The notes beneath the pieces are model-generated. The model saw only the letters and a program-made list of their open reading frames with translations, was not told where the DNA came from and did not search any database. Positions 1 to 64,000 of a stretch of 64,000 nt of DNA are shown here, piece after piece. The position numbers were made by a program, and so were the translations under genes. The DNA is taken from assembly GCA_903877125.1 (NCBI GenBank), contig CAIRCM010000216.1, positions 1 to 64,000 of the forward strand, given 5' to 3'. Numbering within the stretch: the first letter of the stretch is position 1; each line of letters starts with the position of its first letter. The DNA is from an uncultured Acetobacteraceae bacterium. Its GTDB lineage: Bacteria; Pseudomonadota; Alphaproteobacteria; Acetobacterales; Acetobacteraceae.

Positions 1-719
1 CCGAGCTTGCCGTTGATTTCCGCGACCATGCGCGACTCCCAGACCTTCACGGCGGCGCGATGGCCGGCGCCGACGCCGCCCGGCATCGAGGAGTCGGCCG
101 CGCCGACCAGGCCTACCGCCGTGTGATGGTCGCCGGAGCCCATGCCGCCGAGCTCGAACAGGCCACCGACGCGGTCGAAGGCGTCGCGGGTGATCGCCCA
201 GGCATAGCCGCTGTGCGGGTAGGTGTAGGGCCCTCCGTCGCCCTGCCAGAATTTGTCGGCCGTGGGCACCATCGGCTCCCGATAAAAATACTGGCGGCAG
301 AAGGAGCGATGGTGGGCGAGGTGCTCATCGTTGGGGCCGAGGTCGTAGGCGTCGGACCAGGGCTGGAGGATGTCGTAGTGCTGCAGGGCCTTGACGGTGG
401 CCTCGGCCCAGTCGTCGCGGCGGAAGATGATGTCGGCATCGATCCAGGCGATGTACTGCGCCTCCGGCGTGCGCCGGATGCCGAGGTTGAGGAGATTTTC
501 CTTGTTCCAGCCGCGGGTTTTGGCCCGCACGCCGATGTGGCGGGCGCCGTCCATCTCGCAGCGGAAGGGTTCTTCGCCGTAGGCGCATTCGATGACCGTG
601 AGCTGGACGCCGGAGTCCAGCATGTGGCGGGCGAAGCGGAGCCAGTTGCGGTGCGGTGCGGCCCATCCGAGGGGGTTGGATCGGGCGGTGAAGACGTGGA
701 GGCGGGCGGCGTCGAGCAT
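1..719 (-). CDS. Glycosyltransferase, GT-A type, partial (C-terminus beyond the window)
   Basis: The frame is open from an ATG at 719 to the window edge, giving about 239 residues with no stop. An IDAD acid motif follows the stretch IAWIDADIIF (about residues 91-100), the usual metal/nucleotide-sugar site of GT-A glycosyltransferases. A later segment rich in Gly, Asp and His (GGMGSGDHH) resembles the second half of such enzymes. It probably transfers a sugar from a nucleotide-sugar donor at the cytoplasmic face; donor and acceptor are unknown. The similar genes at 58.7-62.3 kb suggest the genome invests heavily in surface glycans. The 146 bases between it and the divergent M20 gene are AT-rich and should hold both promoters. 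Confidence 0.75.
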   Translation of the reverse strand, partial: MLDAARLHVFTARSNPLGWAAPHRNWLRFARHMLDSGVQLTVIECAYGEEPFRCEMDGARHIGVRAKTRGWNKENLLNLGIRRTPEAQYIAWIDADIIFRRDDWAEATVKALQHYDILQPWSDAYDLGPNDEHLAHHRSFCRQYFYREPMVPTADKFWQGDGGPYTYPHSGYAWAITRDAFDRVGGLFELGGMGSGDHHTAVGLVGAADSSMPGGVGAGHRAAVKVWESRMVAEINGKL

Positions 720-866
720 GGGTTTCGGGGTCCTTGTATGTTCTTTTTTTGTTCTAGATGAAGCATTCAGACCGAAGCAAGAAAAAATAACATCATCGTT
801 AGTTTCCAGTGCTATGACAGCCGGTTTCAGTTGCATCGAGCGCTCGCCGGGGCTACTCCGGACGAC

Positions 867-2012
867 ATGGATAAATCCCTTATCGACACGCTGACCGCCT
901 GGCGGCGGCACCTGCACTCGCATCCGGAACTGACGCTGCACGAGCGGGAAACGTCGCTGTTCGTGCAGGCGAAGCTGACCGAACTGGGGGTACCGTTCGT
1001 GGCAGGGGTGGGCGGACACGGGGTTGTGGCGACGCTGACGCGGGGATCGTCCAACCGGTCGGTCGGGCTGCGGGCGGATATGGATGCACTGCCGATCGAG
1101 GAGACGTCGGGGGCGCCGCATGCGTCGCGGACTCCGGGTGTGATGCATGCGTGCGGGCATGACGGACACACGGTGTCCCTGCTGGGGGCGGCGGCGCTGC
1201 TGCGGCAGGATCCGTCGTGGTCGGGGACGGTGCAGTTCGTGTTCCAGCCGGCGGAAGAAGGCGGCGGCGGGGCGAAGCACATGATCGCCGACGGGCTGTT
1301 CGAGCGGTTCCCGATGGAGCGCATCTTTGGCTATCACAACTGGCCGGGGCTGGCGGCCGGGGCGGTCGCGGTGCACGACAGCGCGGTGATGGCAGCGGGC
1401 AACCGGCTGATCTTCAAGGTCAAGGGGCACGGCGGGCACGCGGCGCTGCCGCATTTGACTCGGGATCCAATGGTGGCGGCAGCGCATCTGGTGCTGGCGT
1501 TGCAGTCGGTGGTGTCGCGGGAGAGCGACCCGATGGACAGCGTGGTGATCACGATCGGCATCATCCAGGGCGGGACGGCGGCGAACCAGGTTCCCGGGGA
1601 TGTGCTGGTGCGGGGCACAATGCGGGTGCTGAGCGATGCGACGCGGGATCGGGTGGAGGCGGCGATCCATCGCGTGGCAACGGGCGTGGCACTGACATGC
1701 GGGGTGGAGATCGAGGTTTCCATTCCGCGGGGGAATCCGGTGACGCTGAATACGGCGGATGGGGTGGCGATGGCGTCCGACGCGGCAATGCGGGCGGGGC
1801 TGGCGCTGCGGCGTGACTTGGGACCGGCGATGACGGGGGAGGATTTCGCATGGTTTCTCCAGCAGCGGCCGGGGGCGTTCGTTTGGATCGGCAACGGGCC
1901 GACGGATGGCGGCCGAGAGTTGCATAACGCGAACTACGACTTCAACGACGCGATTTTGCCGGCGGCGGCGGGGTTTTTGGCGGGTGTGGCGAAGCGGGCG
2001 CTGGAGGGGTAG
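867..2012 (+). CDS. M20 family amidohydrolase (hippurate hydrolase / N-acyl amino acid hydrolase type)
   Basis: A 381-residue zinc-dependent amidohydrolase that would release amino acids from N-acyl or amide conjugates. The family metal motif CGHDGH is at residues 96-101, the catalytic Glu pair in FQPAEEG at 130-131, and HNWPG follows. The dimerisation domain begins near residue 180. An in-frame ATG also lies 36 bases upstream at 831; I prefer 867 because the homology-like sequence starts there, but neither start has a strong ribosome binding site. A second M20 enzyme lies at 7.9-9.1 kb on the other side of the liv transporter, which fits import and hydrolysis of amino acid derivatives. Exact substrate unknown. 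Confidence 0.9.
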   Translation: MDKSLIDTLTAWRRHLHSHPELTLHERETSLFVQAKLTELGVPFVAGVGGHGVVATLTRGSSNRSVGLRADMDALPIEETSGAPHASRTPGVMHACGHDGHTVSLLGAAALLRQDPSWSGTVQFVFQPAEEGGGGAKHMIADGLFERFPMERIFGYHNWPGLAAGAVAVHDSAVMAAGNRLIFKVKGHGGHAALPHLTRDPMVAAAHLVLALQSVVSRESDPMDSVVITIGIIQGGTAANQVPGDVLVRGTMRVLSDATRDRVEAAIHRVATGVALTCGVEIEVSIPRGNPVTLNTADGVAMASDAAMRAGLALRRDLGPAMTGEDFAWFLQQRPGAFVWIGNGPTDGGRELHNANYDFNDAILPAAAGFLAGVAKRALEG

Positions 2013-2038
2013 CGGGGATACAGGTTTGCCGGCCAAGG

Positions 2039-2349
2039 CTATGTATCACAACCATATAGCCGTTCAGGTATGTTCGCGGTTTCGTATATCACGCCGACGA
2101 TCGCCAGTGCCGCAGGTTCATAGGCGATCCAATAACGACCAGCCTTGATCCACAGCCGGCCGGAACGGGCAAGATGGGGGGATAGGGACGCGGTGCCGGC
2201 AGTCCGGCATCTGGACGCTTCTCGATCTTGCGTATTGCTTCCTCCAGCGCTGCGATCAGTCTGCGGATCGCCGCTGGACGCTCGAGATCCTCATAATACT
2301 CGCGCAAATCACGACACTGTCGCTCGGCAAGCGCGGTAAGGCCAATCAA
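2039..2349 (-). pseudogene. ParE/RelE-type toxin, frameshifted
   Basis: The first part reads from TTG at 2349 with a typical ParE start (LTALAERQCRDLREYYEDL, then RPDAGLPAPRPYP). After a run of six G on the plus strand (2176-2181) the frame becomes non-homologous. Shifting by one base restores a clear toxin C-terminus, LWIKAGRYWIAYEP followed by VIYETANIPERL, ending at the TAG at 2039-2041. The interval is 311 bases, one short of a multiple of three, so a single missing C in the C-run would repair it. The TTG start overlaps the antitoxin stop, the usual TA coupling. Family toxins act on gyrase or on ribosome-bound mRNA. Either it is inactive or the base call is wrong. Confidence 0.75.
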
Positions 2350-2531
2350 TGGCTGCGCGTAACCTTGGTCGCGCGTTTGGTTGCCGCCTTCGTTTCGAGC
2401 GGGGCCAAACTATCCCTGAGGTCGAGCAGAACGACATCACTGGACACGATGCGACCTGCCGCCAAATCAGCGTCGCTTTCAGCGAGGGCTGCGCGCCAGC
2501 CGGCTGGCGCGGAGACGAGGGTATATTCCAT
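2346..2531 (-). CDS. Antitoxin of a parDE/relBE-like toxin-antitoxin pair
   Basis: A 61-residue intact small protein directly upstream of the toxin gene and overlapping its start by 4 bases. It has a short acidic, Ala-rich helical N-terminal half (AALAESDADLAAGRIV) and a basic tail (KAATKRATKVTRSH). The AALAESDADLAAGR pattern is typical of short antitoxins paired with ParE-type toxins. No complete ribbon-helix-helix domain is visible, so DNA binding is uncertain. The pair lies between the convergent M20 gene and the end of livF. If the toxin is truly broken, this antitoxin is an orphan. Confidence 0.6.
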   Translation of the reverse strand: MEYTLVSAPAGWRAALAESDADLAAGRIVSSDVVLLDLRDSLAPLETKAATKRATKVTRSH

Positions 2532-2614
2532 GACACAAGGATAGGCGGACCGGGTTTGGACTTCCAGCCCTTATTGGTCGCCTACGCTGAGAGGAACCGT
2601 GCCCCCCTGCCCTG

Positions 2615-3328
2615 TCAGACCTCCAGCCACTCCCGTTGCACCGAGGTATCGGCATCGAGATCCGCGGGCGTGCCTTCGAACACGATGCGGCCGTGACCCA
2701 TGACGTAGAGGCGGTGGGAGATTTTCAGGGCGATGGTCAGTTTCTGTTCGACCAGCAGAATGGCGATGCCACGTTTGGCGATTTCCGCCAGCAGGACGCC
2801 GACCTGTTCGACCATGCGGGGTGCCAGCCCCTCGGTCGGTTCGTCGATCAGGATCAGGTCGGGGTCGCCCATCAGGGTGCGGCAGATCGTCAGCATCTGT
2901 TGCTCCCCGCCGGACAGAACGCCGGCGGGATTGTTCTGGCGTTGTTGCAGGTTCGGGAACAGGCGAAAGACATCGTCGAAATTCCAGCGGCCGAAGATGC
3001 CGGACCGGCGCAGACCGAGTTCGAGGTTCTGGCGCACCGTCAGGGTCGGGAACACCTGCCGATCCTCCGGCACGTAGCCGATGCCGGCTCGGGAAATCAG
3101 GTCGGTGCGCATGCCGGTCACGGACCGGCCGCGGAACGTTACATCTCCATGCGCCTCGACGAGCCCCATGATCGCCTTGCAGGTGGTCGAACGGCCGACG
3201 CCGTTACGCCCGAGCAGACTGACGATTTCGCCTTCGTTGACGTCGAGGGCGACGCCTTGGAGGATGTGGCTCTTGCCGTAATAGGCGTGCAGGTCGCGCA
3301 CCGCCAGGATGTTCGCATGGTCTGCCAT
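2615..3328 (-). CDS. livF: Branched-chain amino acid type ABC transporter, ATP-binding protein LivF
   Basis: A 237-residue ATPase that would power uptake of the ligand bound by the periplasmic protein encoded at 6.4-7.7 kb. Its signature LSGGEQ (138-143) and Walker B LILIDEP (158-164) are normal, and VEQ at 193-195 is usual for LivF. The Walker A reads GRNGVGRST (40-48): the phosphate-binding Lys is Arg46 (codon CGT, checked on the nucleotides). The ATG at 3328 overlaps the livG stop as TGATG; a GTG at 3331 is an alternative. This is the last gene of livJHMGF. The Lys-to-Arg change, together with the LivG signature change, suggests an asymmetric ATPase pair (see findings). Confidence 0.93.
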   Translation of the reverse strand: MADHANILAVRDLHAYYGKSHILQGVALDVNEGEIVSLLGRNGVGRSTTCKAIMGLVEAHGDVTFRGRSVTGMRTDLISRAGIGYVPEDRQVFPTLTVRQNLELGLRRSGIFGRWNFDDVFRLFPNLQQRQNNPAGVLSGGEQQMLTICRTLMGDPDLILIDEPTEGLAPRMVEQVGVLLAEIAKRGIAILLVEQKLTIALKISHRLYVMGHGRIVFEGTPADLDADTSVQREWLEV

Positions 3329-4080
3329 CACTCGGTCAGCGCCCCCAGATAGGCTTCCTTCACCGCCCTGTCGTTTCGAATGTCTTCCGGCTTTCCGGAC
3401 GCGATGACCTGGCCGTAGACGACGACGCTGATGCGGTCGGCGAGGCCGAAGACGACCCCCATGTCATGTTCCACCATCAGCAGTGTCTTGCCTTCGGTGA
3501 CACGGCGGATGAGGGCCTGGGCGTATTCGGTTTCGCTGTGGCTCATGCCGGCGGTGGGTTCGTCGAGCAGGACGACCGTCGCGCCGCCGGCGATGGTGAT
3601 GCCGATTTCGAGCGCGCGCTGCTCGGCGTAGGAGAGCAGGCCGGCCTGCAGGTCGCGGCGGGAGGCGAGGTTGAGTTCGTCGAGGAGTTGTTCGGCTTGG
3701 CGATTGAGGGCTTTCTGGGTCCAGAGCGGGCTCCAGAACGAATAGCGGTAGCCGCTGGACCAGAGCAGCGCGCAGCGGATGTTCTCGAACACCGTCATGC
3801 GGTGGAAGATCGAGGTGATCTGGAAGCTGCGCGAGAGGCCGAGGCGGGAGATGTTCTGCGGCGGCAGTTGATCGATGCGGGTGCCGTTCAGGGCGATGCT
3901 GCCGGACGAGATCGGGAAGCGGCCACTGATGAGGTTGAACAGCGTGGTTTTGCCGGCGCCGTTGGGGCCGATGATGGCGTGGCGCTCGCCCCTGGCGATG
4001 TCGAGATCGACGCCGCGAATGATCTCCACGGGTCCGAAATTTTTGCGCACGTTCTTGAGGCTGAGGGCCGGCGCTTCCAT
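3328..4080 (-). CDS. livG: Branched-chain amino acid type ABC transporter, ATP-binding protein LivG
   Basis: A 250-residue ATPase that would pair with LivF. Walker A GPNGAGKT is at 38-45, Walker B VVLLDEP at 169-175, and a canonical switch His (VEHD) at 203-206. The ABC signature reads LSYAEQ (149-154), with Ala where the family normally has Gly. I start it at ATG 4080, which overlaps the livM stop as TAATG; the open frame continues to 4470, but that extension lies inside livM and is not protein-like. With LivF it should form one full ATP site (LivG Walker A plus LivF signature) and one degenerate site. Confidence 0.93.
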   Translation of the reverse strand: MEAPALSLKNVRKNFGPVEIIRGVDLDIARGERHAIIGPNGAGKTTLFNLISGRFPISSGSIALNGTRIDQLPPQNISRLGLSRSFQITSIFHRMTVFENIRCALLWSSGYRYSFWSPLWTQKALNRQAEQLLDELNLASRRDLQAGLLSYAEQRALEIGITIAGGATVVLLDEPTAGMSHSETEYAQALIRRVTEGKTLLMVEHDMGVVFGLADRISVVVYGQVIASGKPEDIRNDRAVKEAYLGALTE

Positions 4081-5375
4081 TACAGGCTCCTGTCCTTGAG
4101 GTCGGCGTTCAGATCGTCCCAGATTCGGGCGAAGGCGCGGCATTCGCGGCGCAGCCAGATGCCGCCGCCGATCAGCAGGATGGCGGTGACGATCCAGGGT
4201 TGCGGGGTCCAGACCTGGATCGTTTCGCCGAACAGCACGAGGTGCTTGCCCTGTGCCTCCCCGATGGTGAGGAAGGAGGTCAGTTCGACCGCGCCGGAAA
4301 AGCCGATCAGGGTCGCGAAAGCGGGGATTGAGAGGCGGAGATAGGGCACCAGCAGGCGGCCGAGGCGGCCAGCGCGGGCAAGCGGGCCGTGGGCGCCGAT
4401 GATTCCGGCGAGACCGGAGGGGGCGAAAGTCACCATGCCGATGAAGAGTACGCCGACATAGATCAGCCATGCATTCGACAGCAGGCTCAGGCCGCTTTGC
4501 AGCAGGGTGATCAGGATCGCGCCGAGGATTGGGCCATAGAAGAAGGTCGCTCCGCCGATATAGGTCATCAGCACGACGTTGGCCGACAGGGCACCGGAGA
4601 CGGCGTCGTAGGTGACGATTTCATAGGTGATCGCGTAAAGCCCACCGCCGATGCCGGCGAAGAAGCCGGACAGGGCGAATTGCAGGAAGCGGACTCGGCG
4701 GGGGTCGTAGCCCATGAAGCGGGCGCGCTCGAAATTGTCGCGGGTGGCGTTGGCCATGGCGCCGAGCGGGGTTTTGGTGAGGAAGAGCATGCCGAGGGCG
4801 GCGAGGACGGTCCAGGCGAGAATGAGGTAGTAGACCTGGACCGAGGCGCCGTAGGACAGGCCGAACAGGCTGGATGCGTTGGTGCGATCGGTGCTGATGC
4901 CGCCCTCGCCGCCGAAGAAATGGTGGAACATGATGCCGGCGGTGGTGGTGAGTTCACCAAGACCGAGGGTGATCATGGCGAAGGCGGTGGCGCGCTGGGT
5001 GGCGGCGATGTAGCCATAGACAATGCCGAAGCCGAGCCCGGTGAGACCGGCGCAGAGCGGGATCAGTTCCAACGGGACCGGGAACGAATGGTGTCCAGCT
5101 GCCTCCAGGAAGTGGACGGTGCAGTAGCCGCCGAGGCCGAACAGCACGGCGTGGCCGAAGGAGAGCAGACCGGATTGCCCCATCAGCATGTTGTACGACA
5201 GGGAGAAGATGACCATCATGCCCATCTGGCTCATCATCGTCAGGACGAAGCCGGACTGGCGGGCGGTGTGCCAGTCGTAGAAGACCCATGGCATGGCGAC
5301 GCCGATGAGGATCAGAGCGGCCCAGAGCCAAAGCTGGCGGGACCGTTTTGGCGGCTTGGCGGCGGCTTCGTTCAT
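4080..5375 (-). CDS. livM: Branched-chain amino acid type ABC transporter permease LivM
   Basis: A 431-residue inner-membrane permease. The core resembles LivM (GQSGLLSFGHAVLFGLGGY near residues 65-83; later GATFFYGPILGA). LivM proteins are usually about 300-350 residues; this one carries a C-terminal extension of roughly 100 residues with two more hydrophobic segments (one around SIPAFATLIGF, one around WIVTAILLIGGGIWL), then a charged tail. Its ATG overlaps the livH stop by four bases and its stop overlaps the livG start, so the three genes are translationally coupled. The extension may contact the ATPases or an extra partner; that is inference. Confidence 0.92.
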   Translation of the reverse strand: MNEAAAKPPKRSRQLWLWAALILIGVAMPWVFYDWHTARQSGFVLTMMSQMGMMVIFSLSYNMLMGQSGLLSFGHAVLFGLGGYCTVHFLEAAGHHSFPVPLELIPLCAGLTGLGFGIVYGYIAATQRATAFAMITLGLGELTTTAGIMFHHFFGGEGGISTDRTNASSLFGLSYGASVQVYYLILAWTVLAALGMLFLTKTPLGAMANATRDNFERARFMGYDPRRVRFLQFALSGFFAGIGGGLYAITYEIVTYDAVSGALSANVVLMTYIGGATFFYGPILGAILITLLQSGLSLLSNAWLIYVGVLFIGMVTFAPSGLAGIIGAHGPLARAGRLGRLLVPYLRLSIPAFATLIGFSGAVELTSFLTIGEAQGKHLVLFGETIQVWTPQPWIVTAILLIGGGIWLRRECRAFARIWDDLNADLKDRSL

Positions 5376-6319
5376 GTGTCGCGGGTCCCCATCAGGCCGC
5401 GCGGGCGGAACATCAGTATCCCGACCATCATGGCATAGGGCAGCAACGGGCCGACGCGGGAGACTGGGATCGACAGTATCTCGCCGGCGAGGTTGTCGGT
5501 GCCGATCCAGGCGACGATGGGGCCGAGCAGATCGGCGAGCGAGCCGTCGATCGAGACGGCGAAGGTCTGCACCATGCCGATGACGATGGATGAGACGAAG
5601 CAGCCGCTGAGTGATCCGAGGCCGCCGAAGACGACGACGACGAAGACGATGGGCCCGAGGGAGGCAGCCATGGCGGGTTCGGTGACCTGATAGTTACCGC
5701 CGATCACGCCGGCGAGCCCGGCGAGGTAGCAGCCGCCGGCGAACACCAGGGTGAAGACTCGGGGGACGTTATGTCCGAGCGAACTGACCATCTGGGGATG
5801 GGTCAGGGAGGCCTGGATGATCAGGCCGACACGGGTGCGGGTCAGCAGCAGGCGGATCGCCAGCAGCATCCCGCCGGCGATCAGCAGCATGAAGGCGCGA
5901 TAGGCTGGGAAGTCGACGCCGTAGAGGCGGAACAGCGGGAAATCGAGGAGCGCGGGCACGCGGTACGGTACAGGCAGCATGCCCCAGACCATCTGGACTC
6001 CCCGTTCGATGATGAAGAACAGGCCGAAGGTGAAGAGCAGTTCGGCGATATGGCCGTTATGGTGGGTGCGGCGGAGGCCCCAGACCTCGATCCCCGCGCC
6101 GATGGCGGCGCAGACGAGGGGGGCTACGATCAGGGCGGCCCAGAAGCCGATCAGGCGGCTCATGTCGAAGGCGACGTAGGCGCCGATCATGTAGATTCCG
6201 GCATGGGCGAAATTGAGCACGCCCATCATGGAGAAGATCAGGGTCAGGCCGCTGGCCAGCATGAACAGGAGCATGCCGTAGACGAAGCCGTTCAAGAGGG
6301 GATTAAGGACTATCTCCAT
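5372..6319 (-). CDS. livH: Branched-chain amino acid type ABC transporter permease LivH
   Basis: A 315-residue inner-membrane permease, almost entirely hydrophobic, with the LivH-like start NPLLNGFVYGMLLFMLASGLT and the segment GVLNFAHAGIYMIGAY. I start it at ATG 6319, where the first helix begins; an open frame runs 20 codons further upstream but is not membrane-like. It partners LivM to form the translocation path for the ligand of the binding protein encoded upstream. The 90-base gap to the binding-protein gene holds no clear terminator, so all five liv genes are probably one transcript. Confidence 0.92.
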   Translation of the reverse strand: MEIVLNPLLNGFVYGMLLFMLASGLTLIFSMMGVLNFAHAGIYMIGAYVAFDMSRLIGFWAALIVAPLVCAAIGAGIEVWGLRRTHHNGHIAELLFTFGLFFIIERGVQMVWGMLPVPYRVPALLDFPLFRLYGVDFPAYRAFMLLIAGGMLLAIRLLLTRTRVGLIIQASLTHPQMVSSLGHNVPRVFTLVFAGGCYLAGLAGVIGGNYQVTEPAMAASLGPIVFVVVVFGGLGSLSGCFVSSIVIGMVQTFAVSIDGSLADLLGPIVAWIGTDNLAGEILSIPVSRVGPLLPYAMMVGILMFRPRGLMGTRDT

Positions 6320-6409
6320 CGCGTCGCGTCCACCGTTATGTGCGGAGAGACGGTTCGGCCCGTTTGCGAGCCGAACCATTTGTCCATTTTCATCGGAAAC
6401 GCCGGGGCG

Positions 6410-7663
6410 TCAGGTGCCGTCCGGGCGTTTCATCTGACAGGCGGTGGGGAAGGTCAGGTCTTCGGCGCTGACCATGCTCTCGGTCTTCCAGCCCCAGCCG
6501 GTGCCTTCGGAGTCATTGGGGACGGGTTTGGTGAAGAGCGCGGTGTAGAGCGGCATCTGGATTTGATGGTCGGCCTTCCGCATGGTGTTGACGTGGCCGT
6601 AGATGTCGGTGGTTTGCATCCCTTCGAGCGCCAATGCGACCTTCAGGGGGTCGGTGGAGCCGGCCTTATTGATGGCGGCGGCGAGCATATCGAAGGTGGT
6701 CTGGAAATTGGTCCAGACGAAATCGATGCCGGGCTTGGTGTCGCGCCAGCGTTTGACGAAATCTTCGGCGGTCGGGATGTGGTTGTCCGCGCCGACATTG
6801 TCGTGGCCTTCCAGCACGGTGATGGTGCGGTTGCCGCCTTCGGGGCCCATGGATGTCGGGCCGCCGTTGAGGTGGGCGGAGAAGGTGTAATACTTGATAT
6901 CGAGGCCGCCTTCGTTACCGGATTTCATCAACAGATTGAAATCGGGGCCCCAGTTGGAGGTAATCAACGCCTGCGCGCCAGATTCCTTTATCTTTGGGAT
7001 ATAGGATGAGAAGTCCTTGATCTTGCCCATCGGCACGAATTCGTCGCCGACGATCTTTACGTCGGGGCGGAATTTCGCGAGGAATTTTTTTGTATCGCTT
7101 TCGACGCCCTGCCCGTACAGGTAGTCCTGATTCATCAGGTAAACCTTGGTGATGTCCTTAGGCAGGCCCTTGATCAGGCTGGCGACGCGCTGGGTGACGT
7201 TGGAAGCGAAGCGGAAGTGCCAGAAGCTGCAATTTTCCTCTGTTAGCGGCATGGAAAGCGCGGACAGGTTCAGATAAAGCGCGCGGTGCTCGGGATTGCG
7301 GCGGTTGTATTTTTCGACGCCCTCTTCCATCGCCGCGGCGACGTTGGAGCCGATGCCGCCTAGGATGATGGGCAGGTTCTGGTCGGTCGCGGCTTTGAGC
7401 TGGATGAGTGCCTCGGCTGGCTGGATCTTGTCGTCGAACGTGACGAGTTCGAATTTTTTGCCGAGTGCGCCGCCTTTGGCGTTGACGTTGTTCATGGCGA
7501 AGGTCAGCATTTTCAGCCAAGCATCGCCGTTGGCCGCGAAAGCGCCGGAGAAGGGGGCGATGAACGCGATCTTGATGGTGTCCTCGGCACGCGCGAGGCC
7601 ACTGCCCAGGCACATTCCGGCCGACAAGGCACCCGCCGCCAAGCAGCGGAGATACTTCTTCAT
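6410..7663 (-). CDS. ABC transporter substrate-binding protein, branched-chain amino acid/amide family
   Basis: A 417-residue periplasmic ligand-binding protein. It opens with a Sec signal peptide (MKKYLRCLAAGALSAGMCLG, cleavage probably after LARA) followed by the type 1 periplasmic binding fold (IKIAFIAPFSGAFAANGDAW). The start at 7663 is set by a strong GGGAGG site 4 bases upstream; another in-frame start at 7675 is less well placed. It heads the livJHMGF operon. Members bind branched-chain amino acids, amides, urea or aromatic acids. Two nearby M20 amidohydrolases suggest an amino acid derivative; the true ligand cannot be read from the sequence. Confidence 0.92.
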   Translation of the reverse strand: MKKYLRCLAAGALSAGMCLGSGLARAEDTIKIAFIAPFSGAFAANGDAWLKMLTFAMNNVNAKGGALGKKFELVTFDDKIQPAEALIQLKAATDQNLPIILGGIGSNVAAAMEEGVEKYNRRNPEHRALYLNLSALSMPLTEENCSFWHFRFASNVTQRVASLIKGLPKDITKVYLMNQDYLYGQGVESDTKKFLAKFRPDVKIVGDEFVPMGKIKDFSSYIPKIKESGAQALITSNWGPDFNLLMKSGNEGGLDIKYYTFSAHLNGGPTSMGPEGGNRTITVLEGHDNVGADNHIPTAEDFVKRWRDTKPGIDFVWTNFQTTFDMLAAAINKAGSTDPLKVALALEGMQTTDIYGHVNTMRKADHQIQMPLYTALFTKPVPNDSEGTGWGWKTESMVSAEDLTFPTACQMKRPDGT

Positions 7664-7724
7664 GAAACCTCCCAATTTTTAACGGTCGCCTTGAATTCCG
7701 GCGATCGTCTCTTGTTCTTTAGGA

Positions 7725-7754
7725 AGCGTAAGCTGGTGTGGTGCGGGGTGTCAA
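7725..7754 (-). promoter_or_regulatory. Candidate sigma-70 promoter of the liv operon
   Basis: On the minus strand TTGACA (7754-7749) is a perfect -35 match. About 18 bases on lies TACGCT (7730-7725), a weak -10. The site is 60-90 bases upstream of the binding-protein start and downstream of the tRNA gene. Position and the -35 are good; the -10 is poor, so this is a candidate only. Confidence 0.35.
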
Positions 7755-7803
7755 TCGATTGGGGCGGGTCGGGGAGCCATGCCATGCAGAGGTTGTGAAG
7801 CAC

Positions 7804-7880
7804 TGGCGCGCCCTGGTGGATTCGAACCACCGACCCACAGCTTAGAAGGCTGTTGCTCTATCCAACTGAGCTAAGGGCGC
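7804..7880 (-). tRNA. tRNA-Arg, anticodon TCT
   Basis: The minus strand folds as a complete 77-base tRNA: acceptor GCGCCCT (7880-7874) pairs with AGGGCGC (7814-7808). The D-arm is GCTCAGTTGGATAGAGC. The anticodon stem ACAGC/GCTGT encloses loop CTTCTAA, giving anticodon TCT (reads AGA/AGG). The T-arm contains GGTTCGAATCC. A genomically encoded CCA is present (7806-7804). It lies between the liv operon and the second M20 gene. Confidence 0.97.
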
Positions 7881-7949
7881 ATTGCCGGATTTCATCGGGG
7901 CGACGAACTGCCCGCGTCCCCGACAGGTACTCACCAAGCCCGAACCAGG

Positions 7950-9125
7950 TCAAGGCAAAAGCTCCGCGCCTGTCCTGGCTTCGGCGATCCGAGCGAGGAG
8001 CGATGCGCCGATCGGCGTCACGGCGTCATTGAAATCGTACCGAGGGTTGTGCAAGGCTGGACCTTCCCCTTGCCCGAGGAACAGGAACGCCCCCGGCACG
8101 ACCGCGAGCATTTCGGCGAAATCCTCGCTTCCGCTCACCGGCTGGTCGACCACGCGCGCAAGGTCCGGTCCCACCAGATCGCGTGCGATGGCGATCGCGG
8201 CTCGGGACTCGCCCTGCCCATTCACGACGGCAGGAAACCGCGGGGTGATGATCGCCTCGGCTTCAACCCCGAACCCGGCCCCGACCGCCTGGGCGATGGT
8301 CGCAAGCCGTTCGGCGACCAGTGCTCGGGTCACCGGGTCGAAGGTTCGGATCGTCCCGCCGAGGGTGGCGACATCGGGTATCACGTTGTAGGCGGAGCCC
8401 GCGTGCAGCATGGTGACGGACACCACCGCCGTGCGCATCGGTTCGACGTTACGGCTGACGATCGTCTGCAGGGCCTGCGCGATCGCCGTCGCAGCCATGA
8501 TCGGGTCCGCTGCCTGATGCGGCATCGCGCCATGCGCCCCCCTGCCCTGGATGCGGATATCGAACTGGTCGCTCGCCGCCAATGCGACGCCGGGTTTGAC
8601 CGTGATTTCACCGAGGGGCGCGCCGGGCCAATTATGCAGCCCGTAGATTTCATCGCACGGAAAGCGACTGAACAGTCCGTCCGCGATCATTGCCCGAGCG
8701 CCACCCACCCCTTCTTCGGCGGGCTGGAAAATGAGCACGACATCTCCGGCGAACCGGCGTGTGGATGCGAGGTAACGCGCCGCGCCGAGAAGCATGGTGG
8801 TGTGACCATCGTGACCGCAACCATGGAAGGCACCCGGGTTGACCGAGGCGTGGATGGCGCCGGTCGCCTCGGTCATCGGCAGTGCGTCCATGTCCGCCCG
8901 CAGCCCGATCCGGCGGCCTGGGCGGTTGCCACGGATCACCCCGACGACTCCGGTGCCGCCCAGCCCTCGATGCACCTCGACACCCCACTCAGCCAGCCGG
9001 GCAGCGACGATGGCCGCGGTTCGATGCTCGTGAAAACCGATTTCAGGATGAGCGTGGATGTCGCGGCGGATCTTGGTCAGGTCGGCCGCGTGCGCCAGAA
9101 TTTCGGAGATCAGTTCCATGGTCAT
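7950..9125 (-). CDS. M20 family amidohydrolase (hippurate hydrolase / N-acyl amino acid hydrolase type)
   Basis: A 391-residue zinc amidohydrolase paralogous to the one at 0.9-2.0 kb. CGHDGH is at residues 103-108, the catalytic FQPAEEG Glu pair at 137-138, and HNWPG follows. The start at 9125 has GGAG 5 bases upstream; a second ATG two codons later is possible. It probably hydrolyses N-acyl or aryl-acyl amino acids. It follows the frameshifted MHS transporter on the same strand with a 17-base gap, so it may be the last gene of the glycine-riboswitch transcript, linking it to amino acid catabolism. Confidence 0.92.
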   Translation of the reverse strand: MTMELISEILAHAADLTKIRRDIHAHPEIGFHEHRTAAIVAARLAEWGVEVHRGLGGTGVVGVIRGNRPGRRIGLRADMDALPMTEATGAIHASVNPGAFHGCGHDGHTTMLLGAARYLASTRRFAGDVVLIFQPAEEGVGGARAMIADGLFSRFPCDEIYGLHNWPGAPLGEITVKPGVALAASDQFDIRIQGRGAHGAMPHQAADPIMAATAIAQALQTIVSRNVEPMRTAVVSVTMLHAGSAYNVIPDVATLGGTIRTFDPVTRALVAERLATIAQAVGAGFGVEAEAIITPRFPAVVNGQGESRAAIAIARDLVGPDLARVVDQPVSGSEDFAEMLAVVPGAFLFLGQGEGPALHNPRYDFNDAVTPIGASLLARIAEARTGAELLP

Positions 9126-9142
9126 GCAATCTCCGATTTGAT

Positions 9143-10449
9143 CTAAGCCAGCTTTTTGCCGGCCATTTCGGGGATTGCCCGCAGCGCCAGCAGTGTGGCG
9201 GCGCAGCAGCCGATGACATACCAGGCCGGGGCCATGGGGTTACCGGTCGCGGCGATCAGCCAGGTGACGATGAACTGACCGAAGCCACCGAAGATCGCCA
9301 CGCCGAGGGCATAGACCAGCGACATGCCGGTGGCACGCACGGTGGATGGGAAAATCTCGGTCAGGGTGATGATGATCGGCGCCCGCCGCCGGCGTTCAGG
9401 CTCCCGAGGACGAGGACCGTGAGCAGCACGGTGCCGAGGTCGGGTGAGGCGTTGATAAGCATGAAGGCCGGCCAGATCAGCAGGGCGATCAAACCGTAGG
9501 ACACCCCTGCGACACGTTTCCGGCCCAGGCGATCGGACAGGGCCCCGGCCATCGGCGCGGCGATCAGTGTGACGATGCCGGCGGCAATGCCCGCCAGCAA
9601 GGCCGTGGCGGGCGGCATTTTCAGTTGCCGCACGGCATAGGTCGACATGTAGATGACGATGATCGCGTTTGACGCTGTGCCGCCGACGATCAGGCCGACA
9701 CCCGCGACGATCTGGCGCCAATGATCGCGCAAGGCGACGGCGAGCGAACTGGTCTGCCGCGTCCGGGCATCGTCCTCATTCGAATGGGTTTCGCGCAGCG
9801 CTTGGCGCAGCCACAGACCGATCGGCACGATGAGCACGCCGATGAGGAACGGCAGGCGCCAGCCCCACCGTTTTACCTGATCCGGCGGCAGCATGTTGGC
9901 CACGCCCCATGCCATGCAGGCCGCGACCAGAATGGCGAGCCCCTGGCTGGCCAACTGCCAGGCGCCGAAGAATCCGCGACGGGCGGGCGGGGCGTATTCG
10001 GCCAACAGGGTGGTCGATGCGCCGACCTCCCCACCAGCGGAGAAGCCCTGGATGAGTCGGCCGAGCACGACGACGGCGGGCGCGGCGACGCCGATCGAGG
10101 CGTAGGAGGGCGCGAGTCCGATCATTGCGGTGCCCAAGGCCATCAGGAACAGTGTCAGAACGGTGGCGGGCTTGCGTCCCTTGCGATCGGCGTAGGCCCC
10201 AAGCACGACGCCACCGAGGGGGCGGAGGAAGAATCCGACGCCGTATGTGGCGAAGGAGAGCAACAATTGCCCTGTTGCGTCCTGAGCCGGAAAGAACAGA
10301 GCGCCGATGGTGCCAGCGAAAAAACTGAATATGACGAAATCGTAAAATTCGAGCGCGTTCCCGATGGTGCAGGCGGCGATGAGGCGCGCCGCACCCGGTG
10401 TGGTGACGGATGCGGGCACGATTTTGTCGTTGACGTGTGTGACGCTCAT
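9143..10449 (-). pseudogene. MFS transporter, metabolite:H+ symporter (MHS) type, frameshifted near its C-terminus
   Basis: The gene starts at ATG 10449 (MSVTHVNDKIVPASV) and encodes about 350 residues of a 12-helix MHS-type permease (ALEFYDFVIFSFFAG, then ADRKGRKPATVL, the conserved loop). Near 9379-9395, in GGC/GGG repeats, the frame is lost: one frame ends with GRRSSSP at a stop at 9361. The next frame carries the expected continuation (IIITLTEIFPSTVRATGMSL to IPEMAGKKLA) ending at 9143. The span of 1307 bases is one short of a multiple of three. It follows the dadA-like gene by about 100 bases and probably took up an amino acid or carboxylate. Either a broken gene or a base-call error. 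Confidence 0.8.
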
Positions 10450-10502
10450 TGGCTCTCGTTCTCCCCCGGCTGCGGCCGGCGATTTGTTGTTAAGCGAAAG
10501 GT

Positions 10503-10535
10503 ACGGCGAGCGACGCGGTCGCTCGCCGTTTTTTA
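10503..10535 (+). terminator. Perfect 12-bp hairpin followed by T-tract, on the strand opposite to the flanking genes
   Basis: ACGGCGAGCGAC (10503-10514), loop GCG, GTCGCTCGCCGT (10518-10529), then a run of T on the plus strand, which is a textbook intrinsic terminator. The flanking dadA-like and MHS genes are both on the minus strand, where the hairpin is preceded by A and followed by ACCTTTCG, so termination there should be weak. It could end an antisense transcript from the MHS gene or act as an RNA-stability hairpin. Confidence 0.6.
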
Positions 10536-10552
10536 TATTTTGTATTGGTATT

Positions 10553-11815
10553 TCAATGATTGATACGCTGGGTGACCAGCGCGCTGACCGCGTCCGCGGT
10601 GGCGGCCGAGAGGGTCCAGCCGAGATGACCGTGGCCGGTGTTGTAGAATACATGGGGATTACGCCCCTTCATGACCCGCGGCATCATGTTCGGCATCATC
10701 GGTCGCAGGCCGGCCCACGGCACGGCGTGGCGGGTGCTCATGCCGGGGAAATGGACGCGGCACCAAGCGATAAGGGGTGCGATCCGTTCGGCCCTTATGT
10801 CACGGTTATAGCCGTTGAATTCGGCGGTTCCGGCGACGCGAAAGCGTGTTGCACCCAACCGGCTGGTGACGATCTTGGTATTGTCGTCCAGCAGGCTGAC
10901 CCAGGGCGCCGTGGCCTGATCGGCCGGGGTTTCCAGGCTGACGGTGATGGAATAGCCCTTGACCGGATAAACGTTGATCCGGTCGCCGAGCCCGTGCGCG
11001 AGCCGGCGCGACATCACGCCGCCACAGACGACAATCTTGTCGAATTCGTTGGTTTCCAGAGGTTGATCCGACCCGTCCAATGTCGGCTCAGTGGAACGGG
11101 ACACGATCCTGACGCCACCGGGGCCGGTTTCGGTGCTGACTACATCCTGGGCGAAACGCATGGTCACGCCCAACCGCTCGCATGCCGCGGCAAGACCGGT
11201 GGTGAATTTGTGGATATCGCCGGTGAAATCGGATTCGGTATAAAATCCGCCGTGGAAATTACCCTTCAGCGCCGGTTCGATCTGGCGGATTTCCGATGGC
11301 GTAACGGGGCGGCGGTGCAGTCCACCTTTGGCCAGCAGCGCGGTTGTGCGCTCCGCCGCTTCATACTCCCGTTGGGTTTTATAGAAATGCAGGATACCGC
11401 GGTGTTGCGCATCGAAATCGATACCTTCCGCTTCGGCCATGGCTTGCAGATGGGCGCGGGCCTCGATCGCCAGCCGCGCGGTGGTGATGGTGTTTTCCTC
11501 GAATTCCGGGATCGCGCGGATGAATTCGGCCATCCAGGACAGTTTGTGCCAGGACGGTTTTGGGTTCACCAGCAGCGGGGCGCCGGGCGAGACCATCCAT
11601 TTCACGCCTTTCATGACGGTGGTCCAGCTGTTCCAGACCTCGGCGTTCGAAGCCGACAACTGTCCGCCGTTGGCGAAGGAGGTTTCCATCGCGGCATAGG
11701 GGTGGCGGTCGAAGATCGTGACCTGGCAGCCGCGTTTATGCAGCGTGTAGGCGGTTGTGATACCGGTGATACCGCCGCCGATGACGGCGATGCGTTGGTT
11801 TGACTCAGACGACAT
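10553..11815 (-). CDS. dadA: D-amino acid dehydrogenase-like FAD oxidoreductase under a glycine riboswitch
   Basis: A 420-residue flavoprotein of the DadA/glycine oxidase family. The N-terminal dinucleotide-binding motif GGGITG is at about residues 13-18 (RIAVIGGGITGITTAYTL) and the closing FAD segment is GHGHLGWTLSAATAD. Family enzymes deaminate D-amino acids, glycine or sarcosine to keto acids or glyoxylate and pass electrons to the respiratory chain. The start is set by an AGGAGG site before ATG 11815. A tandem glycine riboswitch lies immediately upstream, so glycine itself is a likely substrate or signal. An MHS transporter and an M20 hydrolase follow on the same strand. The family is clear; the substrate is inference. 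Confidence 0.88.
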   Translation of the reverse strand: MSSESNQRIAVIGGGITGITTAYTLHKRGCQVTIFDRHPYAAMETSFANGGQLSASNAEVWNSWTTVMKGVKWMVSPGAPLLVNPKPSWHKLSWMAEFIRAIPEFEENTITTARLAIEARAHLQAMAEAEGIDFDAQHRGILHFYKTQREYEAAERTTALLAKGGLHRRPVTPSEIRQIEPALKGNFHGGFYTESDFTGDIHKFTTGLAAACERLGVTMRFAQDVVSTETGPGGVRIVSRSTEPTLDGSDQPLETNEFDKIVVCGGVMSRRLAHGLGDRINVYPVKGYSITVSLETPADQATAPWVSLLDDNTKIVTSRLGATRFRVAGTAEFNGYNRDIRAERIAPLIAWCRVHFPGMSTRHAVPWAGLRPMMPNMMPRVMKGRNPHVFYNTGHGHLGWTLSAATADAVSALVTQRINH

Positions 11816-11837
11816 AAGGCCTCCTGCCCGTGCGGTG

Positions 11838-12045
11838 CACGGACGGCTGCCCCCTCTGTCATTGGCCTGAGAGTATCGCGCCCGACCCGGAATGGGTCGG
11901 ATGTTTACACCGCCGGCGGGAGCGGATGCTCCACTTTTCAGAGTTTTCACATCGTGCGGTTTGGGTACCTGAGAGTTTCCGGGGCGGTTGCTCCTTCGGT
12001 GCCGCGGCCGCCTGGGCGAACGCGACCTCTTCCGCGATTTCGATA
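11838..12045 (-). promoter_or_regulatory. Tandem glycine riboswitch upstream of the dadA-like gene
   Basis: Read on the minus strand, the leader has the hallmark core of the first aptamer: GCACCGAAGGAGCAACC, then GGAAACTCTCAGGTACC, then ACTCTGAAAAGTGGAGC. A second, shorter aptamer follows, with GATACTCTCAGGCCAATGAC and AGAGGGGGCA. The pair ends about 30 bases before the dadA-like start. Such riboswitches usually switch on glycine-degradation or transport genes when glycine is abundant. The second aptamer lacks an obvious CCGAAGG element, so its fold may be degenerate. Confidence 0.9.
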
Positions 12046-12061
12046 TGAGCATCCAGAAAGG

Positions 12062-12089
12062 ATCATATCAATATTATTTTATTGCCCAA
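12062..12089 (-). promoter_or_regulatory. Candidate promoter of the riboswitch/dadA-like transcript
   Basis: On the minus strand TTGGGC (12089-12084) and TATGAT (12067-12062) are spaced by 16 bases. The -10 matches the sigma-70 consensus at five of six positions; the -35 is weak. It lies in an AT-rich stretch just upstream of the riboswitch, with transcription expected to start near 12055. The same spacer must carry the promoter of the divergent marR-type gene. Confidence 0.4.
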
Positions 12090-12205
12090 CAGTGTGTTTT
12101 ATCACCGGCGCGCGGCAGCCATTCGCCGGCCGGTCTGGCGTTCATTGGATCATGCGACTATCTCTTCGTGCAATAGGTTCGAACCTCACAGGTCCGGGGA
12201 GCGTC

Positions 12206-12712
12206 ATGCCGGTTCCAAGCCTCACGTACCAATTGGCCGCGATCGCCGGGGACGCGATCGGCGCCGCCGAGCGGCTGTTCGTCGAACGGTTTGACCTGAC
12301 GATCCACGAACTGCGGGTGCTGCGTCTGATCGGGGACAATCCGGGCACGACGTTCACCTGGCTGACCTCCGCCACCAAGATCGAGCGATCGGCGACGTCG
12401 CGGATTCTGGCTCGGCTGATCAAGGCAGGCTTTGTCCGGCGGGAGATCGATGCCCTGGACGCGCGGCAATTCAAACTGCGGATCACCGCGAAGGGCCGCA
12501 ACGTGCGGGCGAAAGCGGATCCGCTGACGGAGGCGTTGGAAGCGCTGATACTGTCCTGCCTGGATGAGGGCGAGCGTATCCGCTTGACGCGAAGTTTGAA
12601 CCGGATTTCAGACTGGCTGAATACCGGATTTCCCACCGAGCTCGCCAAGCGTTACCGGGAACTGCGACCGGACGCGGTTCGGCCGCCGCGCACCGTGGCC
12701 GGAAAGGCGTAG
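12206..12712 (+). CDS. MarR family transcriptional regulator
   Basis: A 168-residue winged-helix regulator. A helix-turn-helix is visible around residues 45-75 (TFTWLTSATKIERSATSRILARLIKAGFV), followed by the wing (RREIDALDARQFKLRITAKGRN) and C-terminal dimerisation helices. The start at 12206 follows a good GGGGAG site; the frame is open further upstream into the riboswitch region, but that part is not protein-like. It is divergent from the dadA-like gene and 6 bases before the PF03458 gene, so it probably controls one or both. MarR proteins are usually ligand-relieved repressors; the ligand is unknown, with glycine or a derivative plausible from context. Confidence 0.88.
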   Translation: MPVPSLTYQLAAIAGDAIGAAERLFVERFDLTIHELRVLRLIGDNPGTTFTWLTSATKIERSATSRILARLIKAGFVRREIDALDARQFKLRITAKGRNVRAKADPLTEALEALILSCLDEGERIRLTRSLNRISDWLNTGFPTELAKRYRELRPDAVRPPRTVAGKA

Positions 12713-12718
12713 GCGCAG

Positions 12719-13318
12719 ATGTTTTGGCTGGACCTCGTCGGGACGTTCGTATTCGCGCTGAGCGGCGGCTTGTGTGGCGTGCAGAAGCGGCTCGATCCGT
12801 TTGGGGTCGTGGTACTTGCGTTCGCGGCCGCGATTTCCGGCGGGCTGCTGCGCGACGTTCTGATCGGCGCGGTTCCGCCGGCAGCATTGGCGACGTGGTA
12901 TTACCTTGCGGTCTCCGCTGTGGCGGCGGGGGCGTGTTACTTCGCACACGGCACGATCCAGCGGCTGGCGACGCTGATCGCCGTTTCGGACGCGATCGGT
13001 CTTGGCCTGTTCGCCGTCGTGGGGGCGCGCAAGGCTTTGAATGCCGGATTATCGCCGGTCATGGCCGCGGTGCTTGGCATGCTGACGGCGATTGGCGGGG
13101 GCATCGCGCGCGACATCCTGATCAACCGGACACCGATGATATTCCGTGGGGAGATTTATGCGCTTGCCGCCCTGGCGGGCGCCTGCATCGTGACGTTCGG
13201 CGCGGCCGCCGACATCCCCGATGCCATAACCGCGCCGATGGGGGCGTTCCTGGCGATCAGTCTACGTCTGGTGGCGATGCGGCAGGGCTGGAGTCTGCCA
13301 CGGGCTCGACCCCGGTGA
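12719..13318 (+). CDS. TRIC/UPF0126-type membrane protein, predicted glycine transporter family (PF03458)
   Basis: A 199-residue membrane protein with two homologous three-helix halves, each with a Gly-rich motif followed by RD: ISGGLLRDVLIG (about residues 39-50) and IGGGIARDILIN (about 122-133). This is the pattern of the YicG/YadS family (PF03458), named as glycine transporters because members often follow glycine riboswitches. It is 6 bases from the MarR gene and beside a glycine-riboswitch operon, which supports glycine movement across the inner membrane. A general cation-channel role, as in animal TRIC proteins, is an alternative. Confidence 0.88.
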   Translation: MFWLDLVGTFVFALSGGLCGVQKRLDPFGVVVLAFAAAISGGLLRDVLIGAVPPAALATWYYLAVSAVAAGACYFAHGTIQRLATLIAVSDAIGLGLFAVVGARKALNAGLSPVMAAVLGMLTAIGGGIARDILINRTPMIFRGEIYALAALAGACIVTFGAAADIPDAITAPMGAFLAISLRLVAMRQGWSLPRARPR

Positions 13319-13345
13319 TTTCATCCGGGGCCGTGGTGCGATGGT

Positions 13346-13594
13346 TTACCCCCCGGTTTTGACGACGATCATCTTCGCCAGATCGCCCACGCTGAGCAGA
13401 CTATCGAGCTCGCGGGTGTTGAACTTGATGTTCCACTTCTCTTCGCTGGCCATGATGATTTCGATCTGTTTGAACGAATCCCAGCCCTGCACCTGTTTCG
13501 CGGTGAGGTCCGGCGTCAGCGCGATATCGTCGCGCATGAACACGTCGTGGAAGACTTCCGTCAATTCCTTGTAAACGGTTGCTTCGTTCGCCAT
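13346..13594 (-). CDS. Acyl carrier protein, partner of the FkbH-like protein
   Basis: An 82-residue discrete carrier protein. The phosphopantetheine attachment site is Ser40 in GWDSFKQIEI, followed by helices typical of ACPs (NTRELDSLLSVGDLAKMI). It is not the fatty-acid ACP (it lacks the DSLD site). It sits 4 bases downstream of the fkbH-like gene on the same transcript. FkbH proteins load a glyceryl group from 1,3-bisphosphoglycerate onto such ACPs, so this is the likely acceptor. The final product may be a polysaccharide, given the phosphomannomutase and GalU genes upstream. Confidence 0.9.
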   Translation of the reverse strand: MANEATVYKELTEVFHDVFMRDDIALTPDLTAKQVQGWDSFKQIEIIMASEEKWNIKFNTRELDSLLSVGDLAKMIVVKTGG

Positions 13595-13598
13595 CGTT

Positions 13599-15497
13599 TC
13601 AGCCTTCAGTTACGTGAATGAATGTTTCGGCTGGCGTAAATTCGGCCAGATCCAGCAGGTTGCGGCTGCCGCCGCCATCGTTGACGGCGGCGACGGTGAA
13701 TCCCAGTTTCGCGTAATGATCTTTGACCATGCCGTTCTTTTTTGTCGGGATATATTCGCCCACGAGGCGTTTTGCTCCGAGTTTCTTGGCCTGTTCGGCG
13801 ATCAGGTTCAGGGTGGTCGGCTCGACTTGACGACCGAGCACGCGGCAGCTCATGAGCCAGGTGTCGATAAGGAGGTCTTTTTGCTCCAGCAATCGTCCGA
13901 TGATGATGGCGATGACGCCGTTGTCGCCGAAGCGGTCCAAAAGCCGCAGTTGCAGACCGAAGGCATCGGGGTCGGCCATGACAGCGAGGATATCTTCGTC
14001 GGTATAGCGGCGGGTGGTCAGATTGAACTGGTTGGATTTGTTGATGAGCTGGACGATACGCTGCAATCCGACGCGGTCGAAAGGCTTGGCGATCAGGTTC
14101 ATTTCGAGGCCACGCAGGTAGGCCGGCAGGTCGGTGGCGGAGGCCTTCAGGGCGTCGCGGGCCTTGTTGCCCTGATATTGGCTGGTGCGTTCGCGGTCTT
14201 CGTCGGTGACGGACAGGCCCTCGAAATAGCCGGCGTCGGACAGGGCGATGGGGTAGCCGACGGGATCGTCGGACACCTCGGGCACCGCGACCATCGGCAG
14301 TTCCTGGCGGACGAGATTTCGCTCGAAAGGGTTGTCGTCGATGAAGACCAGGGAATCGAGGCCGATATTCAACTCTTCGGCGATGGATCGGATATTGCCG
14401 GCCTTATCGGACCAGTTGGCGACGAAGCTGGCGATGTCGCCGCGCTTGAGCACCATGTCCGGGTGTTTCTCAAACGGTTCGACGGCGTTGACCTCGTCGT
14501 TCTTGGAGCAGACAGCGAGGATGATGCCGCGGCGTGTGAGTTCGCGGCAGTAGTCCTGGAAGGCGGTGTAGGCCTCGCCCAGCGCGCTGCCCTGGCCGAT
14601 CGCGATGCCTTCCATCCCGTCATCGCCGATCACACCACCCCAGACGGTATTGTCGAGATCGAGCACCAGACATTTGAAGGACCGGCCCTGCTTGGCAGCG
14701 AGCCAGCGGCCGACGAGATCGCCGTAGAGGGGGGCCGCGGTGGGCGATACCTCCTGCTTGGAACGATGCCAGAGACCGCTGTCGTGCCAGGCCAGAACGC
14801 CGTCGCGGGCGGCGCGGTCGTCGACGCTGAGGATGTCCACGCCCTCGGCCTCGGCCATCGGGCGGAGGGCTTCGTTCAGGCGGGCGAGATACCGTGCGCG
14901 GGAACCGGGCAGCCGGTGTTCGTTCAGGCCGAGGACGGGCAGATGCACCGGCAGGGCGGCCTGCTGAAGGATCGGGCATTTGAAGGCGTCGCGCGCCAAT
15001 TTCCAGGTTTCCCGGAGGTGGGATTTGGTTTCGGCCAAAGCGGCGTCGGCGGTGGCGTCGTCCATGCCGGCGGTCACGCCGGCGGTGAGGTGGTGGGCAT
15101 CGAGGGCCAGCAGGATCCCCGTTGGTTTGAAGGCGTGCAGGCCGGATTCAGGATCGGAGAGTTCCTGTAGGTATTGGCCGTAATCGGCTTCGTAGGTATC
15201 GATCCAGATGCCGCGACGCAGGCCAGCAACGCGGATGGCTGGCAGCAGGTGGGCCACGGTGCTCGACCCCAGGACGGCGAGACGTACGGACTTGGTTGCC
15301 AGGGTGGCCGGAGCTTGCGGGAAGACGCGACGGGTGGCTTCGTCCAACGCATTGGTCAGGACAAAGTTGATGCGGCCGTTCGCGAGGGCGACGGCTTCGT
15401 CCCAGGCTTTGGCGGGATCGGCGGCGAGCGCACGCAGGCGGGGGCGCCAGTCGGGTATAGTTGGCAGCCAATGGAGGTCAGTCATTTTCTCTGTCAT
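13599..15497 (-). CDS. FkbH-like HAD-superfamily protein (glyceryl-ACP synthase type)
   Basis: A 632-residue protein with three parts. The N-terminal region (about 70-270) resembles the SGNH-like domain of FkbH proteins (RLAVLGSSTVAHLLPAI; ACDS-like WHDSGLWH). A HAD domain starts at DLDNTVWGG (Asp280 and Asp282, catalytic), with SKND and IDDNPFERN later. The C-terminal acetyltransferase-like domain ends near ETFIHV. FkbH enzymes make glyceryl-S-ACP for polyketide extenders or surface glycans. A second ATG at 15485 is an alternative start. It is coupled to the ACP gene downstream and lies in a run of sugar-activation genes, so an extracellular polysaccharide is more likely than a polyketide. 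Confidence 0.9.
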   Translation of the reverse strand: MTEKMTDLHWLPTIPDWRPRLRALAADPAKAWDEAVALANGRINFVLTNALDEATRRVFPQAPATLATKSVRLAVLGSSTVAHLLPAIRVAGLRRGIWIDTYEADYGQYLQELSDPESGLHAFKPTGILLALDAHHLTAGVTAGMDDATADAALAETKSHLRETWKLARDAFKCPILQQAALPVHLPVLGLNEHRLPGSRARYLARLNEALRPMAEAEGVDILSVDDRAARDGVLAWHDSGLWHRSKQEVSPTAAPLYGDLVGRWLAAKQGRSFKCLVLDLDNTVWGGVIGDDGMEGIAIGQGSALGEAYTAFQDYCRELTRRGIILAVCSKNDEVNAVEPFEKHPDMVLKRGDIASFVANWSDKAGNIRSIAEELNIGLDSLVFIDDNPFERNLVRQELPMVAVPEVSDDPVGYPIALSDAGYFEGLSVTDEDRERTSQYQGNKARDALKASATDLPAYLRGLEMNLIAKPFDRVGLQRIVQLINKSNQFNLTTRRYTDEDILAVMADPDAFGLQLRLLDRFGDNGVIAIIIGRLLEQKDLLIDTWLMSCRVLGRQVEPTTLNLIAEQAKKLGAKRLVGEYIPTKKNGMVKDHYAKLGFTVAAVNDGGGSRNLLDLAEFTPAETFIHVTEG

Positions 15498-15572
15498 TCC
15501 CTTGGCATCGAGAGTTACGCGGCCGGTATAGCGGTCGTTGCCGGTGCCATCAACGACGATGCCCTCCCGCGC

Positions 15573-16145
15573 TCACCCGAGGATGCGGTGCAATGCCAGC
15601 GCGATGTCCGGGGCTCCGGCGAGCGTGACCGTGTCGTCGGGCCCATAGGTCTCGACCGTCAGGTAGCGCTCTCCGGCGGGCGCCCGGTGAACATCCAGCG
15701 CCCGCTGGCGCAGATCGACGATCCAGACCTCCGCGATACCGGCCCGGGCGTAAAGCGGCAGCTTCACGCCGCGGTCGTAGCGGAGGGAACTGTCCGCGAC
15801 TTCGATCACAAGCAGGGTGTCCGAGGGGCCGGGTCGTTCGCCGGTGGCGTAGAAGTCGGCACGCGGGCGGAAGACGGCGAAATCCGGCTGAGGCTCGCTG
15901 AAGCGGTTCAGCCGGACGGGGTTCTGCACCGATACGATTGCCGCCTCGCCGAAGGCCAGGACAAGCGTTTGGGTCAACTTGTTCACGGTCGCGGCGTGGT
16001 CTTGCCCGATCGGTGCCATGTCGATCAGTTCTCCGTCGATCAGTTCCACGCGATCGCCCTCACCGAGGATTCCGGCTTCGCCCATGCGGTGATAGTCGTC
16101 CACGTTCAGCTTGTGTCGTGTGGGCGCGATGAGCGTGTCATCCAT
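15573..16145 (-). CDS. Uma2 family endonuclease (DUF820)
   Basis: A 190-residue protein of the Uma2/DUF820 PD-(D/E)XK-like fold. Conserved features are the N-terminal EGDRVELIDGELIDMAPIG, the central QPDFAVFRP with catalytic Asp, and LLVIEVADSSLRYDRGVKLPLYA (ExxD...K). The start is ATG 16145, with a GGGAGAG site; an extra ten codons upstream are also open. These proteins are abundant in cyanobacteria and some alphaproteobacteria; their nuclease role is predicted, not generally shown. It lies between fkbH-like and phosphomannomutase genes on the same strand, but its function probably has nothing to do with them. Confidence 0.85.
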   Translation of the reverse strand: MDDTLIAPTRHKLNVDDYHRMGEAGILGEGDRVELIDGELIDMAPIGQDHAATVNKLTQTLVLAFGEAAIVSVQNPVRLNRFSEPQPDFAVFRPRADFYATGERPGPSDTLLVIEVADSSLRYDRGVKLPLYARAGIAEVWIVDLRQRALDVHRAPAGERYLTVETYGPDDTVTLAGAPDIALALHRILG

Positions 16146-16227
16146 GATGCGATCTCTCCCGGGGATCGAGGGCACCCGATCATAACTCGTCGCCGGCCCG
16201 ATTGGAATCTGTCGGATCGCCGGTAGG

Positions 16228-17640
16228 CTAATGCCCCGCGTTGGCGCCGGAGAAGTCGGGCGCGGCGAGGCCCGATGCCTCCAACTGGGCGACGAGCGCG
16301 GCTTTCAGGCGATCGAGGCCCGCGTGGGAGGAAGCCTCGCACCGAGCGACGAGGACCGCCTGGGTGTTGGAGGAGCGGAGGAGCCACCAGCCGTCTTCGG
16401 TCAGTACGCGGACGCCGTCGGTTTCGGCGACGTTGGCGCCGGCGGTCTTCAGGCGGGCGGCGACTTCCTTCACGACCTCGAACTTGCGGCGATCGTCGCA
16501 GTCGAAGCGGAGTTCGGGGGTGTTGATGACCTGGGGCAGCGCCTTGCGGACGTCGGACAGCTTGGTGGTGCCCATGCGGGCGACGATGCCCAGGGTGCGG
16601 ACGGCGGCGTAAAGGGCGTCGTCGAAGCCATACCATTTGTCGGCGAAGAAGATGTGGCCGGACATTTCGCCGGCGAGCGGGGAGCCGGTTTCAGCCATCT
16701 TGGCCTTGATCAGGGAGTGGCCGGTCTTCCACATCAGCGGGTTGCCGCCGGCTTTTCCGATCTCGTCGAACAGCACCTGGCTGGCCTTGACGTCGGCGAT
16801 GATGGTCGCGCCGGGGTGGGTTTTCAGCACGTCGCGGCCGAGAACGATCATCAGTTGGTCGCCGAAGAGTATCTCGCCGGTGTCGTCGACCAGACCGATC
16901 CGGTCGGCGTCGCCGTCGAAGGCGATGCCGATATCGGCCTTCTGGGCGTGCACGGTGGCGATGAGTTCCTCAAGATTTTTGGGCACGGTCGGGTCCGGGT
17001 GATGCGCGGGAAAGGTCCCGTCGACCGTGCCGTTGAGGACGGTGTGATGGCCGGGCAGGCGTTTCACCAGTTCCGCGAGAATGTTGCCGGCTGAGCCGTT
17101 GCCGTTGTCCCAGACGATCTTGAGTGCGCGGTCGCCGCCGTCCCAATCCTGGACGAGGCGGGCGAGATAGGCCTCGGCGACATCGAGCGAGCGTTCTCTT
17201 CCGGTGGCCTCCGGGGCAACGTCGCCGGCCGCGGCCATGACGCCGAGATCGCGGATGTCGGTGCCGAAGAACGGCTTTTTTCCCAGCATCATCTTGAAGC
17301 CGTTGTAGTTCGGCGGGTTGTGGCTGCCGGTCACCATGATCGCGCCGCCGGTGTTCTGGGTGGTGGCGGTGTAATAGAGCATCGGGGTGGGGCCGAGGCC
17401 GATGCGAACGGCCTCCATGCCGCTGGCGCGCAGGCCTTTGACCAGTGCGGCTTCGAGGGACGGGCTGGACAGGCGGCCGTCGTAGCCGACGGCGACAGAC
17501 GTGCCGCCGTTGCGGCCGACGATGGTGCCGAAACAGCGGCCGATGGCGAAGGCGTCGGCCTCGTGCAGGGTTTGGCCGACGATGCCGCGGATATCGTATT
17601 CGCGCAGCACGGTGGCATCGAAATCATGCTTGAAAGACAT
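16228..17640 (-). CDS. Phosphomannomutase/phosphoglucomutase
   Basis: A 470-residue alpha-D-phosphohexomutase that interconverts hexose 6- and 1-phosphates, supplying sugar-nucleotide synthesis. The catalytic phosphoserine is Ser106 in TGSHNPP, the metal loop DGDADR lies near residue 242, and the sugar loop GEMSGHIFF later. REYDIRG at the N-terminus matches AlgC/ManB proteins. It starts 13 bases after the galU stop, so the two enzymes convert glucose-6-P to UDP-glucose within one transcript (GDP-mannose precursors are also possible). Confidence 0.93.
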   Translation of the reverse strand: MSFKHDFDATVLREYDIRGIVGQTLHEADAFAIGRCFGTIVGRNGGTSVAVGYDGRLSSPSLEAALVKGLRASGMEAVRIGLGPTPMLYYTATTQNTGGAIMVTGSHNPPNYNGFKMMLGKKPFFGTDIRDLGVMAAAGDVAPEATGRERSLDVAEAYLARLVQDWDGGDRALKIVWDNGNGSAGNILAELVKRLPGHHTVLNGTVDGTFPAHHPDPTVPKNLEELIATVHAQKADIGIAFDGDADRIGLVDDTGEILFGDQLMIVLGRDVLKTHPGATIIADVKASQVLFDEIGKAGGNPLMWKTGHSLIKAKMAETGSPLAGEMSGHIFFADKWYGFDDALYAAVRTLGIVARMGTTKLSDVRKALPQVINTPELRFDCDDRRKFEVVKEVAARLKTAGANVAETDGVRVLTEDGWWLLRSSNTQAVLVARCEASSHAGLDRLKAALVAQLEASGLAAPDFSGANAGH

Positions 17641-17653
17641 GGGAATTTCCCGA

Positions 17654-18523
17654 TCAGACGTATTTTTGCAGGAAGCCGCGCACCGCGCCGGCGAGGTCGG
17701 GACGAGCCAAAGCGAAGGCGATCTGGGCTTCGAGGAAGCCGGCCTTGTCGCCGCAGTCGAAGCGTGTGCCCTCGTAACGCAGGCCGTGGAAGGGCTGGGT
17801 GCCGATCAGCTTGGCCATGCCGTCGGTCAACTGCACTTCATTGCCGGCGCCGCGTTCCATCTTGGCGAGGTGGCCGATCACCTCGGGCATCAGGACGTAG
17901 CGGCCGATGATGGACAGGTTGGACGGGGCATCGGCGGGGGCGGGCTTTTCGACGAGGCCCTGGACTTCGACTAGCCGGCCGTCGTCCTTGCCGGTTTTCA
18001 GGATGCCATAGCGGTTGGTGTGTTCGCGCGGGACTTCCACCACCGCGACCACGTTGCCGCCGGTTTCCTGGTAGGCGTCGGCGAGCTGCTTCAGGCAGGG
18101 CGTTTCCGACAGCACGAGATCGTCGGGCAGCAGGATGGCGAAGGGGTCGTTGCCGATGAAGGCGCGGGCGCACCAGATGGCGTGGCCAAGACCGAGGGGG
18201 ACCTGCTGGCGGACCGTGACCATCGAGCCGGGTTCGACCTGCGAGCCTTTGAGGTGTTCCAGCGCCTCGACCCGGTTGCGCTGGCGGAGGGTGGCTTCGA
18301 GTTCGAAGGCGATGTCGAAATGCTCGACCAGCGCGGTCTTGCCGCGGCCGGTGACCATGCAGAACTGGTCGATGCCGGCGGCGCGGGCTTCCTCGATCGC
18401 GTATTGGATCAAGGGCTTGTCGACGACGGGCAGCATTTCCTTGGCCATCGCCTTGGTGGCAGGGAGGAAGCGGGTGCCGAGACCGGCGACGGGTAAGACG
18501 GCTTTGCGCAATGGTTTTGTCAC
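17654..18523 (-). CDS. galU: UTP--glucose-1-phosphate uridylyltransferase
   Basis: A 289-residue nucleotidyltransferase making UDP-glucose from UTP and glucose-1-P. The N-terminal GTRFLPATKAMAKEMLPVVDKP motif is that of GalU, with the Lys-bearing KEMLPV loop that binds the nucleotide. PDD (in LLPDDLVL) marks the metal site. Length is normal. It follows the J-protein gene by 70 bases and precedes the phosphomannomutase by 13 bases on the same strand, and would feed exopolysaccharide or lipopolysaccharide synthesis, as with the FkbH/ACP pair downstream. Confidence 0.95.
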   Translation of the reverse strand: MTKPLRKAVLPVAGLGTRFLPATKAMAKEMLPVVDKPLIQYAIEEARAAGIDQFCMVTGRGKTALVEHFDIAFELEATLRQRNRVEALEHLKGSQVEPGSMVTVRQQVPLGLGHAIWCARAFIGNDPFAILLPDDLVLSETPCLKQLADAYQETGGNVVAVVEVPREHTNRYGILKTGKDDGRLVEVQGLVEKPAPADAPSNLSIIGRYVLMPEVIGHLAKMERGAGNEVQLTDGMAKLIGTQPFHGLRYEGTRFDCGDKAGFLEAQIAFALARPDLAGAVRGFLQKYV

Positions 18524-18593
18524 GAAAAAAACTCCAGGCCGCAGTCAGTGCCGGAAATGTGGCATCGCCCCCGGGCCAAATTAAGGCAAGACG

Positions 18594-19037
18594 CTATCCC
18601 AACAGCACATCCCGCGCCTGGTTGATGCGCGTCGCCAGCCAGTCCGAACCGCCGTGGTCGGGATGGGCGCTGCGCATCAGGCGGCGGTGGGCCTCGCGGA
18701 TCTGGGCCTCGGTCGCGCCGGGTTTCAGGCCAAGCACCTCATAAGCCTCGGCGCGGGACATCGCGCCGCCGGCCTGGCGCGGTTTCGCCGTGGGGCGCGT
18801 GGGTCCTTTGGTGCCTTTCCATTGCTGCCAGAGCAGCGGACCGAACAGCAGTATCGCCCCAATCGCGATGCCACCCCGGCCGGTCAGGATGAGCATCAAC
18901 GCCAAGGTGATGCCGCCCAGGGCAAGGACCCAGGCGCAGAGGGACTTGACGCTGGTGACCGACGCCTTTTCGAACGCGCGCAAACCGCCGAGGAAGACGA
19001 ACAGCACGGCCGCCCCGATCAGGAGCCAGAGGATCAT
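18594..19037 (-). CDS. Membrane-anchored J-domain protein
   Basis: A 147-residue protein with two or three N-terminal hydrophobic segments (about residues 2-20, 34-52, 57-70) and a C-terminal J domain (about 96-147) with the essential HPD motif at 125-127 (RSAHPDHGG). This architecture matches short membrane J proteins of the DjlA/Pam18-like class, which recruit DnaK to the membrane. Its ATG overlaps the malic enzyme stop as ATGA, so translation is coupled. No zinc-finger or client-binding region is visible, so it is a co-chaperone recruiter and not a DnaJ paralogue. Confidence 0.88.
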   Translation of the reverse strand: MILWLLIGAAVLFVFLGGLRAFEKASVTSVKSLCAWVLALGGITLALMLILTGRGGIAIGAILLFGPLLWQQWKGTKGPTRPTAKPRQAGGAMSRAEAYEVLGLKPGATEAQIREAHRRLMRSAHPDHGGSDWLATRINQARDVLLG

Positions 19038-21316
19038 CCCGCGCGGTTCTGGAGGGCTTGTGCTTCGACGACCGCGAGCGCGCTGAGATTGACGATGCCG
19101 CGGGCGGTGACACTGGGGACCACCACATGGATCGGCTTGGACATGCCGAGCAGCATCGGCCCGACGGGCAGGCCGTCGGCGGCAGCTTTGAGCAGGTTGA
19201 ACGCGATGTTGGCGGAATCGAGGTTCGGCATGATCAACAGGTTGGCCGACCCGGTCAGCGGACTGTCGGGCACGGCGGTTTGGCGGATGGTCTCGACCAA
19301 GGCAGCGTCGGCATGCATTTCGCCGTCGATCTCCAGCCGGGGGGCTCGGGCTCGGATCAAGGCCAAAGCGCGGCGCATCTTGCGGGCTGATTCGCTGTCG
19401 GAGGCGCCGAAGTTGGAGTGGGAGACGAGCGCGGCCTTGGGGATCACACCGAAGCCGCGCACGGCCTCGGCGGCCAGCAAGGTCATTTCGGCGATCTGCT
19501 CGGCGGTGGGATCGACGACCATGAAGGTGTCGCAGAGGAACAGCACGCCATTGGGGATGATCAGGGCGGACAGAGCGTAGACGCGACCGACGTCCGGACG
19601 GCGGGGGATGATGGGTAGGATGTATTGGATCTGGCGCCACCAAGCGCCGGTGCCGCCGCAAATGGCGGCGTCGGCCAGACCGGCGTGCAGCAGCATCGCG
19701 GCGGCTACCGACGGGCGTGTGCTGATACGGCGCAGCGCCGGTTCGGGTGGCACGCCGCGGCGGCCGGCCAGACGCTGATAATCCGGCACCAGCGGATCGA
19801 AGACAGCGTGATCGCGGGCGGGGTCCAGAACCTGGACCGCGCCACCGATGTCGAGGCGCAGGCCCATGTCCCGCACCTTGGCGGCGATCACGTCGTGCCG
19901 CCCGAGCAGAATCGGGCGGGCGATGCGGTCGTCGACCAGGGTCTGGGCGGCACGGAGGACGCGTTCCTCCTCGCCCTCGGCATAGACGACCCGCTTGGGA
20001 TCGCGGGAGGCGGCGGCGAAGACCGGACGCATCAGAGAACCGGAGCGGAAGACGAAGCGTTCGAGTTCGCGGCGATAGGCGGCGAAATCCTTGATCGGGC
20101 GGCGGGCGACGCCGGAGTCCATTGCCGCCTTGGCTACGGCGGGCGCGACGTCGAGGATCAGGCGGGGATCGAAGGGTTTGGGGATGATGTATTCCGGGCC
20201 GAAGACGGGTGCCGAACCGCCATAGGCGGCGGCGACGACTTCGGATGCCTCGACACGGGCGAGGTGGGCGATCGCCTCGACCGCCGCGATTTTCATTTCC
20301 TCGTTGATGGTGGTGGCGGAGACGTCGAGGGCACCGCGGAAGATGAAGGGGAAACAGAGGACGTTGTTCACCTGATTGGGATAGTCGCTGCGCCCGGTGG
20401 CGATGATGGCGTCGGGGCGGTGCTGGCGGACGAGGTCGGGATCGATTTCCGGGTCCGGGTTGGCGAGCGCCATGATCATGGGCTTTTCGGCCAGCAGCGG
20501 CAGCCATTCGGGCTTCAGGACACGCGGGGCGGAGAGGCCGAGGAAGACGTCGGCACCGGGAAGCACGTCGGGGAGGGTTTGCGCGTTGGTCGCCTTGGCA
20601 TAGCGCGCCATGTTCGGCAGCATCCCCGCCCGCTCGGCGCGGACCACGCCGTCCTTGTCGGTGAGGGTGACGTTTTCGATCTTCAAGCCCATCGAGACCA
20701 GGAGATCGACGCAGGCGAGCGCCGCGGCGCCGGCGCCGGAGGTAACCAGTTTGGCATTCTTGAGGTCCTTGCCCTGGACCCTGAGGCCATTGGTGATGGC
20801 TGCGGCGACGGTAATCGCGGTTCCGTGCTGGTCGTCATGGAAGACGGGGATTTTCATCCGGCGGCGCAGTTCGGCTTCGACGTGGAAGCACTCGGGCGCC
20901 TTGATGTCTTCAAGATTGATGGCGCCGAAGGTCGGTTCGAGGGCGGCGACGACGTCGCAGAAGCGTTCGGGGTCCTGGGCGTCGACCTCGATATCGAAGA
21001 CGTCGATGCCGGCGAATTTCTTGAACAGGACGGCCTTGCCTTCCATCACCGGCTTGCCGGCGAGGGCGCCGATATTGCCTAGGCCGAGGACGGCGGTGCC
21101 GTTGGAGATCACCGCGACGAGATTGCCCTTGGCGGTGTAGTCGTAGGCCGTGTCGGGATCGGCGACGATGGCTTCGCAGGCGGCGGCGACGCCGGGGGAG
21201 TAGGCGAGCGCGAGGTCGCGCTGGGTTGCCATGCGCTTAGTCGGCTCGATCGCCAATTTTCCCGGCCGCGGGAGGCGGTGGTATTCGAGCGCGGCTTTAC
21301 GGAAGTCTTCGTCCAT
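19034..21316 (-). CDS. maeB: NADP-dependent malic enzyme with C-terminal phosphotransacetylase-like domain
   Basis: A 760-residue multi-domain enzyme. Residues 1-430 are malic enzyme (malate to pyruvate plus CO2, giving NADPH): the catalytic region includes KGNLVAVISNGTAVLGLGNIG and the nucleotide fold GAGAAALACV. Residues 431-760 resemble phosphotransacetylase, which is regulatory in MaeB proteins. ATG 21316 is chosen because the conserved MDEDFRKAALEYHR start lies there; 39 extra codons upstream are open but atypical. Its stop overlaps the J-protein start. It links central carbon flux to NADPH supply. Confidence 0.93.
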   Translation of the reverse strand: MDEDFRKAALEYHRLPRPGKLAIEPTKRMATQRDLALAYSPGVAAACEAIVADPDTAYDYTAKGNLVAVISNGTAVLGLGNIGALAGKPVMEGKAVLFKKFAGIDVFDIEVDAQDPERFCDVVAALEPTFGAINLEDIKAPECFHVEAELRRRMKIPVFHDDQHGTAITVAAAITNGLRVQGKDLKNAKLVTSGAGAAALACVDLLVSMGLKIENVTLTDKDGVVRAERAGMLPNMARYAKATNAQTLPDVLPGADVFLGLSAPRVLKPEWLPLLAEKPMIMALANPDPEIDPDLVRQHRPDAIIATGRSDYPNQVNNVLCFPFIFRGALDVSATTINEEMKIAAVEAIAHLARVEASEVVAAAYGGSAPVFGPEYIIPKPFDPRLILDVAPAVAKAAMDSGVARRPIKDFAAYRRELERFVFRSGSLMRPVFAAASRDPKRVVYAEGEEERVLRAAQTLVDDRIARPILLGRHDVIAAKVRDMGLRLDIGGAVQVLDPARDHAVFDPLVPDYQRLAGRRGVPPEPALRRISTRPSVAAAMLLHAGLADAAICGGTGAWWRQIQYILPIIPRRPDVGRVYALSALIIPNGVLFLCDTFMVVDPTAEQIAEMTLLAAEAVRGFGVIPKAALVSHSNFGASDSESARKMRRALALIRARAPRLEIDGEMHADAALVETIRQTAVPDSPLTGSANLLIMPNLDSANIAFNLLKAAADGLPVGPMLLGMSKPIHVVVPSVTARGIVNLSALAVVEAQALQNRAG

Positions 21317-21404
21317 GGAGCGTCCCAGCGTGGGTGTTGATCGGCGGCAACATGGGCGCGAGGCGGGTTCGTGGCAATTGGGGCCCCGAGCGGCCGGCGG
21401 CGCT

Positions 21405-21764
21405 TCAGTTCTCGTTGGCATACCGCTTTTCATCGCGCAGCCGGGCCGGTTCCAAGGCCATGGACGGCCACGCGTCGATCCAGGAGTCGGTTAAACCGAA
21501 ACCCATCCGCGCCCAGTTCACAAACTTGAACCTGATCAGCCGCTCCACCGCAGCGCGCTTTTCGCTGACGGTTGCCATGCTTCCCAGCATGGCGAACGCG
21601 GTCGCGGTCAGTGCGGTTTCGGCGCCCCGGTCGAGCACCGATGCGAGGCCCACCGGCGTTGCCGCGCGCACAGCTACTCCATCGCCGCCCAGCACCAACA
21701 GGAGGTCCGGCGCAGCGTTGTGTTTGTGCCCGAGCAGAATCGATACCGTAATCGTGGCCTGCAT
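21405..21764 (-). CDS. Hypothetical protein, 119 aa
   Basis: I do not recognise this protein. It has a short hydrophobic start, an Ala/Val-rich middle (LASVLDRGAETALTATAFAMLGSMATVSEKRAAVERL) and a C-terminal aromatic stretch (FKFVNWARMGFGLTDSWIDAW). The minus strand carries AGGGGG about nine bases upstream of ATG 21764, and codon use looks coding. It could be a small cytoplasmic protein. It begins downstream of the PEP-CTERM gene on the same strand and ends before malic enzyme; about 175 bases separate it from the PEP-CTERM hairpin. Confidence rests mainly on the start site and composition. Confidence 0.45.
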   Translation of the reverse strand: MQATITVSILLGHKHNAAPDLLLVLGGDGVAVRAATPVGLASVLDRGAETALTATAFAMLGSMATVSEKRAAVERLIRFKFVNWARMGFGLTDSWIDAWPSMALEPARLRDEKRYANEN

Positions 21765-21987
21765 CGCATCAATCCCCCTGTTCCAGCCCGGTCGTCTGCG
21801 GCCGATATGTATCGGCGATACAGGGCGACCATCAGGCCTGCCAGATGGGGAATCTACTTAGGTGGATCACTGATCGCGCTATCGATTGGGCCAGGCGTTA
21901 CCGCAGTTCCCGTGCATCGACGTCATTCACCCAACCGCGCACGCCGCCCGCGGGGCGGCGTGCGTGGCTGACGTCGTCAGACTGCCC
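21765..21987. other. Spacer between PEP-CTERM gene and the 119-aa gene
   Basis: No convincing gene is seen. The only structure is the hairpin at 21938-21964, described separately; the rest holds short unsupported reading frames only. Confidence 0.5.
21938..21964 (-). terminator. Strong hairpin downstream of the PEP-CTERM gene
   Basis: CGCACGCCGCCC (21938-21949), loop GCG, GGGCGGCGTGCG (21953-21964): a perfect 12-bp stem, 23 bases beyond the PEP-CTERM stop. No T-tract follows on the minus strand, so it may be a factor-assisted terminator or an mRNA 3-prime stabiliser. Confidence 0.5.
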
Positions 21988-22770
21988 TTACGCCGTTTTC
22001 GAGCTGTTGGCTTTCCTGCGAGCAAGAAGCCCCATGCCAAACAGGCCGCTACCAAACAGAGCCAACGCCGACGGCTCCGGGGCCGGTACCGGCGCGGGAC
22101 TGGAGGAGAATGTACCCGTGCCGGAGGCGGTGAACGGCCCAGGCGCGGGGTATGCCTGGTTGTTGGTCACCACCGCGGTCGCGAAGTCAGGGATCAGCGA
22201 CGAAAGACTGAACGACGCGTTTTCGGAGGTTGTGCCGATGAACTGTGCGAACGCCGACGCCATCACGAGCTGATTCAGAGTGCCGGCGGTGGCACTGGCG
22301 TTGAAACTCGCGCCGCTGGATCCGACATGGGAACTGAACTGGGCGCCGGTGGTCGACGGGCTCGCCGTCACCGAGAAAATCCCGGAAAGCAGATTGGCCC
22401 CCGGGTCCACTCCTTCGTCGATAAAGGAGAACGTGCCGGCATATCCTGCCTGTGTCAGGCTATCGCCGGCACCGCATGACACACCGCACGCGCCGATTGA
22501 ATTGGAGGTTGCAGTCAGCGAGAACTGCGCGAGTTCAGGTCCGGAGAAGGGCAATCCGGATATGCCTGAAAACGAGAAGTCCACGGGCCCGGAGGCGGTA
22601 ACCGTCGTCTGGTTTCCCGATGTCGAAATCGTCCACTCCTGCATGGCTCCATCCTGTTGAATGAATTGAGCGAATGTGGTCGGTGCCGCGACCGCTGGCG
22701 CTGCTGCGATCGCGGTGACAACGCATGAAGCAGCCAAACAGCTGAGGCCGCTGATTATTGAGCTTCGCAT
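21988..22770 (-). CDS. PEP-CTERM sorting domain-containing secreted protein
   Basis: A 260-residue secreted protein. It has a signal peptide (LAASCVVTAIAAAPAVAAP) and a low-complexity Ser/Thr/Gly-rich body with few charged residues (for example FSFSGISGLPFSGPEL). The C-terminal sorting signal starts at residue 231: PEPSALALFGSGLFGMGLL, then ARRK. The PEP box, hydrophobic helix and Arg cluster are diagnostic of exosortase sorting. Exosortase (XrtA-type) and the PEP-CTERM export operon are not in this window, so the processing enzyme must be elsewhere. Body function unknown; such proteins usually join exopolysaccharide or biofilm matrices. Confidence 0.88.
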   Translation of the reverse strand: MRSSIISGLSCLAASCVVTAIAAAPAVAAPTTFAQFIQQDGAMQEWTISTSGNQTTVTASGPVDFSFSGISGLPFSGPELAQFSLTATSNSIGACGVSCGAGDSLTQAGYAGTFSFIDEGVDPGANLLSGIFSVTASPSTTGAQFSSHVGSSGASFNASATAGTLNQLVMASAFAQFIGTTSENASFSLSSLIPDFATAVVTNNQAYPAPGPFTASGTGTFSSSPAPVPAPEPSALALFGSGLFGMGLLARRKANSSKTA

Positions 22771-23466
22771 TTACAACTCCTTATGTGGATCTTGGTTTCA
22801 AACGGTGCCCAAAGGGCCGAGAGCGGCGGATTGCTTCGTGCCATTCATGATTATTCGATGGCATATTGAGGGTTAGCATGCGGAAAGAACCGCCGCGCAG
22901 GTTCGGAAAATACCCAACGAGGTCTTCCTGGAACCGGAATTTCAGTGTATATAAGATATGGTCAGTGCCATTTTTATTTTTAAAATAAGATTTTCACTAT
23001 ATTTTTACTCGAGTATTTATGATTGCAGTTACCAATCGGACAAACACGTATAAACCCAGGGAAGTTGACCAGAAATTTGCTTTTCTCGGACGGCCAGACC
23101 CTCCGTCAAGTGAGAGTTGGGCACCACACCAACTCGACTGCGTGTCAGTACCTACGGCCCTGTTTTCGCGGCGTCTTGGCTAATTCTCGGGCACGTACAA
23201 ACCCGCGATACACACACTGCGTCGATAGTTCCATAAATCATCGGAATATTTCTGTATAATCAGATTCCCCCCCCTCCGATAAGTAGATTCCGGATCTGGC
23301 TGTTCCGATTCTCCATCCTTATTGTCAATGAGCCAGCGATGAGAGCGCGGTTCGCTTGTCTGACACGACGTCAGTGCGCTCGACTGACACGCAGCCGATG
23401 CGAATTCGCGCCCCATCCATCGCATCCGTCACAGTCAGGTAACACTACTGAAGGAGCATGTGTTTC
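22771..23466. other. AT-rich spacer of about 700 bases with no recognised gene
   Basis: The stretch 22930-23020 is clearly AT-rich (ATTTTTATTTTTAAAATAAG) against a GC-rich genome. Short open frames at 23023-23259 (+) and 23180-23425 (-) have no ribosome binding site or protein-like composition. The sequence near 22829-22843 (TGGCACGAAGCAATC on the minus strand) resembles a sigma-54 -24 box but lacks the -12 half. The region probably carries the PEP-CTERM promoter and the promoter of the small gene at 23467. Confidence 0.5.
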
Positions 23467-23631
23467 ATGAGTCTCGCTTTATCCATCGTGTTGCTGCTCC
23501 TCGGCCTGGGTGCCGGGACCGCTTACTACGGATACGTCTGGTACGGCTGGCCCGGGGCGGGCCAACTAAATCGGGTGAAGACGCATCAACGCAAAATCCG
23601 GCGGTCCGCTGCACCATCGAACCGGTGGTAG
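23467..23631 (+). CDS. Small single-pass membrane protein, 54 aa
   Basis: The frame encodes MSLALSIVLLLLGLGAGTAY, then YYGYVWYGWPGAGQ and a basic tail (HQRKIRRSAAPSNRW). One N-terminal membrane span is obvious. GGAG lies about 10 bases upstream of ATG 23467; an in-frame ATG at 23458 is too close to that site. The next gene is an entericidin 60 bases on, so it may share its transcript. Function unknown; a toxin-like or stress-related small membrane protein is possible. Confidence 0.5.
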   Translation: MSLALSIVLLLLGLGAGTAYYGYVWYGWPGAGQLNRVKTHQRKIRRSAAPSNRW

Positions 23632-23690
23632 TACCGTGCTTCCGCGACGAAGCCGCCGTTTAACCTCAACAACGAGAAAGTAACCATATC

Positions 23691-23843
23691 ATGCGCAATA
23701 CCATCTCACTCGCCCTGATACTCATGGCATTGATCGGCGCAGTACCGCTGTTGAGTGCCTGCCATACAACGGCCGGCGCTGGTCAGGATCTGTCAGCCAC
23801 CGGCCACGCCATCACGGGTGTGGCTCGGAAAGAAACGCCTTAG
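23691..23843 (+). CDS. Entericidin EcnA/B family lipoprotein, 50 aa
   Basis: A 50-residue predicted lipoprotein. The lipobox LLSAC (Cys24) follows a short hydrophobic signal (MRNTISLALILMALIGAVP). The mature part, CHTTAGAGQDLSATGHAITG, is the entericidin pattern, including the GxGxDxxxxGxxI repeat region. The family comprises an antidote/toxin pair in Escherichia coli, linked to stationary-phase lysis; in alphaproteobacteria most genomes carry a single copy of unknown effect. It follows the 54-aa membrane gene and precedes the membrane protein at 23936. Confidence 0.9.
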   Translation: MRNTISLALILMALIGAVPLLSACHTTAGAGQDLSATGHAITGVARKETP

Positions 23844-23935
23844 ACACCGCCATTGCCCGGCACACACACCGCTACCGCGGCGGTGTGACTGTGCTTGGCA
23901 GATTGGCGGGTCATCCCTGTAAGGATACACTTGAG

Positions 23936-24433
23936 ATGCGCAAGGAACCCAGCGGCGAGGCACCGCATATCCGACGGTTTACACCCATGATCGAGGGATG
24001 GCCGTCCACGGGGAAACTGGCCAGCGGGACGCGGGTCTACGGTTCCGATTGGGAACATTACGGTATTGCCGAAAGGAAACTGGATCACTACGATGATAAG
24101 ACCAAAAATATCCGCATAGCGCTATGCAACAAATATCAAGTGGATTGGACGCGACGACTGCTTGGACTGTGGATGCTGTTCACAACGTCCTGGTTCGCGG
24201 CGTGGGGGGCGTATACAATGTCGACATGCTCCCTGGAGAATGTCCGGGAAGGGCCGCCGGGCCCACTGAGCACGATGTGCGAGGTCGACTTCAGTGGTTG
24301 GGCCACGCAATATCACTACTTCACGATCTGGGATTATGCGACGCTGGTGGGAAGTGGCGTCACCGTTCCGATCGGGATAGTGGCTCTGAGCCTGAGCGTC
24401 TTTCTGGTGGCGCGGGCGTTTCGGCCGCATTGA
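23936..24433 (+). CDS. Membrane protein of unknown function, 165 aa
   Basis: I do not recognise the family. Residues 1-75 are soluble and charged (HIRRFTPMIEGWPSTGK, KLDHYDDKTKNIRIALC). Two hydrophobic segments follow, LLGLWMLFTTSWFAAWGAY (about 78-96) and TLVGSGVTVPIGIVALSL, near the C-terminus (about 140-160). The loop between them has two Cys (CSLENVREGP, MCEVDF), so a periplasmic disulfide is possible. The start at 23936 has a TTGAG stretch and no strong site; an upstream start at 23885 is also open. Its last 74 bases overlap the decayed tail of the beta-repeat gene on the other strand. Confidence 0.55.
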   Translation: MRKEPSGEAPHIRRFTPMIEGWPSTGKLASGTRVYGSDWEHYGIAERKLDHYDDKTKNIRIALCNKYQVDWTRRLLGLWMLFTTSWFAAWGAYTMSTCSLENVREGPPGPLSTMCEVDFSGWATQYHYFTIWDYATLVGSGVTVPIGIVALSLSVFLVARAFRPH

Positions 24434-26055
24434 AGTCGGTGATGGTGACGTGTGCGCCAACCGCCAGCGCGGTGGTTTGGACGAAGAACGCCAAAGTGTC
24501 GTTATTGCCGCCGCCGGTCAGGGTTTCGGCCGTCGCGCCAACGAAAAGGTATTCGCCCCGACCCCGCCGATCATGCGGGTCGAGGCACCCACGATCGAGG
24601 AGCCGTAGAAGTTGCCGGACGCCGTCGATCCGGACGCGTTCAACGTTTCATTGCCGGCATAGGCATGAAACTGCACGCCGCCGGACGCCGTGCCGGTGAA
24701 GGACACATTGCTGCCGGACTGACCGAAGATGGTCGTTTGCGATCTACCGGCAGTGATCGTCGCGTTGTCCTTGGTGCCCTCGCCGAAGACGACGCCACTG
24801 CCGCCGACGACGGTGGGGTCCCGCCCGAGCCACCGACGAAACTCAGGTATCCCGTGCTGTTAGGCGCGAAAACCAGCGCGTTGGTCGTGGCATGAACGGT
24901 TTCAACGCCGGTGCCGCCGGAAATCGTGTCGTTCGTTCCGGTAACCGAAAGGCTCAACGTGCCAGGTCCGGCGAAGACGTTGGTCGAACCGCCGGACAGC
25001 GTGATGGCGGACGACGCTTCGTTCTGTAGCGAAATCAGTCCGCCATTGCTGGAGTCGACCAGGTTCAGATTGCCGCCCGACGCGTCGTTGCCGAACACGT
25101 AAGCCGCCGATCCGGTGAGCGTCACCGTCGCGGCACCTCCGCCCATTGCCACGGTATCGTTGCCGCCGGCGGCCAGGAGCGCCAGCACGCCCGCGCCGCC
25201 AAACACATTGGTTTTGCTGCCATTGACTATCACGTTCGCCGTCGCATCGGCGCCAGTCGCGATTTGCGCGGCGTCGCCGGTATCAAGGACGGTCAAGCTA
25301 CCGCCTGTCAGTGTGCCGCCCACCACTACGCCGGCCGACCCGGGCACCGTAATCGAAGCCAGCGCCGCTTGGGTGTAAACTTGGTTTCCTGCACCGCCGA
25401 GCGTGACGATGAGCGCGGCGGTATTCGCCGTGCCGGGTGTCGGGCTGCCGGTGATCGTGGCGTTGGTACCGAGCGCATTGACCGACACGATGCGGCTACC
25501 TTGGCGGATGACCTCGCCGGTGGCGGCGGCGATGACATAGTTCGCGGTGCCGGAGACCGACACGAAATAGGCGCCCGCTCCCGGCGCGACAGTTCCCACG
25601 CCGGACGTGAAGATGGTGTCGTTCCCCGTCGCGGTGGAGATCAGAAAATTGCCGGTTGCGTTGACATAATTGTTTCCGCCGGTCGCGGCGACGGTGCTGG
25701 TGCCGCTGGCATAGAAATCGCTGCCGACATCGTTCGACAGGATCAACGCGTTGGACACCATCAGCGTCTCGGGCGAGGCCGGGTCGTTGATCACGTATTG
25801 CCACCCCGATCCCGTGGCGGAGATAGAAACACCCACGGCACCGGTGATCGCGAGATGGGTGGTGTTTTTGGTGATGGGTGCGTTTGGAACCATGCTGCCA
25901 GCACCAATCACGCTGACCAAAAGAGACGAGCGACACAGGGCGTTGGACAGGGGGAAGGCAGCTTGCTGGGCGAGGTTCAAATAGTCGCCGGTGCCGATCG
26001 ATACCAGGATGGAGCCTCCGCTGGTGCCTGGAACGGTAATCCCTGTCGTTGACAT
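24360..26055 (-). pseudogene. Beta-repeat secreted/surface protein, twice frameshifted
   Basis: From ATG 26055 the first frame encodes about 410 residues of Gly/Thr/Asn-rich repeats (TGNDTIFTSGVGTV, GGNDTVAMGGGAATV, NDTISGGTGVETV), reminiscent of RTX-like beta-repeat or passenger domains. Near 24814-24828 the frame is lost; the next one continues with VVGGSGVVFGEGTKDNATIT and FTGTASGGVQFHAYAGNETL. Near the AAAA at 24544-24547 it is lost again; a third frame continues FVGATAETLTGGGNNDTLAF to VTITDFNAAET, then degenerates to a stop at 24360. Both shifts are equivalent to one missing base. There is no signal peptide, so type I secretion is possible. The usual C-terminal end after DFNAAE is missing. 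Confidence 0.7.
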
Positions 26056-26280
26056 AAGTTACTCGCGCCGCCCGTGAGGTTCCGGCCGCTTTGCCTGTTT
26101 GCGACGTTGAAAATACGATAGCCCTCATAAACTTTCGGTCAGCTCCTAAAACAGCCTGAAAAATCAGATGTGTATTATGTCGGGCTTCTAATTTTGGGTG
26201 ATACAGGTAATAATTTTGATTTATCGCCGTAAAATGCAACCGCGGCGCCGATATGGTCCGCGCGAGGTCGTCGATGCGGG
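26056..26280. other. Intergenic spacer, AT-rich
   Basis: Upstream region of the beta-repeat gene. It is AT-rich around 26140-26230 with several TAATTTT-like stretches and no open frame worth calling. It probably holds the promoter of the beta-repeat gene. No repeat or terminator was seen. Confidence 0.5.
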
Positions 26281-26829
26281 TCAGTTCGCGGCACGGTCCA
26301 GTCTGATATCGACCTCCCGATCTATAAACGCCCACTCCTTCGTCGCGCGCAGGCGGGCGAGCATGTCGTCGAACATCGCTTCATGGGCGGGTGCATATTC
26401 GAATAATGTCACGAAATCGAACGGTTCTCCGAGATCGCGGCCATGGTGCAACCGGCGGGCGATCTGCGGCAGATAATCCAAGCCGATCGCGGTGTGATGG
26501 GACGTATCCTCGAAAATCGCGCGCCGCTCGTCCTGGGCCAAATCCCACCAGACGGTGGATTTTCGAATGGGGATCAAGGCAGCACGCGTCGCCTCCAGCC
26601 GGCCGATCGGCGCCTGAACGGCTTTCAGCACATTGAGCTCGCGCCCTGTCGCATAACGAATGTTGCTGACCACGCCGCGTAAGATCCAATCGGCTCCCTC
26701 ATTCGAGGCGTTGCCGGCCGAGATATCGACCCGCTCGACCGACGGAAGCGCCTCACCGCACAGCGTCTGCATGCGGGTCACGCGCCATGCCCCACAGTCG
26801 CCGCCGCGGAAACTGAAAAGAGTGCTCAT
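26281..26829 (-). CDS. Chlorite dismutase family heme protein
   Basis: A 182-residue protein with the C-terminal ferredoxin-like half of the chlorite dismutase family. The segments ERRAIFEDTSHHTAIGLDYL, RRLHHGRDLGEPFDF and VTLFEYAP are diagnostic; a His in the HHTAIG region is the expected heme ligand. True chlorite dismutases are about 240-280 residues; this short form belongs to the small Cld-like class, in which chlorite activity is variable and other heme functions are possible. The start at 26829 is chosen for the GGGGA site; further upstream codons are open. It follows the GST gene by 16 bases and is probably co-transcribed. Confidence 0.85.
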   Translation of the reverse strand: MSTLFSFRGGDCGAWRVTRMQTLCGEALPSVERVDISAGNASNEGADWILRGVVSNIRYATGRELNVLKAVQAPIGRLEATRAALIPIRKSTVWWDLAQDERRAIFEDTSHHTAIGLDYLPQIARRLHHGRDLGEPFDFVTLFEYAPAHEAMFDDMLARLRATKEWAFIDREVDIRLDRAAN

Positions 26830-26845
26830 GGTGTGTCCCCTTCGG

Positions 26846-27628
26846 TTAAGCCGCGAGGGCGGACAGCGTGGGCCACGCGGCGGCGCCATTGACCCGGAAG
26901 GTTTCGATGACCGCCGCTGGAATAACATCGGTCACGGCTCGTTTGAACGCGGGGCGAGCCTGGATGGTTTCCAGCCACGCTTTGGCCCGAGGACGGGCGT
27001 CGATCAGCGGACCCATGCCGAGATGACTGATCCGGGTCAAGAACGGCACGACCGCGATGTCCGCCGTGCTGAACGCCTCACCGGCCAGGAAAGGCGTGTC
27101 CGCCAACTGCGTTTCCATTTCGTCCAACAAACGCAGATAGCAAGCGACGGCGGGGCGCATCTCCGGGGCCGCAACGCCATGGTCCAGCACGCTTTGACGG
27201 GCAATGCGACGGGCGGGGTCGGCGATCGCGGCGACGAGTGCCGCGAGTTCGTCCTTCGGCTTTTGGATCAGCATGGGTCGAAAGGCGATGGCGTAGGTGA
27301 GGACGCCAGTGAAGGGGTGCACCTCATCGATCGTCTTGTCCCAGAGGCGCGCCCGGGCGCGATCGCGCGCGGACGCTGGTCTCAGCGGGCGGGCGGGGAA
27401 GACTTCGTCCAGATATTCGGCGATGACGCTGGATTCCCGAAGCGCGAACCCGTCGTGGAGCAGGGTTGGGACCTGGCCCAGGCGGTTTAGCGCACGGTAT
27501 TCGGGGCGATGTTGGCCGCCGCTGAACAAATCGACCGGGTGGCTGGTCCAGGTCAGGCCTTTTTCCTCCAGCACGAGGCGCGCGCGTTCAGAGGCGGTTG
27601 AGACCGGTCCGTGAAAGAGTTCCAGCAT
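26846..27628 (-). CDS. Glutathione S-transferase family protein
   Basis: A 260-residue two-domain GST. The N-terminal thioredoxin-like domain has LGQVPTLLHDG with the cis-Pro (VP) and the glutathione contact RESSVIAEYLDEVFP. The C-terminal helical domain includes the N-capping box (FSTADIAVVPFL). The catalytic residue is probably Ser near FHGPVSTASERARL. Typical role: conjugation or peroxide and isomer reactions. It is followed 16 bases later by the Cld-like gene, so the two may act together on oxidants or halogenated compounds (inference). Confidence 0.92.
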   Translation of the reverse strand: MLELFHGPVSTASERARLVLEEKGLTWTSHPVDLFSGGQHRPEYRALNRLGQVPTLLHDGFALRESSVIAEYLDEVFPARPLRPASARDRARARLWDKTIDEVHPFTGVLTYAIAFRPMLIQKPKDELAALVAAIADPARRIARQSVLDHGVAAPEMRPAVACYLRLLDEMETQLADTPFLAGEAFSTADIAVVPFLTRISHLGMGPLIDARPRAKAWLETIQARPAFKRAVTDVIPAAVIETFRVNGAAAWPTLSALAA

Positions 27629-27669
27629 AAGTCACATCTCCCGAATGTGTTTCGACATTGGCCAGGCGA

Positions 27670-28248
27670 TCAGCCCAGCCCCCGCATCAACGCTGCCACT
27701 GCTTCGGGCGAGGCGCCGGCAATCCGCGCGTTGGGGCGGCCGCCAGCGAGGAAGGCCACCGCCAGCAAGATCTCGTCCGGACGCGGCGCGTCGGGGATGC
27801 CGATCGTCATGCTGTCCATCGCGTTATAGTCCCAGGCATCGTGCATGCCGCCGAAGATGATATCGATCGGCATGCCGGCTGGGCCGACCTTGGCGTTGCC
27901 CGGGATCAGCGCCGGTCCGGCCCCCGCGCCTTTGCGCATCGCGAGGCCGATGCGCACGTGGATCATGGCGGCACCGTGCTCCAGATCGCCGGCGGTTCCG
28001 ACCAGGGCGGCCTTGCCGTAGCCGATGGGTCTGGCGTCTCCGAGCGCGGCGAGAACACGGGTTGTCAGGATTTCGCCCACAGCGACGGAGAGGTCCACGA
28101 GGCCGGAAAAATCGTCCATCGCCGGTTTGCCGGCGTGCGGGTTGCGCAGGACGGCGGCGGCGGCCACGCGGCGGGTGGGGGTCGCGAGAGGGCGATTGGC
28201 TTCGGCGCGGATTTCCTGGTCGAAAAGGTAGATCTGGCGGATGTCCAT
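27670..28248 (-). CDS. Amino acid synthesis family protein (PF06684)
   Basis: A 192-residue protein of the AA_synth/DUF1185 family. Conserved segments are AAAAVLRNPHAGK, PIGYGKAALVGTAGDLEHGAA and GMPIDIIFGGMHDAWDYNAMDSM. The family is often beside amino acid or amide degradation genes, but its enzymatic role is not established. The start at ATG 28248 has AGGAG; a further 19 codons upstream are open but not typical. It sits downstream of tRNA-Arg(CCG) on the same strand and upstream of the GST gene, with about 40 bases between. Confidence 0.85.
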   Translation of the reverse strand: MDIRQIYLFDQEIRAEANRPLATPTRRVAAAAVLRNPHAGKPAMDDFSGLVDLSVAVGEILTTRVLAALGDARPIGYGKAALVGTAGDLEHGAAMIHVRIGLAMRKGAGAGPALIPGNAKVGPAGMPIDIIFGGMHDAWDYNAMDSMTIGIPDAPRPDEILLAVAFLAGGRPNARIAGASPEAVAALMRGLG

Positions 28249-28327
28249 GGCGCTCTCCTGGCTTTTGACGGCGACGCGGCGGTATTGGCGCAGGGCGGGC
28301 GGCATGTCGTCAAGACAGCGGGGATTT

Positions 28328-28347
28328 CGGCAGCATGTTTGCTGCCG
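28328..28347 (-). terminator. Hairpin downstream of tRNA-Arg(CCG)
   Basis: CGGCAGCA, loop TGTT, TGCTGCCG forms a perfect 8-bp stem, 48 bases past the tRNA 3-prime end. No T-run follows on the minus strand, so it may be only a processing hairpin. Confidence 0.3.
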
Positions 28348-28394
28348 CGGTCCGATTGGAACCCCGGCGACACCGAACCAACGATTGAGGAGAT

Positions 28395-28471
<77 letters not shown>

Positions 28472-28529
28472 AGAGCCGCCCTTCTACAAGCAAACGGCGG
28501 CAAACGGAAGGGCGGTTTTCCTGCTTGCT

Positions 28530-31034
28530 TCAGAACTGCTTCAACAGGCGTTCGATGTAGTCCAACTCAGGCTGCGGCCGGGTCTTCTCGGCCTCTCGCC
28601 GGCGCAGCTCCTCCTGGATTGCCAGGGCTTTCAGCCGTTCCCGTTCCTCGGGCACGGTCACGTCGCCGGTTTCGTCCGTGCCTGAGGGTCCGTTGCCGGT
28701 CTGCCGGCCCAGCGGGTCGCGTCCGGTGGAATCGGCGTGGCCTGGCGTATGCTGATCGGCGCGACCCATCTGAGTTCCGCCGGGCATGGTCATGCCGAAC
28801 AGGTCCTGGTCGCCCTCGCCCTCCCCTTGTCCGGATCCGGGTTGGGGGGGGCCAAATTTCTTCAGCATGGCCTGCGCCATGTCCTGCGCGCCCTTCTGCA
28901 GGTCCTCGATCGCCTGCTGGATCGAGTCGCCGGCGGCCTTGTCCCTCCCCTGCCCCAGCGCGGTCGCGGCATCGCGCATGGCCTGATCGGCGTCACTCAG
29001 GCTTGGCGGGATTTCGCCGGCGAGATCGCCAAACTGCTGCATCAGCTCGCCCAGAGACCGGCGCAACGCCTGTTGGACCCGGCGATCGGCCTCCCGCACG
29101 GTGTTGGGATCGGTTGGGATGGGCTGGGGGATACCCATGCGCATGGTTTGATTGACTCGCCCTTCGGTATGGTCGAGCAGCGCGCCCTCCCGAGCCACCA
29201 TGTCTTGTACGGCACCCATTTGCTGGCGGCCGCGGCGCTGCTGCTCGGCCTGCTGCTGGTTCTGGCCGCCGGGCTTAGCGTTGCGGAGCTGGTCCAGCAT
29301 GCGTTCCAGCTCCGCCATCCGGCGCTGGGCATCCTCCGGCTTGCCCGCGCGCGCCGCGTTCCCGGTTTGCTCGGCAAGTTGCTGCATCTGCTGCTCGCTG
29401 AGTGGCCGGGCGTTCGGGTCCATCGGCGGGAGTTCGCCGTTGCGCTGGGCTTCGCGCATCAGGGACTGCATGTGGCGATCGATCGCCTCCTGCAGGGCGT
29501 GCAGCTTCTGGTCCAGCGCGTCGCGGTTGGCCTGGGTCGGCTCCTTCAGCAACGCGTCGAGTGCGTCGCGGGCGTCCTGGCGGGCCTGTTCGAGGGCTTG
29601 GGCGGTGGCTTCTGTTTGCCCTTCTTCCATGTGCAAAGCGAGCTGCCAAAGGCGTTCCTGGGCCTCCGCAACGTCGACGTCGGTCTTGCTGTGCACGAGT
29701 TTGTGGTAGACGGCACTGAGATTCACGATGGCGCCGAAATCGTCCTTGAAGGCGTCAGGGGCCTGCAGCAGGCCGTCCAGCGCCAGCATTTCGTCGCCGC
29801 GGTCGTCCGGGTGCAGCGACAGGCCCTTGCGGACCTGGATCAACACCTTGGCGATCGGGTTGGCGAAAATACGTTCGGGCAGAACGAAGTCGGCAACGCC
29901 GGAGGTTCCGGTCTGGCCCGGTGCGTCCTTGCCGACGAGGGTGGCGAGGACCGTCAAGCCGGCCCATGGGTTGGCGGTGAGGTCCTGCTGATTGACTCCC
30001 TTGGCCGCTTTCGATCCGCCATTTGGCAGCGGGATCGCGATGACCAGCGGCGGTGCGTCCGGCCGGTCCTTCAGCCGCAGTTCGGCTTGCAGGGCGACGA
30101 CACCGTAGTCATCCTCGATCTTCCAGGGGAGCCGGGTTTCCTGGTTGTCGCCGCCTTTGCCAGGGGGTGAGGCCCAGGCGACCAAGGGCGGCTTGTCCGG
30201 AATGGCGACGATATCCCAATGGGCCAATGTGGATGCGCCCAGGGTCACGTCCAGACCGCCGCTGGCGGTCAGGTCGCGGTCGGCCTGAAAGCTGCTGGGG
30301 TCGAGGGGCCGGAATGCTTCCTTGTCGCCGCTCAGCGACAGGACGGGTTCGGCGGAAGCGCCGGTCAGGCTGACGGTTACATGCGAGCCGATGGGCGCCG
30401 AGACCGAGCGAACGTCGGTCTTCAGGAAGACCGGGGGCAGGCGCGTGTAGGATGGAGGGGTGATCCAGGCTCGCAACTCGGGCGGAGGCGCCGGGGCGAA
30501 AGCGGTCAGAGACGGGTGCAGGGCGGTGAAAAGGCGGCCAGGTGCGTCGCGGCCGGCGATCGTGGCACAGACGATCAGGCTCAGGATCACCGCCGTGCGC
30601 AGGGCCTGGGGATCGCGGCGGGCCATGCCGGGGCGCGGGGCGCCGATTTTCAGGCGGGCGATCTGTCGTGTCGCGCGGGCGACATGGGCCTGCCAGAGGG
30701 CGATGGCATCGGGGTGGATCGTCGCGGGACGATCGGACAGGACGGACAACGGCCGGTGGGACAGGCCGGACGCGGTTTCCAACCGGCGGTCGGCGGCTTT
30801 GCGATCGGGCAGCCGCACGCGGCGCAGGCCGAGGAACAGGAGGATGGCGATGGCGGAGGCGGTCACCGCCAGGAGCAGGATATGCGCCCAGATGGGCAGC
30901 AGCGCCGGGACATCGAGCAGCGCCAGACAGACGAAAAGACCCGCGACACCCACCGGCGGCCACAAGGCGGGCCACACCACCTCGAACAGCAGAACGCAGC
31001 GCGCCAGGAAGCGGGGGCCGCTCAGGTTGGTCAT
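28530..31034 (-). CDS. TIGR02302 family protein (DUF4175)
   Basis: An 834-residue protein. Three hydrophobic helices lie in the first 170 residues (about 12-45, 46-68 and 147-162), then a long periplasmic-type region with Pro-rich beta segments (PPSYTRLPPVFLKTDV). Residues 480-730 form Gln-rich helices (LEQARQDARDALDALL, MAELERMLDQLRNAKPGG), likely coiled coil. A Gly/Gln-rich low-complexity segment and a charged C-terminal helix follow. This is the architecture of the TIGR02302/DUF4175 family, conserved in alphaproteobacteria and frequently next to lysA; its function is not known. The ATG overlaps the lysA stop by four bases. Confidence 0.92.
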   Translation of the reverse strand: MTNLSGPRFLARCVLLFEVVWPALWPPVGVAGLFVCLALLDVPALLPIWAHILLLAVTASAIAILLFLGLRRVRLPDRKAADRRLETASGLSHRPLSVLSDRPATIHPDAIALWQAHVARATRQIARLKIGAPRPGMARRDPQALRTAVILSLIVCATIAGRDAPGRLFTALHPSLTAFAPAPPPELRAWITPPSYTRLPPVFLKTDVRSVSAPIGSHVTVSLTGASAEPVLSLSGDKEAFRPLDPSSFQADRDLTASGGLDVTLGASTLAHWDIVAIPDKPPLVAWASPPGKGGDNQETRLPWKIEDDYGVVALQAELRLKDRPDAPPLVIAIPLPNGGSKAAKGVNQQDLTANPWAGLTVLATLVGKDAPGQTGTSGVADFVLPERIFANPIAKVLIQVRKGLSLHPDDRGDEMLALDGLLQAPDAFKDDFGAIVNLSAVYHKLVHSKTDVDVAEAQERLWQLALHMEEGQTEATAQALEQARQDARDALDALLKEPTQANRDALDQKLHALQEAIDRHMQSLMREAQRNGELPPMDPNARPLSEQQMQQLAEQTGNAARAGKPEDAQRRMAELERMLDQLRNAKPGGQNQQQAEQQRRGRQQMGAVQDMVAREGALLDHTEGRVNQTMRMGIPQPIPTDPNTVREADRRVQQALRRSLGELMQQFGDLAGEIPPSLSDADQAMRDAATALGQGRDKAAGDSIQQAIEDLQKGAQDMAQAMLKKFGPPQPGSGQGEGEGDQDLFGMTMPGGTQMGRADQHTPGHADSTGRDPLGRQTGNGPSGTDETGDVTVPEERERLKALAIQEELRRREAEKTRPQPELDYIERLLKQF

Positions 31035-32362
31035 GGGATTGGCACGACCTCCCCGGTCCAGAGGTCCTCATGCGTTTGGCGGGCGCGGATCACGGTCCAG
31101 GCGTCACCGTCGACCATGACCTCGGCCGCGCGGGGACGGGCGTTGTAGGCAGAACTCATGACCGCGCCGTAGGCGCCGGAGTCGAGGATGGCGACGCGAG
31201 CGCCGGGGGCGAGCGGCGGCAGAAGGCGGGATCGCGCGAAGGTGTCGCCGGATTCGCAGACGGGACCGACGACATCGGCAGCCGACAGGGGCGCGGTGGC
31301 GTCGATGGCGGAGACCGGGAGGATGCCATGCCAGGCGCCATACATGGCCGGGCGGACGAGGTCGTTCATCGCGGCGTCCAACACCACGAAGCGGGCCGCT
31401 TGCGTCTGCTTGGAAAGGACGACGGAGGCCAGCAGGAGGCCGGCGGGACCGACGAGCCAACGGCCGGGCTCCAGCGCGATGCGCACGTCGAGGTTGTGGA
31501 ACGCGCCTTTGATGGTGGCGGCGAGACCGGCGGGGCTGGGTGCGGCCTCGTCCTTGTAAGGGATGCCGAGGCCGCCGCCGCAATCGACGGTTTCGACCCG
31601 ATGGCCCTGGGCGCGGATGGTGCGCACGAGCTCGGCGATGCGGGAGTAGGCGTCCCGGAAGGGTGCGAGATCGAGGATCTGGCTGCCGATATGGGTGGCG
31701 ATGCCGACCGGCTCGATACCGGGGAGGCCGGCGGCATGGGCATAGAGCGCCGCCGCCTGATCGTAGGCGATGCCGAATTTGTCGGTGGCCCGGCCGGTGG
31801 AGATTTTATCATGGCCGCCGGCGGCAACGTCCGGATTGACGCGCAGGGCGATGCGGGCGGTTTTGTCCTCGGCCGTGGCGATGGCGGAGAGCATCGCCAG
31901 TTCCTCGGCGCTTTCGACGTTGATCTGGCCGATGTTTTCGCGGAGGGCGAAGCGGAGTTCGCGCGGGGATTTGCCGACGCCGGAGTATACGATGCGATTG
32001 GCGGGGATGCCGGCTTTGAGGGCGCGGCGGAGTTCGCCCTCACTGACGACGTCGGCGCCGGCGCCCTCCCGAGCGAGGGTGGCGAGGATGGCGAGGTGGT
32101 CGTTGGCTTTGACGGCGTAATGGGCGTGGGCATCGATGTTGGCGTCGGCCAGGGCTCTGATCAAGGCCTGGTAGCGCTGGCGGAGGGTTGTGGCGGAATA
32201 GACCCAGGTGGGGGTGCCGACCGCGTCGACGATCGCGTTGAGCGGCACACCGTCCAGCAGGAGCCCGTCCATCGCGTGCTGGCGGAGGTTGGGCCGCGCG
32301 GCCAGCAGCTCGGCTGGGGACGGATCGAGGGCAGGGTCGTGGGAGAGAGGCGCTTCGGGCAT
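31031..32362 (-). CDS. lysA: Diaminopimelate decarboxylase
   Basis: A 443-residue PLP enzyme that converts meso-diaminopimelate to lysine, the last step of lysine synthesis. The PLP Lys is Lys85 in HYAVKAND. The Gly-rich phosphate motif is VDCGGGLGIPY, EPGRWLVGPAG binds substrate, and VCESGDTFARSR provides the cross-subunit Cys/Glu/Asp residues. Length is normal. It is translationally coupled to the TIGR02302 gene downstream, a common pairing in this class. The upstream 300-base spacer should hold its promoter. Confidence 0.95.
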   Translation of the reverse strand: MPEAPLSHDPALDPSPAELLAARPNLRQHAMDGLLLDGVPLNAIVDAVGTPTWVYSATTLRQRYQALIRALADANIDAHAHYAVKANDHLAILATLAREGAGADVVSEGELRRALKAGIPANRIVYSGVGKSPRELRFALRENIGQINVESAEELAMLSAIATAEDKTARIALRVNPDVAAGGHDKISTGRATDKFGIAYDQAAALYAHAAGLPGIEPVGIATHIGSQILDLAPFRDAYSRIAELVRTIRAQGHRVETVDCGGGLGIPYKDEAAPSPAGLAATIKGAFHNLDVRIALEPGRWLVGPAGLLLASVVLSKQTQAARFVVLDAAMNDLVRPAMYGAWHGILPVSAIDATAPLSAADVVGPVCESGDTFARSRLLPPLAPGARVAILDSGAYGAVMSSAYNARPRAAEVMVDGDAWTVIRARQTHEDLWTGEVVPIP

Positions 32363-32671
32363 GGGGGGAGGTTAGCACAGCGGCCGTTTGCGGCCAGAGG
32401 GTTTTCGGGGTTGGGGGAGAGTGGACCGAAATGGCGCGATCCTCTTTGCGGCTTTGGGCCTCCAACGTTCTTGGTGTTCAAGCTGACGACGGAACGACAC
32501 CGATCGCCGGGGCTGGGGTGCACGTGGGGATTTTTTTCGCAGAGCACGGAAAGTGTTCGCGCCTGCGGTGCGCGGGGCGTCCTGAACGCCGCGCCGGGAC
32601 GGGCGCCAAATCGCGGGAAAGTGCGCCATCGTTCGGTTCCCCCTTTGCCGATCATAGTCTAGCCTTCACCG
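32363..32671. other. Divergent spacer between lysA and the secreted-protein gene
   Basis: No gene is supported. It contains a run GGGGATTTTTTTCGC (around 32527-32541). Long Arg- and Pro-rich open frames on the minus strand (for example 32372-32629) have no ribosome binding site and look like GC-driven shadows. Promoters of both flanking genes should be here. Confidence 0.5.
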
Positions 32672-33346
32672 ATGAAATTCTGCACTCTGCTGCTCTACGC
32701 CACGATCGCTCTGGTCGTGCTCGGTCCCGCATGGTTGCCGACCACGTGCTGGGCATCCGGTCTCATCGACCGCATCCGAACGGCACCGCTGGCCACGTTG
32801 CCCACCGATCGAGTTGGCTGGGACGGTACTCGGCTCCAGTTCGGCGCCACGATCGACGGGGTCGAGGGGCCGAAGGACGGGTGGAACGCGGTGGATCTCA
32901 GCCAGGGGTCCCACATTCTTGGCCTGCAAGGGCCGGCGCCGGACTATCGGCTCGCTGCCCGGCTGACGGTCGGCCCGGACAACCGACTGGTCATCGAGGT
33001 CGATGGCCACACCATGGTTCTGGGCACAAGAGCGGGGGATTTGGCGGGGGGCGACGGAACGATTCCGGCCTATGCCCCCGAACCCGGCGACCGCGTCTCC
33101 ATGACCCTCGATCGCAGCCTGCTGAGCTGGCCAACACCGTTCGAAATGAACTTCATGACCGGCCACGCCCCGACCCGGCGGCGGCACATTTATTATCGGC
33201 TGATTTGGACCAAGGCGAACGGTCAACGCCTGGAGATGCTCTGGCGCTATGAACAGGGGCACTACAGCGTCGACGGCTGGGCCGCGCCAAGCGGTCCCGA
33301 TACGGAAACCGGGTTGGTTGGCGCGACGCTGACGCCCGGCGGGTAA
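32672..33346 (+). CDS. Secreted protein of unknown function, 224 aa
   Basis: I do not recognise the family. A signal peptide is clear (MKFCTLLLYATIALVVLGPAW, cleavage probably after CWA). The mature part is beta-rich, with alternating hydrophobic strands (DNRLVIEVDGHTMVLGTRAG, HIYYRLIWTKANGQRLEMLW) and no membrane segment or lipobox. It precedes the hydantoinase A gene by 39 bases on the same strand, so it may be the first gene of that operon, but no catalytic motif suggests a shared role. It ends with TLTPGG. Confidence 0.7.
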   Translation: MKFCTLLLYATIALVVLGPAWLPTTCWASGLIDRIRTAPLATLPTDRVGWDGTRLQFGATIDGVEGPKDGWNAVDLSQGSHILGLQGPAPDYRLAARLTVGPDNRLVIEVDGHTMVLGTRAGDLAGGDGTIPAYAPEPGDRVSMTLDRSLLSWPTPFEMNFMTGHAPTRRRHIYYRLIWTKANGQRLEMLWRYEQGHYSVDGWAAPSGPDTETGLVGATLTPGG

Positions 33347-33385
33347 CCTGCTAACGTCGCCGAAACCAAGCCTGAGAGAGACCGG

Positions 33386-35467
33386 ATGTCATCAGCCCGC
33401 CTCGCCGTCGATATCGGCGGCACCTTCACCGACCTCGCGCTGGAGCACGCGGGCGGGCGCACCACCGTCAAAGTGCTGACTACGCCGGCCGAGCCGGAAA
33501 AGGGGGTGCTGGATGGGGTACGCAACATCCTGGCGACGTCGGGGGTCAAGGCCGAAGACATCGCGCTGATAATTCACGGCACGACGCTGGCGACGAACGC
33601 GGTGATCGAGCGCAAAGGGGCCAGGACCGCGCTGATCACAACCGAAGGGTTTCGCGACGTGATCGCGATGGGGAACGAATCCCGTTACGATCAATACGAC
33701 CTCAACATCGTCCTGCCGCAGCCGTTGGTGCCCCGATACCTGCGCCTGCCGGTGCCGGAACGGCTGGACAACACCGGCAAGGTGCTGCGGCCGCTGGATG
33801 AGGCGGCGGTGCGGGCGCTGGTGCCGTTCCTGAAGGCCGAGGAGATCGAGAGCGTCGCGGTCGGGTTCCTGCACGCCTTCGTCAATCCGGCGCACGAGCA
33901 GCGCGTCCGCGATGTTCTGGGGGAGGAACTGCCGGGGGTCGGGGTTTCGATCTCGTCCGAAGTGTCGCCGGAGATGCGGGAGTGGGAGCGGTTTTCGACG
34001 ACCGTCGCCAATGCCTATGTGCAGCCAATGATGGCGCGGTATCTGCGGCGGCTGGAGACGGATCTGCGCGATGTCGGGGCGAAGGCGCCGCTGTTCCTGA
34101 TGATGTCTGGCGGCGGGCTGACGACGATCGATACGGCGTGCCGGTTTCCGATCCGGCTGGTGGAATCCGGGCCGGCGGGCGGGGCGATCTTTTCGGCCCA
34201 TGTCGCGCGGCAATGCGGGCTGGCGAACGTGCTGTCCTTCGATATGGGTGGGACGACGGCAAAAATCTGCCTGATCGACGACTACAAGCCGCAGACCGCC
34301 CGTACGTTCGAGGTGGCTCGGGTCGGGCGGTTCCGCAAGGGATCGGGGCTGCCGCTGCGGATTCCGGTGATCGAGATGGTGGAGATCGGCGCGGGCGGCG
34401 GGTCGATCGCGCATGTCGACAGCCTCGGACGGATTGGCGTCGGGCCTGAGAGCGCGGGGGCCGATCCGGGGCCGGCCTGCTATGGGCGTGGAGGGACGCA
34501 TCCGGCGGTGACCGACGCCAATCTGTCGCTGGGGCGGTACGATCCCGCCCGGTTCGCCGGCGGGTCGATGAAGCTGGACGTTCAGGCGGCACATGCGGCG
34601 CTGGTGGCGGATGTCGGCGCGAAGCTGGGGCTGACGGCGGATATGGCGGGTGTCGCCGTCATCGAAATGGTCGACGAGAACATGGCCAATGCGGCGCGCG
34701 TGCATGCGATCGAATCCGGCAAGACCTATGACGGGCGGACGCTGATCGCGTTTGGCGGCGGTGGGCCGGTGCATGCCTGCCGGGTGGCGGAGAAGATCGG
34801 AATTTCACGAGTGCTGGTGCCCTCGGGCGCAGGGGTTGGGTCCGCCATCGGGTTCCTGCGCGCGCCGGTGGGGTATGAGGTCGTGCGCAGCCTGTATCAG
34901 CGGTTTTCCACGTTCGATGTCGCGGGGGTCAACGATCTGCTGGCGGATATGGAGGCCGAGGCGGTGAAGGCAGTCGTGCCCGGCAGTTTCGGCGCGCCAC
35001 TGACACAGACGCGGACGGCATATATGCGATATGTTGGCCAAGGGCATGAAATTCCGGTGCCGCTGCCATTGCATGTGCTGGGCGAGAGCGACGTGGCGGA
35101 GATCAGGGCTGCGTACGACAGAGAATATGCTCGGTTTTACGACCGGCCTGTGCCGGGGTCGGATGTGGAAATAATGAGCTACGCCGTCGTGGTGGCGACG
35201 GTCGCCGTCGCGCCCGCCGATGTTCCGGATGCGGGCGGGTTGTTCGTGCCGCACGCGGTGCCCGACCACATGCAAAGGGTGCGGGATACCGTCAGCGGCG
35301 CGGCTTCCGATTGGGCTGTGTTTGCCCGGGCCGGCTTGGCGCATGGGGCAAAGATACAGGGGCCGGCGATCGTGACGGAGGATGAGACCTCGACGCTGAT
35401 CGGGCCCGGGTGGTCGGCATCCATCAATGCCCTTGGCTACATCGAAATGACGCGGGAGGCTACATAA
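33386..35467 (+). CDS. hyuA: Hydantoinase/oxoprolinase A subunit
   Basis: A 693-residue ATP-dependent amidohydrolase subunit. The N-terminal actin-like ATPase fold shows DIGGTFTDLALE (residues 8-19) and a second phosphate loop SFDMGGTTAKICLID near residue 284. IHGTTLATNAVIERKGA and the Gly-rich VEIGAGGGSIAHVDS are characteristic. With the B subunit it hydrolyses hydantoins or 5-oxoproline-type lactams using ATP. Its stop TAA overlaps the HyuB ATG (TAATG). The operon continues with an N-acyl-D-amino-acid deacylase and a LysE exporter. Confidence 0.93.
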   Translation: MSSARLAVDIGGTFTDLALEHAGGRTTVKVLTTPAEPEKGVLDGVRNILATSGVKAEDIALIIHGTTLATNAVIERKGARTALITTEGFRDVIAMGNESRYDQYDLNIVLPQPLVPRYLRLPVPERLDNTGKVLRPLDEAAVRALVPFLKAEEIESVAVGFLHAFVNPAHEQRVRDVLGEELPGVGVSISSEVSPEMREWERFSTTVANAYVQPMMARYLRRLETDLRDVGAKAPLFLMMSGGGLTTIDTACRFPIRLVESGPAGGAIFSAHVARQCGLANVLSFDMGGTTAKICLIDDYKPQTARTFEVARVGRFRKGSGLPLRIPVIEMVEIGAGGGSIAHVDSLGRIGVGPESAGADPGPACYGRGGTHPAVTDANLSLGRYDPARFAGGSMKLDVQAAHAALVADVGAKLGLTADMAGVAVIEMVDENMANAARVHAIESGKTYDGRTLIAFGGGGPVHACRVAEKIGISRVLVPSGAGVGSAIGFLRAPVGYEVVRSLYQRFSTFDVAGVNDLLADMEAEAVKAVVPGSFGAPLTQTRTAYMRYVGQGHEIPVPLPLHVLGESDVAEIRAAYDREYARFYDRPVPGSDVEIMSYAVVVATVAVAPADVPDAGGLFVPHAVPDHMQRVRDTVSGAASDWAVFARAGLAHGAKIQGPAIVTEDETSTLIGPGWSASINALGYIEMTREAT

Positions 35468-37152
35468 TGTCCCACGAAACCAACGCTATGGCGCAAATCC
35501 AGCGCCAAATCATGTGGAACCGTCTGATCGCCGTGGTCGAGGAACAGGCGCAGATCATGATCCGCACCGCTTTCTCCACCACCGTGCGGGAAGCCGGGGA
35601 TCTGTCCGCGGGGATTTTCGACCGGCACGGGCGGATGATGGCGCAGGCGGTGACGGGAACGCCGGGGCACGTCAATTCGATGGCGGAATCGGTTGGCCAT
35701 TTCCTGGCGAAATTTCCGCTGGAAACGATGAAGCCTGGGGATCACTACATCACCAACGATCCCTGGCTTGGGACCGGGCATCTGCACGATCTGACCGTTG
35801 TGACGCCAACGTTCCATCGCGGCGTGGCGGTTGGGGTGTTCGCCAACACCGCGCATGTGATCGACATCGGCGGGTTGGGCATGGGTCCGGAGGGTCGGTC
35901 AGTGTTCGAAGAGGGGATGTACATTCCCATCGTCAAATGCTTCGACCGGGGCGTGCCGAACGAAACGTTCTTCGATTTCATGCGGGCGGGGTCGCGGCTG
36001 CCGGTGGAACTGGAAGGCGATATCTACTCGCTCTGCGCCTGCAACGACGCCGCGGTCCGCCGGCTGGTTGAGATGATGGACGAATTCGGGATGGACAGCC
36101 TCGATCCGCTGGCCGAGTTCATCTTCGATCTGTCGGGACGAGCAACGGTGGCGGAAATCGCCAAACTTCCGAAGGGGACATTCGGCGGGGAGATCTGGTC
36201 CGACGGGTATGAGGAGCCGGTGAAGCTCCAGGCGTCGATGGCGATCCTCGATGACGCGATCGAGGTGGATTATGCCGGGACGTCGGGGCTGTCGTCACGT
36301 GGCATCAACGTTCCGCCAGCTTATTGCCGAGCATATGCCAGTTTTGGGATCAAGTGCGTGGTGGCGCCGGAGATTCCGAATAATTGGGCGTCGCTGGCGC
36401 CGTTCCGGATGAAAATACCAGAGGGCTGCATTTTGAACGCGCCACGGCCCTATCCGGTTTCGGTACGGCATGTGATCGGCCATCTGCTGCCCGATCTGAT
36501 GATGGGCTGCCTGCATCAGGCGGTACCGGATCGGGTGACGGCGGAGGGGGCCTCGTCGCTATGGAATCCGCCGCTGCGGGGCGGGGCGTCGGTTTCCGGG
36601 CAGTCGCGGGGGAACAAGCCGGTGATTGGGGATTTCGAGATCATTACGTTCAATTCGGGCGGGACGGGTGCGCGTCCGACGGCGGATGGGCTGGACGCCA
36701 CGGCGTTTCCATCGGGCGTGCGGACGATGCCGGTGGAGGCGACGGAAAACGTCGCACCGCTGATTGTCTGGCGGAAAGAACTTAAGCCGGATTCGGGCGG
36801 GGCGGGGCGGACGCGGGGCGGCGTTGGACAGATCATGGAATTCGCGACCAAGGGCGACCTGGAATTCGCGGTCAACGCGTCGTTCGACCGGATCGGGCAC
36901 GCGCCGAAGGGCCGCGATGGCGGGTTGGATGGTGCGAAGGGGGTCGTGCGGACCAGCAACGGTACCGTGCTACGCACCAAGGGCTATCAGGTTATTCCGG
37001 ATGGCGACCATTTAATTCTTGAACTGCCGGGCGGGGCGGGCATGGGCGATCCCGCGACGCGCGACCGGGCAGCGGTGGCGCGGGACGTGCGGGATGGGTT
37101 GGTTTCGGCGGCGAATGCCCGAGCGCTATATAAAATGGAAGTAGGAGACTGA
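35467..37152 (+). CDS. hyuB: Hydantoinase/oxoprolinase B subunit
   Basis: A 561-residue subunit that pairs with HyuA. Family features are GDLSAGIFDRHGRMMAQA, then GDHYITNDPWLGTGHLHDLTV, and the C-terminal GGAGRTRGGVGQIMEF and LPGGAGMGDPATRD. I start it at ATG 35467, coupled to the HyuA stop; a start at 35410 is also open but lies inside hyuA. Together the two would open a cyclic imide or lactam, giving carbamoyl- or N-acyl amino acids. The next enzyme removes the acyl group from D-amino acids, so D-hydantoins are plausible substrates. Confidence 0.93.
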   Translation: MSHETNAMAQIQRQIMWNRLIAVVEEQAQIMIRTAFSTTVREAGDLSAGIFDRHGRMMAQAVTGTPGHVNSMAESVGHFLAKFPLETMKPGDHYITNDPWLGTGHLHDLTVVTPTFHRGVAVGVFANTAHVIDIGGLGMGPEGRSVFEEGMYIPIVKCFDRGVPNETFFDFMRAGSRLPVELEGDIYSLCACNDAAVRRLVEMMDEFGMDSLDPLAEFIFDLSGRATVAEIAKLPKGTFGGEIWSDGYEEPVKLQASMAILDDAIEVDYAGTSGLSSRGINVPPAYCRAYASFGIKCVVAPEIPNNWASLAPFRMKIPEGCILNAPRPYPVSVRHVIGHLLPDLMMGCLHQAVPDRVTAEGASSLWNPPLRGGASVSGQSRGNKPVIGDFEIITFNSGGTGARPTADGLDATAFPSGVRTMPVEATENVAPLIVWRKELKPDSGGAGRTRGGVGQIMEFATKGDLEFAVNASFDRIGHAPKGRDGGLDGAKGVVRTSNGTVLRTKGYQVIPDGDHLILELPGGAGMGDPATRDRAAVARDVRDGLVSAANARALYKMEVGD

Positions 37153-37153
37153 T

Positions 37154-38599
37154 ATGCGCTGCGATCTGATCATCCGCGATGCCACCGTTTTCGATGGCAC
37201 GGGCAAGACGCGTTACAAGGCGGATGTGGGGGTGACGGGCGACCGGATCGTTGCTATCGGCGATTTGTCTGCCTCGTCCGGCGACCGGGAGGTTTTGGCC
37301 TCCGGCAAGGCTTTGGCGCCGGGCTTCATCGATGCGCACACGCATGACGATCGGGCGGTGCTGTGCGGGACGGAATGCATGCTGTGCAAGATGTCGCAGG
37401 GTGTGACCACGGTTGTCGTCGGCAATTGCGGCATCAGCCTGTCGCCGGTACGGATGAAGTCACGTCCGGTGCCGCCGCTGGATCTGCTGGGCGATGAGTC
37501 CTGGTTCGCATTCGACAGTTTCGGGGCGTACGCCGAGCGGCTGAGGAAGGATCCGTCGCCGGTCAATACTTACGCGTTGATCGGGCACATGTCGTTGCGG
37601 GTGGAAGCGATGAACGGCGACACGCAACGCGCGGCCACCGACAAGGAAGCCGAGCAGATGCGCAATCGTCTGGCGGATGCGCTGGCGGAGGGGGCATCGG
37701 GGTTTTCGACCGGCCTCTATTATCCGCCGAACGGCATGGCGCCGACGCAGGAGGTCATCGCCGTGGCAGAGGCTTTGCGGGCGGCGGGTGGGATTTACGT
37801 GACGCATATGCGCGACGAAGCGAACGACATCATGCTGTCGATCGAAGAGACACTGAAAATCGGCCGCGACACGGGCTCGCCAGTGGTGATCAGCCACCAT
37901 AAATGCGCGATGCCGGAGAACTTCGGGCGGTCGGTCGAGACGCTGCCGGCGATCGATCGGGCATCGTTGCGGCAGAAGGTGGATTTCGATGTTTACCCCT
38001 ACCCCGCCGGATCGACTGTGCTGATGCCGTTCCGGCTACGTCCGGACGTGAAGGTGCAACTGACGTGGTCGGTGCCGCACCCGGAAATGGCGGGGAAAAT
38101 GCTGTCCGATATCGCCAGGGGCTGGAACACGTCGGAAAGGGAGGCCGCCGAGCGGTTGTTGCCGGCGGGTGCGATTTATTTCCAGATGGACGAGGATGAC
38201 GTCCAATCGATCATGGCGCACCGGCTGTCGATGATCGGCAGCGACGGATTGCCGCATGATTCGTATCCGCATCCTCGGCTTTGGGGCACGTTCCCTCGGG
38301 TGCTGGGTCATTACGCCCGGGATTTGGGGCTGTTCAGCCTGGAAACGGCGGTGCGCAAGATGACGGGGCATACCGCGGAGGTGTTCGGCATGGTCGATCG
38401 CGGGGTGATTCGCGAAGGCGCGTATGCCGATCTGGTGCTGTTCGATCCGGCCACCGTGAAGGACGCATCAACCTACGACGCGCCGACGAAGGTGTCCGAG
38501 GGGATCGTCGAGACCTGGGTCAACGGACGATCGGCGTATGTTTATGGCCAGGGTGCGACAGCGGAGCGGGCGGGGCGGTTGGTGACGCGCAACCGATAG
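37154..38599 (+). CDS. N-acyl-D-amino-acid deacylase (D-aminoacylase)
   Basis: A 481-residue amidohydrolase-superfamily zinc enzyme. The first metal motif is DAHTHDD (around residue 57). HMRDEAND and ISHHK follow near residues 217 and 235, and a late Asp lies in GSDGLPHD. Family members release D-amino acids from N-acyl-D-amino acids. One base separates it from the HyuB stop, so the genes are co-transcribed. Its product could be exported by the LysE protein encoded immediately downstream, or oxidised by a DadA-type enzyme such as that at 10.6-11.8 kb. Confidence 0.93.
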   Translation: MRCDLIIRDATVFDGTGKTRYKADVGVTGDRIVAIGDLSASSGDREVLASGKALAPGFIDAHTHDDRAVLCGTECMLCKMSQGVTTVVVGNCGISLSPVRMKSRPVPPLDLLGDESWFAFDSFGAYAERLRKDPSPVNTYALIGHMSLRVEAMNGDTQRAATDKEAEQMRNRLADALAEGASGFSTGLYYPPNGMAPTQEVIAVAEALRAAGGIYVTHMRDEANDIMLSIEETLKIGRDTGSPVVISHHKCAMPENFGRSVETLPAIDRASLRQKVDFDVYPYPAGSTVLMPFRLRPDVKVQLTWSVPHPEMAGKMLSDIARGWNTSEREAAERLLPAGAIYFQMDEDDVQSIMAHRLSMIGSDGLPHDSYPHPRLWGTFPRVLGHYARDLGLFSLETAVRKMTGHTAEVFGMVDRGVIREGAYADLVLFDPATVKDASTYDAPTKVSEGIVETWVNGRSAYVYGQGATAERAGRLVTRNR

Positions 38600-38601
38600 G
38601 A

Positions 38602-39198
38602 ATGGACGCGCCCCTTCTGTCGCTGACCGGTTTCGCGGTGGTCATGTACATCACACCCGGGCCGAACAACACGATGTTAGCCAGTTCGGGTGCGAACCAT
38701 GGGTTTCGTGCGACGGTTCCGCATATGCTGGGCATTGCGACGGGTTTCGCGCTGATGCTGGTGGTGGTGGACGCCGGGCTGGGCGCGACATTGCTCGCGA
38801 CACCGGGGCTGGTGCCGTTCATGCGATGGGGTGGGGCGGCCTGGATGCTGTATCTTGCCTGGAAGATCGCCACCGCCCCGCCCCCCGGGTCGGGCGGGCA
38901 GGCTCGGGTGTTGGGTTTTTTCGGCGCCATGGCGTTTCAGTGGGTCAATCCGAAGGGATGGCTGATCGCGCTCGCGGTTGCCAGCGAATTCACCCGAGCG
39001 GACCGGCCGTTGTCGGAGCAGTTGGTGCAGATTGGGCTGGCGTTCGGGGCGGTATCGATCCCCTGCATGTTGCCCTGGGTCTTGCTGGGTACCAGCGTAC
39101 GCGGTCTGCTGCTCTCGCCCGGCCGGCTGCGGTGCTGCAACCTGCTGATGGCGGCACTGCTGGCCGTGTCGCTGGTGCCGGTGTTGACCGGGGACTGA
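38602..39198 (+). CDS. LysE family amino acid exporter
   Basis: A 198-residue, six-helix membrane protein. The LysE/RhtB signature YITPGPNNTMLASSGANHG is near residues 17-35 and a second conserved motif is QWVNPKGWLIALA. The ATG follows TAGGA two bases after the deacylase stop, so it belongs to the hydantoinase operon and would release excess amino acids from the cytoplasm. It is convergent with the SafE-type gene, 18 bases apart. Confidence 0.9.
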   Translation: MDAPLLSLTGFAVVMYITPGPNNTMLASSGANHGFRATVPHMLGIATGFALMLVVVDAGLGATLLATPGLVPFMRWGGAAWMLYLAWKIATAPPPGSGGQARVLGFFGAMAFQWVNPKGWLIALAVASEFTRADRPLSEQLVQIGLAFGAVSIPCMLPWVLLGTSVRGLLLSPGRLRCCNLLMAALLAVSLVPVLTGD

Positions 39199-39216
39199 AC
39201 GGGTTCGGGCGCCGGG

Positions 39217-39876
39217 CTACCGGATCGCGATTCCGATCAGCAGCATTGCGTTGAGCAGCATCACCGCTGGCGACCAACGCGCGATCCGCGCCTGCCATCG
39301 GCGTCCGGCGACCTGACCGGCGATGCCGACCGCGACCAGCGTCGGCACGGTTCCCAGTCCGAACGCGAGCATGCCCAACGCCCCGGCCCAGGCCGACTGG
39401 CCGGCGGCGGCCACGGTCAGGGCGGCATACAGAAAGCCGCATGGCAGGAAGCCCAACGTTAGACCGAGTGCGAACCGGCTCCGGCCGGCGCGGCGGGCCA
39501 TCGCACCGACGGCCTGGTTCCACAGGCGCGGCGCCGTTTTGAAGCCTCGGACCAGAAACAGGGCGGCGCCGAGCAGGAGAAGGGCGGAGGCGGTCCAGTG
39601 GGGCAGCGGGGTGGCGGTGCTGGCGCCGGCGAGTGCGCCCAGGGCCGCGTATGTAGTCAGCCGGCCCAGATGGTAGGGCGCCAGGGCGCTGCCGCCAATG
39701 CGCCGCCATTCGCACAGTCTGGCGGCCGGAACGGCGGCCATGCGGTCCGCGACCTGCCCCAGCACGAAACCACCGCACATCGCGCCGCAGTGCACGGGGC
39801 CACCGATCAGACCGGCAAGGAACAGCGCGACGATCGAACCACCGGTCGCGGGAAGCGTTCCACAGAATGCCAGCAT
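39217..39876 (-). CDS. Sulfite exporter TauE/SafE family-like membrane protein, cbb3-associated type
   Basis: A 219-residue, mainly helical membrane protein. The N-terminal GGPVHCGAMCGGFVLG (with HC and MC) is the signature of the subgroup found beside cbb3 oxidase genes; a second conserved motif is GLTLGFLPCGFLYAAL. Members of this subgroup are linked to copper handling for the oxidase in some bacteria, although the annotated name is sulfite exporter. It is divergent from the ccoN operon and the FNR-type box lies 45 bases upstream of its ATG. The start at 39876 has GGAG. Confidence 0.82.
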   Translation of the reverse strand: MLAFCGTLPATGGSIVALFLAGLIGGPVHCGAMCGGFVLGQVADRMAAVPAARLCEWRRIGGSALAPYHLGRLTTYAALGALAGASTATPLPHWTASALLLLGAALFLVRGFKTAPRLWNQAVGAMARRAGRSRFALGLTLGFLPCGFLYAALTVAAAGQSAWAGALGMLAFGLGTVPTLVAVGIAGQVAGRRWQARIARWSPAVMLLNAMLLIGIAIR

Positions 39877-39920
39877 GGTCTCCACCGGTGGACCTTTAGC
39901 CGACCGGGGGCCGGGAACCA

Positions 39921-39934
39921 TTGACCTGCATCAA
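39921..39934 (+). promoter_or_regulatory. FNR/FixK-type binding box
   Basis: TTGACCTGCATCAA is a near-perfect match to the FNR/FixK consensus TTGAT-N4-ATCAA (one mismatch). It sits between the divergent SafE-type gene (ATG 39876) and the small protein/ccoN operon (ATG 39996), the place expected for oxygen control of a cbb3 oxidase. Low oxygen would activate the operon through an FNR or FixK homologue. The regulator gene is not in this window. Confidence 0.8.
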
Positions 39935-39995
39935 TGCTGCACCGCCGCGACGCGCGCAGAAGCGATTCATGATCCGGCCATAGGGGGCATGAAAC

Positions 39996-40208
39996 ATGCA
40001 GGTGGAAGCAGGGGACCTCGTCGCGGGTGCGATGATGCTGGTGTTCGGTTTGATCGGACTAATGCTGGCATCCGGTGCGACCGACAACGAAATGTATGTG
40101 TTCGGCCTGTCGTTGACCGGCTTCGCGGCAGTGTTCGTCGTCGGTCTGATCAAACGCCATTACGACAAGGCGGAGATGCACGCGCGCGGGGAGGACTGGC
40201 ATGTCTGA
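39996..40208 (+). CDS. Small membrane protein upstream of ccoN, 70 aa
   Basis: A 70-residue protein with two membrane spans (about residues 6-25 and 33-51), separated by the short acidic stretch [13 protein letters not shown], and a charged tail ([17 protein letters not shown]). Its last eight bases overlap the start of ccoN, so it is translated with the oxidase. I do not assign a name. It is not CcoQ, CcoS or CcoH; those are all found downstream. It may be an assembly or small accessory subunit. Confidence 0.7.
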
Positions 40209-41652
40209 CACTCTGGCGCTGCCGCGCTATAATGACGCGATCATCAAGAAATTCGTCATCGCGACGATCTTCTGGGGAGTTGTCGCGTTTCTGGTGGGGG
40301 TTGTCATCGCCTCCCAACTCGCTTGGCCGGAAATGAACCTGGGCCTTTCCTTCACGAATTTCGGGCGTTTGCGGCCGGTGCATACCTCGGCGGCGATTTT
40401 CGCTTTTGGGGGATCGGCGTTGTTCGGGACGTCGTTCTACATCGTGCAACGGACCTGCCGGGTACGGCTGTTCGGCGGCGAGGCCATCGCGAACTTCATC
40501 TTCTGGGGTTATCAGTTTTTCATCGTCATGGCAGCGCTGTCCTATGTAATGGGGTTCAGCCAGGGGCAGGAATACGCTGAGCCGGAATGGCACCTCGATC
40601 TATGGCTGACGGTGGTTTGGGTCACCTATGCCGTGGTGTTCATCGGAACGGTTCTAAAGCGCGAGGAACCCCACATTTACGTCGCCAACTGGTTCTTCAT
40701 GGCGTTCATCCTGACGATCGCGGTGCTGCATCTTGGCAACAACATCGCGATGCCGGTGTCGCTGTTCACCGCCAAGAGCTACAACATCGCCTCGGGCGTG
40801 CAAAATGCGATGATCCAGTGGTGGTATGGGCACAACGCGGTCGGCTTTTTCCTGACGGCGGGCTTTCTGGGGATGATGTATTACTTCATTCCGAAGGCGT
40901 CGGGGCGGCCGGTCTATTCCTACCGCATCTCGATCGTGCATTTCTGGTCTCTCGTCTTCATGTATATCTGGGCGGGACCGCACCATCTGCACTGGACCGC
41001 GCTGCCGGACTGGACCCAGACCTTGGGGATGGCGTTTTCGATCATGCTGTGGATGCCGTCCTGGGGCGGCATGATCAACGGGATCATGACGCTGTCGGGC
41101 GCGTGGGATAAATTGCGCACCGATCCCGGCCTGCGCTTTTCGGTCACCGCCGTAGGCTTCTACGGCATGGCAACGTTCGAGGGGCCGGTGATGTCGATCC
41201 GGGATGTCAACGCCCTGTCGCACTATACCGATTGGGGTATTGGCCACGTGCATTCGGGCGCTCTGGGATGGGTCGCGTTCATCACCTTCGGCGCGATGTA
41301 TTACCTGGTGCCGGTGTTGTGGAAACGGGAGGATCTGTATTCACGGAAACTGGCATCCTGGCACTTCTGGATCTCGACGCTGGGTATCGTGCTCTACATC
41401 ACCTCGATGTGGGTCGCGGGGATCATGCAGGGCCTGATGTGGCGCGCGTACGATCAGTTCGGGTTCCTGCAGTATTCCTTCGCCGAGTCGGTCAACGCGG
41501 TGCATCCGTACTATGTCATCCGGCTGCTGGGCGGCGTCCTGTTCCTCACGGGGATGCTGATCATGGTCTACAACCTGATCATGACGGTCTGGAGCCCATC
41601 GACCGACAAACGCGTAACGATGCCCGCGGGTGTCGCGCTGGCGGGAGAATAA
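40201..41652 (+). CDS. ccoN: cbb3-type cytochrome c oxidase subunit I
   Basis: A 483-residue heme-copper oxidase catalytic subunit with about 12 membrane helices. Characteristic segments include [23 protein letters not shown] (ligand His), [14 protein letters not shown] (two His, copper-B region) and [16 protein letters not shown] (heme ligands). It receives electrons from CcoO/CcoP and reduces oxygen at high affinity. The first gene of ccoNOQP, it is preceded by the 70-aa gene that overlaps its start and by an FNR-type box. Confidence 0.96.
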
Positions 41653-41656
41653 TCCG

Positions 41657-42373
41657 ATGTTTATTCGTCACGAGACCATCGAGAAGAACGCATTCCTGCT
41701 GCTGATCCTCACCCTTCTGGTGATCTCGATCGGCGGTATCGTGGAAGTGATCCCGCTGTTCACGATCGAGACCACAGTGGAACATGTGACCGGGGTCCGG
41801 CCGTACACGCCGCTGGAATCGGGCGGACGGGATATTTACGTGCGGGAGGGATGCTACGTCTGCCACAGCCAGATGATCAGGGCGTTGCGGGACGAGGTGG
41901 AACGGTACGGCCACTACTCGATCGCAGCGGAGAGCATGTACGATCACCCGTTCCAGTGGGGTTCCAAACGCATTGGGCCCGACCTGGCACGGGTCGGCGG
42001 CAAATACTCGAACGACTGGCACTACGCGCATCTGATCAACGCGCAAAGCATGGTGCCGGAATCGCTGATGCCGCACTACGCGTTCCTGGCGGGCACGCCG
42101 CTGGATACCGACGATCTGCTGAACCGGCTGACAGCGCAGCGGCGGGTTGGGGTGCCCTATACGGACGACCAGATCGCCAATGCGATGGCCGATCTGCGTA
42201 CGCAGGCGGACCCGGCAGCGGACAACGCGGCCCTGCTGAAGCGGTATCCGAAAGCGGTGCAGGTCGGCCATGGCAATACAGTGACCGAACTGGACGCGCT
42301 GGTCGCATATCTTCAGGTGCTTGGCACCATGGTCGACTTCGCCGATCCCGCCAACGAAAATCTGCACCAATAG
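41657..42373 (+). CDS. ccoO: cbb3-type cytochrome c oxidase subunit II
   Basis: A 238-residue membrane-anchored monoheme cytochrome c. One N-terminal span ([20 protein letters not shown]) is followed by the heme c motif CYVCH at residues 66-70; the axial Met is probably in the stretch [13 protein letters not shown] or later. The start at 41657 is chosen for a GGGAG site; nine more codons upstream are open but lie over the end of ccoN. It transfers electrons from CcoP to CcoN. Confidence 0.95.
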
Positions 42374-42382
42374 GAGGTTCGC

Positions 42383-42529
42383 ATGATGGCAACGATCCAA
42401 TGGCTGCAGCAGCATTCGATCATCATGATGTTCGCTGTGTTCGTCCTGATCCTGGTGACCACGTTCTGGCCGGGGCGCAAGCAGGACTTCGACAAGGCAG
42501 CCCATATTCCGCTCGACGACGATCGCTGA
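42383..42529 (+). CDS. ccoQ: cbb3-type oxidase subunit IV-like protein
   Basis: A 48-residue membrane protein with one span (HSIIMMFAVFVLILVTTFWPG) and the C-terminal sequence GRKQDFDKAAHIPLDDD, which is the CcoQ signature. It has an AGGAGG site and lies in the normal position between ccoO and ccoP. It stabilises the oxidase complex. Confidence 0.93.
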   Translation: MMATIQWLQQHSIIMMFAVFVLILVTTFWPGRKQDFDKAAHIPLDDDR

Positions 42530-42542
42530 CAGGAGCTGTACG

Positions 42543-43406
42543 ATGCCAACCAAGATCGAAAAGGACTCCGTCACCGGTCACATGACCACGGGTCATGAAT
42601 GGGACGGGCTGAAGGAGCTGAACCAGCCACTGCCGAAATGGTGGATTTATATTCTATTCGCGACGATCGCGTTCTCCGCCGTGTATTTCGTGTTGTATCC
42701 GTCGATTCCCTACTTCACCGGCTATTACCACGGCACGCTTGGTTATTCTCAGCGCGATACGGTCGACAAGGATGTCGCCGCGGTGGTGAAACAGCGCAGC
42801 GGCTACATGGACCGGATCAGAACCCTGTCGTTCGCCGACATCGAAAAGGACCCGCAGTTGAATGCGGTTGCGCTGACTGCCGGGCGTATCACCTTCGCCA
42901 ACAACTGCCAACCGTGCCACGGGGCGGGCGGCGGGGGCAGCCCGGGGTACCCGGCGTTGGCGGCGGGCAACTGGCTATGGGGCGGCAAGCTCGCCGATAT
43001 TCAGCAAACCATCACGTTCGGGATTCGCAGCGGTCTCGATGACGCACGCCAAAGTCTGATGCCGAAATTCGGCGCCGAAGGGGGACTGAAGCCGGCCGAG
43101 ATCGAACAGGTCGCGGACTATGTGATGACGCTGTATGGCCAGACCAAGGGCGATACCGCCGCTGGGCAGAAGATTTTTGCCGACAATTGCGCGTCCTGCC
43201 ACGGCGATCATGGCGAAGGCAAGCGAGAATTCGGCGCCCCCCGGCTGGCGGGCAAGGCACATCTCTACGGCGACACCAGGGAAATCGTGGTCGCGCAGAT
43301 CACCAACCCCCGGATGGGCGTGATGCCGAACTGGAATACCAGGTTCGATACCGGCATGATCAAGAGCCTCGCGCTCTATGTCCACAGCCTCGGCGGGGGC
43401 GAGTAA
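42543..43406 (+). CDS. ccoP: cbb3-type cytochrome c oxidase subunit III, diheme
   Basis: A 287-residue diheme cytochrome c. One N-terminal span (WWIYILFATIAFSAVYFVLYP) is followed by two heme motifs, CQPCH at 122-126 and CASCH at 216-220. Met ligands are in the stretches SLMPKF and VMPNW. It receives electrons from soluble cytochrome c and passes them to CcoO. AGGAG is well placed before ATG 42543. The ccoG gene starts six bases after the stop. Confidence 0.95.
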   Translation: MPTKIEKDSVTGHMTTGHEWDGLKELNQPLPKWWIYILFATIAFSAVYFVLYPSIPYFTGYYHGTLGYSQRDTVDKDVAAVVKQRSGYMDRIRTLSFADIEKDPQLNAVALTAGRITFANNCQPCHGAGGGGSPGYPALAAGNWLWGGKLADIQQTITFGIRSGLDDARQSLMPKFGAEGGLKPAEIEQVADYVMTLYGQTKGDTAAGQKIFADNCASCHGDHGEGKREFGAPRLAGKAHLYGDTREIVVAQITNPRMGVMPNWNTRFDTGMIKSLALYVHSLGGGE

Positions 43407-43411
43407 CCCGC

Positions 43412-44881
43412 ATGTCCCATGTCGGATCGGTCCAAAAACGCCAACAGGTGGTGCAGGAGGAGGAGGTCCAGCACCTCTACGCCAACCGGGTGCGCGTCTA
43501 TCCGAAGACGGTCAAAGGCCCGGTGCGGCGTTTCAAATGGGCGGTGCTTATTTTCTGCCTGACGCTTTACTACGCCCTGCCCTGGCTGCGCTGGACGCGC
43601 AGCCCGGCGCAGCCCAGTCAGGCGGTGCTGCTCGATCTCTGGCACGAGCGCTTCTATTTCTTCAACCTCGAGTTCTGGCCCCAGGATATTTATTATCTGA
43701 CCGGACTGTTGATCATGGGCGCGGTCAGCCTGTTTCTGGTGACCAGCCTCGTCGGGCGTGTGTGGTGCGGGTACACCTGCCCGCAGACGGTCTGGACCGA
43801 TCTGTTCATGTGGATCGAGGCGAAGATCGAAGGCGATCGCAACGAACGCATGAAACGCGACGCCGCGCCGATGTCCTTCGACAAGGTATGGCGCAAGGTG
43901 GCCAAGCACGCCGCCTGGGTCTTCATCGCGTTTTGGACCGGTGGCGCCTGGATCATGTACTATGTCGATGCACCCACAGTCACCGTGGAGTTCTGGACCG
44001 GTACAGCATCGAGTCAGGTGTATTTCTTCACCGGGCTTTTCACCGCCACGACCTATCTGTTGGCGGGATGGGCGCGGGAGCAGGTCTGCACCTACATGTG
44101 CCCCTGGCCGCGGTTCCAGGCGGCGATGCTGGACGAGCAAAGCCTGACCGTTACCTATCAGGCATGGCGTGGCGAACCGCGCACCCGCGGCAAGCGCGTC
44201 GACGGTGCCGGCGGCGACTGTGTCGACTGCAATGCCTGCGTGACCGCCTGCCCCACCGGCATCGATATTCGCGACGGGATCCAACTGGAATGCATCAACT
44301 GCGGCCTGTGCATCGATGCCTGCAACCATGTGATGGAGCGCACCGGCCGGCCGAAATGGCTTATCACCTGGGACACGTATGCCGACCAGGCAGCGAAAGC
44401 CGCGGGACAGCACGCGGCGTTCCGGTTTTTCCGGCCGCGGACCATCATCTACCTCTCGGCCCTGGTCATCGCCGCCGGCGCGATGGTCGTGGCGTTGATG
44501 CTGCGCCCCGGCATCGGGCTGTCGGTGCAGCACGACCGGGCGGCGCTGTTCGTACGGCTGGCGAGCGGCGACCTGCGCAACGGCTATACCATCAAAGTCG
44601 TGAACAAAGCCCAGTCGCCGGCGATATTCGAGATCTCGACTCTGGGTCTGCCGAACGCGGTGCTCACCGAATCCGTCGAAAACCTAGGTCCCGCCAGTCA
44701 ACTCGGCTTGCCGGTGAAGGCCGACTCGGTCGGCACGTTCCATGTGTTCGTCAGCGGTCAGCCGGCCATGCTCAAGGACGGTTCCTCGGCGATCGATTTC
44801 GCTCTGCGCGACACGCTGACGGGCGAGCTCACAACCTATCACTCGGTCTTCATGGGCCCCAATACGGAGACACGGCCATGA
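43412..44881 (+). CDS. ccoG: cbb3 oxidase accessory iron-sulfur protein (FixG/RdxA)
   Basis: A 489-residue membrane protein with about five spans and two [4Fe-4S] clusters in a ferredoxin-like domain (C270-VDC-NAC and the second CINCGLCIDAC). CcoG reduces Cu(II) to Cu(I) for insertion into the oxidase. GYTCPQTVWTDLFMWIE and the soluble C-terminal immunoglobulin-like domain are typical. The stop overlaps the ccoH start as ATGA. Confidence 0.93.
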   Translation: MSHVGSVQKRQQVVQEEEVQHLYANRVRVYPKTVKGPVRRFKWAVLIFCLTLYYALPWLRWTRSPAQPSQAVLLDLWHERFYFFNLEFWPQDIYYLTGLLIMGAVSLFLVTSLVGRVWCGYTCPQTVWTDLFMWIEAKIEGDRNERMKRDAAPMSFDKVWRKVAKHAAWVFIAFWTGGAWIMYYVDAPTVTVEFWTGTASSQVYFFTGLFTATTYLLAGWAREQVCTYMCPWPRFQAAMLDEQSLTVTYQAWRGEPRTRGKRVDGAGGDCVDCNACVTACPTGIDIRDGIQLECINCGLCIDACNHVMERTGRPKWLITWDTYADQAAKAAGQHAAFRFFRPRTIIYLSALVIAAGAMVVALMLRPGIGLSVQHDRAALFVRLASGDLRNGYTIKVVNKAQSPAIFEISTLGLPNAVLTESVENLGPASQLGLPVKADSVGTFHVFVSGQPAMLKDGSSAIDFALRDTLTGELTTYHSVFMGPNTETRP

Positions 44882-45348
44882 CGCAACAATCCCGTTGGCG
44901 TTATTTTCCTTGGATCATCGCGGCCGGCATGTCGGTCGTGGTGGCAGTGAATATCGGGATGGTCACCTTCGCGCTGCGCACGTTTCCCGGTCAGGCGCCG
45001 GGGGGCGAGGGGTTCGATCTGTCGAACCGCTACAATCAGGTGATCGACCGCGTGCACGCGGAGGCCGCGCTAGGCTGGAAGATCGGGGCGGCGGCCGATG
45101 ACACGGGACATCCGGTGCTGCTGCTGACCAACGCCGACCACGCCCCGCTGGCGCATGCCCAAATTGGCGCGACCGCGGACCGGCCCCTGGGTTCGGCTTC
45201 GACCACTAGGGTCGCGTTCAACGAAACGACGCCCGGCCGTTACGTTGGCGACGTCGCGCTGCCGTTGCCCGGGCAGTGGGAGGTGCTGCTGACCGCATCG
45301 GCCGATGGACACCACGTGACGGCGACCCGCCGTGTCGTGGTAAAATGA
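44878..45348 (+). CDS. ccoH: cbb3 oxidase assembly protein (FixH)
   Basis: A 156-residue protein with one N-terminal span (WIIAAGMSVVVAVNIGMVTFAL) and a periplasmic beta-rich domain (ALGWKIGAAADDTGH, RYVGDVALPLPGQWEVLL). FixH/CcoH is needed for assembly and stability of the oxidase. It is coupled at both ends: ATGA with ccoG before and ATGA with ccoI after. Confidence 0.92.
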   Translation: MTQQSRWRYFPWIIAAGMSVVVAVNIGMVTFALRTFPGQAPGGEGFDLSNRYNQVIDRVHAEAALGWKIGAAADDTGHPVLLLTNADHAPLAHAQIGATADRPLGSASTTRVAFNETTPGRYVGDVALPLPGQWEVLLTASADGHHVTATRRVVVK

Positions 45349-47693
45349 CCGCGCCGCAAGCGACCCGTGCCGAGACCGTCTGCACCCATTGCGGACAACC
45401 CGCCGCGGCGGGGCAAAGGTTTTGCTGCCCGGGTTGCCACGCGGCTTTCGACACGATCCAGAGTATGGGTCTCGGCCGGTATTACCGTCAGCGGCTGCTG
45501 GATGCCGGCAGCCGCGCACCGCGGCCCGAGGCGGGGGGGCATCAGGAGCTGGAGCGGTATATCGTTACCGGACCGGATGACCGGCATACGCTGTCGTTGG
45601 CGGTCGATGGACTGCAATGCGGTGCCTGCGTGTGGTTGATCGAATCCGTGCTCGCGCGGGAGGCGAACGTGGTGGCGGGGCGGGTCAACATGACCAGCCG
45701 GCAGTTGCGCCTGACCTGGACGGGACCGGTCGGAGACGCGCCTCGGCTGGTCGATGCGATCGAACGTCTCGGCTACCGTCTGGTACCTTTCGATGCCAGC
45801 TGCCTCGCCGCGGCACAGGATGCGACCGGTCGGACGCTGATTCGCGCCTTGGCGGTGGCCGGGTTCGCGGCCGGGAACGTGATGCTGATTTCCATCGGCC
45901 TGTGGGCGGGGGAAGCGGCCGGCTGGCTCACCGGCATGGGGCCGGCGACGCGGGATCTGCTGCACTGGGTTTCGGGGCTGATCGCCCTGCCCGCGATCGT
46001 CTATGCCGGCAGGCCGTTCTTCCGCTCGGCTGTCGGCGCGCTGCGCCATGGCCGGACCAACATGGATGTCCCGATCAGCGTCGGTGTCCTGCTGGTATCG
46101 GGCATGAGTCTGTCCGAAACCTTCGCCCACGCCCAGCATACCTATTTCGATTCCGCGATCACGCTGCTGTTTTTCCTGCTGATCGGCCGGGTGCTCGATC
46201 ATCGTGCTCGCGGCCAGGCGCGCGCCACGGCGGAGCAGTTGCTGACCTTGCGCGCCGCCGATGTGACGGTGTTGCGGCCCGACGGCACGACCGAGCGGCG
46301 GGCACAGCAAGCGGTGGCGCAGGGCGACCGCGTTCTGGTTGGGATGGGCGAAAGGATCGGCGCCGACGGGATCGTCGAGCAGGGATCGGCGCCGCTCGAC
46401 ACCAGCCTGGTCACGGGCGAAAGCCTGCCGACCGACGCCGCGCCCGGTTCGGTTGTCTTCGCCGGCACGTTGAACCTGGGGGCACCGCTGATCGTGCGGG
46501 CGACGGCGACCGGGGAATTGACGCTGCTCGCCGATTGCGTGCGGCTGATCGAGGCAGCCGAGGCACGCCGTTCGCGCTTCGTCGTGCTCGCCGACCGTGT
46601 TGCCCGGCTCTACGCACCGGCAGTACACGCGGCCGCACTGACCACATTCCTGTGGTGGCATCTGGTACGGTCGGTGCCGCTGGAGCAGGCGCTGCTGACC
46701 GCCTGCGCGGTGTTGATCGTTACCTGCCCCTGCGCGCTGGCGCTGGCGGTGCCGGCGGTGCAGGTGATCGCGACATCCCGCCTGTTACGGTTAGGGATAC
46801 TTTTGAAATCCGGGACGGCGCTGGAGCGGTTGGCCAAGGTCGATACGGTGGTGTTCGACAAAACCGGCACCTTGACCGAACCGTCGCTGGCGTTGATGCG
46901 GGATGGCATCGCCCCCGAAGACCTACGAGCTGCCGCGTCCTTGGCGGCACACAGCCGGCATCCGTTGGCGCGCGCGCTGTTGGCGGCTGCCGGGCCGGTG
47001 GTGGCCGCCGACGCGGCGATGGAAATCCCCGGACAGGGCTTACGCAGCGGGGACACCCGCCTGGGTAGCCGAGCGTTCTGCGATGTTCGGAGTGGGACTG
47101 CGGCCGAAGGGCCGGAGCTATGGTTTGCGCGTCCGGGTCGGGTGGCGATTCGTTTCGTATTCACCGAACATCTCCGACCGGACGCGGCCGAGACGGTCAC
47201 GCGGCTCAGGGCACTCGGGTTGTCGGTCGTGCTGCTGTCCGGCGACACACAGCACGCCGTCGGACCGATAGCGCAAGCGGTCGGCATCGATGAATGGCAT
47301 GCCCGCTGTTCCCCGTTGGAAAAAGCCGAAAGGATCGAGACCCTGGCATCGGCGGGTAAGAAGGTGCTGATGGTGGGCGACGGTCTGAACGACAGTCCGT
47401 CTTTGTCGGCGGCCTATGTTTCGGCCTCCCCGGCATCGGCCGCGGACGTCAGCCAGACTGTCGCCGATCTGGTGTTTCAGGGGGCGAATCTCGCACCTGT
47501 CGCGATCGCCATCGGGGCAGCACGCCGAGCGCATGGTGTCATGCGGGGCAATCTGGCGCTGGCGATCGGGTATAACGTGCTGATGGTGCCGTTGGCGGTC
47601 ATCGGCTGGGTCACGCCATGGGTGGCGGCGGCGGCGATGTCGACGTCCTCCCTACTGGTTATGGCCAACAGTTTTCGGGCGAGGCGCACATGA
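45345..47693 (+). CDS. ccoI: Copper-exporting P-type ATPase for cbb3 oxidase assembly (FixI/CcoI)
   Basis: A 782-residue P1B ATPase. It has an N-terminal Cys-rich motif (CTHC...CCPGC, residues 13-31) and the metal-binding domain core GLQCGACVW (CGAC at 92-95). The CPC ion-binding motif is at 461-463, the phosphorylated Asp at 505 in DKTGT, and GDGLNDSPSL is the hinge. It supplies copper to the oxidase from the cytoplasm. The start at 45345 overlaps the ccoH stop; an earlier start at 45276 would lie inside ccoH. Confidence 0.93.
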   Translation: MTAPQATRAETVCTHCGQPAAAGQRFCCPGCHAAFDTIQSMGLGRYYRQRLLDAGSRAPRPEAGGHQELERYIVTGPDDRHTLSLAVDGLQCGACVWLIESVLAREANVVAGRVNMTSRQLRLTWTGPVGDAPRLVDAIERLGYRLVPFDASCLAAAQDATGRTLIRALAVAGFAAGNVMLISIGLWAGEAAGWLTGMGPATRDLLHWVSGLIALPAIVYAGRPFFRSAVGALRHGRTNMDVPISVGVLLVSGMSLSETFAHAQHTYFDSAITLLFFLLIGRVLDHRARGQARATAEQLLTLRAADVTVLRPDGTTERRAQQAVAQGDRVLVGMGERIGADGIVEQGSAPLDTSLVTGESLPTDAAPGSVVFAGTLNLGAPLIVRATATGELTLLADCVRLIEAAEARRSRFVVLADRVARLYAPAVHAAALTTFLWWHLVRSVPLEQALLTACAVLIVTCPCALALAVPAVQVIATSRLLRLGILLKSGTALERLAKVDTVVFDKTGTLTEPSLALMRDGIAPEDLRAAASLAAHSRHPLARALLAAAGPVVAADAAMEIPGQGLRSGDTRLGSRAFCDVRSGTAAEGPELWFARPGRVAIRFVFTEHLRPDAAETVTRLRALGLSVVLLSGDTQHAVGPIAQAVGIDEWHARCSPLEKAERIETLASAGKKVLMVGDGLNDSPSLSAAYVSASPASAADVSQTVADLVFQGANLAPVAIAIGAARRAHGVMRGNLALAIGYNVLMVPLAVIGWVTPWVAAAAMSTSSLLVMANSFRARRT

Positions 47694-47836
47694 GCGTCAT
47701 TTTATACCTGCTGGCGGCCAGTCTGGTGCTTGGCGGCGGGGGGCTGGCGTTCTTCCTGTGGTCGCTGCGGACCGGGCAGTTCGAGGATTTGGAAGGCTCC
47801 GCGAATCGTATCCTGTTCGACGACGAACGGGACTGA
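47690..47836 (+). CDS. ccoS: cbb3-type oxidase assembly protein
   Basis: A 48-residue single-span membrane protein (VILYLLAASLVLGGGGLAFFLW) with the CcoS C-terminus GQFEDLEGSANRILFDDE. The ATG overlaps the ccoI stop. It completes the ccoNOQP-GHIS set. It is needed for heme and copper insertion in the oxidase. Confidence 0.93.
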   Translation: MSVILYLLAASLVLGGGGLAFFLWSLRTGQFEDLEGSANRILFDDERD

Positions 47837-47837
47837 C

Positions 47838-47857
47838 ACACCGCGAAAATGCGGTGT
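47838..47857 (+). terminator. Possible terminator hairpin after ccoS
   Basis: ACACCGC (47838-47844), loop GAAAAT, GCGGTGT (47851-47857): a perfect 7-bp stem right after the ccoS stop. No T-run follows (AGCGTG), so it may be a weak terminator or processing point between the oxidase and amidase operons. Confidence 0.35.
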
Positions 47858-47880
47858 AGCGTGTGCATGGAGGTCCCCCC

Positions 47881-49494
47881 ATGCACTTCATGACCATCGC
47901 CGAAGCGTCGCGCCTTATCGCCACTGGCAAATTGTCGCCGGTCGAACTGACCCGGGCGTTCCTGGATCGCATCGCGGCGTTGGACCCGCAGTTGAACAGT
48001 TATCTGCTCGTTACCGCCGACCACGCACTGGCGCAGGCGAAACAGGCGGAGCAGGAGATCGCCGCCGGAAATTATCGTGGGCCGATGCACGGCATTCCTT
48101 ATGCGCTGAAGGATATCTACTGCACCGCGGGGATCCGCACGACCTGCCACTCCCGCACGCGGGAGGATTACGTGCCGGACTTCGACGCGACGACGGTGAC
48201 GAAGTTGACAGACGCCGGGGCGGTTTTGCTGGGCAAGCTGGCGACGCATGAATTCGCGCATGGCGGGCCATCCTTCGATCTGCCCTGGCCGGCGGCGCGC
48301 AATCCGTGGAACCGGGACCATGTGACGGGGGGGTCGTCCTCGGGTTCCGGCGCGGCCGGGGCGGCAGGGCTGACGATGGGCTCGCTTGGGTCGGATACGG
48401 GGGGGTCGATCCGCAATCCGGCCGCGCTGTGCGGGCTGATCGGGCTGAAACCGACCTATGGGCTGGTGAGCCGGTCGGGCGTGTATACGAATTCGTTCAG
48501 CTACGACCACGCGGGGCCGTTGACGTGGACGGCCGAGGACTGCGCGATCATGCTGCAAGCCATCGCCGGCCACGATCCGAAGGACCCCGCGAGCGCGGAC
48601 CGCACCATCCCGGCTTACAGAGCGGACTTGGACGGGTCGGTAAGGGGGATGCGGATCGGGATTATCCGGCATCTTTACGAGGACGACGTGCCGACGCCCG
48701 TTATCTTCAAACAAGCGTTGGAAGCAGCGTACGATGTACTGCGCGGGCTCGGCGCGGTGCTGGAGGACGTGCGCATCCGTCCGGCGCAACAATATCACGA
48801 TGTTAAAATCACAGGGGCGGAGAGCGAACTGTACGCGGTGCATGAACCCGCTCTGCGCACCCGGCTCGGGGATTTCGGGGAAGATTTTCTGGGCCGGACG
48901 TTGGGTGCGCTGCTGATTTCTTCGGCCGACTACATGCAGGCGAGCCGGCAGCGGCGGAAGATGATCGCGGATATGCAACCGCTTTACGGGAAATACGATG
49001 CATTCGTGACCGCCGGTCCAGGGCCGGCCGGTCGGTTGGACGCTTGGCGGACGATCAGCTTCTGGGAGAAGGCGTCGTTGACGACTCCGTTCAACGTCCT
49101 TGGTGGTCCGGCGTTGTCGCAATGCATCGGGTTCAGCGACACCGGACTACCGTTGTCGATGCAAATTTATGCTCGCCCGTTCGCCGATGCGGCGGTATTG
49201 CGTGTGGCGCACGCTTACGAGCTGGCAACGCCCTGGCGGGCGCGGCGGCCGGCGTTGGATCCGAACGCGTCGTTCTCGGCCGAGCAACCTGGGGTGCCGG
49301 AACCGGCGAAGGCAACGATCCCGCAGGCGCGGCGGGACCAGATCGCGGCCTTGTGCCAGCGGGCGGGGCTGTCGCCGAACGAGCGGCATTTCGAGCAGCT
49401 TTGCGCGACGGCGCCGTATATCGACGAAATGACCGGCCGACTGGAACGCGATCCGGCGTTTCACGATGAGCCGAGCAATATCTTTATCGCGTGA
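47881..49494 (+). CDS. Amidase signature family enzyme (AtzE/HpxY-like context)
   Basis: A 537-residue amidase with the Lys-cis-Ser-Ser triad: Lys77 in IPYALKD, cis-Ser152 in GGSSSGSG, and nucleophile Ser176 in GSDTGGSIRNP. The start at 47881 follows GGAGG closely; ATGs at 47863 and 47890 are alternatives. The C-terminal 100 residues extend beyond the usual domain (ARRPALDPNASFSAEQPGVPE and later). AtzE/HpxY-type amidases are encoded next to AtzH/HpxZ proteins, as here, which suggests hydrolysis of a carboxylated urea or biuret-like amide. The operon continues with LeuC/LeuD-type genes. Confidence 0.9.
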   Translation: MHFMTIAEASRLIATGKLSPVELTRAFLDRIAALDPQLNSYLLVTADHALAQAKQAEQEIAAGNYRGPMHGIPYALKDIYCTAGIRTTCHSRTREDYVPDFDATTVTKLTDAGAVLLGKLATHEFAHGGPSFDLPWPAARNPWNRDHVTGGSSSGSGAAGAAGLTMGSLGSDTGGSIRNPAALCGLIGLKPTYGLVSRSGVYTNSFSYDHAGPLTWTAEDCAIMLQAIAGHDPKDPASADRTIPAYRADLDGSVRGMRIGIIRHLYEDDVPTPVIFKQALEAAYDVLRGLGAVLEDVRIRPAQQYHDVKITGAESELYAVHEPALRTRLGDFGEDFLGRTLGALLISSADYMQASRQRRKMIADMQPLYGKYDAFVTAGPGPAGRLDAWRTISFWEKASLTTPFNVLGGPALSQCIGFSDTGLPLSMQIYARPFADAAVLRVAHAYELATPWRARRPALDPNASFSAEQPGVPEPAKATIPQARRDQIAALCQRAGLSPNERHFEQLCATAPYIDEMTGRLERDPAFHDEPSNIFIA

Positions 49495-49505
49495 AGGGCG
49501 GGGTC

Positions 49506-49904
49506 ATGGAAATCAATATTCCCGAGATCGTGGCCGAAGTCGTGGCCTTGCATGATTTGTACGAGGCCGCGCTTGGGTCCAACGACACGGCCATGTTGCA
49601 GGCGCTGTTCTGGAACAGTCCGCACACGATCCGTTATGGGATCGGTGAGAATTTGTACAGTTGGGCGGAGATCGGGGCGTTCCGGTCGGCACGCTCCCCG
49701 GTTGGGCTGGCGCGGACGACGTCGCGGACCCGGATCACCACCTTCGGGCGGGACTACGCGACGGCATCGACGATGTTTGCCCGAACATCCTTGCCGGGAA
49801 AGGTAGGACGGCAGATGCAGACCTGGGCGCGCATGCCGGAGGGCTGGCGCATCGTGGCGGCGCATGTCAGCGTGATCGACGAGGGACCGGAAACAAAGGG
49901 CTGA
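49506..49904 (+). CDS. AtzH/HpxZ-like protein (DUF3225, SnoaL-like fold)
   Basis: A 132-residue protein with the cystatin-like fold sequence of the HpxZ/AtzH family: VVALHDLYEAALGSNDTAMLQ, then GIGENLYSWAEIGAFR, then RITTFGRDYATASTMF. In AtzH a member is a 1,3-dicarboxyurea deamidase; HpxZ members act in oxalurate catabolism. It starts at ATG 49506, 11 bases after the amidase stop; a start at 49491 would overlap it. The 7-base gap to leuC makes this a single transcript. Confidence 0.85.
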   Translation: MEINIPEIVAEVVALHDLYEAALGSNDTAMLQALFWNSPHTIRYGIGENLYSWAEIGAFRSARSPVGLARTTSRTRITTFGRDYATASTMFARTSLPGKVGRQMQTWARMPEGWRIVAAHVSVIDEGPETKG

Positions 49905-49911
49905 CATCACT

Positions 49912-51315
49912 ATGACCAACACGCCATTCGAGCGCATCTGGGATCGCCATGTCGTGAAGGACTATGGCGACGGCCGCAACCTGGTGTTCATCGACCGCCA
50001 TTTTCTACAGGAAGCGACCAGCGGGCGGGCGTTCGACCGGCTGCGGACAGAGGGGCTGAAGGTGCGGCGGCCGGATCTGACAGTCGGCACGATCGATCAC
50101 AGCATCGCCACCATTCCCGGCCGGACCTTGACCAGCTTCGCTGCCGGCATCGCCCGCAACACAGCGATGCACAAGAACTGCGCCGATTTCGGGGTCCGGC
50201 TGTTCAGCATCGACAGCCCCAACCACGGCATCGTGCACGTGGTCGGCCCCAACCTTGGCTTCGCTTTACCGGGCTGCACCTATGTATGTGGCGACAGCCA
50301 CACCGCGAGTTGCGGCGGAGTGGGCGCCTGGGCCTGGGGCATCGGGACGTCGGAGGTCGCGCAGGTCCTGGCGACTCAGGCGCTGATTTTGCGCAAGCCA
50401 CGCACGCTGCGGGCAACGTTCAATGGCCGGCTGTCGAAAGGCGTTTACGCCAAGGACATGATCCTGGCGCTGATCGGCAAGTATGGGATCGAAGCCGGGG
50501 TCGGGCACACAGTGCAATATGCCGGGCCGGCGATTTCGGCGCTTTCGGTCGAGGGGCGGATGACGGTCGCCAACATGTCGATCGAATTCGGCGCGCGGGG
50601 CGGTCTGGTCGGTGCGGATGACACCACGTTCGAATATCTGCATGGGCGCGAATTGGCCCCAAAAGGCGCACTGTGGGATCAGGCGGTCGCCGATTGGCGC
50701 CGACTGTACGACCTGTCGGAGGCGGTGTTCGATCGGGAGATCGAGATCGACTGTTCCACGCTTGGGCCTCAGGTGAGCTGGGGCACGACGCCGCAGGATA
50801 CGATTGGGGTGAACGAGGTGATTCCCGATCCGTCGACCATCGCCGATCCGGCGCGGCGCGCGATGATGGAGCGCGCGGTGGGCTATGTGGGTCTGACGCC
50901 GGGCACGCCGATCGCGGGTACCCCCATCGACGTGGCGTTCATCGGGTCGTGCACCAACGGTCGGCTGTCCGATCTGGAGGCGGCGGCGGCGATCGCCCAG
51001 GGGCGCAAGGTGTCGCCCAACGTGAAGGCGCTGGTGGTGCCGGGGGCGGCGCATGTCAAAGCGGCGGCGGAGGCCGCTGGATTGCACAGGATTTTCCTCG
51101 ATGCGGGGTTCGAGTGGCGGGAAGCCGGATGCTCGATGTGCGTGGCGGCGGGTGGGGATATCGTGCCACCGGGCAAGCGGTCGATCTCGACCTCGAACCG
51201 CAATTTCGAAGGGCGACAGGGGCCCGGCAGCCGGACGCATCTCGCCAGCCCGGCGATGGTGGCCGCCGCGGCGATCGCGGGGTGCATCACCGACGTCCGC
51301 ACGATGATGGGTTGA
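49912..51315 (+). CDS. leuC: 3-isopropylmalate dehydratase-type large subunit (LeuC homologue)
   Basis: A 467-residue [4Fe-4S] hydro-lyase. The cluster ligands are Cys347 (GSCTNGR), Cys407 and Cys410 (CSMC). The conserved GDSHTASCGG motif is near residue 125. LeuC isomerises 2-isopropylmalate, but the fold is also used for other aconitase-like reactions. No leuA or leuB lies nearby; the gene is in an operon with an amidase and an AtzH-like protein, so a catabolic substrate is as likely as leucine synthesis. It is coupled closely to the upstream gene. Confidence 0.85.
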   Translation: MTNTPFERIWDRHVVKDYGDGRNLVFIDRHFLQEATSGRAFDRLRTEGLKVRRPDLTVGTIDHSIATIPGRTLTSFAAGIARNTAMHKNCADFGVRLFSIDSPNHGIVHVVGPNLGFALPGCTYVCGDSHTASCGGVGAWAWGIGTSEVAQVLATQALILRKPRTLRATFNGRLSKGVYAKDMILALIGKYGIEAGVGHTVQYAGPAISALSVEGRMTVANMSIEFGARGGLVGADDTTFEYLHGRELAPKGALWDQAVADWRRLYDLSEAVFDREIEIDCSTLGPQVSWGTTPQDTIGVNEVIPDPSTIADPARRAMMERAVGYVGLTPGTPIAGTPIDVAFIGSCTNGRLSDLEAAAAIAQGRKVSPNVKALVVPGAAHVKAAAEAAGLHRIFLDAGFEWREAGCSMCVAAGGDIVPPGKRSISTSNRNFEGRQGPGSRTHLASPAMVAAAAIAGCITDVRTMMG

Positions 51316-51329
51316 AGGGGGCGCGCACG

Positions 51330-51971
51330 ATGGAAAAATTCACCGTCCTGACCGGCGTCGCGGCGCCGATCCCGATGCCGAACATCAGCACCGACCTGAT
51401 CGCGCCATCGCATTTTCCGGGCAAGAAGCCGGAGGAAGCGGTCGCTATGTCGTTCAAGGACAAGCTGTTCGCCAATCTCCGCTTTTTCCCCGATGGCACG
51501 CCGAAGACCGATTTCGTACTTGCGGAACCGCGCTACCAGGGTGCGCGCATCCTGCTGACAGGGGAGAATTTCGGCTGCGGCAGTTCGCGGGAAACCGCGG
51601 TCTGGTCGTTGCAGGAGGCAGGCATCGCCTGCGTGATCGCACCCAGCTTCGGCGACATCTTCCACGACAATTCGTTCCAAAACGGCCTCCTGCCGCTGCG
51701 GGTCCCGGCCGAGGACATCGCTCGGCTGACGCAGGGGTTGGCGCGCACCAATGCGTCCGAACTGACGGTCGATCTGGAGATGCGGGAATTGCGCGTGTCG
51801 GGGATGGAGCCGGTGGCTTTCGATCTGCCGGACAACCGGCGGCTGCCGCTGATGGAGGGGCTCGATCAGCTCAGCTTCATGCTGCGCAGCGCCGAGGAGA
51901 TCGGGGCGTATGAGGCGCGTGCCGCAACGGAAAGGCCCTGGGTATTTGCCAGTGCGGGCGGGGTAGCGTAG
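51330..51971 (+). CDS. leuD: 3-isopropylmalate dehydratase-type small subunit (LeuD homologue)
   Basis: A 213-residue small subunit with the swivelling domain motif GENFGCGSSRETAVWSL (near residues 77-93) and the N-terminal TDLIAPSHFPG loop. It pairs with the large subunit encoded 14 bases upstream. The C-terminal ATERPWVFAS closes the domain. This completes a heterodimeric hydro-lyase; substrate as for LeuC. Confidence 0.87.
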   Translation: MEKFTVLTGVAAPIPMPNISTDLIAPSHFPGKKPEEAVAMSFKDKLFANLRFFPDGTPKTDFVLAEPRYQGARILLTGENFGCGSSRETAVWSLQEAGIACVIAPSFGDIFHDNSFQNGLLPLRVPAEDIARLTQGLARTNASELTVDLEMRELRVSGMEPVAFDLPDNRRLPLMEGLDQLSFMLRSAEEIGAYEARAATERPWVFASAGGVA

Positions 51972-52009
51972 CTGGCCGGAACGCGGTTCCGCAGGTTCTG
52001 CCTTACGCT

Positions 52010-52038
52010 GTTATGGCCCGGACACGCCGGGCCATAAC
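52010..52038 (+). terminator. Bidirectional-type hairpin between convergent genes
   Basis: GTTATGGCCCGG (52010-52021), loop ACACG, CCGGGCCATAAC (52027-52038): a perfect 12-bp stem located between the convergent leuD and DUF6481 genes. There is no T-tract, but the position strongly suggests transcription end or an mRNA 3-prime stabiliser for both. Confidence 0.6.
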
Positions 52039-52051
52039 GGGTGGGAGGTGT

Positions 52052-52420
52052 CTACCGCTTGCGGGCCTTACGGGCAGCATAGCGGGCGTCGCGGGCGGCT
52101 TTGCGTTCGGCCTCAAGCTTCAGGAGAGCTGCCTTGCGGTCGAGTTCTTCCTGCGTCTTTTCGGCGGCCTTGCGGGCGGCCTCTGCCTGCCGTTCGAGTT
52201 CCTCGGCGGCTTTGCGGGCGGCCTCGGCTTCCTTCGCGGCGCGGCGTTCAGCCTCCCGCTTTTCCCGAGCCTCGGCGATCGCCAAGCGTTCGGCGATCTT
52301 GGCCTGCACGGCGGGGTCATCCGGTCCGGGGCGGGACTTGAACTTTTCGACCAGGGCCTGTTTGGCCTTGGCGGCGGCGGTGGCGCGGTCGTTGAAGTCG
52401 GCATGCTTGAAGGCCGGCAA
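52052..52420 (-). CDS. DUF6481 family protein, charged coiled coil
   Basis: A 122-residue protein rich in Ala, Lys, Glu and Arg. A short N-terminal head (KHADFNDRATAAAKAKQALV) is followed by a long charged helix (residues about 48-120) with repeating AEAREKREAERRAAKEA and RKAAEELERQAEAA stretches. This matches the DUF6481 family of alphaproteobacteria. Function unknown; it is convergent with leuD. It should form an extended coiled coil. Confidence 0.75.
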   Translation of the reverse strand: MPAFKHADFNDRATAAAKAKQALVEKFKSRPGPDDPAVQAKIAERLAIAEAREKREAERRAAKEAEAARKAAEELERQAEAARKAAEKTQEELDRKAALLKLEAERKAARDARYAARKARKR

Positions 52421-52490
52421 GTCTGGAGTCTCCTGCTATTGCGGCACTCCCTTACTCCGTTGCCGCCGGAAATGCCATGTCGCGATTGCG

Positions 52491-53282
52491 TTACAGGGCA
52501 TCGAGAATCAGCTGGCCAAACATGGTCATCTCGGGGCTGGTTTCGGCGTAGCGGCCGATGGTCGCCAGCACACGCTGGGTTGTCGCCGGGTCGGGCGCGG
52601 TTCGGGACGGGAGGGCGGGCAGGCGGGCAATGATCGCGGGCGCTGCGTCATATGCGGCGGATCGAAAGGCGGCGCCGGCCTTCAGGGTCTCGGGCGCGGC
52701 GATGCGGGGGGCAAGTTCGTCCGCCAACCAGGAGAGAACATCGGGGAAATGCGCGAGCTGGCGGTAGAGCGCGGGAATGAACGGGGTTCCGTCGACCTCG
52801 GTCATGAAGCGTTCGAGGGTCGATCTCGTGGCGGGTGCGAGCTTCGCGGGGTCGGCATTGCCGGGCATCGCCGGGAGCATCGCGGGCGGCGTCCAGGTTT
52901 CGGAGAAGCCGAGACGGGAGGGGACGGTGCCGGTGAGCAGGCGGCTGAGGCATGCTCCGGTCATCAGATTGACCGGGGAGACGCGCACGAAATTGGCGGC
53001 GATGTTGCCTACGGCGACTCGGTCGGTGGTGCCGGCGAAGGGTTTGGCCGGGGCGATACGGACGTCCCGCGCCAGCCGCCAGGCGGTTTCCTGGATGACG
53101 CCGTGGGCCAGCGCGGGCCGGACCGCGTCCCAGGCCCATTCCAGCACCCCCGGCATGGTCGCGAGGTAGCGCTGAAGGGACGACACATAGGGCACGCCGG
53201 AGAACGTGCGAATCTCCTGGTAGATCTCGGCGATCCGGCCGGTGGCCTGATGTTCGTGCAATTCGGGCAGGAGTTCGGCCAT
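52491..53282 (-). CDS. DehI-like protein (PF10778)
   Basis: A 263-residue helical protein. Its start, ELLPELHEHQATGRIAEIYQEI then RYLATMPGVLEWAWDAVRP, matches the DehI haloacid dehalogenase family, which has a tandem repeat; the second repeat appears as ALYRQLAHFPDVLSWLADEL. True DehI enzymes attack 2-haloacids; many family members in soil bacteria are unproven. The start at 53282 is chosen because upstream codons overlap the PhyH start region. It is divergent from the dioxygenase gene, 64 bases apart. Confidence 0.65.
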   Translation of the reverse strand: MAELLPELHEHQATGRIAEIYQEIRTFSGVPYVSSLQRYLATMPGVLEWAWDAVRPALAHGVIQETAWRLARDVRIAPAKPFAGTTDRVAVGNIAANFVRVSPVNLMTGACLSRLLTGTVPSRLGFSETWTPPAMLPAMPGNADPAKLAPATRSTLERFMTEVDGTPFIPALYRQLAHFPDVLSWLADELAPRIAAPETLKAGAAFRSAAYDAAPAIIARLPALPSRTAPDPATTQRVLATIGRYAETSPEMTMFGQLILDAL

Positions 53283-53346
53283 GGTGACGCTCTTCCGGTT
53301 GTGCCGGCGCAGGGTCATCCATAAAGTCGGTGTTAAGCAAGACGGG

Positions 53347-54243
53347 ATGGAACACATGACGCCGGACGTCGTCCGTACGCACGCGCCGAAGGTTTTGAGC
53401 GCGGCGCAGCGCGAGCGCTATTTCGAAACCGGCTTTCTGTGCGCGGAAGGCCTGATCCCGGCTGCGTGGCTGGCGCGGCTGAACGTGCTGTCGGATGCGT
53501 TCGTCGAGGACAGCCGGTCGCATAGCAAATCCGGGGAGGCGTTCGACCTGGGGCCCCGGCACAGCGCGGACACGCCGCATGTGCGGCGGCTGCGGGCACT
53601 GGTTGACCGGCACCCGGATTTCTGGCGGTTCGCGTCGGAGTCGGTGCTGGCGGACATCGCGGCCGATCTGGTAGGGCCGGATGTGAAGTTTCATTCCTCG
53701 AAGCTGAACTACAAATGGCCGGGGACGGGGGAGACGGTGCAGTGGCACCAGGACATTCCGGCCTGGCCGCATACGAATTACTCGCCGGTGACGTTGGGTG
53801 TGTATCTGACCGACTGCCCGGCCGAGCAGGGGCCGTTGACGTGTTTGCCGGGGACGCAGAACGGGCCGATTTTCGTGCATCGGGACGACGCGGGCAATTG
53901 GACCGGGTCGGTGCGGCCCGATGACATGGCGACGGTGGACCAATCTGGGGCAACGGATCTGGTGGGGCGGGCGGGGACGGTGATCGCGATCAACTGCCGC
54001 ACGCTGCATGCGTCGCGGGCGAACCTGACGGATCGGGTGCGGCCTGTGGCGCTGTTCGTTTATTCATCGGCTGACGCTTTTGCCTGGATGCCGGCCCCGA
54101 CGCCGACCTCACACACTGGGGATATCGTCCGCGGGTCGGCGGCGACGGTCGCGCATCTGGACCCTTTCCCCTGCCCGGTGCCGCCGGACTGGTCGAAGCT
54201 GGGGTATGGCTCGATTTTCGTGGCGCAGAAGGCGGAGATGTGA
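53347..54243 (+). CDS. Phytanoyl-CoA dioxygenase family Fe(II)/2-oxoglutarate enzyme
   Basis: A 298-residue protein with the double-stranded beta-helix. The iron-binding HxD is in WHQDIPAW (near residue 137), a distal His is in INCRTLHASRANLT, and the 2-oxoglutarate Arg in RVRPVALFVY. It would hydroxylate an unknown small molecule. ATG 53347 is chosen; 53356 is an alternative. It is divergent from the DehI-like gene and followed by a GNAT gene, whose start overlaps or abuts its stop. Confidence 0.87.
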   Translation: MEHMTPDVVRTHAPKVLSAAQRERYFETGFLCAEGLIPAAWLARLNVLSDAFVEDSRSHSKSGEAFDLGPRHSADTPHVRRLRALVDRHPDFWRFASESVLADIAADLVGPDVKFHSSKLNYKWPGTGETVQWHQDIPAWPHTNYSPVTLGVYLTDCPAEQGPLTCLPGTQNGPIFVHRDDAGNWTGSVRPDDMATVDQSGATDLVGRAGTVIAINCRTLHASRANLTDRVRPVALFVYSSADAFAWMPAPTPTSHTGDIVRGSAATVAHLDPFPCPVPPDWSKLGYGSIFVAQKAEM

Positions 54244-54245
54244 CG

Positions 54246-54677
54246 ATGGCGTATCGCCTTGCCCCACCCTGCTGCCGCTCGGACTGGGACGAATACCATC
54301 GTATCCGGCAGGAGGTGCTGCTGGAGTCGCAGAAATACGCGCTGGAGCATCCGGACGAGGAGGACGAGCCGGGGCACCATCCTTTGCTGTTCTGGCAAGA
54401 CGATCGGCCGATCGGGACGATCCGGATCGATGAGCTGGGCGACGGTGCGGCGGCGATGCGGCTTGTGGCGATCGATCCGGCGTTGCAGGGTCAAGGGCAT
54501 GGCGCCGCGTTATTGACGGAAGCCGAGCGGTTTGCCCGTGCGCTGGGATGCGGTCGGGCGGTGGTTTATTCAACGACCGAAGCGATTGGGTATTACGAGG
54601 CTGGCGGATTCACCGAGGACGAATGGGCGGATTGCGAGATCGCGGGGGTCGCGCAGATGGTGAAGGCTTTGGGGTGA
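54246..54677 (+). CDS. GNAT family N-acetyltransferase
   Basis: A 143-residue acetyltransferase. The acetyl-CoA pyrophosphate motif is LVAIDPALQGQGHGAALLTEA (near residues 75-95), with the QGQGHG loop. Tyr in GYYEAGGF is a typical general acid. A GTG at 54240 overlapping the PhyH stop is an alternative start. Substrate unknown; co-transcribed with the dioxygenase. Confidence 0.87.
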   Translation: MAYRLAPPCCRSDWDEYHRIRQEVLLESQKYALEHPDEEDEPGHHPLLFWQDDRPIGTIRIDELGDGAAAMRLVAIDPALQGQGHGAALLTEAERFARALGCGRAVVYSTTEAIGYYEAGGFTEDEWADCEIAGVAQMVKALG

Positions 54678-54684
54678 GTGCCCG

Positions 54685-54719
54685 GCCCGGTCGGCGCGGT
54701 TTCCCCACGCCGACCGGGC
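54685..54719 (-). terminator. Hairpin between convergent GNAT and SMP-30 genes
   Basis: GCCCGGTCGGCG (54685-54696), an 11-base loop, CGCCGACCGGGC (54708-54719): perfect 12-bp stem between two converging stop codons (54677 and 54732). No clear T-tract, but a bidirectional end signal is likely. Confidence 0.55.
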
Positions 54720-54731
54720 GGTATTCGATCA

Positions 54732-55646
54732 TTACCCGTTATAGTTCAGTTTCAAACCCGGCTCGGACCAGGTCATTTTCCCCAAACGGCCGGTATCGGA
54801 CAGCGTGATATACGCCGTCTTCATGTCCGCCCCGCCGAAGCAGATGTTGGTGGGGTAGGAGTCCGGCATTTTCACAGCCTCCACGATCTCCCCGGTGGGG
54901 GAAATGACAGTGATGTAGCCGGTGTTCAGGGTTGCCACAGCGATGTTGCCGCTGGCCAGGACGGCGAGGCTGTCGAAACGGGCGTTCGAACCGATGCCGG
55001 CGATGACGCGTCCGCTGTGCGGGGCGAAGGGCTTGGCTTCCGCGAGCACGCCCGGGCCTTTGACATCGAAAGCCCAGAGGCGGGCGCCCTCGGTATCGGC
55101 GACGTAAAGGGTTTTGCCGTCCGGGGACAGGCCGCAGCCATTGGGGCTGAGGATCGGGAAAGCGATGCGGGTGATTTTCGAGCCGTCCGGCTGGGCATAG
55201 TACAGGCCGCCGTGATCGCGGTGGCGGGCGTAACGTTTCCCCAGATCGGTGAAGTAGAACCCACCGGCGGTATCGAACACCAGATCGTTCGGCGCGGACA
55301 GATCGTGGCCGTCGCAGTCCTTGTAGAGCAGCGTGGCCTCACCGGTTTTCGGGTCCAGGCGCTGCACGGAGCCGTATTTATAGTCGGGGTGGGGGGCGAG
55401 CCCCATCGAGTGGCCCTCGACATATTTCGAGCCACCATTGTTGCACAGATACAATGCGCCATCGGGGCCGAACGCGAGCCCGTTCGGGCCGCCGCCGCAG
55501 CGGGAGAACACGGTCGTCGTGCCGTCCGGTGCCACGCGGGAGCACTGGTTGTTACGGATTTCCGTCAGGATGACGGAACCATCGGGGCAGACCACCGGGC
55601 CTTCGGGAAAGCCGAGGCCGGTCGCCAGAATTTCAACGTCGCTCAT
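54732..55646 (-). CDS. SMP-30/gluconolactonase family protein
   Basis: A 304-residue six-bladed beta-propeller lactonase. It has the metal-binding Glu in GLGFPEGPV, Asn in APNDLVF, and Asp in FDSLAVLASGN, which together bind the divalent metal in this family. It would hydrolyse sugar lactones to acids. The start at 55646 is supported by the conserved MSDVEIL opening. It is the third gene of an SDR-HisD-like-SMP-30 operon, so its lactone may be a product of those dehydrogenases. Confidence 0.88.
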   Translation of the reverse strand: MSDVEILATGLGFPEGPVVCPDGSVILTEIRNNQCSRVAPDGTTTVFSRCGGGPNGLAFGPDGALYLCNNGGSKYVEGHSMGLAPHPDYKYGSVQRLDPKTGEATLLYKDCDGHDLSAPNDLVFDTAGGFYFTDLGKRYARHRDHGGLYYAQPDGSKITRIAFPILSPNGCGLSPDGKTLYVADTEGARLWAFDVKGPGVLAEAKPFAPHSGRVIAGIGSNARFDSLAVLASGNIAVATLNTGYITVISPTGEIVEAVKMPDSYPTNICFGGADMKTAYITLSDTGRLGKMTWSEPGLKLNYNG

Positions 55647-55671
55647 GGTTGTTTTCTCCCTTCGTTCGAAC

Positions 55672-56958
55672 TCACGCGGTATTCTTGCCGCCGTAGCGGC
55701 GGACCCGCAAATCGGCCTGTTCCTTATGGCCGGCAAAATTCTCGATGGCGCAGAGGCGGGAGCAGTACTCGCCGATCATCGCGGTCGCCTCGGGGCTGAC
55801 CTCCTGATAGGTGCAGGTCTTGAGGAATTTGCCGACCCAGAGGCCGCCGGTGTAGCGCGCGGCGCGCTTGGTCGGCAGCGTGTGGTTGGTGCCGATCACC
55901 TTGTCGCCGTATGCAACATTGGTTTCCTTGCCGAGGAACAGCGCGCCGTAATTGCGCATCCGTCGCAGGAACCAGCGGGGATCGCGGGTCAGGACCTGGA
56001 CGTGTTCGGAGGCGATCCGGTCGGCCTCCGACAGCAGCTCCTCATCGGTGTCGCATAGGATGATCTGGCCGTGATCGCGCCAGGCGGCGCCGGCGATGTC
56101 GGCGGTGGGCAGGATTTTCAATTGCCGGTCGATTTCGGCCTGGATTTCGCCGGCGATTTTCTTTGATGTCGTCAGCAGGATCGCCGGCGAGGTCGGGCCG
56201 TGTTCGGCCTGCCCGAGCAGATCGGTGGCGCACATTTCGGCGTCGGCGGTGTCGTCAGCGATGATCAGGGTTTCGGTGGGGCCGGCCAACAGGTCGATAC
56301 CGACGCGACCAAAGAGCTGGCGCTTGGCCTCGGCCACGAATGCGTTACCGGGGCCAACCAGCATATCGACCGGCGCGATGGTTTGGGTGCCAAGGCCCAT
56401 AGCGGCGACTGCCTGGATGCCGCCGAGCAGATATATTTCATCGGCACCGCCGAGGGACATGGCGGCGACGGTGGCGGCGGGCGGTATGCCGTTCAGCGGC
56501 GGGGTGCAGGCGGCGACGCGGGGCACACCGGCCACTTTCGCGGTCAGCACGGACATATGTGCCGAGGCCACCATCGGGTAGCGGCCGCCGGGCACGTAGC
56601 AGCCGACACTGGCGACCGGGATGTTTTTGTGGCCCAGCCGGATTCCGGGCAGGGTTTCGACTTCGATATCGATCAGGGCTGCCTTCTGCGCTTCGGCGAA
56701 ACGGCGTATCTGCGCCTGGGCGAATTTGATGTCCTCGATGACCTGGTTCGGCAGGCTGTTCATCAGGGAGGCGATCTCGTCCGGGCGCAGGCGGAACGAT
56801 TCCGGTTCCCATTTGTCGAATTTGGCCGACAGTTCGCGCACGGCGGTGTCGCCGCGGGCGGCGATATCCTCGAGGATGGATTCAACGGTATGGCGCACCT
56901 GCCGATCGTATTCCGATTTTTCCGCTTCCGTCGTGCCTTGTTTCAATACCTGGATCAT
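55672..56958 (-). CDS. Histidinol dehydrogenase paralogue (sulfopropanediol dehydrogenase-like)
   Basis: A 428-residue NAD-dependent alcohol dehydrogenase of the HisD family. The motifs [42 protein letters not shown] and GTNHTLPT match HisD but with changes seen in the sulfopropanediol 3-dehydrogenase (HpsN) branch (GPTE for GPSE, EHGP for EHDP). Histidine genes are absent nearby. It is probably a sugar-acid or sulfonate dehydrogenase. It starts 4 bases after the SDR stop and 25 bases before the SMP-30 gene. Confidence 0.85.
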
Positions 56959-56962
56959 CGTC

Positions 56963-57727
56963 TCACTCCGCCGTCCAACCGCCGTCGACGACCAGCGCGG
57001 TCCCCGTGACCAACGCCGCCGCGTCGGAGGCCAAATACACCACCGCGCCCATCAGGTCTTCCACCGTCCCCAGCCGCCCGAGCTTGATCCGGCGCAGCGT
57101 GTCCGCTCGGAACGCCTCATCCTCGAAGAAGGGGCGGGTCAGGGGGGTGTCGATGAAGGTGGGGCCGATGGAATTGACGCGGATGTTATGCGGCGCGAGG
57201 TCGATGGCCATCGCCTTTGTCAGCCCTTCGATCCCGTGCTTGGTCATGCAATAGACCGTGCGGCGGGCGCCACCGACATGGCCCATCTGGGAGGACATGT
57301 GGATGATCGAACCGCCCTGCCCTGCTTCGACCATGCGGCGGGCGACGGCCTGGGCGACGAAGAAGGCGGCTCGCTGATTGAGGCCTTCGATGGCGTCGTA
57401 GTCATCCTCGGTCACGTCGAGGAAGGTGCGGGGGCGGTTGGTGCCGGCGTTGTTCACGAGGACGTGGAATGGAGGCTGGGCGTCGATTGTCGAGCGGACG
57501 GCTTTGAGATCGGTGACGTCGAGCGTGAGGGATTCGGCGCTGCCGCCGTCGGCGCGGATTTCCGCCGCGGCGGCCTCGATTTCCGCGGGGGTCCGGGCGA
57601 GCAGGACGACGTGGGCGCCGGATTGCGCCAAGCCGGCAGCGGCGGCGAGGCCGATCCCGCGTCCGGCGCCGGTGACCAATGCGCGTTTGCCGTCCAGGCG
57701 TAGCGAGGGCAGGCGCGGCAGGGGCAT
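56963..57727 (-). CDS. Short-chain dehydrogenase/reductase
   Basis: A 254-residue SDR. The NAD(P) motif TGAGRGIG is at residues 19-26, NNAG at 92-95, catalytic Ser145 (HMSSQMG), and Tyr159/Lys163 (YCMTKHG). It closely resembles enzymes that oxidise sugar or polyol alcohols. The first gene of the SDR-HisD-like-SMP-30 operon; the promoter should lie in the 180-base gap before the divergent gene at 57911. Confidence 0.93.
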
Positions 57728-57910
57728 GGTGTGTTCTCCGGGGCCGATTGGACGGGTGGTTTGTCATGCCTTGGCGTCAGCGCGGGCGCAATCCCAGGTG
57801 GCGGCATGACGGGCGTTGAGCTTGCGGGCCGGGTTCCGGCGCGGCTATCGTTTGGTTCGGGTTCGGCATAGGCTGGGCGCCGGAGAAATGTCCGTCAGGG
57901 GGAGCTGTTC

Positions 57911-58696
57911 ATGCCGTGGAACAAACTGGCCGACGGTACGCTGAACATCGTGTCGGACAAGTTGATCGCCGAAGGGATTTTTGGCGACAAGGGTGTCATC
58001 CCGCGATTTTTCATGACCGGCGACGGGCATGAAAAGCCGTCGTTCAAGTGGACTGAGAAATGCCCGGCGATGAAGTCCTATTTTGAAAATGCCATGCAGG
58101 AAGGCAAGCTTTGTGCCCATGTCGAGCGGCTGCCCGCCCATGTGGCGGCCAGCGACGTGCCGGTATTTCTTCAGGCTCTGCACGGACAGAGTCGGATTTT
58201 TGGCTGGGAACTGCCGATTTTCGGACCCTTGGCGAAAGCAGGCGATCTTTACTACCGACTATCCCCCGCACTGGCGATGAATCAGATCGACCGCGCTCTG
58301 CTGCAAACTTTCTCCGAATTCGGCTTTTACGCGCAAGAGGCAAACGCGCTTGTCGGCTCGGTGGGCAATCCGGCGGGCCTGACGAATGTGACGGCCCTGC
58401 TGACGGACCTGGGCGAATATATCGTCGATGTCATGGCGGCGCCGCGTCTCGCGGATGCCCAACGGAGCATGGGCTACAGGACCCGCTTGAAGGACTATTA
58501 TGACACGATCATGGAACTGCGCACGAGCGCGCACGCATTCATCGCGGCACCCATTCAACATGTTATCGATCAGAATCCTGGCTCCGTCCACATCATTACC
58601 TGCGGCAACGCACACCTCACGGTCGATAATCCGCTTTTCCAATATGTTCACATCCAGGGAGAACTTGGGGTGTGGGACGCCGCGCGGGTTTTTTGA
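57911..58696 (+). CDS. Hypothetical protein, 261 aa
   Basis: I do not recognise the family. No signal peptide or membrane span is visible. The N-terminal half is mixed alpha/beta (NKLADGTLNIVSDKLIAEGIF). The central helices contain FSEFGFYAQEANALV, and the C-terminus has HIITCGNAHLTVDNPLFQYV with Cys and His, a possible metal or active site. A GGGGGAG element lies about nine bases upstream of ATG 57911. It is divergent from the SDR operon and convergent with the next glycosyltransferase. Confidence 0.72.
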   Translation: MPWNKLADGTLNIVSDKLIAEGIFGDKGVIPRFFMTGDGHEKPSFKWTEKCPAMKSYFENAMQEGKLCAHVERLPAHVAASDVPVFLQALHGQSRIFGWELPIFGPLAKAGDLYYRLSPALAMNQIDRALLQTFSEFGFYAQEANALVGSVGNPAGLTNVTALLTDLGEYIVDVMAAPRLADAQRSMGYRTRLKDYYDTIMELRTSAHAFIAAPIQHVIDQNPGSVHIITCGNAHLTVDNPLFQYVHIQGELGVWDAARVF

Positions 58697-58723
58697 TACG
58701 GTTTAGTCGTTTATCCGCCTTGG

Positions 58724-59515
58724 TTACGATGCGGCGCTTGGATCAATCAGGGCGACAGTCTCGGTGCCGACCGGCATGCGCAATGCCGACAAGGCGGGAC
58801 GATATTCCGCCAGGCGCTGGCGCAGTTCGCCGAGCCGCGGCAGCAAACGAGCGGGCGGCAAGTGCTTGGCGGCGGAAATCGCGCGATGGTGCTCGGCTTC
58901 CCATACATTGCCGCCATGGAACGTGTAGGTATAGCACCAGCCGGCGCCGCGCAGGCGGGCGATGCGAAAGCTGTTGGTCGCCGCGGCTCGCAGCAGCGCG
59001 TGGGTCTGCAGCGTGTCCTCGCCGCGTGGGAGATTGGGATAGGGGGGCATAATGTCACGGCGCGCGAGGATCGAGCCTTGGATCAGGTTCATGGGATAGG
59101 CCTCCCGATCCCAGTCGTCCCAGAACAGCAGGCCATCCGGCCGGAACCAGTGCAACTGATCGGCGAGGTAACAAACGGCAGCGCCCTGGGCCTGTGCTGC
59201 GTCCCATTGGATCGTCAAACGGCTGGGGTGGTAGCGGTCGTCGTCATCCCACTGGCAGACACAATCGCCTCGGGCCGCGGCGATGGCGATATTGCGGAGC
59301 TCCCCCAGACCGGGCCCTGGGGACACACGCATGACGCGGATGACGGCGTAGGGGTGCTTGGCCGCGATACCCAAAATAGCGGTGTGGGCCGCGTCGTTCC
59401 CTTCATGCAGGATCGCCAGTTCGCGGTCGGCGAAGTCCTGGCCGGCGAAATCCGCTACAGCATCGGCCAACATCGCCAGCCGGTCGGCACGGGTCACGCA
59501 AAGGCAACTGATCAT
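58724..59515 (-). CDS. Glycosyltransferase family 2 protein
   Basis: A 263-residue protein with the GT2 fold. The start MISCLCVTRADRLAMLADA is the usual first strand and helix. GELRNIAIAAARGDCVCQWDDDDRYHPSRL carries the donor-binding acid motif WDDDD (about residues 78-82). ATG 59515 is used because the long open extension upstream (to 59794) is not protein-like. It is divergent from the next glycosyltransferase with 39 bases between the starts. Donor and acceptor unknown. Confidence 0.88.
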   Translation of the reverse strand: MISCLCVTRADRLAMLADAVADFAGQDFADRELAILHEGNDAAHTAILGIAAKHPYAVIRVMRVSPGPGLGELRNIAIAAARGDCVCQWDDDDRYHPSRLTIQWDAAQAQGAAVCYLADQLHWFRPDGLLFWDDWDREAYPMNLIQGSILARRDIMPPYPNLPRGEDTLQTHALLRAAATNSFRIARLRGAGWCYTYTFHGGNVWEAEHHRAISAAKHLPPARLLPRLGELRQRLAEYRPALSALRMPVGTETVALIDPSAAS

Positions 59516-59554
59516 CGGTTGTTGGAATCCCCGTCGGTGATAGACTCGGCGACC

Positions 59555-60361
59555 ATGCAAGGCACATCCTACATCGTCACCTATCGTGAATCCGGCGATC
59601 CGGCACGCCGGGCCAATCTGGATACCGTGCTCCGCTGGCTCGAAACCCTGCCGCTCGCGGAGGTTATCGTGGTCGAGCAGGATGTCGCACCGACACTTGG
59701 CGACGTCAGGGGCTTTGCCGGGCTGCGGTCGGTTTTTGCCTACAACCCCGGACCGTTCAACAAGAGCTGGGGTTTCAACATCGGCATTCGCCACAGCAAA
59801 GGCACGCTGCTGGCGTTTGGCGACGCGGATGTCATCTGCCGCGGCTTCGCGGACGCCGTGGCGGCCAGCCGGTCCGGGATCCCGGTGGTGCGGGCGTTTC
59901 GCGGCGTGGTCGATTTGGATAACATTGAATCAGAGCAGCTTCGACAGGACCTCGGTCGATTGCACGCCCCCGATTTCGGTGCCGCGCCCGCCGACCGGGC
60001 GGCCGCGGGCGAGCATGTTCCGCTTTGCGGCGGTCTGGTCCTTTTCCATCGGCAGTTGCCGATGTTGCTGGGCGGATGGGATGAGCGGTTTCTGGACTGG
60101 GGGGGCGAGGACGACGCGATGGGCATCAAGGTCCGCCGGGCGGGCGCGCCCTCGGGGGTCAGGGACATCGCCGACGGCTTTCATTTGTATCATGAACGGG
60201 CCAACCGGACACCGGAGCAGATGGCATATTACCAGGACAATCTGGACCTTTTGCGGCAGCTTGAAACACTGCCGGACGCCGCGCTGAAGCGCCTTTCGGA
60301 GGTCTCGTGGTTCCTGGCCGGGGAACAGGATATGCACCGGCCGGCGGAGCCGCTCGCGTGA
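59555..60361 (+). CDS. Glycosyltransferase with galactosyltransferase-like C-terminal domain
   Basis: A 268-residue GT-A protein. The acid motif is FGDADVICRGF (near residue 92). GGWDERFLDWGGEDDAMGIKV (near 172-192) is the typical N-terminal part of the second domain, with the conserved ED acids of the Glyco_transf_7C family. The open frame continues upstream to 58862, but that part overlaps the divergent gene. The stop overlaps the GTG start of the next gene (GTGA). Together with the next gene it probably builds one glycan. Confidence 0.87.
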   Translation: MQGTSYIVTYRESGDPARRANLDTVLRWLETLPLAEVIVVEQDVAPTLGDVRGFAGLRSVFAYNPGPFNKSWGFNIGIRHSKGTLLAFGDADVICRGFADAVAASRSGIPVVRAFRGVVDLDNIESEQLRQDLGRLHAPDFGAAPADRAAAGEHVPLCGGLVLFHRQLPMLLGGWDERFLDWGGEDDAMGIKVRRAGAPSGVRDIADGFHLYHERANRTPEQMAYYQDNLDLLRQLETLPDAALKRLSEVSWFLAGEQDMHRPAEPLA

Positions 60362-61017
60362 CGGAACAAGCCAACGCCCCGGTGCATGTGATGGTCGGCA
60401 CACCAGCCTATGGGGGGATGGTACACCTCGATTACGTGCGCAGCCTGTTTGGATTTCTGCGATCCGGCATCAGCTTCGAATCAGTTGCGATCGGCAATGA
60501 GAGCCTGATCACAAGGGCGCGCAACACGATCCTGGCGGGATTCCAACGGCGCAAGGAATTCAGCCATCTGCTGTTCCTGGATGCGGATGTCCACCTGTCC
60601 GGCGACGGTCTGGCGCAGATGCTGGCCTCGGATGTGGCGGTCATCGGCGCACCGGTCGCGTTGAAAAGGTTCAATCCCGACGGCAGCCGGGTTTGGAATG
60701 TCGGCCGGACCAAAGGATCGCGCGGCCGGCTGTTCAAGGTCGAACACATCGGCACCGCCGCGCTGATGTTGTCGCGGACGGCGGTCGAGGCGCTGGTGGA
60801 AGACGCGATCGCGCACAACCGCACCTATGCCCGCCCCGCCACCAGTCAGGGAGACGCCGAAACGACCGTGCACTACGATATTTTTCAGGTCGGGGTGCAC
60901 GAGGGCATGTATCTGTCGGAAGATTACTGGGTATGCCGGCGCCTGCTGACGCTGGGGTTCGATATTTTCGTCGATCCGTCGGTGGTGACGACGCATAACG
61001 GCATCATGGCGGTCTGA
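60358..61017 (+). CDS. Glycosyltransferase-like protein, GTG start
   Basis: A 219-residue protein. The segment LLFLDADVHLSGDGLAQMLASDVAVIGAPVALKRF (near residues 78-112) contains the LDAD motif of GT-A enzymes. IGNESLITRARNTILAGF lies upstream. The GTG at 60358 overlaps the TGA of the preceding gene, which indicates coupling. The C-terminal third has EGMYLSEDYWVCRRLL, typical of short GT domains. It is convergent with the next gene, overlapping it by 14 bases. Confidence 0.85.
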   Translation: MTEQANAPVHVMVGTPAYGGMVHLDYVRSLFGFLRSGISFESVAIGNESLITRARNTILAGFQRRKEFSHLLFLDADVHLSGDGLAQMLASDVAVIGAPVALKRFNPDGSRVWNVGRTKGSRGRLFKVEHIGTAALMLSRTAVEALVEDAIAHNRTYARPATSQGDAETTVHYDIFQVGVHEGMYLSEDYWVCRRLLTLGFDIFVDPSVVTTHNGIMAV

Positions 61018-62275
61018 TCCGGGACGCCCCGGCTCGTGCGCCGCGGTCCAGCGCCCCGATCAGTTGCCGGCCGACGACCCGCGCCCCGAATTTTTCGCGG
61101 ATGGCCGCCGAATTTCGCAGCGCTTCAGATCTGAATGGCGCGGGGTCGCGCAGGAAGGCGCGCATAAGGGTGAAGGCCGCCGCATCGTCCGGTTCGGGCC
61201 AAAGCTGATCGTCGGCGAGCAGATCGAAGCCGGGAATAGTTGGGCAGGGAACCATTCGGTGGGGGACGCGGCCAAGCCAATCGGCGCCGAGATAATCCAC
61301 CGGCCCGCCATATCCGACGGCGATGACCGGGCGCCCGTGGGTGGCGGCATCAAACGAACCCAGTCCGAACCCCTCGCAACGCGCCAGCGACACATAGCAG
61401 TGCCCTAACAGATGCAGGAGGTCGATGAAGCTGTCCGTCAATTCATCCCGCGCGACAACCGTGACCCGGCCCGGCGGGCGTCCGGTTTGACTTTCCACCC
61501 GATTGAAGATCGTCCGCACGGCGCTGGCGACATCCGTGGTGCCTTGGGGAGAATTCAGATCGTCGAACAGCGTACGGGTGCTGGTTTTCACGATGAGGAT
61601 CGCGGGATCGGACGGCAGGAAACGGCGCGCGAAACCCTCGATCAGTTCGGCCAAGCGCTTTCGCGGCTCCCAAGCCGCGATGCTGTAGAAAACGGTATCG
61701 CCGGGGCGAATTTGCAACGACCCCACCTGTTCGGAGAGCTGTGCCGCTGTGGCGGGCGCCAGGGCCGGGCGGCAGACATGGGGCACGACCGAAACGGGCG
61801 GAACCGGTACGCCTTCCGCCCTTGCCACGGCCAGCACGTCGGCGTTGTGCGCGCAGGGCACGATCACGCCATCCATCGCAGCGATGGGGCCGTACCAGTC
61901 GCGGTTGATCCGGCTGGTCTCCCACACGGTCATGCCGAGATGCGGCACGTCCGGGTCCGCGCGCATGTGATCGAACCAAAATCGCGGCATTAGATGCAGG
62001 ATGCGCACCGATGGGCGCAGCGGGCGGGAGGTGGCACGCACCATGGCCCGCAGTTCGGTGGCCCCGGGCTCATCCCGCGCGAGGACGGTCGCGCGGCCGC
62101 GGGCCAGTTCGTTGGTGTCGACGGGGGGATGAATCCGACCGGCCCAGAGTGCGTCATTCAGGAACGGTGCCCAGTGCACGTCGACACCCGCTTCCAGCAG
62201 AAGCCTGACGTATCCCACCGCGGCCTGCCCGTATCCACTGGCGTCGGCGTAGGACACATATTCGACGGCGGTCAT
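61004..62275 (-). CDS. Glycosyltransferase family 4 (GT-B) protein
   Basis: A 423-residue protein of the GT-B class. The C-terminal donor domain includes SIAAWEPRKRLAELIEGF, then SLARCEGFGLGSFDAATHGRPVIAVGYGGPVDYL, the GT4 E-x7-E motif region. The N-terminal domain binds the acceptor. It lies opposite the GT at 60.4-61.0 kb, and its stop overlaps that gene. Probably acts on the same surface polysaccharide. Confidence 0.88.
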   Translation of the reverse strand: MTAVEYVSYADASGYGQAAVGYVRLLLEAGVDVHWAPFLNDALWAGRIHPPVDTNELARGRATVLARDEPGATELRAMVRATSRPLRPSVRILHLMPRFWFDHMRADPDVPHLGMTVWETSRINRDWYGPIAAMDGVIVPCAHNADVLAVARAEGVPVPPVSVVPHVCRPALAPATAAQLSEQVGSLQIRPGDTVFYSIAAWEPRKRLAELIEGFARRFLPSDPAILIVKTSTRTLFDDLNSPQGTTDVASAVRTIFNRVESQTGRPPGRVTVVARDELTDSFIDLLHLLGHCYVSLARCEGFGLGSFDAATHGRPVIAVGYGGPVDYLGADWLGRVPHRMVPCPTIPGFDLLADDQLWPEPDDAAAFTLMRAFLRDPAPFRSEALRNSAAIREKFGARVVGRQLIGALDRGARAGASRIRPP

Positions 62276-62322
62276 CGGGGGATCACACCAGGGTTATCGC
62301 TGTTGGCCATTGAGGACTGGCG

Positions 62323-63114
62323 TTACTCCGAGGGTTTATACCAACCCGGGGCACGCTTTTCCCGAAACGCCGACGTCCCCTCATGGCCTTCTGCCGAGGC
62401 TCGGGCCATCCAGCCCTCATGCGCAAGCATCGTCACCTGCCGTTCATCAAGCAGCAAGCCGTTCGCACCGAGGAAGCTGCGCTTGGTCACCGCCATCGCG
62501 CTGGGGCCACTGAGGAAACAGGCATCGACGACATCCGCGACTTTCGCCTCGATCGCATCGGCCGGCACGACTTCGTGGACAAGTCCAATGCGCATGGCTT
62601 CGGTCGCGCCGAACCGCTCCCCGGTCAAGGCGTAGCGGCGGGTGTGCCGCAGGCCGATGGCGCCGACCATGTAGGTGGAGATGGGGGTAGGCGAGACGCC
62701 GACCCGCACCTCGGTGATGCCGAACAGGGCATCCGGCGTGGCCAGCGCGACGTCCACGCAGCAGGCGATACCCACACCGCCGCCGAAGCAGGCCCCCTTG
62801 ATCACGGCGATCATGGGCTTTGGGAATTCGTTCAGGCGCTGCATCGCGCGGGTCGTGGCGACCGAGGCGGCGAGGTTTTCTTCCGGCGGATAGTCCGCGA
62901 CCTGGTTGAGCCAGCGGATGTCTGCGCCCGCCTGGAAGTGCTTGCCGGCGCCGCGCACGATCAGGCAGCGGACGGATGGGTCAGCCGCGAGCGTTTCCAA
63001 CCCGTCGATCAGCGCGGCCAGCATGTCGGCGTTGTAGGCGTTGCCGACCTCGGGCCGATTCAGCGTGACGGTCGCCACGCCGCGCGGGGAAATATCGGTT
63101 AATACGATGCTCAT
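62323..63114 (-). CDS. Enoyl-CoA hydratase/isomerase family protein
   Basis: A 263-residue crotonase-fold enzyme. The oxyanion-hole segments are HFQAGADIRWLNQ and KGACFGGGVGIACCVDVALA, with Glu in GITEVRVG as catalytic acid. It would hydrate an enoyl-CoA or act on a related CoA ester. Its ATG overlaps the stop of the PLP dehydratase upstream (ATGA), so they are co-translated; an amino acid breakdown role is likely. Confidence 0.9.
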   Translation of the reverse strand: MSIVLTDISPRGVATVTLNRPEVGNAYNADMLAALIDGLETLAADPSVRCLIVRGAGKHFQAGADIRWLNQVADYPPEENLAASVATTRAMQRLNEFPKPMIAVIKGACFGGGVGIACCVDVALATPDALFGITEVRVGVSPTPISTYMVGAIGLRHTRRYALTGERFGATEAMRIGLVHEVVPADAIEAKVADVVDACFLSGPSAMAVTKRSFLGANGLLLDERQVTMLAHEGWMARASAEGHEGTSAFREKRAPGWYKPSE

Positions 63115-64000
63115 GCTGCCACCTTCGCGGGATCGGTGTTGGAACCGCAGACCAGCACGCCGACGCGGGCGCCATCGGGCGGCACGAATCGGCCGGACAG
63201 CAAGGCGGCGAGCGCGGTGGCGCCGCCGGGTTCGGCGATCAGGCGCAGACGGTCCCAGAGGAAACGCTGGGCGGCGAGGATGGCGGCGTCGTCGACCAGC
63301 ACCGCCGAGGCGACATGGCGGCGCGCGACTTCGAACATCAAGGACCCGACGCGGCGGGCGCCCAGGGCATCGGCGGCGAGTCCGCCGACGGGGGCATCGA
63401 CCGGTTGGCCGGCCAGCAGGGCATTGTGGAGACCGGGGCATCCCTCGGGCTCGACGCTGACCACCGCGGCCGCACCGGCGTACCAAGCGGCAATGCCGCC
63501 GATGAGGCCGCCACCGCCGGTCGCGACCAGGATATGGGTGAGGTCGGGGGCGTCGGCCTCGAACTCCCGGCCTACAGTCCCCTGCCCCGCCAGCACGGCG
63601 TCATGGTCATAGGCATGCACCTCCAGCGCGCCGGTTTCCGCCTGCCGTTCGCGGGACGCAGCCAGGGCCTCGGCATAGGTCGCGCCACCGAGGACGATGC
63701 GGGCCCCATAGGACCGGATGCGTGAAACCTTTGTGTCGGGGGTGTTGGCGGGGACGAAAATCTCCGCGGTTACGCCGAGCGCGCGGGCCGCGAAGGCGAC
63801 GGCGGCACCGTGATTGCCGCCGGACGCGGCGATGACGCCGGCCGGTGGGAGGTCGGCGGTCAGCATCCGGTTGAAGGCGCCGCGCGGCTTGAAGCTGCCG
63901 GTGTGTTGCAACAGCTCCAGCTTCAGGGTCACCGTGCCGGACAAGCCGAAGGCCGCGGCATCCAGGTCCATGACCGGGGTATGACGAATATACGGCGCGA
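63111..64000 (-). CDS. Threonine/serine dehydratase-like PLP enzyme, partial (N-terminus beyond the window)
   Basis: The frame is open to the window edge, ending in the stop at 63111. The internal Met at 63971 is unlikely to be the start: the preceding codons encode APYIRHTPV, the conserved N-terminus of fold-type II dehydratases. The PLP Lys is in GSFKPRG, and the phosphate loop ATGGGGLIGG follows. The family deaminates Ser/Thr or performs racemase-like reactions. It is coupled to the enoyl-CoA hydratase downstream. Confidence 0.88.
   Translation of the reverse strand, partial: APYIRHTPVMDLDAAAFGLSGTVTLKLELLQHTGSFKPRGAFNRMLTADLPPAGVIAASGGNHGAAVAFAARALGVTAEIFVPANTPDTKVSRIRSYGARIVLGGATYAEALAASRERQAETGALEVHAYDHDAVLAGQGTVGREFEADAPDLTHILVATGGGGLIGGIAAWYAGAAAVVSVEPEGCPGLHNALLAGQPVDAPVGGLAADALGARRVGSLMFEVARRHVASAVLVDDAAILAAQRFLWDRLRLIAEPGGATALAALLSGRFVPPDGARVGVLVCGSNTDPAKVAA

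Follow-up and report, generated by a model that had tools for sequence, protein, structure and literature searches.

Are the two ATP sites of a LIV-type importer equivalent and, if not, which of them would drive import? In the customary view of bacterial importers, exemplified by the maltose system and its pair of identical ATPases, the two ATP sites are equal. The question is raised by an operon located near the beginning of the window, that is, the whole stretch of 64,000 nucleotides of DNA that was analysed. This operon, identified from open reading frames and Pfam matches, has the following organization.

2615-7675, minus strand: five-gene LIV-type importer operon
2615..3328, minus strand: livF, ATPase subunit with an Arg Walker A, 237 amino acids (ATG at 3328, stop at 2615)
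3328..4080, minus strand: livG, ATPase subunit with Ala in its signature, 250 amino acids (ATG at 4080, stop ending at 3328)
4080..5375, minus strand: livM-like permease (PF02653)
5372..6379, minus strand: livH-like permease (PF02653)
6410..7675, minus strand: periplasmic substrate-binding protein (PF13458)

The gene content, a binding protein with two permeases of family PF02653 and two ATPases, is that of a LIV/HAAT importer. The C-terminus of LivG carries the LivG-type domain PF12399 (40.3 bits, cut-off 25.5). The earliest possible start of livF is a GTG at 3331. The NCBIfam models of the E. coli-type equivalogs score well below their cut-offs (172.8 versus 441 bits for LivF, 182.5 versus 362 for LivG), and the window pair is best regarded, from these scores, as a relative rather than as an E. 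coli-type LivF/LivG equivalog. The best NCBIfam scores are those of UrtE (222.7, cut-off 285.8) and UrtD (205.2, cut-off 304.1), ahead of the LivF and LivG models but still below cut-off, so that the pair is not assigned to the urea importer ATPases UrtDE either. It also differs from the CUT2 type, in which two ATPase domains are fused, livG and livF being separate genes that overlap by one base (TGATG). Among solved structures, the top match of LivF is 1ji0. The matches with E up to 1e-30 were 1ji0, other chains whose names say no more than ABC transporter protein, and exporters of the ABCA type; no pair named LivF/LivG was seen among them. A broken or decaying operon was considered and rejected, since the five genes have open reading frames throughout and the unusual residues described below are kept clade-wide with varied codons.

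In ABC ATPase dimers, each nucleotide site draws its Walker A, Q-loop, Walker B and H-loop from one ATPase and its signature from the partner (available part of PMC7756269). The motifs of the two subunits, all on the minus strand, are as follows.

3185..3211, minus strand: LivF Walker A, GRNGVGRST, with Arg46 (codon CGT, 3191-3193)
3065..3067, minus strand: LivF Q-loop, YVPEDRQ, with Glu88 replacing Gln
2897..2917, minus strand: LivF signature, LSGGEQQ, standard
2840..2842, minus strand: LivF Walker B, LILIDEP, with Glu163 kept, standard
2744..2746, minus strand: LivF H-loop, LLVEQKL (VEQ), with Gln195 replacing His
3943..3969, minus strand: LivG Walker A, GPNGAGKTT, with Lys44, standard
3820..3822, minus strand: LivG Q-loop, Gln87, standard
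3616..3636, minus strand: LivG signature, LSYAEQR, with Ala152 (codon GCC, 3625-3627)
3466..3468, minus strand: LivG H-loop, LMVEHDM, with His205, standard

Thus, the residues given in the first-pass annotation, namely Arg46 in GRNGVGRST and the VEQ of LivF together with LSYAEQ, GPNGAGKT and VEHD of LivG, are correct to the letter. The same annotation proposed that the site combining the LivF Walker A with the LivG signature was altered in three motifs. These three changes are indeed present, but a fourth, Glu88 in the Q-loop, had been overlooked. Four of the five key positions of this site are therefore changed (Lys to Arg, Gln to Glu, His to Gln, Gly to Ala) and the Walker B Glu, present in LivF and LivG alike, is the only standard one. 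At the other site, formed by the LivG Walker A and the LivF signature, none of the five positions is changed. The assignment of motifs to sites takes the LivF/LivG heterodimer as an assumption from the operon.

In order to place the window pair within its family, LivG/LivF pairs were collected from related loci, from searches of the window's own genome, phylum, class and family, and from 80 fetched regions. Further pairs came from a search of the phylum to which locus L054 (a Desulfohalobiaceae record) belongs, from searching 16 genomes reached through the loci for PF12399, and from searching for the same domain the phyla of two of these genomes, with records titled Williamsia (flagged in the title as unverified contamination) and Halalkalibacter. 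At most 30 loci were taken per search. From 355 LivG matches, 28 of which had no LivF partner in reach, 299 unique adjacent pairs were retained after removal of duplicates and short pieces. Being seeded from the window's family and from one Pfam domain, the survey is weighted to the relatives of the window and is not a random sample.

Within this set, the LivG-Walker A site is standard at all five positions (Lys, Gln, Glu, His and the Gly-Gly of the LivF signature) in 299 of 299 pairs, so that the intactness claimed for this site at the outset extends to the whole survey. Conversely, a fully standard LivF-Walker A/LivG-signature site is found in none of the 299 pairs: four of its five positions are standard in 29 pairs, three in 132, two in 45 and one in 93. 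The Walker A residue of LivF is Lys in 185 pairs and Arg in 114; that of LivG is never changed. The Q-loop column of LivF holds Glu in 271 pairs, Gln in 18, Asp in nine and Gly in one, and its H-loop column Gln in 283, His in 11 and Lys in five. The fourth position of the LivG signature is Gly in 182 pairs, Ala in 94, Ser in nine and another residue in 14. Thinning to less than 70% identity leaves 178 pairs and an unchanged picture, with the LivG-Walker A site still invariant. Asymmetry is thus general among the surveyed pairs, and the window's subfamily is its extreme. The 30 loci read in the window's own genome yield at least 13 LIV pairs, among which that of the window is the sole Arg pair and the most reduced.

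Three groups of unusual sequences were met in the course of the survey. Eleven LivF from the phylum of L054 have an H-loop His (VEHN, in one case CEHN), versus the other 288 of the 299 without it (L270, L272, L274, L277, L278, L286-L288, L290-L292). Five LivF belonging to one clade have Lys at the place of the H-loop His (IDK or VDK) and DEA at Walker B (L133, L223, L232, L241, L249). Finally, LivG whose signatures are strongly degenerate, such as LTNKQLR, LTQIEMR and ISQEERK, are found beside Lys-type LivF (L012, L017, L019, L062, L189, L216, L240, L243, L246, the first three in the window's genome).

Several readings of the asymmetry may be envisaged. As judged from the motifs, the window pair would probably be the ATPase pair of a LIV/HAAT-type importer in which one ATP site works and the other is impaired. 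Two observations argue for a single working site: the tally just described, five of five positions always standard on one side and never on the other, and the distribution of Walker A changes, which affect Lys in 114 of the 299 LivF and in none of the LivG. Two others count against it. The Walker B Glu is kept in 299 of 299 LivF, which would be odd for a site that does not hydrolyse ATP, and Arg, Ala and Gln are mild replacements. These observations are the basis of the opposite reading, in which both sites would hydrolyse: Arg46, Ala152, Gln195 and Glu88 would be adequate substitutes, the Walker B Glu would do the chemistry, and the asymmetry would be drift without effect. We regard this reading as unlikely, while giving it some weight. 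The substitutes are not only conservative but also kept, no Lys being found in the Arg clades described below and all 93 pairs of the window's clade having Ala or Ser at position 152. Yet the changes are confined to one of the two sites, the other being altered in no surveyed pair.

It may also be imagined that LivF and LivG do not function as a heterodimer with each other, in which case the motifs would combine into different sites. The number of LIV pairs in the genome would offer opportunities for subunits to be shared. However, overlaps of one to four bases join the LivH, LivM, LivG and LivF genes, and the complementary conservation is exact, with the LivG Walker A and the LivF signature standard in every adjacent pair. 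An alternative complex is therefore hardly to be expected.

The impaired-site reading leaves aside the question of whether the Arg of LivF and the altered signature of LivG depend on each other. The co-occurrence of the two changes across operons, a check proposed in the first-pass annotation, was examined in the 299 pairs: 86 combine Arg with Ala, seven Arg with Ser, 21 Arg with Gly, 161 Lys with Gly and 24 Lys with another residue. Arg does go with Ala or Ser in the window's own clade; elsewhere the pairing is not obligatory. In a tree of 126 pairs, from which all motif columns were excluded, the pairs that combine Arg with Ala or with Ser fall into a single clade (63 of 63 rows, SH-aLRT 100). 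This agrees with the earlier guess that the changes are a subfamily trait and not a defect. The sister group (12 rows, support 99), of which eleven rows come from the single search of the L054 phylum and one from the related-locus search, consists entirely of Lys and Gly pairs. One more Arg row was placed outside the window's clade, and led to a second Arg clade. One search, with 30 loci read, gave 20 Arg/Gly and 10 Lys/Gly pairs. All 21 pairs of this second clade (L258, L361-L378, L382, L390) keep the signature Gly in LivG. As a side feature, the Walker B Glu of its LivF is followed by Ile (DEI), a place that Pro occupies in the 10 Lys relatives collected alongside.

In a second tree, of 208 thinned pairs, the distribution of Lys and Arg needs two changes, each giving a pure Arg clade (41 rows, support 100; 18 rows, support 99). 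No Lys row falls within the window's Arg clade in either tree (63 of 63 rows and 41 of 41 rows are Arg). In the best tree of the 208 pairs, the distribution of Gly and non-Gly signatures needs nine changes, a count that cannot separate gain from loss; support is below 80 on 81 of the 205 inner branches of this tree. Within the 93 pairs of the window's clade, Arg46 is written with six codons, and residue 152 of LivG (Ala in 86, Ser in seven) with seven; these rows were selected by Arg, so that the presence of Arg in 93 of 93 is no test in itself.

The strongest form of dependence would be that Arg46 and Ala152 make a compensating pair, mutually required and facing the same nucleotide over the dimer interface. 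The association appears clean in the window's clade and its sister: the 93 Arg pairs all have Ala or Ser, and the 18 sister pairs picked for comparison all have Lys and Gly. Between these two sets only seven of 472 columns show no overlap, and LivF 46, which is the selected trait, and LivG 152 are among the seven. Three of these seven changed columns lie in the motifs of the LivF-Walker A site, versus 37 of the 472 columns (hypergeometric 0.012), an enrichment that is suggestive only, given that rows and columns are not independent and that the rows were split by such a column. Four annotated plasmid relatives are all of the Arg type, and the signature place is occupied by Ala in Sulfitobacter, Ala in Paracoccus, Ser in Thalassospira and Pro in Rhizobium. 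Against this, the Gly is present throughout the second Arg clade (21 of 21 pairs) and is lacking from 24 of the 185 Lys pairs. Moreover, the Arg and Ala of the window's clade arose once, on the same branch; because this joint origin is one event, the pairs do not sum to independent tests, and only two independent pairs can be drawn. Early counts of Arg pairs with Ala or Ser (88 of 88, 90 of 91, 93 of 94) gave an appearance of strong coupling because sampling tracked the window's own clade, and a Fisher value was set aside for taking no account of common descent. Obligatory coupling was accordingly rejected as a rule: on the present trees, Arg does not require Ala, nor does the loss of Gly require Arg. 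A compensating pair is, in our opinion, an improbable explanation.

Comparison with known systems helps to evaluate the impaired-site reading. E. coli LivF/LivG have the same operon layout; LivF has the Q-loop Glu (IVPEGRR) and the H-loop Gln (FLVEQNA), and the Walker A, Q-loop and H-loop of LivG are all standard. In contrast with the window pair, both the Walker A Lys of LivF (GANGAGKTT) and the signature Gly of LivG (LAYGDQR) are retained. As a consequence, three of the five positions of the LivF-Walker A site are standard in E. coli versus one in the window pair.

Closer likenesses at the Walker A are found in the CUT2 importers, whose permeases belong to the Pfam family PF02653 like those of the LIV importers. 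In the three E. coli proteins examined, RbsA, AraG and MglA, the Walker A of the second domain carries Arg (GLMGAGRTE, GLVGAGRSE and GLVGAKRTD, respectively). The second domains also carry Glu in the Q-loop column and lack the H-loop His, as read from alignments at 23-30% identity. In the first domain of MglA, Ser takes the place of the signature Gly (LSVSQ), and the corresponding site thus likewise retains only the Walker B Glu. This combination of Arg with Ser at equivalent places would suit a compensating pair, but RbsA and AraG combine Arg with Gly. There are also differences from LivF/LivG: the two domains are in one polypeptide, the H-loop place is occupied by Ser (SSE or SSD) and not Gln, the substrates are sugars, and in MglA a Lys stands one place ahead of the Walker A Arg. 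In a small tree, LivF groups with the CUT2 second domains (86) and LivG with the first (85), neither grouping being starred and the branches being long.

Among exporters, TM287/288, BmrCD, TAP and Pdr5 similarly have one standard and one non-standard site (PMC7756269, available part; BmrCD from another listing). In Pdr5, four motifs of the degenerate site are changed (same part of PMC7756269). In degenerate-site exporters, changes of the partner signature and of the Walker B Glu are common; the window LivF keeps this Glu, in the LILIDEP motif, and is part of an importer. The closest worked-out case is the mammalian sterol exporter ABCG5/G8, the CUT2 importers being nearer in ancestry. According to the available parts of PMC7756502 and PMC8403869, ABCG8 has Arg111 in its Walker A (GSSGCGRAS), the signature of its partner ABCG5 is altered (ISTGE), and for sterol export the site whose Walker A lacks the Arg is sufficient. 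The window shows the same pattern, with Arg46 in LivF and Ala152 in LivG, although another residue of the signature is changed in ABCG5 and no common origin is implied. In ABCG8, the replacement of Lys by Arg is accompanied by a displaced P-loop and lowered ATP binding (PMC8403869, available part), which speaks against the idea that Arg46 is an adequate substitute. On the other hand, when the H-loop of the active site of ABCC1 carries Gln or Asn, transport stays wild-type-like (PMC7756269, available part), which speaks for the reading in which both sites of the window pair hydrolyse. The first-pass annotation saw in the window pair a mirror of the degenerate-site exporters, but in an importer. 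The asymmetric anatomy bears this out, the retained Walker B Glu does not, and the importer case is already known from RbsA, AraG, MglA and NupO.

Considering all these data, the impaired-site reading may be developed as follows. Hydrolysis driving import would occur mainly at the LivG-Walker A/LivF-signature site. The LivF-Walker A/LivG-signature site would bind ATP weakly, or hold it with little turnover, and would serve as the structural half of a closing ATPase dimer. The widespread Q-loop Glu and H-loop Gln would have rendered this site dispensable for catalysis. Afterwards, replacement of the Walker A Lys by Arg would have been tolerated and fixed twice, and the signature Gly of LivG lost repeatedly. 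It is tempting, as a tentative and quite possible extension, to imagine that LIV importers overall are one-engine machines: the LivG-Walker A/LivF-signature site would drive import and the second site would be non-hydrolytic, with a structural or regulatory role. In the Arg clades, this second site would have lost hydrolysis and perhaps binding, with one ATP used per cycle, and the second domain of the CUT2 ATPases would reflect the same ancient asymmetry.

Site asymmetry as a type is known, with ABCG5/G8, RbsA and NupO as precedents; the degenerate sites of the importers RbsA and NupO are already published (PMC11466899, available part). For LivF/LivG, no report of asymmetry was found, by title and beginning of abstract, among the matches listed from open-licence PubMed Central, and LivF/G homologues are named only in an LptB sequence figure in the available part of PMC6703430. 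Likewise, no description of an asymmetry in all the surveyed LIV pairs, of the invariant other site or of the two Arg clades was found among these matches. LIV importers are numerous, as the window's genome illustrates, and if one of their sites is built to be non-hydrolytic, the ATP cost and the coupling of the whole family would change. The Arg clades offer natural and stable test cases, for which the nearest Lys/Gly relatives, some of them with an H-loop His, are matching controls. The interest is moderate and lies chiefly in that the one-engine question becomes testable for a large importer family.

The surroundings of the operon deserve some remarks. Two M20 amidohydrolases flank it, at 831-2012 (plus strand) and 7950-9125 (minus strand), both above the TIGR01891 cut-off, and the importer could take up an N-acylated or amide-linked compound. 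A search for M20 neighbours in the collected loci (frames of at least 150 amino acids, E 1e-20) matched only a locus copy of the window itself, most loci extending no more than 1.5-4 kb past the match. A conserved operon link to M20 amidohydrolases was thus not seen, and the four plasmid relatives are flanked by other genes. Their annotated operon order is the same in Sulfitobacter, Paracoccus and Thalassospira, several of the Rhizobium genes being called hypothetical; their neighbours are varied and include many catabolic genes. Finally, between the importer and an amidohydrolase gene, the window carries a pair of short frames on the minus strand. The first, at 2089-2349, has a weak match to the ParE toxin family when a piece of it is scanned (20.7 bits, under the cut-off of 23 bits; E 6e-4). 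The adjoining frame, at 2346-2531, encodes 61 amino acids with no family match over cut-off, and could be the antitoxin of the ParE-like frame.
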